39,959 bases of DNA from Gammaproteobacteria bacterium (GTDB taxonomy: Bacteria; Pseudomonadota; Gammaproteobacteria; GCA-001735895), in the NCBI GenBank assembly GCA_029862005.1, contig JAOTYD010000030.1, positions 1 to 39,959 of the forward strand. The letters run 5' to 3'. A program made the position numbers and the translations under genes. Positions within the stretch are counted from its first letter, which is position 1. Every line of letters starts with the position of its first letter. Below are positions 1-39,959 of this stretch, piece after piece. A model generated the notes under the pieces. That model worked only from the letters and a program-made list of their open reading frames with translations, searched no databases and was not told where the DNA came from.

Positions 1-172
1 TGGCACAACTCAATTTCAAAAACTCGTCTAAAAAGTGACTTTTTGTTAATTACTTTACCGGACAAGTACTTATGACATGTTCGCGTGTTATATTTTGTTT
101 TGTAATCGACCTATTCCAACAAAAGTAAAATTAAGGAGTTTAGAATTAAACTTTTTGGAACAATCCAGACAT

Positions 173-853
173 ATGGCTACTGAGCAACTTTCTGCAGACC
201 CTTCGGCTGATCCTCCTCCTGATCGGCAGCAACATAACGGCTGGCGAACCTTTGGCATTGTTGTGATTACTGTGGCAGTGACGCTGGCTGTCGGTTATTG
301 GGCCGTGACCACCTGGCTATTCCCGACAGAGTTCAAACCGGTAGTGCTTAACCAGGAACAACAGCAAACCCTGGACCGAAAAATTAAGTTGCTCGGTGGG
401 AGCTCGCAGCCAAGTGAAAAAGAGGCAATTGAACCCGAAGCCTATAGTGAGGTCGGCGCCAGCCGTGAAGTCGAATTCAGCGAACGGGAACTCAATGCCT
501 TGTTGGCCAAAAACACCGAGCTAGCCAACAAACTGGCCATCGATCTCTCGGACAATCTGGTCAGCGCCAAACTGCTGGTTGATGTTGATCCTGATTTCCC
601 AGTCTTGGGAGGCAAGACGATCAAGGTCACCGGCGGCATGGAGCTACGCCTGGTCGATAATAAACCGAGCGCAGTGCTCAAGGGCATCAGCGTCTGGGGT
701 GTACCGCTACCCAATGCCTGGATTGGCAATATAAAAAATGTTGATCTCGTGCAGGAATTTGGTGAGGCCGGCGGTTTTTGGCAGGCCCTTAACGAGGGTG
801 TGAAGAAGATCGACGTGAGGGACGGCAGGCTACTGATCCAACTTAAGGAGTAG
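173..853 (+). CDS. Membrane-anchored protein of unknown function
   Basis: I do not recognise the family with certainty. From the ATG at 173 the product is 226 residues: a polar, proline-rich N-terminus, one clear membrane segment at about residues 25-46 (from GIVVITVAVTLAVGYW to WLF), then a soluble domain of about 180 residues rich in charged and hydrophobic alternation, probably facing the periplasm. The frame is open upstream to 77, but those 32 residues (Phe/Cys/Ile/Leu-rich) look untranslated. The AAGGAG at 133-138 is too far from 173 to be decisive, so a start at a TTG near 155 cannot be excluded. It stands alone, with about 260 bases before the next gene. Confidence 0.75.
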   Translation: MATEQLSADPSADPPPDRQQHNGWRTFGIVVITVAVTLAVGYWAVTTWLFPTEFKPVVLNQEQQQTLDRKIKLLGGSSQPSEKEAIEPEAYSEVGASREVEFSERELNALLAKNTELANKLAIDLSDNLVSAKLLVDVDPDFPVLGGKTIKVTGGMELRLVDNKPSAVLKGISVWGVPLPNAWIGNIKNVDLVQEFGEAGGFWQALNEGVKKIDVRDGRLLIQLKE

Positions 854-1114
854 ATCAATGGTAAATATTCTGGCTCTGAACTCAATCAAACCACTCAATT
901 CAAGATACCGAATATTGAAACCTGATCTAGCGCATGCAGTCAGCCAAAGTGGCCACGTAAAGTATAGTTAAGAACGGGTTCGAGAGTCCTTTTTTGGATC
1001 GGAAGCAACCCCTGATTTCAAGAATTTGAGTGTCCGCTCTTATCATTCCGATAATGCCGATCTGCTAAGATTGGGCTTTGCAGTCTTTCTGTTGCCAGGC
1101 TAAAGAAACGGGAA

Positions 1115-1792
1115 ATGATCGATACCAATACCAGGAACCTGGCCACGGAAGTCAGAAATCTGCCGCCGTCGATGCTGGACGCGAGCCTGTTGGCCGAGTA
1201 TGTCAAAACCGGTGTCGCATACGATTTGTCGGCATTGTGTAAAAAGGCCGATGTTTCATTGATTCAGGTGGCGCAAATTATCGTCGCATGCGGACTTGAC
1301 GAGGTCGACAAACTGCCAGGTTACGCGGTAACCCAGGAAGTTTTCGACCTGGCTGAAAACCTGTACTCGATCGGTGAGTCCAGGCGCCAATGGCAGTTAA
1401 TCCGGAACCGGCATAAACCCGAATATCTGGAAGGTCGCCTGTCGAGAGAAGCCTTGAAACGGCTCGAACTCGACCCGACCAGGACCAAGCGCCATTACGC
1501 AGACATATTTTTTCGAGCCTGGGCAGTTTTCTGGGACGACGGCTTTCTCGATCGCATGATTCACAAGGTCGACAGCCGAATCATTGCGAGCATACCCGAA
1601 GCGCTGCTCACCAAGAAAATCTGTTTTACTGCGGTATCGAAGTCGGGTTTGGCCCTGCGTTATGTACCGGAATCAATGCGCAGTCTCGCCGTCTGCGCCC
1701 AGGCCGTACAGAATAATGCTGCCGCAATCGCTTTTACACCAGCCCCGCTGCGCGACCAGATCAAACATCTGCAAGCGACCGGGTTCGAATAA
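1115..1792 (+). CDS. Hypothetical protein with DUF4116-like C-terminus
   Basis: The product is 225 residues with no signal peptide or membrane segment. The last 60 residues (KSGLALRYVPESMRS, then AVQNNAAAIAFTPAPLRDQI) follow the pattern of DUF4116 repeats: a hydrophobic 'aL.yvp..lr' unit followed by 'A...ng.a..f.p..lr'. Such repeats are found in proteins of unknown role. The N-terminal 100 residues contain a possible helix-turn-helix-like stretch (DLSALCKKADVSLIQVAQII), but I would not call it DNA-binding on that alone. The start has a weak purine-rich site (CGGGAA) directly before ATG. No function is assigned. Confidence 0.72.
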   Translation: MIDTNTRNLATEVRNLPPSMLDASLLAEYVKTGVAYDLSALCKKADVSLIQVAQIIVACGLDEVDKLPGYAVTQEVFDLAENLYSIGESRRQWQLIRNRHKPEYLEGRLSREALKRLELDPTRTKRHYADIFFRAWAVFWDDGFLDRMIHKVDSRIIASIPEALLTKKICFTAVSKSGLALRYVPESMRSLAVCAQAVQNNAAAIAFTPAPLRDQIKHLQATGFE

Positions 1793-1994
1793 AGCAACGG
1801 ATTGCGTGCGTCTAAAACGGGCTAGAGACCTCGTCTAATCCCCTTTTTTCCCCGTATTTCCGCCATTTTAGAATTACCGACCATCCGATAACTGATGATT
1901 TTTCGCGAAATATAGCCGTATTTAGCTATATAGGTACTAGCAGGAACCCGGAGAAAGCAGTATCTAAACGCAACCTAATCAATGGTAAAGAGAA

Positions 1995-2228
1995 ATGAAT
2001 GTTTCAAAATCAGACAATGATTCTCAAAAAGATCGCTCCAGATTGAGAAACTTTGACCTTACGGTTGAAGAAATCAGGATCTTGAAGGCCATCAAGGATC
2101 TAACCCTGTCTCTTGAAAACATTGAACGCAAGGATAATCGACCTGAGCGACTGGAATATTTTCGCTGTGCCATCAGACAGCTTGAAGACAAGCTGGAAGA
2201 AGTCAGAGAAAATACCCTGATCAGATAA
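1995..2228 (+). CDS. Small hypothetical charged protein
   Basis: The product is 77 residues, highly charged, and predicted mostly helical (from LTVEEIRILKAIKDL to LEDKLEEVREN). It contains no cysteine-rich or membrane segment. An AAAGAGA purine run lies 5-6 bases before the ATG and fits a ribosome binding site, which supports translation. The 200 bases upstream contain no gene. I do not recognise a family; a coiled-coil adaptor or regulator is possible but only a guess. Confidence 0.6.
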   Translation: MNVSKSDNDSQKDRSRLRNFDLTVEEIRILKAIKDLTLSLENIERKDNRPERLEYFRCAIRQLEDKLEEVRENTLIR

Positions 2229-2340
2229 CGCCTGGTGTATCGAGCAGTATCGATAAGCCCAAATCAATCGCTCGCCTTTCAATGCTTATGAAAAGCCACC
2301 AGTCCCTGGTTAATCCCCGTGCTGACAGCGTCTTTAACGA

Positions 2341-2532
2341 TTAGTTTGCAAGAAATATAGCTAGCAACAGGAGCAAAAATGTAATTCCCTGCATACCAAC
2401 CCTTGCAAACATTAATTGGGTTGAATGTTTCCGATCAAATTCGCCACCATGGGCCATTGACCAGATACCTGTACCAATCAAGCCTACGGTCATCAAAAGA
2501 GCAGCCACTATTACCACATTCAGAATGTCCAT
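2341..2532 (-). CDS. HIG1-type twin-transmembrane protein
   Basis: The product is 63 residues with two membrane segments (about 4-25 and 48-62) joined by a short polar loop. The loop carries the HIG1 domain signature: G-x3-M-x2-GG-x2-D-x-K/R-x-S-x2-LM-x-x-RV-x2-Q, read here as MAHGGEFDRKHSTQLMFARV then GMQ. HIG1 proteins in mitochondria (Rcf1/HIGD) bind and modulate cytochrome c oxidase. Bacterial members are small inner-membrane proteins of little-studied role. The window also encodes a cbb3 oxidase, but the two loci are 15 kb apart, so a link is only an inference. Confidence 0.8.
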   Translation of the reverse strand: MDILNVVIVAALLMTVGLIGTGIWSMAHGGEFDRKHSTQLMFARVGMQGITFLLLLLAIFLAN

Positions 2533-2668
2533 AACCTGTCTCCGGATATGATGTCCTCTTAATTTTAATGAACCTATTTGGGTAATTCTTGATGGGGGTC
2601 AATGAAGCCTAACTGAATTCACCGTGGCTCGGCTCGCAAATAACCTACAAATTCAAGCATTCCGAAAG

Positions 2669-4384
2669 TCAATCATATGTGGGATTGACCAGTTGCTTAC
2701 GTTCAGTGATAAAGCCTGATGTATCTATTGTTTTAAGATTACGCCTGGCTTTTTTGGAGCCGAATTCGACAGCTTTGCTGTACATATCCTCTGCCTTTTT
2801 TAAATTTATTCTCGTGCCAAGTCCGGTTTGGTACATGATGCCAAGATTGTTATAGGATTCAGCTAAAAATTTAGTAGTCAGCTGCAGACTGTTTGTCTGA
2901 AATGCCAGCGGTGCTCTAGTCGCCTGCTGAAAATACTCAAATGCTGCGTCATCATTCTGGACTACGCCCTTACCCGTGTAATACATGTACCCCAGCTTGT
3001 ATGCGGCCAGTAAAGACCCATGATCCGCGGCAGTGCGATACGCCTCCTCTGCCTGCACATAATCAGGTGACGCTTTCTTGAAATGTGATTCTGCAACCTT
3101 GAAAAACACGTCTGCCTTTTCCAGTCGAAGTTTGATTTTTTCGGCAGCGGGATCATCCCTGGCAATCTCCATGCCTGGCAGGTTTAAACTGAATATATCT
3201 GGAAACTCCGCTTTCCGGGGCGCCAGGTACACCATCGACGAAACGAAAACCAGCATAAACATAAACGCAGCCATGCTGGATGTTCCCGCCCTGTTTTTAA
3301 TCCAGATAATTTTATTCAATTGATCGTCGAACATTTTGTCAGCGGACCTGATCATGCTTTGTGCTTTCAGGTAATAGAAATAATTGGCGAACAGCGCGAC
3401 AAAAATAAATGGTGCGAAACAAACCAGTGCTACCAGTAATAAGGAGACCAGATTACTGTTCAGTGCCTGCGGCATGTAGGAATTATAAAAAGTAAGCGTT
3501 AGCATATAGGCCAACCACAGGATTAATGTAAAGATCCAGAGTTTCCGGTACAGAGTCCAGACAAACATCAGCGCTAGCACAGCAAACGGGACCTGGAGCA
3601 TCGTTATATCAGGCAGAAGCTTGTATTCGGACGGTCCCGGATAAAACTGAATCGCCACCACGATCACGGCGAACAACAAGATTGAGAAGTTGAGAATTCT
3701 CATCAGGCGTTTGTTCGCGTTAATCCTCGACAAGGGATTGAATTTTACCGATTGCTTGAACTCGCTGAATGCGACCATATAGTATTCAGCGGCATCTCTC
3801 GGACTCCATAGAAAATTTCGCTCTCCCACAAAAGCCCGGTGTAGTTCGGCCTCCAGCCTGTCCTCTTTAAAGGTCGATTTATTCGCCCGTGATTTGCGCT
3901 TTTTACTCGAACTTGAAGTGTAATGCGCATGAATATTAAACGCTTTTTCTGCGATAACAGCGGCTAGTTTTTTCGGGCAGCCGTTTTGCGTGATCTTGAT
4001 CGCGATTCTGCTTTCGCTCATTCCGGTTTGTGCCAGCTTGATCGCATAATCGAGCATTACCTCCCAGAAAACTGTATCGGCGTATTTATCTCCCGTATCG
4101 TTATGCTCTTCTTTGAAACCGGAGTAACTATCAGATTTCCCTGGTTCTGAATCCGGATCGCGGTATTCCCAGTAAGAACCCGATTCAGGTTCACCGTTGC
4201 CGCTTTTGGCACGATTTTCGGATAGTATTTTGTAAGCCTCGGCAGCCTGATGAAATCGTTCCCTGGCCTCGGATGAATTGTCACATCTATCCGGGTGCCA
4301 TTTCATGGCTTCCCTGCGGTAGGCCTTTTTTATTTCTTCATCGGTGGCATCGGTTGAAACACCAAGAATTTCGTAGGGATTCAT
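2669..4384 (-). CDS. DnaJ-domain membrane protein with C-terminal Sel1-like repeats
   Basis: The product is 571 residues. Residues 2-62 are a J domain with the HPD motif at 30-32, which would stimulate the ATPase of a DnaK/Hsp70. A charged linker and a soluble segment follow. Residues about 228-390 contain five or so membrane helices ([19 protein letters not shown], the YMLTLTF region, [37 protein letters not shown]). Residues about 435-550 hold two or more Sel1/TPR-like repeats ([40 protein letters not shown]). There are no G/F region and no zinc-finger repeats, so this is not DnaJ itself but a type III J protein that would recruit Hsp70 to the membrane. The repeat end probably binds partner proteins. 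Confidence 0.85.
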
Positions 4385-4438
4385 GAACTAGTGTGCTGTG
4401 GTATCAATATGTGTGAGTGTAACCTTAGACGATTAAAT

Positions 4439-4705
4439 CTAGGACATTAGGCGAACCAGAGTATTTTTTTCATCACTGTCTGTTACCGCAGCCATTGCCG
4501 TTTTAAACGCCATTACGTTTTTATCGTGACAGGCGAGTAATTTTTCCAACTCCAGGTTTTCCTCGACACTGGGTACGCCACCAGACTTGTATTTAGTTTC
4601 GATTGCTTGCAGACAGCTATAATGTGCTGTCTTACTATCGCTCATATCGAGAAAAGCCTGGTAGGCTATTTTCGCTGCTTCACTTAAACTGTCTACGGAT
4701 TGCAT
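4439..4705 (-). CDS. Small hypothetical protein upstream of the DnaJ-like gene
   Basis: The product is 88 residues, soluble, helical, with two cysteines and an acidic bias. It is read in the same direction as the DnaJ/Sel1 gene and ends 54 bases before that gene's start, so the two may be co-transcribed. No strong ribosome binding site precedes the ATG. I do not recognise the family. The alternating hydrophobic/charged pattern (SLSEAAKIAYQAFLDM; ENLELEKLLACHDKNVMAF) suggests a real helical bundle and not a chance frame. Confidence 0.55.
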   Translation of the reverse strand: MQSVDSLSEAAKIAYQAFLDMSDSKTAHYSCLQAIETKYKSGGVPSVEENLELEKLLACHDKNVMAFKTAMAAVTDSDEKNTLVRLMS

Positions 4706-4754
4706 GATCTATGGCTTAATTCTATTGCGGTAAGCAAATTATAGCCGATGGGAT

Positions 4755-5423
4755 TCAGTGCCGGATAAAATGGACCGTCAGTGAATGCCGGTAGAGGATC
4801 GTCAGAAATACAGTCAGCACGAATAGCTGATACCAACCAATCGGGTATCGCAGCCACGGACTGCGATCTTCAGGCTGTCTCCAGAGATAATAAGAAATCA
4901 GTTTCGCGGGCTCGTAGGTTGCGGTAGCGGCGAGCGACCGGCGGTATTCATCGCTGGCACCCGGGTGCGAATCAAGCCCGTCGACAATATATCCAAGGTA
5001 GGTAGGCGTGGGCTTCAGGTTCGGGGTGGAGAGGTTGGTCTGATAAAAATAAACGGTTTCCCCATCCTGCTCGACAAAAGTACGGCGGTACCTTCTCAAT
5101 ACGGGTACCGCTTCGTAGAAATCCATGCGAACCGCATCTCTGCCCGAGAGGGTATAGAGATAACCGTGAAGTATCTCACCGGGCGCATAAGTTGCCGACG
5201 CGTATCCACAGCCCGACCACGGCGCCGGGTGATCAAAACGCAGGCCGTAATCCCTGAGTGTAAAGTGTTTAACCGCGAATGGCGTAATTCGCCGTTCCTT
5301 CATTATCGTGTCGCTCAGATTGGCACCGAAAGCCAGGTATTTAACCTGTTCGGGTCCGTGGCCAAACAGGCGCTTGATGTTGCAGATTTCAAACAGGAAT
5401 CGCCAAATCAGATAACGATGCAT
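4755..5423 (-). CDS. Gamma-glutamylcyclotransferase-like protein with C-terminal TM
   Basis: The product is 222 residues. Residues 29-36 (YLAFGANL) correspond to the Y-F-x-Y-G-S-N glycine loop that binds substrate in the gamma-glutamylcyclotransferase (GGCT/AIG2-like) fold. The stretch MDFYEAVPVLRRY at about 99-111 aligns with the segment that carries the catalytic Glu of the family. GGCT enzymes release 5-oxoproline from gamma-glutamyl compounds. Unusually, residues about 195-215 (WYQLFVLTVFLTILY) form a hydrophobic helix, so the enzyme may be membrane-tethered. The first 27 residues are weakly supported; a GTG at residue 28 is an alternative start. Substrate is unknown. Confidence 0.72.
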   Translation of the reverse strand: MHRYLIWRFLFEICNIKRLFGHGPEQVKYLAFGANLSDTIMKERRITPFAVKHFTLRDYGLRFDHPAPWSGCGYASATYAPGEILHGYLYTLSGRDAVRMDFYEAVPVLRRYRRTFVEQDGETVYFYQTNLSTPNLKPTPTYLGYIVDGLDSHPGASDEYRRSLAATATYEPAKLISYYLWRQPEDRSPWLRYPIGWYQLFVLTVFLTILYRHSLTVHFIRH

Positions 5424-5638
5424 GCTGCGCTCGCTCGACTAGATACCGGTGGCAAGATACTGAGTTAGTTTATTTGGGTCAATTCCCGGGAATCAAATTT
5501 CCGTTCGTTGACGGATCCTCGCGATCAACGGCGCTTCGGTGCAGCAGGTAATCGTGCAGTACTCACATTGCTCGAGTTTATATTTCGTTATGACTGGCGT
5601 TTTCGGTAACATCGGATCAGAAAACCCAGGATAGACTA

Positions 5639-7477
5639 ATGAATCCGTTAAAGGCGCCGTTGAACGAATCAGAAATCAGGCAGACGGTCAGCGTGGTTAG
5701 ACGCGACGCCGGACTGGATGATTCCGCCTGGTTCGAAACCGTCAGCCTCGACGAATCTGATCGATTTTCGGGGCAACGCAGCGTATACGTTTGCTGCTAC
5801 GAGCCCGCCAGCAACCGTACGCTGGCTGGACTGGTTGTTCTCGAAACCGATGCGTTACATGACTGGCATCATGTCGAGGGTGTCCAGGCGCGCATTGTGC
5901 CCGACGAATTTGTCATGGCCTGCGAACTGGCGCGGCAGGATCGGCGTTTTCTCGCTGCATTGAAGAAACGCGGCCTCGACGATGCTTCGAGAGTACTGAT
6001 TGAAAGCTGGTCCGCAGGAAACTTCGGCAGCCCGGAAGAACAGGATTGTCGCATTGCCTACGGTCATTGCTGGCTGATGAACGATGCTGGTGACAATCCC
6101 TATGCGCGACCAATTGCCAACCTGCATCCAGTGTTCGACCTGGCGAAGCGCGAAATCATTCGTATCGACGACTTCGGCGTGGTGCCGATTCCGCCCGACC
6201 CTGGCCCGATTCGACGCCAGCGACAGCGTAACGACCTGACCGAAATCTCGATCACCCAACCCGACGGACCCAGCTTTGAAGTCGACGATTATCATGTCAA
6301 ATGGCACGACTGGGAACTGCAGGTGGGTTTTGCACAACGCGATGGCCTGGTACTTTACGATATCGGTATCCATGATAAGGGTCGGCTGCGCCCACTCATG
6401 AAACGTGCCTCGATGGCCGAGATGGTGGTTCCCTATGGCGACCCGCGTGACGCAAATTTTCGCCGCAACGCCTTCGATACCGGTGAGCACGGAATTGGCG
6501 TTTCGCTCGACTCGCTCGCGCTCGGCTGTGATTGCCTGGGACATATTCATTACTTCGACATCTGGACCCACGACTGGCACGGAGAACCGCGCCTGATCAA
6601 GAATGCGGTCTGCATGCACGAGGAAGATTACGGAATCCTGTGGAAATACTCGGTACCCTCGGCGCAGCAAGCTACAGTGACACGCTCGCGCCGACTGGTA
6701 GTCTCGTCACTCGCAACGATCGGCAATTATGTCTATGGCTTTTTCTGGTACTTTTACCTGGATGGGACCATCGGCGTTGAAGTCAAGGCAACCGGCATTC
6801 CGTTTCCATCCGCGCTCGAGAACGGCAAACCGAGTCCTTACGGCCGTCATATTGGCAATCAAATCGAATCGCACGTGCATCAGCACGTGTTCAGTTTTCG
6901 TTTCGATATGGCAATTGACGGCGAACGCAATTCCGTCAGTGAAATCAATTTCTCTGCAGCACCCGCTGGTGACTCCAATCCTTACGGTAATGCTATCCAC
7001 ACCAAGGAAACGCGTTTTACCACTGAGCTGCAGGCACAGCGAGAAATCGATGCGCGTGCCTCCCGCTACTGGCGCGTGCTCAATCCCGATGTCCACAACT
7101 GCCATGGTGAACCGGTTGCCTACAAGTTGCTGCCCGGGACCAACAGCTTTCCGTTTCAACAACCGGATTCTTCGATCGGTCAACGCGCCGCCTTTATGTA
7201 TAAACATCTGTGGGTGACTCGCTACGCCGCCGACGAACTCTACCCTGCCGGCTGGTTTCCGAATCAGCATGCGGGCGGCGATGGATTGCCGAAATGGACC
7301 CAGGCCGATCGCGACATCGACAATGAAGACATCGTGGTCTGGCACACGGTCAACTATCACCACTGGCCAAGACCCGAGGACTGGCCGGTGCAGCCCGTGG
7401 TTTATGCCGGCTTTCACTGGATGCCGGACGGATTTTTCGACGAAAATCCAACCATGGACGTGCCGCGCAAGTCCTGA
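5639..7477 (+). CDS. Copper-containing primary amine oxidase (TPQ family)
   Basis: The product is 612 residues, close to cytosolic bacterial copper amine oxidases (about 640), and has no signal peptide. The family oxidises primary amines to aldehydes with release of NH3 and H2O2, using topaquinone made from an active-site Tyr. Catalytic positions are all present with the expected spacing: base Asp280 (FDTGE), TPQ precursor Tyr364 (TIGNY), copper ligands His414 and His416 (HVHQHVF) and His575 (HHWPRPEDWP). The residue after the TPQ tyrosine is Val365 where Asp or Glu is normal. An AGGATAG site precedes the ATG. Likely substrates are tyramine, phenethylamine or similar amines. The neighbouring amidase and sulfatase suggest catabolism of small nitrogen or sulfur compounds. 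Confidence 0.93.
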   Translation: MNPLKAPLNESEIRQTVSVVRRDAGLDDSAWFETVSLDESDRFSGQRSVYVCCYEPASNRTLAGLVVLETDALHDWHHVEGVQARIVPDEFVMACELARQDRRFLAALKKRGLDDASRVLIESWSAGNFGSPEEQDCRIAYGHCWLMNDAGDNPYARPIANLHPVFDLAKREIIRIDDFGVVPIPPDPGPIRRQRQRNDLTEISITQPDGPSFEVDDYHVKWHDWELQVGFAQRDGLVLYDIGIHDKGRLRPLMKRASMAEMVVPYGDPRDANFRRNAFDTGEHGIGVSLDSLALGCDCLGHIHYFDIWTHDWHGEPRLIKNAVCMHEEDYGILWKYSVPSAQQATVTRSRRLVVSSLATIGNYVYGFFWYFYLDGTIGVEVKATGIPFPSALENGKPSPYGRHIGNQIESHVHQHVFSFRFDMAIDGERNSVSEINFSAAPAGDSNPYGNAIHTKETRFTTELQAQREIDARASRYWRVLNPDVHNCHGEPVAYKLLPGTNSFPFQQPDSSIGQRAAFMYKHLWVTRYAADELYPAGWFPNQHAGGDGLPKWTQADRDIDNEDIVVWHTVNYHHWPRPEDWPVQPVVYAGFHWMPDGFFDENPTMDVPRKS

Positions 7478-7532
7478 ACAGGATATCAAAGTCCGCAAGG
7501 AACAAGCTGGGTTCACTCGCGATGGTCGAGCC

Positions 7533-8700
7533 TCAAGGTGCGGCAGCTACGATTTCGGCCAGTACCTGCTCCGACATTCGCCAAATTCCATTTCCGTAAT
7601 TCCCGGCAAATATGGTCACCACGAGTTTCTTGTCAGGAATGATAAAAAGTCGCTGACCGCCATAACCTACGCCGGTAATCGCGGTAAAGTCACCATACTC
7701 GCCGTTGAAGTTACCGTGCCACCATTGGTAGCCATAACCGTAAATTCCATCGAAACTCCAGATCGAAAAAGTCTGTTCGGTGTGGCGCCTGGTGGAGATT
7801 TGAATCCATTCCCGCGGCACAATTTGCCGCCCTTTCCAACGTCCCTGGTTAAGCACCATTGACCCAACCTTGGCGAGGTCCCGGGCAGTGGCGCGCAAGC
7901 CACTTGCCGCGCTAGGGAGTTTCGACCGCAAGCGCCAGATTCCAAGGCCGCGCCATTCGACGTCCTTAGTCAGAAATATCCAGGGGTTCAGCGAGGTTAT
8001 CACGGGCAAACTCGAGGAAGGGCTGACCACTGATTTTCTCGATTAAGGCGGCAATCACCATAGTCATACCACCGTTGTAGTACCAGCGCGCACCCGGTTT
8101 GCTGTGCAACGGTTTGGTCAGCGCAAATTGAACCGGGTCCGGGGCGTAATACATGCTGATCTCATCGTTTTTGGGATTTGAATAGGGCACCTCCATTTCA
8201 TTCCATTCGAAACCCGCGGTCATGGTCAGCACATGATGCAGGGTCACTTGTTCAACGCCAGGTGCTACCTGGTTCGCGAACTCGGGAAAAAAATCGATGA
8301 TCGGGCGTGACAGGGCACTATCGAATTCGTCACCTAGAGCTATACCCAGCAGCAATGAGGTGACACTTTTTGAAATCGAGCGCAGATCATGGAGACTATT
8401 TTCGTTGAACTCCCGGTGCCCTATCGAGATCCCCCAGCTTTCATCCTTACCGGCGAGGTATTTCTCATAGACGAGCTTACCGTCGTACTCGACCAGCAAG
8501 ATATGTGCATTTGGATGCCACCCCGTCTCAAGACGCTGATTTAACTGTCGTATTTTTCCGACGTCGAAACCGCTGGCTTCTAACGTGGCGGTTGTCCAAC
8601 CATCATCGCGCTGTTCGGCAGAATTAGCTAAACTGACCGGCGCTCCCTGGGAACAACCCAGCAATAGTAGTGGCACAAGACAGGATAGCAAACGATGCAT
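7533..8700 (-). pseudogene. Serine beta-lactamase-like hydrolase, frameshifted
   Basis: Two abutting frames make one beta-lactamase/transpeptidase-like (class C/esterase type) protein. The N-terminal part (8700 to 7966) has a lipoprotein-type signal (LVPLLLLGC, lipobox Cys at residue 16), the catalytic SxxK (RSISKSVTS) and a Y-x-N motif (YYNGG). The C-terminal part (from about 7965 down to 7533) has the remaining core (GLRATARDLAKVGSMVLNQG) and the GYGGQ third-motif region. The first frame reads LDISD then TAA; the second resumes at once with KDVEWRG, which is the normal family continuation. One lost base or two gained bases near 7960-7967 explains the break. It is either a recent pseudogene or a sequencing error. 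It converges with the amine oxidase gene. Confidence 0.85.
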
Positions 8701-8758
8701 GCAAACAAGATATCTTTTACAGCTATCGACGACAACCTGAATTCAGTCCGAGACAACA

Positions 8759-10285
8759 ATGAATAACAGCAGACCTAATATACTCGTAATCCAGGCGGAC
8801 CAGCTCGCGGCAAACGCTATCGGGGCGTACCAGAATCCAATCGCGAGTACGCCACACATGGACTCACTGGCTGCCAGCGGCGCCGTTTTCGATTCCGCCT
8901 ATACCAATTTTCCGCTGTGTGCACCATCCCGGTTTTCGATGTTGGCGGGCCAGCTGGCCTCGACCATAGGCGCCTACGACAACGGGGCGGAGTTTCCTTC
9001 GTCGATTCCTACTTTTGCCCATTACCTGCGCAATCTCGACTACCAGACCTGCCTGGTCGGTAAGATGCATTTCGTCGGTGCGGATCAACTGCACGGATTC
9101 GAACAACGGCTGACAACAGATATCTACCCTGGTGATTTCGGCTGGACCGGTGACTGGACCGAGGTGCGACCCAGCTTTGCCAACGACGCGGTGACGTTCA
9201 CCGACGCCGGCATCTGTCTGCGCAACGTGCAGCTCGAATACGATGATGAAGTCTGTCATCGTGCTCGACGCAAGATTTACGACCTGGCGCGTGGCAACGA
9301 TGAACGGCCCTTCATGCTGTTCACTTCGTTTACTCACCCGCACGATCCATTTCAATGTCGGCCCGAGCACTGGGATCGCTACCGGCACGACGATATCGAC
9401 ATGCCGGTCGTGAACACCGCGCAGGGGGACATGGACCCCTACAGCCTGCGCCTGATGGCACAGTACGCGCTCACGGGCAATCCCCCCACTGAGGAACAGG
9501 TGCGCGTGGCACGACACGCATACTACGGTTCGGTCAGTTATGTCGATGACCTGGTCGGTCAGTTACTCGAAGTGTTGAAAGAAACCGGCCTGCAAGACAA
9601 TACCGTCATCCTGCTGACCTCCGATCACGGCGAAATGCTGGGTGAGCACGGGCTCTGGTACAAGAAATCCTTCTTCGAGGAAGCCTGTCGGGTTCCATTG
9701 ATCATCAGTCACCCGCAGCTCGATCATCGATGCGTCAGTGCAAACGTTTCGTTGGTAGACCTGCTCCCCACGCTACTTGAAATCGCGGGCGATCGTGAGC
9801 AATCGAACCTGGTTGAGCCGGCGGCGGGACACAGCCTCTGGGGATTGACGACCGATTCTGTATCAGCCTGGGATCATCCTGTCTACGCTGAAAATCTCGC
9901 CGAAGGTTCTACCACCCCGCTGCTGATGGCCAGGCAGGGGCAGGTAAAATACGTTTACAGTGCGGTCGATCCCGAACAGTTATTCGATCTTGAAAAAGAT
10001 CCACATGAACAACTAAACCAGATTGAAAATCCTGAATACGGAGATAAACGCGAGACCTTGTCAAAACTGGTGCAACAGCAATGGGACGTCGAAACACTGG
10101 CGCGTGAAGTTTTTGCCAGCCAACGTCGGCGGCTGTTTCTGCGCGAAGCACTTGCCAAGGGCAAGCTCCAGGATTGGGATTACACGCCAGCCGATGAACT
10201 CGAACAACATTGCCTGCGTGCCGACAAGATTTACTCGCAGTGGGCTTACCAGGATATCCTCGGTTACCGGTTCCCGAAGACATGA
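8759..10285 (+). CDS. betC: Type I sulfatase, choline-sulfatase-like
   Basis: The product is 508 residues without signal peptide. The sulfatase signature C-x-P-S-R is CAPSR at 54-58, where Cys54 would become formylglycine. Asp14-Gln15 replaces the usual Asp-Asp pair, as in choline sulfatase, and SDHGEMLGEHG supplies the second metal-binding set. The C-terminus (from LFDLEKDPHEQLN through QWDVETLAREVFASQRRR to YRFP) has the layout of the choline-sulfatase C-terminal domain, and the phrases YDNGAEF, GKMH and TTDIYPGDFGWT match BetC proteins I know. The expected reaction is hydrolysis of choline-O-sulfate to choline and sulfate in the cytoplasm. The usual betI/betA/betB partners are absent, so a different sulfate ester is possible. 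The stop overlaps the amidase start. Confidence 0.88.
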   Translation: MNNSRPNILVIQADQLAANAIGAYQNPIASTPHMDSLAASGAVFDSAYTNFPLCAPSRFSMLAGQLASTIGAYDNGAEFPSSIPTFAHYLRNLDYQTCLVGKMHFVGADQLHGFEQRLTTDIYPGDFGWTGDWTEVRPSFANDAVTFTDAGICLRNVQLEYDDEVCHRARRKIYDLARGNDERPFMLFTSFTHPHDPFQCRPEHWDRYRHDDIDMPVVNTAQGDMDPYSLRLMAQYALTGNPPTEEQVRVARHAYYGSVSYVDDLVGQLLEVLKETGLQDNTVILLTSDHGEMLGEHGLWYKKSFFEEACRVPLIISHPQLDHRCVSANVSLVDLLPTLLEIAGDREQSNLVEPAAGHSLWGLTTDSVSAWDHPVYAENLAEGSTTPLLMARQGQVKYVYSAVDPEQLFDLEKDPHEQLNQIENPEYGDKRETLSKLVQQQWDVETLAREVFASQRRRLFLREALAKGKLQDWDYTPADELEQHCLRADKIYSQWAYQDILGYRFPKT

Positions 10286-11634
10286 TGCCGGGTTTGCGCA
10301 CACTTTCCGAGGCGCTGAGTCGCGGTGAAACGTCTTCAGTCAGCCTGGTTGAACAGGCGCTAACGCTGGCCAACCAGTCAGACTCGGTCTTTACCGCGAT
10401 TAACCCGGGTCTCCTGAACCTGGCACAGTCGATTGACAAGGCGCGCAAGAAATCACAATCGCTGTCACCGCTCGCCGGCATTCCGATTGCGCTCAAGGAT
10501 CTGTTTAACGTCAGGAACGAACGAACGCTGGCAGGCTCGACCGTGCGCGAGCACTATGCACAACCCGAAGCAGCCGACGCCGAGGTCGTGGCACCGTTGC
10601 GCGCCGCCGGGTTGCTGTTTCTGGGTCGCACCAACATGAGTGAATTCGCATTCTCGGGAATCGGTAAAAATCCGCACTATGGCACGCCCCTGTCGATATG
10701 GGACCGTGCAACCGGCCGTTTGCCCGGCGGTTCGTCTTCGGGAAGCGCGGTCGCCGTCGCCGAGGGGATTGTCGTGGCCGCACTCGGTTCCGACACCGCC
10801 GGCTCCTGCCGCATTCCAGCCGCCTTCAACGGTATTGTCGGCGTCAAGCCCAGCCATGGACGCATGTCGCTTAACGGAATCTATCCGCTATCACCCACGC
10901 TGGATGCACCGGGTCCGCTGGCAGTCGATGTCGACAGCTGCTTTATCCTGGATCAATTGATGTGCGCCAGGACGCAACCTGCCGCTGAGCTCCCTCGACT
11001 GGAACCGGCAAATCTCGAAATGATCAAGCTGGTCATTCCCGAAGCGCGCGTAATGGAAGATCTGGATGCCGAAGTGCGAGGTGCATTCGAACGATCGGTC
11101 GATGCACTCGCTGCTGCCGGAGTCAACATTCGTCAGGCCGCAATGCCGGTGCTCGATCACTGTGACGATTTTTTCCGGGAACGCCCGATCGTCGTCTACG
11201 AAGTCTGGCAACATCATCGCGAAATGCTGCAACAGCACCTCGATGAATACGATCCGTTTGTCGGATTGCGCATGTCGGTTGGTGCTGAAATCAGCGTCGA
11301 GGAGCAGCAGAATCGATACCGCGAAAGAGATCGGATCGTCGACACCTTTAACCGGCAGTTCGAGTCACTGCATGCCGACGCACTGCTATACCCGAGTGTA
11401 GCCTGTGTCCCGCCGGCAATCTCCGAAACCGATGACGAGGACGATGCCCGACGCGTCAACCTGCGCTGCCTGCGCAACACTGCGACCGTCAACTATTTTG
11501 ACGGTTGCTCGATCAGTCTGCCATGTCACCGGCCCGGCGAGCCGCCAGTTGGAATCATGCTCTCCGCTGCCAACGGTCGCGATGATAGACTCTATCAGTT
11601 AGCCGCCGCGATCGAAGCCACATTAAAAACATGA
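10282..11634 (+). CDS. Amidase signature family enzyme
   Basis: From the ATG at 10282 the product is 450 residues. The start overlaps the sulfatase stop as ATGA, which is why I prefer it over the in-frame upstream ATG at 10210. The Ser-cisSer-Lys triad is visible: Lys72 (IALKDLFNV), Ser151 (GGSSSGSAVAVA) and Ser175 (GSDTAGSCRIP). The family hydrolyses carboxamides, or acts on Gln in GatA. No GatB/C partners are nearby, so it is probably a free-standing amidohydrolase. Translational coupling to the sulfatase suggests both act on one compound or on products of one route, but the substrate cannot be read from sequence. Confidence 0.9.
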   Translation: MMPGLRTLSEALSRGETSSVSLVEQALTLANQSDSVFTAINPGLLNLAQSIDKARKKSQSLSPLAGIPIALKDLFNVRNERTLAGSTVREHYAQPEAADAEVVAPLRAAGLLFLGRTNMSEFAFSGIGKNPHYGTPLSIWDRATGRLPGGSSSGSAVAVAEGIVVAALGSDTAGSCRIPAAFNGIVGVKPSHGRMSLNGIYPLSPTLDAPGPLAVDVDSCFILDQLMCARTQPAAELPRLEPANLEMIKLVIPEARVMEDLDAEVRGAFERSVDALAAAGVNIRQAAMPVLDHCDDFFRERPIVVYEVWQHHREMLQQHLDEYDPFVGLRMSVGAEISVEEQQNRYRERDRIVDTFNRQFESLHADALLYPSVACVPPAISETDDEDDARRVNLRCLRNTATVNYFDGCSISLPCHRPGEPPVGIMLSAANGRDDRLYQLAAAIEATLKT

Positions 11635-12022
11635 CAATACCGCACAAGCGGGAATGCAGTGCACCAATGATGCGCAGTTTTGCACCACTTGAAATCAAAT
11701 CTTTATATTTTTAGCCTACATTTGCATGCTCACGAAGGCTCACTATATTAGTGCCTGGGCATGCCTACCCGAATTGAGACCAGGATCGAGAACCTGGTCG
11801 AGCAAAACCAGCCGCGTATCCAGAAAGCTGCCTGACGCGATCAGGATGCGCATCCGGGCGAACCGACGACACCGGGCGACCGGGATTATCGCTTGTATCA
11901 GGAGGATGTGATAAGCGTTGCGAGTACGGACGGCGAACTATTGTCGTCGCAGCGGCACCATTCACTTTGGTATCTTGCCTGCCAGCCAATCGTTGCAATC
12001 GCCATCATCTAATAATACGAAG
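11635..12022 (+). other. Non-coding stretch with a possible decayed small ORF
   Basis: No intact gene is evident between the amidase and hemN. A plus-strand frame opens at ATG 11761, runs 24 codons (MPTRIETRIENLVEQN and on), meets TGA at 11833-11835, and continues in the same frame for 58 more codons to TAA at 12010-12012. Its wording after the stop (RDYRLYQEDVISVASTDGEL) looks protein-like, so it may be a small gene with a nonsense mutation, but I recognise no family. Other short frames here are not credible. Confidence 0.3.
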
Positions 12023-12036
12023 TTGACTCAGATCAA
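12023..12036 (+). promoter_or_regulatory. FNR/Anr box upstream of hemN
   Basis: TTGACTCAGATCAA matches the FNR consensus TTGAT-N4-ATCAA at 9 of 10 fixed bases. Its centre is at 12029.5. A good -10 (TATATT, 12063-12068) follows, giving a start of transcription near 12072-12076, about 41-46 bases from the centre, typical of class II FNR activation. Confidence 0.8.
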
Positions 12037-12092
12037 TGCAGATTGGCTTTGGCGAGTTAATCTATATTTTAAATATGAACAGCGCCTTTTTG

Positions 12093-13484
12093 ATGTCCAG
12101 AGCACCCTTATTTCAGGAAGACCTGATCAACCGTTATGACAAACCGGGACCGCGTTACACCTCTTATCCCCCGGCAACCGAGTTTCACGACCAGATTTCA
12201 GAATCCGACTACCGCACCTGGGCCGGTCAAAGCAACGAAGAGCCGATTCCAAAACCGTTATCGCTTTATTTTCATATTCCGTTTTGCAGCTCGATTTGCT
12301 ACTACTGCGCTTGTAACAAGGTCATTACCATGAAAAAGGAGCGTGCCGAACCTTACCTGCAGGACCTGTATCGTGAAATTGAAATCCAGGGGCGCCTGTT
12401 TGATGCAGATCGGGAGGTTCGCCAACTGCACTGGGGCGGCGGTACCCCGGGATTCCTGTCGCATCAGCAATCAGGGCAGTTGATGGAAAAGATTGCGCAG
12501 CACTTTAAACTCAAGCCCGAAGCCGATACGGATTACGCCATCGAACTCGATCCCCGTGTAATCGAAAAAGGCGGGATCTCGCACCTGCGGGCACTCGGAT
12601 TCAATCGCATCAGTATCGGCGTACAGGATCTTGATGAGAAAGTTCAAAAGGCCGTCAACCGGGTGCAAAGCCTGGAGACAACCTCGGCGGTAATCGATGA
12701 TGCCCGTCGCCATGGCATGCGTTCGATCAATATCGATTTGATTTACGGATTACCGCATCAAACCCTGGAAAGCTTTGCCGCAACCCTCGACCGGATTATC
12801 GATTTAGATCCCGATCGGATCGCAATGTATAACTATGCACACTTGCCGCACCGGTTTCCGCCGCAGCGGCGTATCCAGGCGGAGGATTTACCCAATGCGG
12901 CCGATAAGCTTTCAATTTTGCATAGCGCTATCGACAAGTTGTGCGCCGCGGGCTACGAGTATATCGGAATGGACCATTTCGCCAGGCCTGATGACGAACT
13001 TGCGGTGGCGCAGCGCAGCGGTAACCTGCATCGAAATTTTCAGGGATACTCCGCCCATGCGCAATGCGACTCAATCGGTTTCGGTGTTTCCGCGATCAGC
13101 CACGTTAGTGACAACTTCAGTCAAAACACGCTCAGCCTCGAGTCCTACCATGAAAGCCTCGACCGAGAGCAGTTACCGGTGATTCGAGGATTTTGTAGCG
13201 ACGAAGACGATCTATTGCGTCGCGAAATAATTCAAAGCCTGGTTTGCCATTTTCATCTCGATACTGAGCGTATTGCCAGGCGCTGGGAAATTGATTTTGG
13301 CGAATACTTTGCACACGAACTGGGGGACCTGCGGGAGATGGAACTCGACGGCCTCGTTAAGGTTAACGATAACCAGATAATCGTCCGCGAAGCGGGCCGT
13401 TTACTGGTACGCAACATTTGCATGATCTTTGACCGTTACCAGCGGGACGGAAAAGTCACGGGGTCATTTTCCAGAACTGTCTAA
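12093..13484 (+). CDS. hemN: Oxygen-independent coproporphyrinogen III oxidase HemN
   Basis: The product is 463 residues from ATG 12093, the usual HemN size. It decarboxylates coproporphyrinogen III to protoporphyrinogen IX without O2 in haem synthesis, using S-adenosylmethionine. It opens with NRYDKPGPRYTSYPPATEF, typical of HemN, and has the radical-SAM cluster motif C65-x3-C69-x2-C72 plus Cys74 (FCSSICYYCAC), with GGGTP downstream. In-frame ATGs at 12036 and 12075 lie at or before the predicted FNR-dependent transcription start, so 12093 is preferred, though its ribosome site is weak. The upstream FNR box and the adjoining cco genes fit low-oxygen haem supply for cbb3 oxidase. Confidence 0.95.
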   Translation: MSRAPLFQEDLINRYDKPGPRYTSYPPATEFHDQISESDYRTWAGQSNEEPIPKPLSLYFHIPFCSSICYYCACNKVITMKKERAEPYLQDLYREIEIQGRLFDADREVRQLHWGGGTPGFLSHQQSGQLMEKIAQHFKLKPEADTDYAIELDPRVIEKGGISHLRALGFNRISIGVQDLDEKVQKAVNRVQSLETTSAVIDDARRHGMRSINIDLIYGLPHQTLESFAATLDRIIDLDPDRIAMYNYAHLPHRFPPQRRIQAEDLPNAADKLSILHSAIDKLCAAGYEYIGMDHFARPDDELAVAQRSGNLHRNFQGYSAHAQCDSIGFGVSAISHVSDNFSQNTLSLESYHESLDREQLPVIRGFCSDEDDLLRREIIQSLVCHFHLDTERIARRWEIDFGEYFAHELGDLREMELDGLVKVNDNQIIVREAGRLLVRNICMIFDRYQRDGKVTGSFSRTV

Positions 13485-13501
13485 CCGTAAGGCTAATTTA
13501 G

Positions 13502-13515
13502 TTGACGTGGATCAA
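13502..13515 (+). promoter_or_regulatory. FNR/Anr box with -10 for a short plus-strand transcript
   Basis: TTGACGTGGATCAA matches 9 of 10 FNR positions, centre 13508.5. A -10 hexamer TAGAAT sits at 13538-13543, which puts the transcription start near 13550, exactly 41.5 bases from the box centre. No protein gene follows on this strand before the terminator at 13585, so the target would be a short RNA. Confidence 0.75.
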
Positions 13516-13549
13516 TAAACCCGGTTCAGGCGCTCACTAGAATTCTTTA

Positions 13550-13614
13550 TTGACTCCTACTCTTAACTACATCTTAGAGTATTTAGCCGGCATCTTCCCG
13601 CCGGCTATTTTTTT
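13550..13614 (+). ncRNA. Putative FNR-activated small RNA (about 65 nt)
   Basis: The segment runs from the predicted class II FNR start at about 13550 to the intrinsic terminator at 13585-13614. It holds no reading frame of note. Near its 5' end is CTCCT (13554-13558 region), complementary to a Shine-Dalgarno core, a feature of Hfq-type regulators that block ribosome binding. Its last 30 bases are antisense to the 3' end of ccoS. FNR-activated sRNAs are known (FnrS in Escherichia coli), but this one shares position and logic only, not sequence that I can recognise. It could instead be just the tail of the hemN transcript. Confidence 0.45.
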
Positions 13615-13768
13615 GTCTGTCTACAACCCGGTCCTCGTCCATCAGGATTCGATGCCCGGGACCTTCGAGATCATCGTACTGCCCGTCCTTTACCGCCCAT
13701 AACAGTATCCACACGATCACCCCGAGCAATATCAGCGAAATCGGAATCAGCAGGTAGATTATTTCCAT
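13583..13768 (-). CDS. ccoS: CcoS, cbb3 oxidase maturation protein
   Basis: The product is 61 residues with one N-terminal membrane helix (LLIPISLILLGVIVWILLWAV) followed by the CcoS-type tail KDGQYDDLEGPGHRIL. CcoS is a small inner-membrane protein needed for correct haem/copper assembly of cbb3 oxidase. Its ATG overlaps the ccoI stop (TAATG), so the pair is translationally coupled. The gene's 3' end is shared, on the other strand, with a terminator. Confidence 0.93.
   Translation of the reverse strand: MEIIYLLIPISLILLGVIVWILLWAVKDGQYDDLEGPGHRILMDEDRVVDRQKNSRREDAG
13585..13614 (+). terminator. Rho-independent terminator
   Basis: AGCCGGC (13585-13591), an 8-base loop, GCCGGCT (13600-13606), then A and seven T. 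It acts on plus-strand transcripts (hemN and/or the putative sRNA) and overlaps the end of the minus-strand ccoS coding region. Confidence 0.85.
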
Positions 13769-16257
13769 TAACGTATCAACCTCGATGCATTCAGCACCAC
13801 CAGTAACGAGCTTATCGACATACCAATCGCGGCCAGCCAGGGCGCGACCACTCCCATCGCGGCAGCCGGGATGGCGCCGAAATTATACACCAGGGCCCAG
13901 GCCATGTTCTGGTAAATGATGCGCTGGGTTCGAACGGCAATTACCATTGCCTGCGCAATCGTCGGCAAATGATTCGCCGTCAGCACAATATCGGCGCTGG
14001 TTTTGGCCAGTGCGCTGGCACCGCCCATCGCGATCGAAACATCCGCAGCGGACAGCACCGGCGCATCATTGACACCATCGCCGACCATGAGTACCACCGC
14101 TGATTTGGACTGCAGCACCTGGACCGCTTTCATTTTTGCCTGCGGAGACATCTGCGCCCGGTAATCCTGGATCCCGGTAAGCTGGGCCACCTGGCGCGCC
14201 GTGGCTTCGCGATCGCCGGTCATTAAAATCACCGACTTCCCTCTCTCCTGCAGGACTTCGATCAAGGTCCTGGCATCTTCGCGCAGGCCATCGACGAAGG
14301 TAAACATGGCAATGACACAATCGGTGCGCGCCAGGATCACCGCGGTGACCGCATCCGGTTCAATTTCTGCCAGCCATTCCTCGGGAACAGGTTCATCGCA
14401 GTGTCTGGCAACAAAGTCACTGTTTCCAATCATATAATCGTCGTCATCGATGCGTGCACGAATGCCGCCACCGGCGATACTGGTAACCTGTTCAACTTGA
14501 GCTTGCTTAACGGTTCCGGCTTCACGCACCAACTCCCGGGCCAGTGGATGTTCGGAATGCGCCTCGAGGGCAGCCGCGAGTTGCAGGCACTGTTCCCGGC
14601 TGAATCCGGCGCTACATATTATCCGCTCGAGCCTCGGCCTGCCCTCGGTCAGCGTGCCAGTCTTGTCGAATACCACGTGGGTTACCCGGTTTAGTGTTTC
14701 CAGCGCCGAGCCACGTTTGACCAGTAGCCCGGCAGACTGCATCTTGCCGAGGGTCGCACTAATCGCGGTTGGTATTGCCAGCGAAAGCGCGCAGGGGCAG
14801 CTGACGATTAACACCGCAAGCGCTATCTCAAACCAGCGCCCGGCGTCATGCTGCCACCAGAATACCGCGACACTCAATACGATCAGCAACACGATACTGA
14901 TAAAACGCGCAGCCACACGATCGGCAAGGCGTGCCAGCGGCGGTTTCTCGGCCTGGGCGCGTTCGATCGTGCGCTGAATTTCCGCCATCACCGTGTTTGC
15001 GCCAACGGCCGTGACTTCCATCTGCAATGGATTGGTGACATTAATACTGCCGCCGAGCAAGCGATTACCCCCCTTTTTATCCACCGGAAGACTCTCACCA
15101 TTTAACAGGGATTCGTCGAGCGCCGAAAAACCGGCGACGATTTTCCCGTCCGCAGGCACCGTCTCACCGGGCCGAACCAGCACCCGATCACCCGGTGCGA
15201 GTGTCGCCGCTGCGACCGACTCCTCAACCAGTCCATCCGGCGACAGGCGGGTGGTCACAACCGGCAATGACTGGGCCAGTTGTTCCACGGAGGCGGCACA
15301 GCGCTGGCGTGCCATGTTTTCCAGAAACCGACTCGCGGATAAAAAGAATACAAACATTACGACCGAATCAAAATATATCTCTCCATGTCCGCTTATGGTT
15401 GCAATTGCACTGCTCGCAAAGGCGATGCCAATTGCGAGCGATACCGGAACGTCCATTCCCACCCGGCGACGCGTCAGGTCGCGCCAGGCAGAGATAAAAA
15501 ATGGCGTTGCCGAGTAGAATACGACCGGTAGCGTCAGTCCCAGATTGAGCCAGCGAAAGAACTGTTCGAAGCCGCGCTCCATGCCCGACCAGGTACCGGC
15601 GTAGAGGCTGATCGAGAGCATCATGACCTGCATGCCGAATAGCCCGGCGACCGCGAGCCGGCGCTGCTGCTGGCGCCGCTCGCGTTGATGCGATTCCTGC
15701 TGCTGATCGGGATTGTAGGGCAGTGCGCGATAGCCGATCTTCTGGATCGACTGTAATATCTCGCTGAGCTTGATCCGCGTATCGTCCCACCGCACCAGGG
15801 CACGCCGAGTGGCATAGTTTACGCGCACGTCCTTGACCCCGGGCAATCCCGCCAGGTACTGCTCGTTCAGCCAGATACAGGCAGCACAGGTGATACCCTC
15901 GAGAATCAGGCTGGCCTCGCGCAGCTCTGCACCTAGCGAGTGCACGAACTGGTTCTGGATATCGGGCAGATCGTAGATTTCGGTTGCACGCAGGAATTCA
16001 GGCACCAGTTCCTGTCCGCTTGGCGAAACCTCGGTCCTGACCCGGTAAAAACTCTCATGACCCGACGCCACGATTGCTTCCGCCACGACCTGGCAACCGT
16101 GACAGCACATCGGTTGGCTGACACCATCGATGCGAACCGCGAGGTCCAGATCCGCAGGCACCGGCAAGCCGCAATGAAAACAGTCATTGCTGCCGGTAGT
16201 GGTAAAGCCTGCAACGGATTGATCAGATTTTCTGTAATCCATGGGTTTGGGTATCAC
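13768..16257 (-). CDS. ccoI: CcoI/FixI copper-exporting P-type ATPase for cbb3 assembly
   Basis: The product is 829 residues. An N-terminal cysteine-rich segment (C26-x2-C29, then MCCHGC at 50-55) precedes an HMA domain with GITCAAC (Cys124, Cys127). The membrane part contains the transport motif C487-P-C489, followed by the phosphorylation site Asp531 in DKTGTLTEG, and the hinge GDGVND near the C-terminus. This P1B-type layout with the extra N-terminal Cys segment is that of FixI/CcoI, which delivers copper to the CuB site of cbb3 oxidase. ATG at 16257 is followed by an alternative ATG at 16242. It reads away from the FNR box at 16296-16309. Confidence 0.95.
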   Translation of the reverse strand: MIPKPMDYRKSDQSVAGFTTTGSNDCFHCGLPVPADLDLAVRIDGVSQPMCCHGCQVVAEAIVASGHESFYRVRTEVSPSGQELVPEFLRATEIYDLPDIQNQFVHSLGAELREASLILEGITCAACIWLNEQYLAGLPGVKDVRVNYATRRALVRWDDTRIKLSEILQSIQKIGYRALPYNPDQQQESHQRERRQQQRRLAVAGLFGMQVMMLSISLYAGTWSGMERGFEQFFRWLNLGLTLPVVFYSATPFFISAWRDLTRRRVGMDVPVSLAIGIAFASSAIATISGHGEIYFDSVVMFVFFLSASRFLENMARQRCAASVEQLAQSLPVVTTRLSPDGLVEESVAAATLAPGDRVLVRPGETVPADGKIVAGFSALDESLLNGESLPVDKKGGNRLLGGSINVTNPLQMEVTAVGANTVMAEIQRTIERAQAEKPPLARLADRVAARFISIVLLIVLSVAVFWWQHDAGRWFEIALAVLIVSCPCALSLAIPTAISATLGKMQSAGLLVKRGSALETLNRVTHVVFDKTGTLTEGRPRLERIICSAGFSREQCLQLAAALEAHSEHPLARELVREAGTVKQAQVEQVTSIAGGGIRARIDDDDYMIGNSDFVARHCDEPVPEEWLAEIEPDAVTAVILARTDCVIAMFTFVDGLREDARTLIEVLQERGKSVILMTGDREATARQVAQLTGIQDYRAQMSPQAKMKAVQVLQSKSAVVLMVGDGVNDAPVLSAADVSIAMGGASALAKTSADIVLTANHLPTIAQAMVIAVRTQRIIYQNMAWALVYNFGAIPAAAMGVVAPWLAAIGMSISSLLVVLNASRLIR

Positions 16258-16295
16258 TGATTGCAGGAACGATGCAACATTAATATTATTCGCGT

Positions 16296-16309
16296 TTGAT
16301 CTGAATCAA
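16296..16309. promoter_or_regulatory. Perfect FNR/Anr box in the divergent ccoI / Yip1-cco region
   Basis: TTGATCTGAATCAA matches all ten fixed positions of the FNR site, centre 16302.5. On the plus strand AATAAT (16331-16336) gives a transcription start near 16344, about 41.5 bases away, so class II activation of the Yip1-like gene and probably ccoNOQP is likely. For ccoI on the minus strand the spacing to a good -10 is not clear. Confidence 0.88.
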
Positions 16310-16366
16310 TAACGCACTGTACGCTTGATGAATAATCCACGCTAACTAATAACAAGATTTGGCGCC

Positions 16367-16969
16367 ATGTTTATACAAAACCTTATCGGGCTTTTCACCG
16401 ACCCTGCGCATGCGTGGGAAAACATCCGTGAACAGCAGAAAAGCCAGGGCAAGACCTCGGTTGGTCACGTTTTCATTCTCGCTTTGATCCCGGCGATATC
16501 GGGATACATCGGCACCACGCAGGTTGGCTGGCGCATCGGCGTTGGCGACCCGATCCGCATCACCGGTGATTCGGCCTTTGCAATCGCCGTTATTTACTAT
16601 CTCGCATTGCTGGTCGGTGTCTTCAGCATCGGCTGGGTAATCCACCTGCTCGGTAAGGCTTACGAGGTGGTTAAACCGCTGCCCCTTTGTATTGCGCTTG
16701 CAGCCTACACTGCAACCCCGTTATTTTTAATCGGCATAATGCAAGTCTACCCGGTGCTGTGGCTGAACATGCTGCTGGGTCTGCCAGCACTCGCCTACAC
16801 CGTCTACCTGCTTTATTCAGGACTACCCATCATGATGGAAATACCGACCGAACGCGGTTTTCTGTACTCATCCGCGATTCTCGCGGTCGGACTGGTGGCA
16901 CTGGTTTCATTGCTGGCAATGACCGCTCTGCTCTGGGGTATGGGCCTGCAGCCGGTATTTACCTACTAA
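16367..16969 (+). CDS. Yip1-family multi-pass membrane protein
   Basis: The product is 200 residues with about five membrane helices (HVFILALIPAISGYIG, AIAVIYYLALLVGVFSIGWVI, the LCIALAAYTATPLFLIGIM region, LGLPALAYTVYLLYSGLP, SAILAVGLVALVSLLAM). The start (MFIQNLIGLFTDPAHAWENI) and the P-L-x-x-x-x-A-x-x-x-T-P segment are typical of bacterial Yip1-domain proteins. The role in bacteria is unknown. The FNR-box promoter and position directly before ccoN suggest use under low oxygen. Confidence 0.85.
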   Translation: MFIQNLIGLFTDPAHAWENIREQQKSQGKTSVGHVFILALIPAISGYIGTTQVGWRIGVGDPIRITGDSAFAIAVIYYLALLVGVFSIGWVIHLLGKAYEVVKPLPLCIALAAYTATPLFLIGIMQVYPVLWLNMLLGLPALAYTVYLLYSGLPIMMEIPTERGFLYSSAILAVGLVALVSLLAMTALLWGMGLQPVFTY

Positions 16970-16991
16970 TTACCAATAGAGATTCAACTGT

Positions 16992-17005
16992 TTGATGTGG
17001 ATCAA
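16992..17005 (+). promoter_or_regulatory. Perfect FNR/Anr box just upstream of ccoN start codon
   Basis: TTGATGTGGATCAA matches all ten fixed positions, centre 16998.5. The ccoN ATG is at 17024, only 18 bases past the box, so class II activation would start transcription inside ccoN. The site more likely acts on a promoter overlapping it, for instance by repression, or serves a role not predictable from spacing alone. Confidence 0.8.
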
Positions 17006-17023
17006 GCGTCGAGGATGCACTAG

Positions 17024-18445
17024 ATGACAAACCCTGAAACCTACAACTACAAAGTAGTGCGGCAATTTTCAATCATGACCATCGTCTGGGGCCTGGTTGG
17101 GATGTCGGTTGGCGTCTTGATCGCCGCACAACTGGCCTGGCCTGTCCTCAATTTCGATATCCCGTGGCTGACCTTCAGCCGCCTGCGCCCGCTGCATACC
17201 AATGCGGTCATTTTCGCCTTTGGAGGTTGTGCCCTTTTTGCAACCTCTTACTACGTGGTGCAGCATACCTGTCATGTCAAGCTGGCCTTCCCGGCACTGG
17301 CCGCCTTTACCTTCTGGGGTTGGCAGGCCGTCATCCTGCTCGCGGCGATCACGCTACCGCTTGGCATCACCAGCAGCAAGGAATATGCCGAACTGGAATG
17401 GCCGATCGATATTCTGATCACATTGGTCTGGGTCAGCTACGCGCTGGTGTTTTTCGGCACGATTCTGAAACGCCGCATTCCACACATCTACGTCGCCAAC
17501 TGGTTCTTTGGCGCCTTTATCATCACCGTCGCCGTGCTGCACCTGTTCAACAGTGCCGCGCTGCCGGTGTCATTCTGGAAATCCTACTCGGCCTACGCAG
17601 GGGTGCAGGATGCCATGGTGCAATGGTGGTATGGCCATAACGCGGTCGGCTTTTTCCTGACCGCGGGTTTCCTCGGCATCATGTACTACTTCGTACCCAA
17701 GCAGGCGGGGCGTCCCGTGTATTCCTATCGCCTATCGGTAGTTCACTTCTGGGCGCTGGTGTTCACCTACATCTGGGCCGGACCACACCATCTGCACTAC
17801 ACCGCACTGCCGGACTGGGCCCAGTCACTCGGCATGATCATGTCATTGATCCTGCTCGCGCCTTCCTGGGGCGGCATGATCAACGGCATCATGACCCTGT
17901 CGGGTGCATGGCATAAATTACGCACCGATCCGGTACTGCGCCTGCTGATCGTGTCGATTTCGTTTTACGGTATGTCGACCTTCGAAGGCCCGATGATGTC
18001 GATCAAGACCGTCAACGCGCTGTCGCACTATACCGACTGGACCATCGGTCACGTTCATTCCGGCGCACTGGGCTGGGTTGCGCTGGTATCCATGGGCGCA
18101 ATGTATTACCTGATCCCGCGTCTGTTTGGTCGCGAACTCTATAGTTTGCGGCTGGTTGAAGTCCATTTCTGGACTGCGACTATTGGCATCGTGCTCTACA
18201 TCGCCTCGATGTGGGTTGCCGGCATCATGCAGGGCCTGATGTGGCGTGCGGTAAATGAAGACGGCACGCTGACCTACAGCTTCGTCGAATCGGTGCAGGC
18301 GATGCACCCCTACTACATCGTGCGCACCCTGGGCGGCGCCTTCTTCCTGCTCGGCGCCGTAGTGATGGCTTATAACCTGTGGCGCAGCATTTCCGATGCG
18401 AAACCCGTAGAAGTCGAAATTCCCGAACCGGCTAGCGCCCACTGA
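17024..18445 (+). CDS. ccoN: CcoN, catalytic subunit I of cbb3 cytochrome oxidase
   Basis: The product is 473 residues, the usual size, with twelve or so membrane helices. It reduces O2 to water at the haem b3/CuB site and pumps protons. Histidine motifs are intact: [16 protein letters not shown] (low-spin haem b), [16 protein letters not shown] (CuB), [13 protein letters not shown] (CuB pair), and [14 protein letters not shown] (haem ligands). The N-terminal [17 protein letters not shown] is conserved in CcoN, which confirms the start. GAGGA lies 8 bases before ATG. It begins the ccoNOQP operon. Confidence 0.98.
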
Positions 18446-18465
18446 GCAGATAGCGAGATACCACC

Positions 18466-19080
18466 ATGGCTTCAGCACACGACAAAGTTGAAAAGAACAT
18501 CGGCCTGATGATCGTCCTGATCATCGGCGTGATATCGATCGGCGGTCTGGTTCAGATAATCCCGCTGTTTTTCCAGGATTCACTGACCGAGCCGGTGGAG
18601 GGGCTGAAACCCTATTCCGCATTACGACTGGAGGGGCGCGACATTTACGTACGCGAATCCTGCTATGTCTGTCACTCGCAGATGATTCGTCCGTTTCGCG
18701 CCGAGACCGAACGTTACGGACACTACTCGGTGGCCGGCGAATTTGTCTACGACCGCCCCTTCCAATGGGGTTCTAAGCGTACCGGCCCAGATCTGCATCG
18801 GGTCGGCGGTCGCTACAGCGATGAATGGCACCGCGTGCATATGATCAATCCGCGCGATGTAGTGCCCGAATCGATCATGCCGGGGTACCCGTGGCTGGCG
18901 GACAATATGGTCGATGGCAGCGATATCCAGGTCAAGATGGAAACCCTGCGCACGCTGGGAGCGCCTTATACCGATGCGGAAATCGAAGCCGCCCCGCAAG
19001 CGCTCGAAGGCAAGACCGAACTCGACGCGTTGATTGCCTACCTGCAGGGTCTCGGCACCGAACTCAAAACCAGGAGATAG
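18466..19080 (+). CDS. ccoO: CcoO, monohaem cytochrome c subunit of cbb3 oxidase
   Basis: The product is 204 residues with one N-terminal membrane anchor ([25 protein letters not shown]) and a periplasmic haem c domain. The haem site is C66-YV-C69-H70 in [14 protein letters not shown], and the axial Met lies in [10 protein letters not shown]. It passes electrons from CcoP to the CcoN haem b. It is spaced 20 bases after ccoN and 2 bases before ccoQ. Confidence 0.98.
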
Positions 19081-19082
19081 CC

Positions 19083-19253
19083 ATGACGTTTACTCTGTTT
19101 CAATCGATCTGGACCATCGTCGTTATGATCACCTTTCTGGGTATCGTCGCCTGGGCCTTTAGCAGCAAACGTAAATCCGCATTTGACGAAGCAGCGCGCC
19201 TGCCGTTCGAGGATGACCAGCTAACCGAAAACAACAAACCTTCAGCGGAGTAG
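19083..19253 (+). CDS. ccoQ: CcoQ, small cbb3 oxidase subunit
   Basis: The product is 56 residues with a single membrane helix (TIVVMITFLGIVAWAF) followed by a basic SSKRKSAFDEAARLPF segment that is typical of CcoQ. It stabilises the cbb3 complex. The longer frame opening at 18825 is a shadow of ccoO. An AGGAGA ribosome site overlaps the end of ccoO, and ccoP follows 4 bases later. Confidence 0.93.
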   Translation: MTFTLFQSIWTIVVMITFLGIVAWAFSSKRKSAFDEAARLPFEDDQLTENNKPSAE

Positions 19254-19257
19254 ATTC

Positions 19258-20163
19258 ATGGCCGATTTTAATAGCGATTTCTGGCACTGGTATATCGCGA
19301 TTCTAACCATCATCAGCATTCTCGCCTGTGTGTGGTTGATACGCTGGATGACGTCTGGATTCGAACACGGCGACGAAGTTGAAAGTACCGGCCACGTCTG
19401 GGATGGCGATCTGACCGAACTCAACAACCCGCTGCCGCGCTGGTGGCTGGGCCTGTTTTATATCACGCTCGCTTTCGGTGGATTTTACCTGTTACTGTAC
19501 CCCGGACTGGGTACTTTCGGCGGCATTCTGGGTTGGACTTCCAAGGGTGAATATGAGCAGGAAGTCGAAACAGTCGAAGCCAGGGTCGGGCCATTGTTCG
19601 AACGCTACCAGCAAACCTCGATCCTTGACCTGACCAAGGATGAAAAAGCACTCAAGATCGGCGAAAGGCTGTATCTCAACTACTGCGCTACCTGTCACGG
19701 TTCGGACGCACGCGGCGCGCGCGGCTATCCGAATCTGCGCGACAGCGACTGGCTCTGGGGTGGCGACCCGGAAAATATCAAGACGACGATTCTAAATGGT
19801 CGCCTGGGAGCAATGCCCGCCTGGGAAGGGCCGCTGGGCGGTGAAAGTGGCGTCGATGAGGTAGCCCAGTACCTGTTGAGTCTGTCGGGTCGCGCGACTA
19901 TCTCCGAGCTCGCCGAAAAAGGTAAGGCTAAATATGAAATATTCTGCGTTGCCTGCCATGGATCCGCTGGAACCGGCAATCCCGCACTCGGAGCACCCAA
20001 TTTGACTGACGATGTCTGGCTTTACGGCGGGTCGCTCACCCGTATCAGTCAGTCAATTGCCGAGGGGCGCAATGGACAAATGCCGGCGCACAAAGATTTC
20101 CTCGGTGAAGCCAAGGTTCATCTGCTTGCGGCTTACATATACGGGCTGTCGCAAGAAAAGTAA
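19258..20163 (+). CDS. ccoP: CcoP, dihaem cytochrome c subunit of cbb3 oxidase
   Basis: The product is 301 residues. Two N-terminal membrane helices (about 11-30 and 63-80) enclose a short loop (WDGDLTELNNPLPRWW) conserved in CcoP. Two haem c sites follow: C143-AT-C146-H147 and C230-VA-C233-H234. It accepts electrons from soluble or membrane cytochromes c. The stop overlaps the next ATG (TAATG), so the following small gene is coupled to it. Confidence 0.98.
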   Translation: MADFNSDFWHWYIAILTIISILACVWLIRWMTSGFEHGDEVESTGHVWDGDLTELNNPLPRWWLGLFYITLAFGGFYLLLYPGLGTFGGILGWTSKGEYEQEVETVEARVGPLFERYQQTSILDLTKDEKALKIGERLYLNYCATCHGSDARGARGYPNLRDSDWLWGGDPENIKTTILNGRLGAMPAWEGPLGGESGVDEVAQYLLSLSGRATISELAEKGKAKYEIFCVACHGSAGTGNPALGAPNLTDDVWLYGGSLTRISQSIAEGRNGQMPAHKDFLGEAKVHLLAAYIYGLSQEK

Positions 20164-20438
20164 TGGATGCCCCGATACCGGCTAAGATTCCGCTGACACA
20201 CCAGGTGATCTCGGTTTTATGGCCGTCGTTCGCCGTCGCAATTGTCGCCACCGGACTTTTTTTCTCGGCGTTTCATCCCCGGGACCTGGTCCCATTTGAC
20301 CTCGATATCGAAGTCAGCCCGATAGCCGCCTACAGCATCGGCTTTTTCCTGTTTTGGATGCTCGGAGTTCTATCCAGCTACGGCACACTCTATTTCACGG
20401 TCTCAAACGCTCGCTTCCTGGGCAAACAGGAGCATTAG
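20163..20438 (+). CDS. Small membrane protein between ccoP and ccoG
   Basis: The product is 91 residues with two hydrophobic helices (LWPSFAVAIVATGLFFSAF; AAYSIGFFLFWMLGVLSSYGTLYF), the first after a short cytoplasmic tail. I know similar unnamed small proteins from cco loci but cannot assign a function. Its start overlaps the ccoP stop and its end is 24 bases before ccoG, so it is very likely expressed with the oxidase and may help its assembly. Confidence 0.82.
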   Translation: MDAPIPAKIPLTHQVISVLWPSFAVAIVATGLFFSAFHPRDLVPFDLDIEVSPIAAYSIGFFLFWMLGVLSSYGTLYFTVSNARFLGKQEH

Positions 20439-20462
20439 CCGGGCAGTACCAGGCAGAACCGC

Positions 20463-21854
20463 ATGCAAGCACACAATACCGGCAACACTGAGCACGTGCT
20501 CTACGCCGCACATAAAAAAATCTACCCGCGAGAAGTCAGCGGTCACTTCACCCGGCTGCGCATGCTCTCGGTAATCGTACTGCTCGGTATTTACTACCTG
20601 ACGCCACTACTGCGGTGGGACGAACGCCAGGCTATTTTATTCGACCTGCCGGCACGTAAATTTTATATCTTCGGGCTGACGTTGTGGCCGCAGGATTTCA
20701 TCTACCTCGCGGCATTGCTCATTCTTGCCGGGCTGTCGCTATTCTTTTTCACGGCGCTGGTCGGACGCGTGTGGTGCGGTTATGCCTGTCCGCAAACGGT
20801 CTGGACTGAAGCCTACCTGTGGATGGAGCGTAAAATTGAGGGCAAGCGCTCGAAGCGCATGAAGCTCGACAAGGCGCCCACCTCGGCCGCCAAAATCCGC
20901 ACCAAGGTAATCAAGCACACGGTCTGGATTGCTTTCTCGTTATGGACCGGTTTTACCTTCGTCGGCTACTTTACGCCCATAAACGAACTCGCCGTTAAAC
21001 TGGGAACGGCAAGCCTCGGGCCCTGGGAGACATTCTGGATCCTGTTTTACAGCTTCGCCACTTACGGCAATGCCGGTTTCATGCGCGAGCAGGTGTGCAT
21101 GTACATGTGCCCCTATGCCCGCTTCCAGAGTGCGATGTTCGATTCGGACACGCTGATCGTGGCCTATCACCCGGAACGCGGTGAGCCCCGTGGTTCGCGC
21201 CGGCGTGGCACCGATCCGGCAACAGCCGGCCTCGGCGATTGTATCGACTGTAACGTCTGCGTGCAGGTATGCCCGACCGGTATCGATATCCGCGACGGCC
21301 TGCAGTACGAATGCATTGCCTGCTCGGCCTGTATCGACGCCTGCGATGAAATTATGGACAAGATGTCTTACCCGCGTGGATTGATCCGCTATACCACGGA
21401 AAATGCGGCACAGGGTAAAAAACAGCATATCGTGCGGCCGCGGGTGATTGTGTACGCCGTCATATTGCTGGTCTTGTGTGGCACCTTGTTGACCAACCTG
21501 TTTTTGCGCGTACCGCTGGAACTCGACGTGATACGCGATCGTAATACCCTCTAACGCGAAACCCGGGAGGGCTTGATCGAAAACGTCTATACCCTCAAGA
21601 TTCTCAACATGGATTCACGCGCACACCAGTATGACCTGCGGGCGGAAGGGATCGATGGCATGAAGCTGGTCGTTGATCAGCCGGACATCACGGTGCCGGC
21701 CGGCGCGGTGCAGCAGTTGATCGTCAGAATCCAGGCGGATGAATTCAACATGGAAGCGCGCAGCGTGCGGATTAGGTTCTACCTGCAAGCCACCGAGGCC
21801 AACCATTTGACAGCCGTCGAGGAAGCACGCTTCGTCGGTCCGGGTAAAACCTGA
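20463..21854 (+). pseudogene. ccoG: ccoG, cbb3 maturation ferredoxin-like protein, split by in-frame TAA
   Basis: The frame totals 464 codons, the usual CcoG length, but codon 364 is TAA (21552-21554). The part before it has four membrane helices and the cysteine clusters CGYACPQ, MCPYARF, CIDCNVCVQVCP and CIACSACIDAC of a CcoG/RdxA copper-reducing protein, ending DVIRDRNTL. The same frame resumes as RETREGLIENVYTLKI to the end, the immunoglobulin-like periplasmic domain. In the family the broken position is a Tyr (RNTLYR), so TAC or TAT became TAA by one base. A TTG at 21573 with GGGAGG just before could restart the second half. It is either a true nonsense allele, a readthrough site or a base-call error. 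Confidence 0.9.
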
Positions 21855-22366
21855 TGAACTCCACTCCGGAAACGCAACGCAACTGGAAACGTGAGCCGAT
21901 AGTATGGATGCTGATCGCGATTCCACTGGCAGCCGTCATTATGGGTGCGGTAATGATAACGCTGGCGAGCCAGACATTCTCCGGGCTCGTGGTTGACGAT
22001 TACTATAAGAAAGGCAAACAGATCAATCGAGTGCTGGCGCGCGACAAACTGGCGCATGAGCTTGGACTCGCTGCCGGATTGAAGCTCGAAACCGGTGGAC
22101 GGGTCGAGATCCGGTTCGACCCGGACGTGCAGTTCATTCCCGGCGATACGGTTGAGCTGAACCTAGTTCATGCGACGATGCCGGGACTTGATCGACGTCT
22201 GCAACTCAAAAAAACCGGTACCCACCTGCTGCTTGGCAATCTCAGCCTTCCCGGCAAAGGTCGCTGGAACCTTTCCCTGCAAACCGAGGACTGGCGACTG
22301 ACGGGTTCACTGCAGTATCCGCAACAGGTCTCGGCAGACCTGTTACCCAATTACTTTCCTGAATAG
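21854..22366 (+). CDS. ccoH: CcoH/FixH cbb3 assembly protein
   Basis: The product is 170 residues with a single N-terminal membrane helix (PIVWMLIAIPLAAVIMGAVMI) and a periplasmic beta-rich domain. WKREPIVWML and the segment LVVDDYYKKGKQIN are hallmarks of FixH/CcoH, which joins late assembly of the cbb3 complex. Its ATG overlaps the ccoG TGA (TGATG). Confidence 0.95.
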   Translation: MNSTPETQRNWKREPIVWMLIAIPLAAVIMGAVMITLASQTFSGLVVDDYYKKGKQINRVLARDKLAHELGLAAGLKLETGGRVEIRFDPDVQFIPGDTVELNLVHATMPGLDRRLQLKKTGTHLLLGNLSLPGKGRWNLSLQTEDWRLTGSLQYPQQVSADLLPNYFPE

Positions 22367-22369
22367 ACG

Positions 22370-23140
22370 ATGCCGGTTGATCTCACCTTTGGCGCTGCAA
22401 TCATCGTCGGACTGTTGGGTTCGAGTCACTGCCTTGGCATGTGCGGCGGTATTGTCGCGGCCCTGAACATGGGCGTCGCCGGTGATCTGACCGTCAAACC
22501 CCGCTCATTGCTGATCTATCAGCTCAGCTATAACGGTGGGCGGATTACCTGTTACGTACTCGTGGGACTGCTGGCCGGGTCGCTGGGAGCCGGATTGGCG
22601 CAACTCGGCGTCAGTCCAGTCGCCGGAAAACTGGTTGCCGCGGCCTTCATGGTCGCACTCGGGCTCTACCTCGCCAATTGGTGGCGCGGATTGGCGGTGC
22701 TGGAAAAACTGGGATCCAGGCTGTGGCGACACATTCAACCGCTGGGTAAGCGCCTGTTTCCGATTCGCACGCCGCAGCATGCTTACCTGCTTGGTTTACT
22801 ATGGGGATGGCTGCCCTGCGGCCTGGTTTACGCGGTAGTCGCCTGGTCGCTGACGACCGGTGATGCCTACCACGGCGCAATGTTAATGCTGGGATTTGGC
22901 CTCGGCACCCTGCCCGCGATGTTGATTGCGGGCAACCTGTTCAATTACTTTAAAAGCTGGGTGAAATCGCCGCTGGTAACAACCACGGCCGGAGTAATAA
23001 TTATTGCATTCGGTCTCTACAGCGGCTTTGGCGTCCTAACCAAGCACGGCCACCATCATACCGATTTGAGCTCTACCGTTTTGCAGTTGCCCGCGGAGGC
23101 ATTGGCACGGGTACCGGCAATTTTGCGCAACTTGTCATGA
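22370..23140 (+). CDS. TauE/SafE (UreH/DsbD-like) membrane protein of the cco cluster
   Basis: The product is 256 residues with six membrane helices. SSHCLGMCGGIVAALNM near the start and GLLWGWLPCGLVYAVVAW in the middle are the paired Cys/Gly motifs of the sulfite-exporter-TauE-like group that accompanies cbb3 clusters. The cysteines suggest a role in metal or thiol transfer; copper supply to the oxidase is an inference. It follows ccoH by 3 bases. Its last 85 bases overlap, on the other strand, the end of fnr. Confidence 0.9.
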   Translation: MPVDLTFGAAIIVGLLGSSHCLGMCGGIVAALNMGVAGDLTVKPRSLLIYQLSYNGGRITCYVLVGLLAGSLGAGLAQLGVSPVAGKLVAAAFMVALGLYLANWWRGLAVLEKLGSRLWRHIQPLGKRLFPIRTPQHAYLLGLLWGWLPCGLVYAVVAWSLTTGDAYHGAMLMLGFGLGTLPAMLIAGNLFNYFKSWVKSPLVTTTAGVIIIAFGLYSGFGVLTKHGHHHTDLSSTVLQLPAEALARVPAILRNLS

Positions 23141-23808
23141 TCGAGTATTTCGACCTCGCGTCGGTTCACCTGCAGAATGCCTGAGTCCTGGAAACGGGTC
23201 AGGGTACGGCTCACGGTTTCAACCGCAAGCCCGAGGTAACAGCCGATATCCTGGCGTGACATCGTCAGCAGGAATGCCGACGCTGAGTACCCGCGTGACC
23301 AGTAGCGGTTTGCAAGGTCATCCAGGAAGCTGGCAATACGACCGTCAGCATCCTTGCGCGCCAGCATCAGCACCAGGTTATGATCCCGCTGCATCTGTTC
23401 AGCGGTGATTTTCAACAGGTTTGAACCCTGCGACTTGTCGGCCAGGTAGGCATGCGGAAAGCGGCATAAGGAAGTGGTTTCCAGCGTAATCGCAGAAGAC
23501 ATCCGTACCTTTGAATCGGTCGTATCCAGCCCGAAAACATCACCCGGCAGGTAGAATCCAAGCACCTGTTCTTCACCGTCCTCGGTCACCAGGTAGCTTT
23601 TTATGGAGCCACTGCGCAGCACGTAAAAAGCGTCTGCTTCTTCGCCTTCACGAAACACATGCTCGCCCTTGCGGCTGATACGTTTTGTCTGGCAGAGCTG
23701 TTGTCGCAGCTCCTCACTATCGAGTAACTGTAACGCCAGGCAACCGCCGCGCGGTTCACAGATATGACATTCGTTGGCAATATGGTTGGTTTGTGTCGGT
23801 GATAACAT
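23056..23808 (-). CDS. fnr: FNR/Anr oxygen-responsive transcription regulator
   Basis: From ATG 23808, which has GGGGAGG just upstream, the product is 250 residues. The longer frame from 23871 would place 21 residues before a strong ribosome site, so I reject it. Four cysteines that bind the 4Fe-4S cluster are at 14, 17, 23 and 115, followed by the cyclic-nucleotide-type barrel and the helix-turn-helix with recognition helix ETVSR. As an FNR/Anr it would bind TTGAT-N4-ATCAA when oxygen is low, and five or six such sites lie in this window. It converges with and overlaps the TauE-like gene, so transcripts of the two could interfere. Confidence 0.96.
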   Translation of the reverse strand: MLSPTQTNHIANECHICEPRGGCLALQLLDSEELRQQLCQTKRISRKGEHVFREGEEADAFYVLRSGSIKSYLVTEDGEEQVLGFYLPGDVFGLDTTDSKVRMSSAITLETTSLCRFPHAYLADKSQGSNLLKITAEQMQRDHNLVLMLARKDADGRIASFLDDLANRYWSRGYSASAFLLTMSRQDIGCYLGLAVETVSRTLTRFQDSGILQVNRREVEILDHDKLRKIAGTRANASAGNCKTVELKSV

Positions 23809-23949
23809 AATCCTCCCCTTTTTGATTAGTTCTTGGTTATCAAGCATGAGCCAAACTAGATTTTCCACCATCGGGGTTTTCCTGATGGGCTTATCGGGGA
23901 GTTCCAGATACCATAGCCCTGAATCGTTAACCAGGTAAGCTCAGATCCC

Positions 23950-25596
23950 GTGATTCAGCGCCAACCCTTCAACCAGCTGTTCCTGATCATGGCCACCGCA
24001 ACGCTGTTAGTGAGCGCGGTTTCGATCATCAGCCTGTATAACACCGCGATCGAGCAGCACCGGTTGCGGCTGATTGAAACAGTGAATCGGCAGGCGCGGC
24101 TGATCGAATCAATCGCCGAAATCGATCTGCGTCAGTTCGACAATGTTTCCAAAAAGGAACAGCTCGATATCGTGCAGAAAATTACCGAAGCGCAAGGGGG
24201 ATTCAAAAAAATTGGAGAAAGCGGCGAGTTTGTTCTGGCCCGGCGCGATAACAACCGGATTGTTTTTCTGATGAAACTTCGACACGCGCAACCTGATACC
24301 CTGGAATCGATCCCGATAAACGGCGACCTTGGCGAACCCATGCGGCGTGCGCTGGCTGGAGAATCAGGCGCCATGCCTGCATTTGATTACCGGGGTGAAA
24401 AAGTATTGGCAGCATACGAGCCGCTATCCATACTAGGGTTGGGGCTGGTTGCCAAAATTGACCGCAGTGAAATTCGCGCTCCTTTTGTGCGCGCCGGATT
24501 ACTCGCAGTTGCGATCGCGATGTTCATCATCTTTATTGCGAGCCGATTCTTCCTGCGTATCTCACGGCCGCTCGAGGAAACGATCGACCGGCAGGCGGAA
24601 ACCTTTCAGATCCTGGCCGAGACTTCAGTCGAAGCCATTATCCTGGCCGGTACCGACGGTGTAATTCAATTCGTCAATCCGGCCACCGAGCGCCTGTTCG
24701 GTTATCGCAAACGGGAGCTGATCGGGGAAAAGTTGAATATTTTGATGCCCAGGGAACACAGCGTTGCACATGACGGATATATCCAAAAATACCTGCAAAC
24801 GGGAGTTCCGACGATTATCGGAACCGGGCGTCAGTTAATCGCAGTTCGCAAGGACGGATCTCGTTTTCCGATTCACCTGTCGATCGGTGATATTAAAACC
24901 AGCCATGCTCGCCTGTTTGCCGGCGTGATCATGGATATCAGCGAGCAACAGCAGCTACAACGCGAAATTCTCGAAATCTCGGTCAGCGAGCAACGACGTA
25001 TCGGACAGGAATTGCACGATGGCCTCGGGCAGCAGCTGACAGGGCTCGGTCTACTGGCGACCAGCCTGTTGAACAAGGCCAGCAAACCCGAACACGAACT
25101 GGCATCCAAACTGGCCAGCGGTCTGCAGGAGGCCATATCGCAGGTGCGCGCGCTGTCACGCGGCCTGATGCCGGTCGATATCGATGCGGGGGGATTCATG
25201 AACGCGCTCGAAAAACTGATCGAGGATATTCGCCAGCAAACAGGCTTTACGATTCAGCTTACAATCAAGGATCGTGTGCATATTTCTGATAACACGACCG
25301 CGATGCACCTTTACCGGATCGTTCAGGAAGCATTGAACAATGCGATCAAGCATGCTGAAGCAAACCAGATCAGCATCGGGCTGGGTATCGAAGGCACGCG
25401 CGGATGCTTTTTGATCAGTGATGACGGCATGGGAATACAGGCCCCTGCCAGCGATTCTTCGGGGCTTGGTCTGCGTATCATGAAACATCGTTGTGGACTG
25501 ATCGATGCTGAACTGCAGGTCGATTCTTCGTATGATGAAGGCACCCGGATAAAATGCTTTTTTCCAATTGCAAACAACACTGATCCTGGCCAATGA
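23950..25596 (+). CDS. Sensor histidine kinase with FixL-like heme-PAS and HisKA_3 domain
   Basis: The product is 548 residues starting at GTG 23950. Helices at about 10-30 and 182-199 bracket an extracytoplasmic domain (about 31-180). Residues 220-332 are a PAS domain whose second half (LNILMPREHSVAHDGYIQKY) resembles the heme-PAS of FixL: His274 aligns with the proximal haem ligand and Arg294, 20 residues later, with the distal arginine. The kinase is of NarX/DegS type: ELHDGLGQQLTGLG with phospho-acceptor His356, then a HATPase with NNAIKHA and SGLGLRIM. It overlaps the response regulator by ATGA. It would sense O2 or a small ligand near the membrane; haem binding is inferred from motif and spacing. 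Confidence 0.92.
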   Translation: MIQRQPFNQLFLIMATATLLVSAVSIISLYNTAIEQHRLRLIETVNRQARLIESIAEIDLRQFDNVSKKEQLDIVQKITEAQGGFKKIGESGEFVLARRDNNRIVFLMKLRHAQPDTLESIPINGDLGEPMRRALAGESGAMPAFDYRGEKVLAAYEPLSILGLGLVAKIDRSEIRAPFVRAGLLAVAIAMFIIFIASRFFLRISRPLEETIDRQAETFQILAETSVEAIILAGTDGVIQFVNPATERLFGYRKRELIGEKLNILMPREHSVAHDGYIQKYLQTGVPTIIGTGRQLIAVRKDGSRFPIHLSIGDIKTSHARLFAGVIMDISEQQQLQREILEISVSEQRRIGQELHDGLGQQLTGLGLLATSLLNKASKPEHELASKLASGLQEAISQVRALSRGLMPVDIDAGGFMNALEKLIEDIRQQTGFTIQLTIKDRVHISDNTTAMHLYRIVQEALNNAIKHAEANQISIGLGIEGTRGCFLISDDGMGIQAPASDSSGLGLRIMKHRCGLIDAELQVDSSYDEGTRIKCFFPIANNTDPGQ

Positions 25597-26234
25597 CAAG
25601 AATCCTGATAGTTGACGACCATCCCCTGGTGCGCACCGGCTTCGCCCAGCTGATTGGCGACTGTCCGGACCTCGAAGTTTGCGGCGAGGCGAGCAATATG
25701 GCCGAGGCACTAAGGCAAATTGACAGTACCCATCCAGATCTCGCGATCATCGACCTGTCGCTGGCCGGCGGCAGCGGCCTCGATCTGATAGAGCGCGTAA
25801 GATCCCGCGATAAAAAAATCCTGATGCTGGTGGCGTCGATGCACGATGAAACCCTGTACGCGGAGCGCGTGCTTGCTGCCGGTGCACGTGGCTACATCAA
25901 CAAGCAGGAAGCGCAGGACAGCATTATCCGCGCGATTCGCCAGGTGATACGCGGCAAGGTTTATCTGAGCCAGAAAATGACGGATCGATTGCTCAGCGGC
26001 ATGGTTGATGCCAATGGCGAAAAGCGCGACATCGACAGTCTTTCCAACCGCGAGCTGCAGGTGTTCGAACTTATTGGCGAAGGGGTTTCCAGCAGCCAGA
26101 TCGCCGAGCAGCTGAACCTCAGTGTCAAGACCATTGAAACCCACCAGGCGCATATCAAGAAGAAGCTGGGCCTCGGCTCGGCACACGAATTGAACCAGCG
26201 CGCAATACGCTGGGTCATGGATCAACAGAGCTAA
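25593..26234 (+). CDS. NarL/FixJ-type response regulator
   Basis: The product is 213 residues. The receiver has Asp8/Asp9 (VDDH), phosphorylation site Asp54 (IIDLS), Ser82 and Lys104. The C-terminal LuxR-type DNA-binding domain begins LSNRELQVFELIGEGVSSSQ and includes LNLSVKTIETH. The start overlaps the kinase stop, so the two form a cognate pair. Likely targets are nearby low-oxygen or stress genes, but no binding site for it can be recognised here. Confidence 0.95.
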   Translation: MTRILIVDDHPLVRTGFAQLIGDCPDLEVCGEASNMAEALRQIDSTHPDLAIIDLSLAGGSGLDLIERVRSRDKKILMLVASMHDETLYAERVLAAGARGYINKQEAQDSIIRAIRQVIRGKVYLSQKMTDRLLSGMVDANGEKRDIDSLSNRELQVFELIGEGVSSSQIAEQLNLSVKTIETHQAHIKKKLGLGSAHELNQRAIRWVMDQQS

Positions 26235-26257
26235 TTAACCCGCTATTCGCAAGGCAA

Positions 26258-26271
26258 TTGATCCTGGTCAA
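26258..26271 (+). promoter_or_regulatory. FNR/Anr box upstream of hsp20
   Basis: TTGATCCTGGTCAA matches nine of ten fixed bases, centre 26264.5. TAAACT (26293-26298) is a plausible -10 giving a start near 26306, 41.5 bases away. The spacing equals that of the other FNR sites here. Confidence 0.7.
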
Positions 26272-26329
26272 AATTCGGGGATCTGAAGCGAGTAAACTAT
26301 TTGCGTTTCCATTTTGCAAGGAGAGAAAT

Positions 26330-26770
26330 ATGAATATGCAAGTCTGGAATCCATTCCAGGAGTTCGAAAATCTGCTGTCCCGTTACAATAGGGGTGGGGG
26401 TATTAGTACACAGCAAAGTTCTGATTTGAGCTTTGCCGATTGGGCGCCCTCCTGTGACATCGAGGAAGAGAAAGACAGGTACATCATCAAGGCAGATTTG
26501 CCGGGGGTCGATAAAAAGGACATCGACGTCAAGCTGGAAAACGGTGTGATTAGTATCCGTGGTGAAAAGCAGGTCGAAAAGGAAACCGGTAAAGGCACCA
26601 AGCGCCATCGGACCGAACGTTTTCATGGCACTTTTGCGCGCAGTTTCACACTGCCGGACGCGGTTCAAGATGAACGGGTAGATGCTTCTTACAAGGATGG
26701 CGTGTTATCGCTGGTTATCCCCAAGGCTGAGGAGGCCAAGCCGAAATCGATCGACATCAAGGTCAGTTAA
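26330..26770 (+). CDS. Small heat-shock protein, Hsp20/alpha-crystallin family
   Basis: The product is 146 residues from ATG 26330, which has AAGGAGAG 5 bases upstream; the longer frame from 26258 runs through the FNR box and is not used. N-terminal WNPFQEFENLLSRY is followed by the alpha-crystallin domain (SCDIEEEKDRYIIKADLPGV through VISIRGEK to GVLSLVIPK). It holds unfolding proteins as an ATP-independent chaperone. An FNR box at -41.5 and no visible heat-shock promoter suggest induction by oxygen limitation. Confidence 0.95.
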   Translation: MNMQVWNPFQEFENLLSRYNRGGGISTQQSSDLSFADWAPSCDIEEEKDRYIIKADLPGVDKKDIDVKLENGVISIRGEKQVEKETGKGTKRHRTERFHGTFARSFTLPDAVQDERVDASYKDGVLSLVIPKAEEAKPKSIDIKVS

Positions 26771-26789
26771 TTACCCTGGCTTCGAATAG

Positions 26790-26816
26790 CGGCATACTTC
26801 GTATGCCGTTTTTTTT
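26790..26816 (+). terminator. Rho-independent terminator after hsp20
   Basis: CGGCATAC, loop TTC, GTATGCCG (26790-26808) followed by eight T. It is a perfect 8-bp stem with a poly-T tail on the plus strand. Confidence 0.95.
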
Positions 26817-26880
26817 GCCCACGGACTCGCAAAATACCCATTTCCGGCAGCGCTAGCGAGGCAATAAACCCTTTAAGGCA

Positions 26881-26894
26881 TTGATTCACATCAA
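26881..26894 (+). promoter_or_regulatory. Perfect FNR/Anr box upstream of usp
   Basis: TTGATTCACATCAA matches all ten fixed bases, centre 26887.5. CATTAT (26917-26922) serves as -10 and predicts a start near 26929, 41.5 bases downstream of the centre and 22 bases before the usp ATG. Confidence 0.88.
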
Positions 26895-26950
26895 TACCGC
26901 GTTATGCTATCTCGCACATTATCAATGTATATTTCGAGCGGAGAAGGGCC

Positions 26951-27790
26951 ATGGACTTCAAAAACATACTGATTCACCTGGATCACAGCAGCGGTTGCCA
27001 AAACCGATTGACAACTGCGTTCGATCTCGCAAAAAAATTCAGTGCAAAGCTTAACGGATTGTTCGTGGTCCCGGATTACGTCGTGCCTTCCTATGTCGAA
27101 GCCCAGATCAGCGTCGACCTGATTACCGACGTTACCGAAAAGGCGATCGCCCGCGCCCAGGAGAAACTGGCCGAGTACCAAAAGCTCGCCGACGATGCCG
27201 GGGTTTCCATGCAGTCCCAGGTCGTCGAGGGACAGGTCATCCCGATTTTGCGCGAACACTCAAAGTACGCGGACCTGTTAATGTTGGGTCAGGATCAGCC
27301 TGACGATCCCGACAATGCAAGTTACGGACTCGCCGATGCACTGCTGTTTGAAGGTGGCTGCGCCTGCCTCGTGGTGCCGCACAGTGGCAAACTCGCGGCC
27401 CCGGGGAAACGGGTTCTGCTTACCTGGAACGCGAGCCGGGAATCAGCACGTGCGTTGCGTGAGGCAATGCCGTTTCTGACCCGTGCCGAGTCAGTCGTGG
27501 TGTTGTCTTCGGAGCCTGACGACGGTAATGAGGATATCGCGCGCGGTCATCCCCATGCACAGGAACTATCGAGGTTCCTCGAATCCCACGGGATTGAAGC
27601 GGTTTCCAGCGGTATCAGCGACCCGGATATCAGCGCCAGCGACGCAATCATCGGACAGGCTGCCGACATGAACGCCGATTTGATCGTGATGGGTGCTTAC
27701 GGGCACGCCAGATTGCGCGAGATTATACTCGGCGGGGTAACCCGTGATTTATTGAAGCAGTCGTCAGTCCCGCTGTTACTCGCCCACTAG
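26951..27790 (+). CDS. Universal stress protein with two Usp domains
   Basis: The product is 279 residues: two tandem Usp folds (about 1-140 and 150-279). The second ends with the nucleotide-binding G-x2-G-x9-G pattern (GAYGHARLREIILGG). GGAGAAGGG precedes the ATG. Such tandem proteins are induced by anaerobiosis in pseudomonads under Anr control, in keeping with the perfect FNR box. Its stop overlaps the convergent dioxygenase stop by four bases. Confidence 0.95.
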   Translation: MDFKNILIHLDHSSGCQNRLTTAFDLAKKFSAKLNGLFVVPDYVVPSYVEAQISVDLITDVTEKAIARAQEKLAEYQKLADDAGVSMQSQVVEGQVIPILREHSKYADLLMLGQDQPDDPDNASYGLADALLFEGGCACLVVPHSGKLAAPGKRVLLTWNASRESARALREAMPFLTRAESVVVLSSEPDDGNEDIARGHPHAQELSRFLESHGIEAVSSGISDPDISASDAIIGQAADMNADLIVMGAYGHARLREIILGGVTRDLLKQSSVPLLLAH

Positions 27791-28641
27791 CTACCGGCCT
27801 GCTGATTAAAGAAAGAAGCTCCCTCGGGAATCTCCGGATTTTCCATATCGAAGGCCACCGAGCGAATGCGCCCGGGGTCATTGCCATGCACTATCTTGCC
27901 GCAATAAACGCTGGGCACCGCGCAGGGCACCAGTGGTATCGCGTCTGCTGCAGTCAAGGTTGCGATATAAAGGGTGCGCGGTCGCTGTGTCAGGTTCTCC
28001 GATGAAGCGTGCAGCGCACGGGTGTGCATCAGGCACAAGCTGCCGGCAGGGCCCAGGCACTCCACCGCTTTAGTATCACACTCCGCGGCCAGCGCATCGT
28101 CTACCGCGCCGGTAAACTTCCCGCCATGCCACAGCGAGTGCAGCGGCCCGCGGTGCGAACCTGGAACCACCCGCGCGGGACCAATATCGCTGTCGATGTC
28201 ATCGAAAAACAGCATCGCGGTGATGCAATCATCGTTGCTGTGTGGATCAAAAGTGAAATCCTGGTGCCATTTCACCGTGGTACCACTGCCCGGTAATTTG
28301 CTGTTGAGCTTGGCGTGATGAAAGCGCAGGTTTTCACCCAGCAGGTCGGCAACAGTCTCGAGCAGGGGTCCCTGCTCTAACAGGTTCAAAAATTCGGTCG
28401 AGATTTCCTCGGGAGAGGCCACGCGTCGCAATGCGGGCTTTTCGGCACTATGAACCGGTTCCACATCGAAACGCGGTCGACCATCCAGCATTTCACCGAA
28501 CGGCCCATCATGCTGGCGTGATTCTTCGATCCAGCGCAAGTGCTGCTGACGCACCGGCTCGAGGTCCGTATCCGAATACGCCGCCTCCACCACGACCACC
28601 CCGCGCTCCCAAAACTCAGCTTGCTGCGCTTCACTCAACAT
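27787..28641 (-). CDS. Phytanoyl-CoA dioxygenase (PhyH) family protein
   Basis: The product is 284 residues. The Fe(II)/2-oxoglutarate site is H126-x-D128 (WHQDFTF) with a distal His211 (HASSEN) and an Arg at 222 for 2-oxoglutarate binding (QRPR). The family hydroxylates diverse small molecules; no substrate can be inferred. The palindromic repeat region lies directly upstream, separating it from the ureohydrolase gene read in the same direction. Confidence 0.9.
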   Translation of the reverse strand: MLSEAQQAEFWERGVVVVEAAYSDTDLEPVRQQHLRWIEESRQHDGPFGEMLDGRPRFDVEPVHSAEKPALRRVASPEEISTEFLNLLEQGPLLETVADLLGENLRFHHAKLNSKLPGSGTTVKWHQDFTFDPHSNDDCITAMLFFDDIDSDIGPARVVPGSHRGPLHSLWHGGKFTGAVDDALAAECDTKAVECLGPAGSLCLMHTRALHASSENLTQRPRTLYIATLTAADAIPLVPCAVPSVYCGKIVHGNDPGRIRSVAFDMENPEIPEGASFFNQQAGS

Positions 28642-28718
28642 AACATATTATTCTACCCCTAAATCCTACTCCCGGTCCCAGAAAAAAAAGCAAGCTTAAT
28701 TAAAAAATGGCCACTAAC

Positions 28719-28829
28719 GGCGCGGTCATCGGATGTTTCTCGCGGGATCGCTGTAAATACATCCATGTAGGCTCGCGCGCAACATCCCTGTTGCGCAGCG
28801 TCCCGCAAGAAACATCCGATGCCCACGCC
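28719..28829. repeat. Long imperfect palindrome with nested hairpins
   Basis: Arms 28719-28747 and 28801-28829 are inverted repeats (29 bases, about four mismatches). The 53-base centre holds two smaller dyads: TACAT-CC-ATGTA (28758-28769) and GCGCAACA-TCCC-TGTTGCGC (28777-28796). Both share the core ACATCC-N-TGT. It is probably a dispersed palindromic element of the REP/MITE kind; no transposase is nearby. Confidence 0.85.
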
Positions 28830-28919
28830 TCAATATTTAGAATATCTCAGAAGAGAGACTAGGCATGGATGGAGCAAACTTATTTGTTTAAATCCATCTG
28901 CCAAATTACGAAAACTCCA

Positions 28920-29049
28920 CCCACGCTGGGAGATTGCCTGCAAAAGTGTAGCGCGGCAGGGACGCCACGCTTCAAGCGATTCCATGGATGGACCAATCGG
29001 CGCTCGCGCCGATTGGCAGCGTCTTTTGCAGGCAATCTCCCAGCGTGGG
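28920..29049. repeat. Second palindromic element, perfect 27-bp inverted repeat
   Basis: Positions 28920-28946 and 29023-29049 are perfect reverse complements over 27 bases. Inside is a further dyad, 28993-29003 with 29006-29016 (CCAATCGGCGC, TC, GCGCCGATTGG). With the preceding element it fills most of the 444-base gap between the PhyH gene and the ureohydrolase gene. Short open frames across it are not credible genes. Confidence 0.88.
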
Positions 29050-29085
29050 CAAGGCCTGGTGCCGCTAAGGTAAATGCACAGTGAT

Positions 29086-30093
29086 TTACGGTTTTCCTGT
29101 AGTGCGGGTGCTGTCGGCGATTAGGCTGAGGATTTCGAACATGACCACGGAGGCGAAATGCGCGGTTTGCTTATTGGGGTGATCCTTGGTCGGCATCAGG
29201 CAGACCACGTCACCGCCGATGATGTTCTTGCCACGCACGCAGCGCAGTAACTCCATCACTTCATCGACCTGGAAACCCTGGATACCACACTCGAGATTGG
29301 CCACGCCGGGGCATATGGTCGGATCCATGCAGTCCAGGTCAAAGGTGATGTAAAGCGGCGTATCGCCGATACGATCATTGATTAACTCCATCGTTTTCTG
29401 CGGCCCCAGTTCACGGTAACGCTTGATCGGCACCACTTCGTAACCCAGGTCGGAACTGGTTTTCCACCAGTCGAGGGTGCGCGGATTGCCGCGCATACCG
29501 ATTTGCACGCTGTGCGCGCTATCAATATAGCCGTCCCGCACCAGGTAAGCCGCCCAGTGTGCCGCGGATTTTACCGCGCCGAGAAAATGCGGCACCTGCT
29601 CGTAGGCGTCGGTGTGTGCATCAAAATGCAGGAAGGCTGCCTTGCGTCCACCCGTCAGCCTGGCCTTGTCACCGGAGATAGCCTGCATGATGCCGCCGGT
29701 GACCGCGTGATCACCCCCGATCGATACGGGTCGCGTGCCCGCTGCATCGATTGCATTATAAAAATCGGTAATTCGCTCGATGCAGCGCTCATTGTCATTC
29801 GCCTCCGGCAGGGGCACGTCACCCATGTCGCCGATGCGACAACTTTGCCACGGGTCGACCTGGAATTCGATGTGCACGCGCCGCGCCATGGCCGAAACAT
29901 CCCGCACCGCGCGTGGCCCGAGGTGCTGATCGCGCTCGGTGGTGCCGTTGCCGGTCGAATGGGGGACGCCAACCAGCGCAATATCGAGCATTGCCGGATC
30001 GCGTTCGATCGGGCACCTGAACAAGGTCGGAATATCCCACCAGTAAAGTCCTTCCAGCATCATCCTGTCTTCGGCAGATAGGTTCTCGCTCAT
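29086..30093 (-). CDS. Ureohydrolase (agmatinase/guanidinoalkanoate hydrolase family)
   Basis: The product is 335 residues with the complete arginase-family dimanganese site: H129 (GGDHAV), D158/H160/D162 (HFDAHTDAY) and D252/D254 (TFDLDCMDP). The N-terminus YWWDIPTLFRCP matches the loop of agmatinase-like guanidino hydrolases. It would split a guanidino compound into urea and an amine. Candidate substrates are agmatine, guanidinobutyrate or guanidinopropionate; the sequence does not decide. It is followed on the same strand, 18 bases upstream, by the second PhyH gene, so both may be one operon. Confidence 0.9.
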   Translation of the reverse strand: MSENLSAEDRMMLEGLYWWDIPTLFRCPIERDPAMLDIALVGVPHSTGNGTTERDQHLGPRAVRDVSAMARRVHIEFQVDPWQSCRIGDMGDVPLPEANDNERCIERITDFYNAIDAAGTRPVSIGGDHAVTGGIMQAISGDKARLTGGRKAAFLHFDAHTDAYEQVPHFLGAVKSAAHWAAYLVRDGYIDSAHSVQIGMRGNPRTLDWWKTSSDLGYEVVPIKRYRELGPQKTMELINDRIGDTPLYITFDLDCMDPTICPGVANLECGIQGFQVDEVMELLRCVRGKNIIGGDVVCLMPTKDHPNKQTAHFASVVMFEILSLIADSTRTTGKP

Positions 30094-30111
30094 GTTAAAT
30101 TCCTCGGTGAT

Positions 30112-30942
30112 TTAGTAGGCCCGCTTTTGAGGCGCACCCTGGTACAGGATGTCGGCCCAGTTACGGTTCGCTTTTTCGCGCTCGTTAACGCCCTCGGGAT
30201 CCATATCGGATCGGGGTCGTTTGAGGGTTACAAAATCCGGCTGCAAACAGTTGCCCCGTATCGGCAGCCAGTAATTGTCGCCCAGTGTCTGGCGCGCTCC
30301 GGCAGGCATATAGGCCTGCAACGCGAAGCCGACACGGCGCTGATGGCTTCGATTGGGTTGTGACCCATGGATTACTCTCGCGTGGTGAAGCGACATTTGC
30401 CCCGGTTTCAGAATCAGATCGACGGCAGTGGATTCATCGACGCCCTGAATCTCCTGCCCGCGGGTCAAAATATTGTCTTCGTGAAATGTCTCCAGGTGGG
30501 GCCGGACCGGATCTTGATGGCTACCCGGGATCATGCTCATGCACCCGGTTTCGCGGTTGCTCTCGGTAAGTGCGATCCACGCCGTTACATAATTATGCGG
30601 TGTAATCCCCATGTAGGTTGCATCCTGGTGCCAGCTCACAAAGTGACTGCTTTGCGGTTCCTTGATAAACAGCACGCTGCCCCATAGCGAAAAATCTGTA
30701 CCGACCAGGTCCTCGACCGCATCCAGGATGACCGGATGGTGTGCGAGCTCATCCAAAAACTTAAAGGCCAGATGCGCGTTATTGCGATTCTCGGCATTCA
30801 GCTGTTCAGGATACTCCTCCTCCGCGGCCCTCAGCTTTTGCTCGTAGTTGATCGCCTCGTCCACGGAAATCAAATCGACCGGTGCGACAAAACCGTCGTC
30901 ACGATATTGATCGATCTGTTGCTGAGACAGTACTGTTCCCAT
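30112..30942 (-). CDS. Second PhyH-family dioxygenase
   Basis: The product is 276 residues. Iron ligands are H105-x-D107 (WHQDATYMG) and H192 (HGSQPNRS), with a downstream Arg for 2-oxoglutarate. The pattern resembles aliphatic/ectoine-type hydroxylases only in these general motifs. It is probably co-transcribed with the ureohydrolase, which suggests both act on a guanidino or amide compound. Divergent from the small gene at 31031. Confidence 0.88.
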   Translation of the reverse strand: MGTVLSQQQIDQYRDDGFVAPVDLISVDEAINYEQKLRAAEEEYPEQLNAENRNNAHLAFKFLDELAHHPVILDAVEDLVGTDFSLWGSVLFIKEPQSSHFVSWHQDATYMGITPHNYVTAWIALTESNRETGCMSMIPGSHQDPVRPHLETFHEDNILTRGQEIQGVDESTAVDLILKPGQMSLHHARVIHGSQPNRSHQRRVGFALQAYMPAGARQTLGDNYWLPIRGNCLQPDFVTLKRPRSDMDPEGVNEREKANRNWADILYQGAPQKRAY

Positions 30943-31030
30943 GGCACCAATGACCCGTCAATTGGGATTCAGCAGATAGTAGCGTAAACTCGCGTCGGAT
31001 AAATAGCAGAAATAATTATTCGTGTAACCG

Positions 31031-31234
31031 ATGAAAAAACTCGACAAAAAAACCCTGCTGGGCATTCGCGATCAGTTTGGCAGTTACGCCTGGGATGACG
31101 CCGAGATTTCGGAGCTGGTGGATCCAAAGCTTGGCATCATTACCGGCTTTCAGGAGTTACTCGACCAACTCGAGATACTGCGCAAGATTGATCTCGAAGC
31201 AACGCCCCCGGCTGGCGATATATCCCCGAAATGA
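31031..31234 (+). CDS. GatC-like small partner of the following amidase
   Basis: The product is 67 residues, helical, ending IDLEATPPAGD, which resembles the C-terminal region of GatC, the small subunit that wraps the GatA amidase. Its stop overlaps the amidase ATG (ATGA), so the two are translationally coupled. AtzE-type amidases are known to need a GatC-like small subunit (AtzG); this pair looks similar in layout. The similarity is short and I treat it as moderate. Confidence 0.7.
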   Translation: MKKLDKKTLLGIRDQFGSYAWDDAEISELVDPKLGIITGFQELLDQLEILRKIDLEATPPAGDISPK

Positions 31235-32592
31235 CCGGATCACTGGCCTTCGCATCGATCGGCGAACTATCCACCAGCCTGCGTAACCGTGAGATCAGCG
31301 CTCTCCAGCTAGTCGATCTCTATGCGGACCGAATCGGACGCCTCGGTACGACCAGCCACGCTTTCATTTCTAATGATATTGAACGCGCGCGCGTACGGGC
31401 CGAGACGATTGACCTGAATTTCGACGAAACCCTGGCGCTCAATGGCATACCTTATACCTGCAAGGACTTGTACGATGTAAAGGGCCTGGTGACCACGGGC
31501 GGTTCACAGGTGCTGCAGGATAACCTGGCACAGGAAGATGCCGCGGCGGTCAAGCGCATGGACCGGGCCGGCGCCATTTTCATCGGCAAGAATAACCTGC
31601 ACGAATTTGCCTACGGCGCGACCGGTGAAAATACACTCTACGGGACACCGCCTAACCCGTATGACCACTCACGTTTAGCCGGTGGTTCGAGTAGCGGCTC
31701 GGCTGCCGCGCTCGGATTCGGCCTCTGCGCCGCCGCGCTTGGCACCGACACCGGCGGGTCGGTGCGTGCACCCGCGGCAATTTGCGGACTGGTTGGTTTC
31801 AAACCGACCTTCGGGCGCGTCAGTACCGAGGGCGTTATCCCCTACTCCTGGACCCTTGATCATATCGGTACCCTGACCCGTAGCGCTGCCGATGCCGGGC
31901 TGTTATTCGAGTCACTGGCAGCGCAGCACCGGCCCACTGAATCCAAGGGGCTTGATCAGCTCACCGTCGGTGTTCCGGACGCTTTCTTTTTTGAACGTTG
32001 CGACAGCGAAATTCTCGACAGCGTCGACGCATTGATGAACTTCTTACGCGAGGCAGGTGCGAATCTAAAACCGGTTGCCATGCCTTCGATGGAATACACC
32101 CGCACGGTGTCGCTAACGGTACAAATGCCAGAAGCATTGTCATACCACAGCCGCTACCTCGAGCAGTGGGGGCATTTATACAGCCAGGACTTTCGCGCCG
32201 GGCTGGCGCTGGGCCAATGCCTGCTCGCCGAGCAATATATCCGCGCCAGGCGCTTCATCGAAACCTATCGCAACACCATGCACCAGGTATTTGCAGGGAT
32301 CGACGTAATACTAACGCCGGCAACCCCGGTGATTGCGCCGAAAATCGGGGTGATCGAAGTGACGGTGGACGGACATGCCGAGCCCGCCGGCAACGCGATA
32401 ACCCGGTACACTTCTTTCTTTAACATGACCGGGCATCCGGCGATTACGCTGCCCTGCGCCATGCACTCCGAGGGTTTGCCGATGGGAGTCCAGTTAGTCG
32501 GTAAACACTTCGGAGACGAGCAATTGATCGATATCGCGCATCAGATCGAAACTGGCTACGACTTCGAATTGCCTCTGCCAGATCTGGATTAG
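31231..32592 (+). CDS. Amidase (GatA/AtzE-like)
   Basis: The product is 453 residues. The triad is Lys78 (YTCKDLYDV), Ser153 in GGSSSGSAA and Ser177 in GTDTGGSVRAP, with the spacing seen in GatA (75 and 24). No gatB gene is present, so this is unlikely to be the tRNA amidotransferase. It more likely hydrolyses an amide or biuret-like compound with the GatC-like partner. Divergent from the PhyH/ureohydrolase genes, it suggests a nitrogen-compound degradation cluster. Confidence 0.9.
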   Translation: MTGSLAFASIGELSTSLRNREISALQLVDLYADRIGRLGTTSHAFISNDIERARVRAETIDLNFDETLALNGIPYTCKDLYDVKGLVTTGGSQVLQDNLAQEDAAAVKRMDRAGAIFIGKNNLHEFAYGATGENTLYGTPPNPYDHSRLAGGSSSGSAAALGFGLCAAALGTDTGGSVRAPAAICGLVGFKPTFGRVSTEGVIPYSWTLDHIGTLTRSAADAGLLFESLAAQHRPTESKGLDQLTVGVPDAFFFERCDSEILDSVDALMNFLREAGANLKPVAMPSMEYTRTVSLTVQMPEALSYHSRYLEQWGHLYSQDFRAGLALGQCLLAEQYIRARRFIETYRNTMHQVFAGIDVILTPATPVIAPKIGVIEVTVDGHAEPAGNAITRYTSFFNMTGHPAITLPCAMHSEGLPMGVQLVGKHFGDEQLIDIAHQIETGYDFELPLPDLD

Positions 32593-32593
32593 C

Positions 32594-32720
32594 CGTCATT
32601 CCCGCGGCGTGGAACCTTTTTTAACCTTAATTATGGTTTCAGTGAGTAGCGCCCGGAGTACTCCGAAGAGGTTGGTTTGAAGGATTGTGCTCCGCCGCAA
32701 CGCTCGGGGCCGCGATGACG
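32594..32720. repeat. Imperfect palindromic element
   Basis: CGTCAT (32594-32599) and CGCGGC (32603-32608) pair with GCCGCGATGACG (32709-32720), leaving a 3-base bulge. A perfect 12-base palindrome CGGAGTACTCCG lies inside at 32654-32665. It occupies the gap between convergent amidase and glycosyltransferase genes and may serve as a bidirectional transcription end or be a mobile palindrome. Confidence 0.6.
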
Positions 32721-32724
32721 TGAT

Positions 32725-33465
32725 TTATAAACCTTGCGTGAGTAAGTGGTGAATAACCTGTTCCATTTCTGCCTGGGTAAATCCTTCGCGCTTCGTCAAC
32801 GAGCTGCTCAGGTTGGCGCCCGCTAGGGCCGATGGGGACTTTTGCCGAAATAGATCCAAAGCCGGCCCCTCTCCTGCAATCAGGTCACGCATCACCAGAG
32901 GGCTCAACATACCGGCCGCCTCCATCACCGGGAAATGGCCGATGTTGTGCAACGCAGTCAGTAATTTCGGGCCGATAAACTGCGGCACCATCCTGCCCTG
33001 ATGCTGCCGTAGCAGGCGCTCTGCCGTGTCACAATAAAAGTCCAGGAAATGGTTATCGCGACTAAACATCAGGAAAGCATTGTGCAGCTTTTTATAGGAT
33101 CTCAATTGACCCGAATCCTCCCGTTGTACCCAGACTTCTCGACCGAGCGCGAAATCAGAGTCGGGTAATAGAAAACGATCTGCGTCGAATATCAGAAAAT
33201 CGGCATCACACCAGATCACCTGATCGTAGCCCTGAGCCAGTCTCTGTTGCAGGATTTTGAGCCGCGCGAGATCGCTTGCAATCACGGTTTGAGCGCCGAT
33301 TTTACCAACCAGGGCGGGTTCGATCAGGTCGAAAATCTCGTCATTTAGAAAGTGCCGCTCAAACCGGTTCCGCTGCGCCCAGTTCGCGACCGAATCGAGG
33401 CAGGCCTGCAGCCAATCGTAGGGTAGCGGATCACGGTGGGATTGAATAACCAGTGTAGTAGGCAT
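32725..33465 (-). CDS. Putative glycosyltransferase with DxD motif
   Basis: The product is 246 residues with no signal peptide. A nucleotide-sugar-binding DxD is present at Asp87-Ala-Asp89 (VIWCDADFLIFD), preceded by a Rossmann-like first half. HNAFLMFSRDNHFLDFY and the later segment fit a capsule/GT32-like transferase, but donor and acceptor are unknown. It stands alone. Confidence 0.7.
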   Translation of the reverse strand: MPTTLVIQSHRDPLPYDWLQACLDSVANWAQRNRFERHFLNDEIFDLIEPALVGKIGAQTVIASDLARLKILQQRLAQGYDQVIWCDADFLIFDADRFLLPDSDFALGREVWVQREDSGQLRSYKKLHNAFLMFSRDNHFLDFYCDTAERLLRQHQGRMVPQFIGPKLLTALHNIGHFPVMEAAGMLSPLVMRDLIAGEGPALDLFRQKSPSALAGANLSSSLTKREGFTQAEMEQVIHHLLTQGL

Positions 33466-33547
33466 GCAGGAACAGGCATAATGACTCGAAGATGACAGCT
33501 TACCATGCTATTTTGCCGCACCCGTTAACCGCCCAGGAGACAAATCA

Positions 33548-33817
33548 ATGACCAGCCCTATCATCGCAAACAATACGCCAGCCAGGGTGGCGCTCGAAAA
33601 AGACAAGAAATACTATTTCTGTATGTGCGGGCGCAGCGGCAACCAGCCATTTTGCGACGGCTCCCACAAGGGCAGCGAGTTTTTACCCATGGCCTTCGTA
33701 TGCGAAGCCAGCAAGGACTATTACCTTTGCCGATGCAAGCATAGTGGCAACAAACCCTATTGCGATGGTACTCATAAACAGTTCGCAGATGACCGGGTTG
33801 GGAAGCCCGGCGACTAG
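33548..33817 (+). CDS. Dual CDGSH iron-sulfur protein
   Basis: The product is 89 residues with two CDGSH clusters: C25-x-C27...C36-DGS-H40 and C61-x-C63...C72-DGT-H76, each binding a 2Fe-2S with three Cys and one His. The upstream site CCAGGAGACAA is a good ribosome site. CDGSH proteins handle electrons or iron-sulfur clusters; a precise role here is unknown. Confidence 0.95.
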   Translation: MTSPIIANNTPARVALEKDKKYYFCMCGRSGNQPFCDGSHKGSEFLPMAFVCEASKDYYLCRCKHSGNKPYCDGTHKQFADDRVGKPGD

Positions 33818-33828
33818 CGAGGCGAGAG

Positions 33829-34299
33829 TTATCCACACAGTCGAGGGCCTCCCCCTTCGCTGGCGTTTTTACCGTAAACCATGCGCTCGATTCCGGCCCA
33901 GTACGCCGCCGCCTCGCACATAGGGCAAGCGGGTGAAGATGAATAAAGCGTGCAGCGACTTAAATCACGCGAACCGAGGCGACGAGCTGCGTCCCGAATG
34001 GCCTCCATCTCGGCGTGCGCGGTAGGATCACGATTGATTACCACGCGACTCGGAGACTGACCAACGATTCTGCCATTACGAACCACGACAGCACCATAGG
34101 CCTGATCACCGCTGTCAATCGCCCGCCTTTGCATGCCGAAGGCCCGCGCGATAAATGTCGCATCATCGCTTCGTTCGGGCTGTTCAATCGAATCTGCCTG
34201 GGTCTCGCTCGCGATGCCATCGCGACCGGCGACTAGCGTAACAACACCCGCCAGGCCAAGCATCAGTTTTCGTCTTTTCACGTCTGCGGGTTTATCCAT
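33829..34299 (-). CDS. Cytidine/deoxycytidylate-type deaminase with Tat-like N-terminus
   Basis: From ATG 34299, which has GGGGG five bases upstream, the product is 156 residues; an ATG at 34311 lies before that site. The zinc site is H95-AE97 (AHAEMEAI) and C125-PM-C128 (SPACPMCEA), that of the nucleoside deaminase superfamily (guanine/cytosine deaminase-like). Unusually the N-terminus VKRRKLMLGLAGVVTLVAG looks like a twin-arginine export signal, so the enzyme may work in the periplasm. Substrate not assigned. Confidence 0.82.
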   Translation of the reverse strand: MDKPADVKRRKLMLGLAGVVTLVAGRDGIASETQADSIEQPERSDDATFIARAFGMQRRAIDSGDQAYGAVVVRNGRIVGQSPSRVVINRDPTAHAEMEAIRDAARRLGSRDLSRCTLYSSSPACPMCEAAAYWAGIERMVYGKNASEGGGPRLCG

Positions 34300-34328
34300 G
34301 ATTGCCCCCATCCCAATTATTCGTCCAG

Positions 34329-34347
34329 TTTAACATTTCCTGTTAAA
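34329..34347. promoter_or_regulatory. Operator-like dyad upstream of lysW
   Basis: TTTAACA-TTTCC-TGTTAAA is a perfect 7-bp inverted repeat with a 5-base spacer between the divergent deaminase and lysW genes. It sits just upstream of the predicted lysW -35. It may bind a regulator; its protein is unknown. Confidence 0.5.
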
Positions 34348-34355
34348 AAACCAGC

Positions 34356-34385
34356 TTGTGCCGCACGCCGGCAAGCGCATAAAAT
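34356..34385 (+). promoter_or_regulatory. Predicted lysW operon promoter
   Basis: TTGTGC (34356-34361) and TAAAAT (34380-34385), 18 bases apart, form a plausible sigma-70 promoter; the -35 is weak, the -10 strong. Transcription would start near 34392, leaving a leader of about 27 bases. Confidence 0.5.
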
Positions 34386-34418
34386 AGCCGGCTTTCCAAC
34401 TGATACCTGGGGACTGCC

Positions 34419-34583
34419 ATGGGAGAATGTCCGATATGTGCGGCCGACGTCGAAGTGGCCGACGACGCGATTTCTGGCGAGTTACTGGTCTGCGGTGACT
34501 GCGGTGCCGAACTTGAATTGATTAATATGGATCCGGTTAAACTGGCCGAAGCGCCTTCGGCCGAAGAGGACTGGGGGCAGTGA
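34419..34583 (+). CDS. lysW: LysW-type amino-group carrier protein with C-terminal Gln
   Basis: The product is 54 residues, the same length as Thermus LysW. It has the zinc pairs C4-x2-C7 and C25-x2-C28 ([16 protein letters not shown]), the conserved N-MDP-V-KL stretch and an acidic tail ending EEDWGQ. In LysW the last residue is Glu (EDWGE), whose side-chain carboxyl LysX joins to the substrate's amino group. Here codon 34578-34580 is CAG, so Gln54 takes its place. A single C-to-G change would give Glu. The gene is too short for usual gene-finding cut-offs. Its stop overlaps the lysX GTG. It heads the operon, and the carrier would shield and present the amino acid to the later enzymes. Confidence 0.95.
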
Positions 34584-35416
34584 AGATCGGCCTGCTGCAT
34601 TCGCTGATTCGAAAAGAAGAAAAACTGCTGATCGAGGCGTTTCAAAAAGCCGATGTAGAGCCGATCATGATCGATGATCGCCAGCTGATCATGGATTTTC
34701 ACAGCGCGCCCGATATTGACATCCTGGTCGAACGTTCTATCAATCATTCACGTGCGCTACACGCGCTGCGCCTGTTCGAGAGCGCCGGGGTGTGCTGCGT
34801 CAATTCCCACAAAGTCGCGCAAATTTGTGGTGACAAACTGCTGACCACCGCGGCCCTCAAGGACCACGGTATCGCACAGCCCGAGTGCCGGGTCGCATTT
34901 ACCGAGGAATCGGCACTCGATGCGATCGAGGAACTGGGCTACCCGGTGGTCCTGAAACCCGCAGTTGGATCCTGGGGCAGACTGCTGTCCAAGATCAACG
35001 ATCGCGATGCCGCCGAGACGGTGCTCGAACACAAGACCGTACTCGGCAGCTATCACCATTCAATTTTTTATATTCAACAATACATTGAAAAACAGGGGCG
35101 CGATATCCGCAGCTTCGTGGTCGGCGACGATTGTATCGCTGCAATATACCGCAGCTCGGATCACTGGATCACAAATACTGCGCGCGGTGCGCAGGCCAGT
35201 AAATGCGAGGTGACGTCCGAGGTCGCCGAAATATCGCTGGCCGCGGCAAAAGCCGTCGGTGGCGGGATTGTCGCGGTCGACCTGTTTGAAAGCGATGGCG
35301 GCCTGTTGGTCAACGAAGTCAACTACACGATGGAATTTCGCAACAGTATCGACACCACTGGCGTCGATATTCCGCAGGTCGTCGCGAATTACGTCGTTGG
35401 CCTGGTCAGGCAATGA
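34580..35416 (+). CDS. lysX: LysX/ArgX-type ATP-grasp ligase
   Basis: The product is 278 residues starting at GTG 34580, which shares bases with the lysW stop. It is an RimK-type ATP-grasp: [13 protein letters not shown] at 126-138, the ARGA segment at 201-204, and the metal-binding [19 protein letters not shown] at 245-263. The phrases SWGRLL and N-x-TMEF-x-NS match LysX, not RimK. The reaction is ATP-dependent ligation of alpha-aminoadipate or glutamate to the LysW C-terminus. Which substrate is used cannot be told from these motifs. Confidence 0.93.
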
Positions 35417-36435
35417 TAAAGGTATCGATTGTCGGCGCCTCGGGCTATACCGGCGGCGATTTACTGCGCATCCTGTTGTTCCATACGCAGGTCGAAATTC
35501 AGCAGGTGACGTCGGAACGTCACGCAGGCAAGCTGGTTTCGAGCGTGCATCCCAACCTGCGTAAAATCTGTAAACACAAGTTTATCCCGATTGCTGAACT
35601 GGAGCCCTGTGACGTGCTGTTCCTGGGATTACCGCACGGGCAAATGATGAACCGCCTCGGTGAATTCGAGAACCTGGCCGAAACCCTGATCGATTTATCC
35701 GCCGACTTTCGCCTGCGCGACAGCAGCGCCTTTGAAAAATGGTATGGCAAGGCGCACGATTGCCCGCAAAAACTGGCTGATTTTGTCTACGGTATTCCCG
35801 AACTTCACCGCGCTGAAATGAAAGACGCCCGGCGTATCTCGGGCGCCGGCTGTAATGCCACTGCTACCATACTTGCGCTGCATCCGCTCTACCAGGCCGG
35901 CGTGGTCGAATCCGCGGTGGTCGAGGTTAAAGCCGGTTCCAGCCAGGGTGGCAACGCGGTCAACGAGGGCAGCCACCATCCGGAACGCAGCGGCGCGGTG
36001 CGTTCCTACAAACCGACCGCACATCGCCATCTCGGCGAAATTCAGCAGGAACTGGGCGCCGATAACATTCATTTCTCCGCCACCTCGATCGAGATGGTAC
36101 GTGGCATCCTGGCGACCTGTCATGTCTTCCTGAACCAGGATCTGCAGGAAAAGGATATCTGGAAGATATACCGCGGCGCCTACGGCGACGAACCCTTTAT
36201 TCGTATCGTCAAGGAACGCAGCGGTATTCACCGATACCCGGAACCGAAAATTCTCGCCGGCAGCAATTACTGCGACATCGGCTTTGAACGTGATCCTCAA
36301 AGTAATCGGCTGGTGGTCATCAGCGCGCTGGATAACCTCGTCAAAGGCGCGGCCGGCCAGGCAGTACAGGCATTCAACATTGCGCAGGGATTCGACGAGA
36401 CCACGGGCCTCGAATTTCCTGGATTGCACCCCTGA
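35413..36435 (+). CDS. lysY: LysY, LysW-acyl-phosphate reductase (ArgC family)
   Basis: The product is 340 residues. Residues 5-15 ([11 protein letters not shown]) are the NADP loop; the catalytic Cys147 lies in [11 protein letters not shown]. It carries [17 protein letters not shown] and ends EFPGLHP, both very close to Thermus LysY, whose loop reads the LysW carrier. It reduces the acyl phosphate made by LysZ to the semialdehyde. Its ATG overlaps the lysX stop (ATGA). That a LysW-type reductase sits here, and not an ordinary ArgC, supports the carrier pathway. Confidence 0.94.
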
Positions 36436-36447
36436 ATTCGAACCGTC

Positions 36448-37083
36448 ATGTGCCGCATCCTCTACGTACGGGCCGAGACGCCATTTCAAATTGCCGATAT
36501 GCTCACGCCGTTCGCGGGACTATCGCGCACTAGTCGAGAATTCCAGGGGCACGGCTGGGGTTGCGCCTGGTGGGAACAGGATGGCTGGCATCAACACCAC
36601 GACATTCGCCCGGTCTGGGAAGACGACCTGGCGCAATTCGGCAGCACCCGCCTGTTGCTGGCACATGCCCGCAGCGCGTTTCGCGATGAGGGTATCGTCA
36701 TCGAAAATAACATGCCCTTCTCGGATGGCGAATCGGTTTTCATTTTCAATGGTGAGCTGCGTGGCGTTCGCATCAAGTCTGACGGCCGCATCGGCGCTGA
36801 AAAAATCTTTAACTATATCCGTCGCTTCGATAAGGGCGACAAATGTGCCGCTACCGCCAGGGCCGTCGAAATCATCAACAAGCGCAGTGCCTACGTGCGC
36901 GCGATGAATATCATCCTCTCTGATGGAGAACAATCGTGCCTGTCTACCAGTTACAGCGAAGATCCCGATTATTTCCAGATGTACCAAAAACATGACGGCA
37001 ACCTGCACCTGGTATGCTCGCAACCTTTTCCGGGTGACCAGGACTGGACCCGAATCGATAACAACACGACAACCGAACTATGA
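36448..37083 (+). CDS. Class II glutamine amidotransferase (Ntn hydrolase) inside the lysW operon
   Basis: The product is 211 residues, a free-standing amidotransferase domain. Cys2 follows Met1, as required once the Met is removed, to be the N-terminal nucleophile. HARSAF (Arg75) and FIFNGE (Asn101-Gly102) are the glutamine-binding and oxyanion positions of the class; NNMPF stands where NHPF is usual. It is nearest in build to YafJ/EgtC-like proteins, which hydrolyse gamma-glutamyl amides. It lies between lysY and lysZ, overlapping lysZ by ATGA, so it belongs to the pathway. No LysK-type zinc peptidase is present, so it may free the product from LysW or convert Gln54 to Glu. Both are inference. 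Confidence 0.88.
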   Translation: MCRILYVRAETPFQIADMLTPFAGLSRTSREFQGHGWGCAWWEQDGWHQHHDIRPVWEDDLAQFGSTRLLLAHARSAFRDEGIVIENNMPFSDGESVFIFNGELRGVRIKSDGRIGAEKIFNYIRRFDKGDKCAATARAVEIINKRSAYVRAMNIILSDGEQSCLSTSYSEDPDYFQMYQKHDGNLHLVCSQPFPGDQDWTRIDNNTTTEL

Positions 37084-37874
37084 TGCTGATAAAAATTGGT
37101 GGCGGCGAGCAGATCAACCTCAAAGCCGCGATTGCAGACCTGGCGACACTGGAGCAGCCATTTATTATCGTGCACGGCGCCAATGTATTACGTGACCGGC
37201 TGGCGCAACAGCTGGGCATGGATAAAACCGTGCTGACCTCGGTCTCGGGTTATGCCAGTGTTTTTTCCGATCAAAACGCTATCGATGTCATCATGATGAG
37301 CTACTCGGGTCTGCGCAACAAGCAGATCGTCGAACTGTGTCAAAGCAATCAAATCAACGCAGTGGGCCTGACCGGTCTCGATGGTCGCCTGGTTCAGGGC
37401 GAGCGTAACAAGGGTATCCGGGTGCGCGAAAATGGTAAAACCCTGATCAAGCGGGACCTTTCGGGTAAGCCCCGCGCCATCAATACCGAATTAATGCAAC
37501 TACTGCTGGACAACGGCTATTGCCCCGTGCTGACGATACCCATTGTCGACGAAAACGGATTTGCGATTAACTCGGAAAACGATGATATCGTCGTCAAACT
37601 TGCCAACGCTCTCGATATCGATACCGTCATTCAGCTGATTGAAGCGCCCGGTTTCCTCGATGATCCCAACGACGAATCAACGCTGGTCACCCGCATGAGC
37701 ATCAGTGAACTGCAACAGCGCGAAGCCGGCGTCGAAGGTCGGATCAAGCGCAAACTACTGGCGCTATCACGACTCTGCGAGGAGGGTAAGACCACCGTTA
37801 TCATTGCCGATGGTCGTAGCGATCAACCCATTATCAGTGCGCTGGACGGCGCCGGGACTCATATTTATGACTGA
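37080..37874 (+). CDS. lysZ: LysZ, LysW-amino acid kinase (ArgB family)
   Basis: The product is 264 residues of the amino-acid-kinase fold: MLIKIGGGE at the start, IIVHGAN, GLTGLDGR, INSENDDI and KRKLLALSRLCEEG before a final IADGRSDQPI. GLTGLDGR and GRIKRK match LysZ. It phosphorylates the side carboxyl of the carrier-bound amino acid with ATP. ATG 37080 overlaps the stop of the amidotransferase; a second ATG follows at 37083. Confidence 0.93.
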   Translation: MMLIKIGGGEQINLKAAIADLATLEQPFIIVHGANVLRDRLAQQLGMDKTVLTSVSGYASVFSDQNAIDVIMMSYSGLRNKQIVELCQSNQINAVGLTGLDGRLVQGERNKGIRVRENGKTLIKRDLSGKPRAINTELMQLLLDNGYCPVLTIPIVDENGFAINSENDDIVVKLANALDIDTVIQLIEAPGFLDDPNDESTLVTRMSISELQQREAGVEGRIKRKLLALSRLCEEGKTTVIIADGRSDQPIISALDGAGTHIYD

Positions 37875-39021
37875 TTACAAAGCCCTCGAACACGAGTATG
37901 GCGTGCCCTTGCAGGCGAAGCGCGACCTGGTTGCGATACGCGGAAAAGGAGCCTGTCTCTACGACGAGGAAGGCCAGGAGTATATCGATTGCGCCGCGGG
38001 TATCGCGGTCGCATCGCTCGGGCACTGCCATCCAAAACTGGTTGCGGCGATCCAGCAGCAGGCGGAAACGCTGATTACCTGCCCCAACATCATGTATAAC
38101 GACGTGCGCTCGAAGTTGCTCAGGAAACTGGTCGAAGTGACTCCGAACAGCCTGACCCGCGCCTACCTGTGCAACTCGGGTGCCGAGTCGATCGAGGCTG
38201 CGCTCAAGTTCGCACGCCTGCATACCGGGCGCAGCAACTTTGTTACCGCGATGCGCGGCTTTCACGGTCGTACCATGGGCGCCGTCAGTGCCACCTATAC
38301 GCCAAAGTATCGCGAGGCGTTTCAGCCACTGGTTCCCGGTTTCGAGTACGTGCCCTTCAACAAGATCGATAAACTTGATGCCGCCGTCAATGATAATACC
38401 GCGGCGGTCATGTTCGAGCTGGTACAGGGTGAAGGTGGCGTCAATCCGATCCAGGCTGATTACTTGGCGGCGGTGCGCAAGCTCTGCTCCGAGCGCGGTA
38501 CATTATTGATTATCGATGAAATCCAGACCGGCTTTTGCCGCACCGGCCAATTCTTTGCCTGCGATCATTTTGATTTGCAACCCGATATCATGTGCGTGGC
38601 CAAGGCAATGGCCGGCGGGGTGCCCATTGGCGCAACCCTACTCAATTCCGAGATTAATATCGAGCCCGGGTTGCATGGCACAACCTTCGGCGGCAATCCG
38701 CTGGCATGCGCCGCGGCCCTGGCCGCAATCGACATCTACCAGACGGATAACCTGGCGCAACGGGCCGCGGAACTGGGTGAGTATTTCGAAGAGCAACTGC
38801 AAGTTGCCGATCTGTCCCAGGTGCGCGCACTGCGCCGACTCGGCCTGATGATTGGCATCGAGCTCAAGCAAAAAGTGCAGGACAAGCTGGCCGAGCTGCT
38901 GGCGCATCGCATCATTGCGTTGCCGGCCGGCCCGAATGTCATCCGCATGCTACCGCCATTGATCATCGAGAGGGATCAGATTGACCAGGTCGTCAATACA
39001 CTACAAGAATTGTTGGCATAA
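37867..39021 (+). CDS. lysJ: LysJ, LysW-aminoadipate/glutamate semialdehyde aminotransferase (ArgD family)
   Basis: From ATG 37867 the product is 384 residues; the frame open to 37705 lies inside lysZ. It is a class III PLP transaminase: [39 protein letters not shown], and PLP lysine Lys246 (CVAKAMAGG). It would transfer the amino group to the carrier-bound semialdehyde, giving LysW-lysine or LysW-ornithine. Its start overlaps the lysZ end by eight bases. It is the last gene of the operon. Confidence 0.93.
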
Positions 39022-39205
39022 CCTGCTGTCTGCGAATGCCGATATTATTGCTTGAAATCAACAAAAGTTGAAGAAGACAGATGTAGTATGCCTTTTTATA
39101 ACCAATACTGATTTTTGTGAAATCGATACTCTTATATACTCACCGCTTTCCTTATCATAGCCCGACTAAAAGCTGCCACTTCCCAATAATAAAGTTGAAA
39201 CTAAT

Positions 39206-39959
39206 ATGACCACCACTCCGGATCTAACGCCTTACGGTATCACCGACACTACCCGGGTCCTGCATAATCCCAGTTACGAAACCCTGTTCGCCGAGGAAAC
39301 GGCAGCCGGACTGGAAGGCTATGAAGTTGGGCACTTGACCGAGTCGGGGGCGATTGCCGTGGACACCGGGGACTTTACCGGTCGATCTCCGAAGGACAAG
39401 TACCTGGTGCGAGACGACACCACCCGCGACCGGATCTGGTGGGCGGATCAGGGTGATAACGACAATAAGCCCATCGATACCGAAACCTGGACTAAACTGC
39501 GGCAACTCGTCACCGATCAACTGTCGGGAAAGCGACTGTTCGTGGTCGATACTTTCTGTGGCGCCAATCCCGAAAGCCGGCTCAGGGTCCGTTTCGTCAC
39601 CGAAGTTGCCTGGCAGGCCCATTTCGTGACCAACATGTTTATTCGACCCAGTGCCGCGGAACTAGCCGACTATGTGCCCGATTTCGTCGTGCTTAATGGT
39701 TCCAAAACCTCGAATCCGGATTACCGGGCGATGGGCCTGAACTCCGAGAATTTCGTTGCATTTAACATGACCGAGGGAATGCAGATCATCGGCGGTACCT
39801 GGTACGGTGGCGAGATGAAAAAAGGCATGTTTTCGATGATGAATTACCTGCTGCCTTTGAAAGGCTTGCCCTCGATGCACTGTTCCGCCAACGTCGGAGA
39901 AAACGGTGACGTTGCGATTTTCTTCGGTCTGTCGGGAACCGGGAAGACCACGTTGTCGA
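39206..39959 (+). CDS. pckA: ATP-dependent PEP carboxykinase, 3' end beyond the window
   Basis: Partial: 251 codons from ATG 39206 are visible. [32 protein letters not shown] and the kinase-2/P-loop [11 protein letters not shown] at the very end identify the ATP type. It turns oxaloacetate into PEP in gluconeogenesis. The 184 bases upstream contain no gene; TTGAAATCAA at 39051-39060 lacks the FNR spacer. Confidence 0.97.

Follow-up and report, generated by a model that had tools for sequence, protein, structure and literature searches.

A conserved C-terminal glutamine in the amino-group carrier LysW and an operon-encoded EgtC-like hydrolase that may both convert it to glutamate and replace LysK

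The window analyzed here, by which we mean the whole stretch of 39,959 nucleotides of a gammaproteobacterial contig, carries a LysW-pathway operon whose genes lie in the order lysW, lysX, lysY, EgtC-like hydrolase, lysZ, and lysJ, all on the forward strand; four of the five gene boundaries are short overlaps. The first gene, lysW (34419–34583), codes for a 54-residue amino-group carrier that ends in EEDWGQ and scores over the cut-offs of both PF21344 (64.5 bits; cut-off 27) and TIGR01206 (57.6 bits; cut-off 53.2). It is followed by lysX (34580–35416), coding for an ATP-grasp ligase (TIGR02144, 340.3 bits; cut-off 275.6) that keeps the motifs GSWGR and HWITNT, the latter of which we take to be of the Thermus LysX type, and by lysY (35413–36435), coding for an argC-like reductase (TIGR01850, 390 bits; cut-off 233.6). 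The fourth gene (36448–37083) codes for an EgtC-like class II Ntn hydrolase (GATase_4, 24 bits; cut-off 23), which is a candidate LysW deamidase and product-release enzyme. The last two are lysZ (37080–37874), coding for [LysW]-aminoadipate kinase (NF010659, 241 bits; cut-off 223), and lysJ (37867–39021, its start picked by comparing relatives), coding for a class III aminotransferase (TIGR00707, 447 bits; cut-off 410) that scores 452 bits against NF042418, under the cut-off of 700. No lysK is present in the operon of the window.

In 17 of 19 further contigs of the genus, the hydrolase gene, complete or partial, has the same position between lysY and lysZ; the other two (L029 and L039) end before it. 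One genus relative (L038) has an additional gene between lysZ and lysJ, and where the reading extended past the operon, the gene that follows it in most relatives is, judged by eye, presumably a PEP carboxykinase gene, the exceptions being L037 and L038. Upstream of lysW in the window is a divergent deaminase-like gene (33829–34311, reverse strand) with a MafB19-deam/dCMP_cyt_deam match and, by eye, a possible export signal; it also precedes lysW in 12 of 19 genus relatives, some of whose contigs end before this position. A further upstream group (27787–32592) includes an AtzE-like amidase gene (31231–32592) with a small open reading frame before it, an agmatinase-like gene (29086–30093), and two reading frames that by eye resemble Fe/2-oxoglutarate dioxygenases.

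Translation and the profile cut-offs confirm what a preliminary description of this DNA had reported for LysW, namely 54 residues, zinc motifs, the tail EEDWGQ, and a final CAG codon. The zinc ribbon is complete, with two CxxC motifs (CPIC and CGDC), and the EEDWG of the tail is retained; residue 54, the position of the substrate-bearing C-terminal Glu in LysW proteins, is encoded as Gln. The 3′ end of lysW reads ctggggCAGTGA, with CAG (34578–34580, forward strand) as the final sense codon, followed by TGA. The last G of CAG also opens the GTG start codon of lysX at 34580, such that the lysW stop and the lysX start share a four-base overlap. We considered whether this overlap forces codon 54 and rejected the idea, since it fixes only the last G, would accommodate GAG equally well, and does not account for the C. 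A search of 57 genomes detected LysW in 20, comprising 20 of 31 in the window's genus (its own included) and 0 of 26 outside it. All 20 proteins end in EEDWGQ and all 20 genes use CAG at codon 54, and the Gly codon that precedes it varies (GGG in 6, GGT in 7, and GGC in 7).

The C-terminal Glu of LysW is reported to be indispensable as the attachment site, with arginine required by an E54A mutant of the homologue in Natrinema, and Glu-ended carriers are loaded on the γ-carboxyl (PMC10433800). In the accessible portion of a second paper (PMC9303977), carriers are described with a C-terminal Glu only. We found no mention of "EDWGQ" in the open PMC literature and no related paper there on LysW together with an amidotransferase; in one open PMC paper on LysW and Nitrosopumilus, the passages searched held no match to "C-terminal" or "glutamine."

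Scanning a species-genome collection for GAR-GAY-TGG-GGN-CAR-TGA returned at least 120 stretches, and because the pattern admits only TGA as the stop and only GAR-GAY ahead of TGG, the counts are lower bounds. Among the 120 stretches listed, 90 contain LysW frames ending in EDWGQ, 15 of them bacterial and 75 archaeal, the latter mostly from ammonia oxidizers or Thaumarchaeota; many of the surveyed genomes are MAGs. Six of the 15 bacterial stretches are from the window's genus (L055, L107, L131, L139, L151, and L156), and the nine others are from Calditrichia (L042), Acidobacteria (L045 and L090), Arenicellales (L070 and L143), Holophagae (L105), Gammaproteobacteria (L115 and L154), and KSB1 (L140). 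In two of the 30 remaining stretches (L058 and L082) a LysW gene is truncated by the stretch end, and no zinc ribbon is present in the other non-LysW stretches among L040–L119, the range that this check covered (six more lie in L120–L159). An oddity confined to one genus is thus rejected by the Gln tails found in other bacteria and in archaea, and the Gln-for-Glu change in LysW is real and widespread.

An AlphaFold2 model of the hydrolase (mean pLDDT 93.1) has EgtC as its nearest solved structure (4zfl; Z 26.0, rmsd 1.8, 198 aligned residues), with GlmS (Z 21.8) and PurF (Z 20.6) also matching. The hydrolase therefore has the EgtC fold, although it scores 49.1 bits against the EgtC equivalog TIGR03442, far under the cut-off of 218.65. 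Residues 2–211 of the 211-residue protein align to the Ntn fold and the chain has no partner synthase domain, so that no ammonia-using partner is attached. All 25 members of the hydrolase group match only the EgtC model in NCBIfam (E 0.01), and in Pfam 16 match GATase_4 and 16 match GATase_6; no curated family in either collection names the group. Cys1, Arg73, Asn98, and Gly99 (GlmS numbering) are kept in all 25 aligned members, and the Asp123 site, residue 116 in the window's hydrolase, is Gly in all 25, the residue being Asp in GlmS, PurF, and YafJ, which are the enzymes compared at this site (EgtC is not among them). In class II glutamine amidotransferases, Arg73 binds the α-carboxylate of glutamine and Asp123 its α-amine. 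At the C-terminal residue of a protein the α-carboxyl is free but the α-amine is not, and the residue pattern of the hydrolase thus fits residue 54 of LysW.

The preliminary description had proposed asking whether LysW homologues ending in Gln co-occur with the class II amidotransferase, and in bacteria they nearly always do: among the stretches listed, eight of the nine non-genus lineages found by the tail alone have the hydrolase. It was detected in the genomes of L042, L045, L090, L105, L070, L115, and L143 and is present at the L154 locus; three of the eight lineages supplied rows for the search profile, which was built from those of the window, L045, L070, and L143. The ninth lineage is a KSB1 MAG (L140, G415; LysW-Gln at 7286–7483) with no hydrolase match in the genome and no lysX within 390 bases 3′ of LysW.

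Among 297 Acidobacteriota genomes, the hydrolase is present in nine (E 1e-30) and LysX in 35, and all nine are within the 35. Five of the genomes with both end LysW in Gln (G401, G420, G425, G417, and G613) and three in Glu (G677, G421, and G711), the tail of the remaining one (G447) being unread; the 26 genomes with LysX and no hydrolase match at E 1e-30 gave no Gln tail and 23 Glu tails, with three unread. The association of Gln tail and hydrolase in Acidobacteriota has a Fisher p of 0.0003, uncorrected for kinship; among kinship-independent pairs on the LysX tree, the link agrees in zero to two of four pairs and is opposed in none, which is not significant with so few pairs. A class-level LysX search matched 5 of 369 genomes, three of them in the window's genus, and two class-level relatives found via LysX alone (G128 and G248) combine the hydrolase with a Glu tail. 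Together with G677, G421, and G711, these make five Glu-tailed operons that keep the hydrolase. The preliminary description had regarded relatives that all encode Glu while still carrying the amidotransferase as telling against deamidation; what we find is that some relatives encode Glu and those in the genus all encode Gln.

LysK (TIGR01902) is over its cut-off in none of the 22 bacterial hydrolase genomes tested (21 plus G447). In the window's genome (G000), which is 97% complete, the best M20 match has 67.3 bits against a cut-off of 163.1. Weaker M20 peptidase matches are found in all 26 genomes searched for them (21 bacterial hydrolase genomes and five archaeal), with four in the window's genome; these four could act as LysK. 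Among the 35 Acidobacteriota genomes with LysX, LysK is over the cut-off in none of the nine with the hydrolase and in 23 of the 26 without it (12 outright and 11 by adding up partial matches within one frame; Fisher p 3e-6, uncorrected for kinship). The four genomes below the cut-off among 27 further Acidobacteriota are G479, G489, and G546, with no hydrolase match, and G447, with the hydrolase. Because the hydrolase is kept in Glu-tailed operons, and LysK is below cut-off there, it probably serves mainly to release the product.

A 74-row LysX alignment was divided into hydrolase operons with Gln (31 rows) or Glu (5 rows) tails, Glu-tailed LysK operons (20 rows), and archaeal Gln (8 rows) and Glu (6 rows) carriers, with four rows belonging to none of these groups. 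GSWGR, at residue 130 in the window's LysX, is present throughout the five groups (70 rows), and no column separates the Gln from the Glu hydrolase operons. In one pair, L045 (Gln) and L181 (Glu), LysX differs at 11 of 275 sites and the hydrolases have 192 of 212 residues in common. The GSWGR motif is reported to recognize EDWGE (PMC10433800). We therefore reject an altered LysX suited to Gln, with no separating column and GSWGR universal in the compared groups. Judged from these alignments, LysX most likely meets the same residue on both kinds of carrier, that is, Glu after deamidation; with LysX unaltered, Gln54 probably must turn into Glu before loading.

On a careful LysX tree (71 rows), the rows with the hydrolase fall into a single branch (support 100/99) interrupted only by L201 (G479), whose LysX lies inside the hydrolase clade; its operon has a Glu tail and no hydrolase, and LysK scores 99.9 bits, below cut-off. 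Tail changes among the hydrolase rows number at least three on this tree and four on a quick tree, and the hydrolase label requires two and four changes, respectively. Gln and Glu tails thus interchange among lineages sharing the hydrolase. The careful tree leaves out three long rows (L188, with the hydrolase and a Glu tail, L060, and L104); both trees leave out the repeat genomes L202–L204 as well as L042 and L189, in which LysX is incomplete, and the 14 archaeal LysX rows were chosen from a larger number found.

LysW matched 131 of 151 archaeal genomes, and we read 30 loci chosen for likeness to a Gln-ended query, by which choice the ratio of 25 Gln to 5 Glu tails is biased. The bacterial co-occurrence does not extend to this domain: the hydrolase is absent from all seven archaeal LysW-Gln genomes tested, and LysK (TIGR01902) is over the cut-off in all five tested for it. 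The hydrolase is therefore unnecessary for Gln tails in general. Eight archaeal loci (L048, L077, L081, L083, L085, L100, L111, and L120) have two LysW genes: the first ends in GEDWGE and adjoins one LysX, and the other ends in GEDWGQ and in seven loci adjoins a second LysX (the L077 stretch ends before any second LysX). In L085 the pair is at 408–602 and 6219–6389, and the Gln-ended gene is preceded by a homocitrate/isopropylmalate synthase-like gene and followed by LysX2 and, by eye, a peptidase-like gene; in L113, LysX2 is followed by the gene that scored as LysK in G411. If deamidation occurs in archaea, LysK is an obvious candidate for it.

As to what the operon makes, the window's genome has lysA (523 bits; C29:38407–39624) and a canonical argB over cut-off (251 bits; C41:17012–17728), and thus need not rely on the LysW operon for either lysine or arginine. 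Homocitrate synthase (TIGR02146) is over its cut-off in none of 21 genomes tested; matches below the cut-off include operon genes of G420, G421, G677, and G401. In the loci from Calditrichia (L042) and Acidobacteria (L045), a homocitrate-synthase-like gene, likewise below cut-off, lies between lysW and lysX. We found no lysA match in G401, G420, and G425, and the operon is thus probably their lysine route.

From the conserved Gln, the operon, the co-occurrence in bacteria, the LysK scores, and the fold and residues of the hydrolase, we infer that LysW is its substrate, and we put at about 60% a Pup/Dop-like arrangement in which this one Ntn hydrolase converts Gln54 to Glu and also frees the product from LysW, replacing LysK. 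In a pathway of lysW, lysX, lysY, hydrolase, lysZ, and lysJ, the stand-alone EgtC-like enzyme would take the place of LysK and cleave γ-amide bonds at the C-terminal residue of LysW. Newly made LysW-Gln54 would be hydrolyzed once, to Glu54 and ammonia; LysX would then load the substrate on Glu54, and as the last step of each cycle the hydrolase would cut the finished amino acid off Glu54. Deamidation and release would be one reaction with differing leaving groups, as in Pup/Dop, and if the release enzyme also deamidates, codon 54 in this lineage could specify Gln or Glu interchangeably. The suggestion of the preliminary description that LysW is deamidated by the amidohydrolase of its operon accordingly keeps part of its ground, with Gln conserved, a class II Ntn enzyme in the operon, co-occurrence in bacteria, and an unaltered LysX; it does not hold as a simply dedicated deamidase, the enzyme being kept with Glu tails where LysK is below cut-off, and in archaea Gln is not tied to the enzyme.

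The alternative that survives best, which we consider unlikely, is that the hydrolase only releases product, and that another enzyme or a slow self-reaction deamidates Gln54, exchange of Gln and Glu being near neutral. Retention of the hydrolase in Glu-tailed operons without LysK over cut-off agrees with this, as does the tolerance of Gln tails by archaea without the hydrolase, but among the Acidobacteriota tails read, Gln occurs solely where the operon has the hydrolase (0 of 23 otherwise), it is kept in 20 of 20 LysW genes of the genus, and a γ-amide hydrolase active at residue 54 should cut Gln too. A dedicated LysW deamidase, with product released by an unrecognized M20 peptidase encoded elsewhere in the genome, is improbable: four weak M20 matches (best 67.3 bits) are available in the window's genome, but five operons in which LysW is already encoded with Glu retain the gene, and LysK exceeds its cut-off in 0 of 22 hydrolase genomes.

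Two further alternatives leave LysW-Gln without hydrolytic deamidation. RimK joins residues at a C-terminus by a peptide bond, and LysX, a member of the RimK family, might likewise attach the substrate to the α-carboxyl of Gln54, which is free, the Gln side chain never being used. This is decidedly improbable, since the same LysX serves Gln and Glu carriers (11 differences in 275 sites in the pair above and no separating column) and Glu carriers are reported to be loaded on the γ-carboxyl (PMC10433800). The hydrolase might instead act as a transamidase, with Gln54 as acyl donor and the substrate amine replacing ammonia, such that ATP is unneeded; direct exchange of this kind had been raised in the preliminary description. 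Ntn Cys enzymes of this class operate via a thioester, which would suit such an exchange, but LysX with GSWGR is kept in all 31 Gln-hydrolase rows, where it would be idle, and Glu tails could not function in this way; we regard it as very improbable. The remaining suggestion, a one-base sequencing error or a decayed carrier, is refuted by CAG in 20 of 20 genus genes amid synonymous changes and by LysW ending in EDWGQ in 90 of the 120 pattern stretches listed.

Conservation of Gln in a bacterial clade and in ammonia-oxidizing archaea suggests a maturation step absent from the pathway as drawn, and the EgtC-like enzyme that we favor as both deamidase and release enzyme is a candidate for this step and for the missing LysK. 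If so, its annotation as a "glutamine amidotransferase" is functionally wrong, and pathway models report a false LysK gap. More tentatively, and with the odds somewhat against it, we speculate that the Gln tail is a licensing device in two domains, an inactive Gln carrier being switched on by its own emptying enzyme (the EgtC-like hydrolase in bacteria and perhaps LysK in ammonia-oxidizing archaea, where the tail would separate two routes). In chemoreceptors a working Glu is encoded as Gln, and, were licensing true, a metabolic carrier would join the short list of such proteins, which also includes Pup.

The operon resembles the LysW/ArgW pathway of Thermus, Sulfolobus, Thermococcus, and Natrinema in the zinc ribbon, the EDWG tail, the LysX-Y-Z-J set, and the GSWGR of LysX; it differs in having Gln for Glu, LysK below cut-off, and, between lysY and lysZ, a gene for an EgtC-like Ntn hydrolase. 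LysK, an M20 metallopeptidase, has a fold unrelated to the Ntn hydrolase fold, but the step proposed for the hydrolase, product release from LysW, is the same. The LysW pairs of ammonia-oxidizing archaea likewise include a carrier ending in EDWGQ, but there a second LysX and LysK adjoin it, an E-ended paralogue lies beside another LysX, and the tested genomes have no hydrolase. EgtC of ergothioneine biosynthesis, which is reported to release γ-linked glutamate (PMC4621440), is the nearest solved fold and also a stand-alone class II hydrolase, but identity is ~19%, the equivalog score is far below cut-off, and the hydrolase described here is located in LysW operons. A likeness in working is to Pup, whose gene specifies Gln in some species and Glu in others, and which Dop both deamidates and removes from its targets (PMC7947786, PMC12288473): the tails are Gln or Glu by lineage, and a single enzyme would serve as deamidase and isopeptidase. 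Dop has the fold of glutamine synthetase and depends on ATP or ADP+Pi, whereas the enzyme here is an Ntn hydrolase, and the cargo of LysW is an amino acid where that of Pup is a protein; we draw an analogy and do not claim homology.
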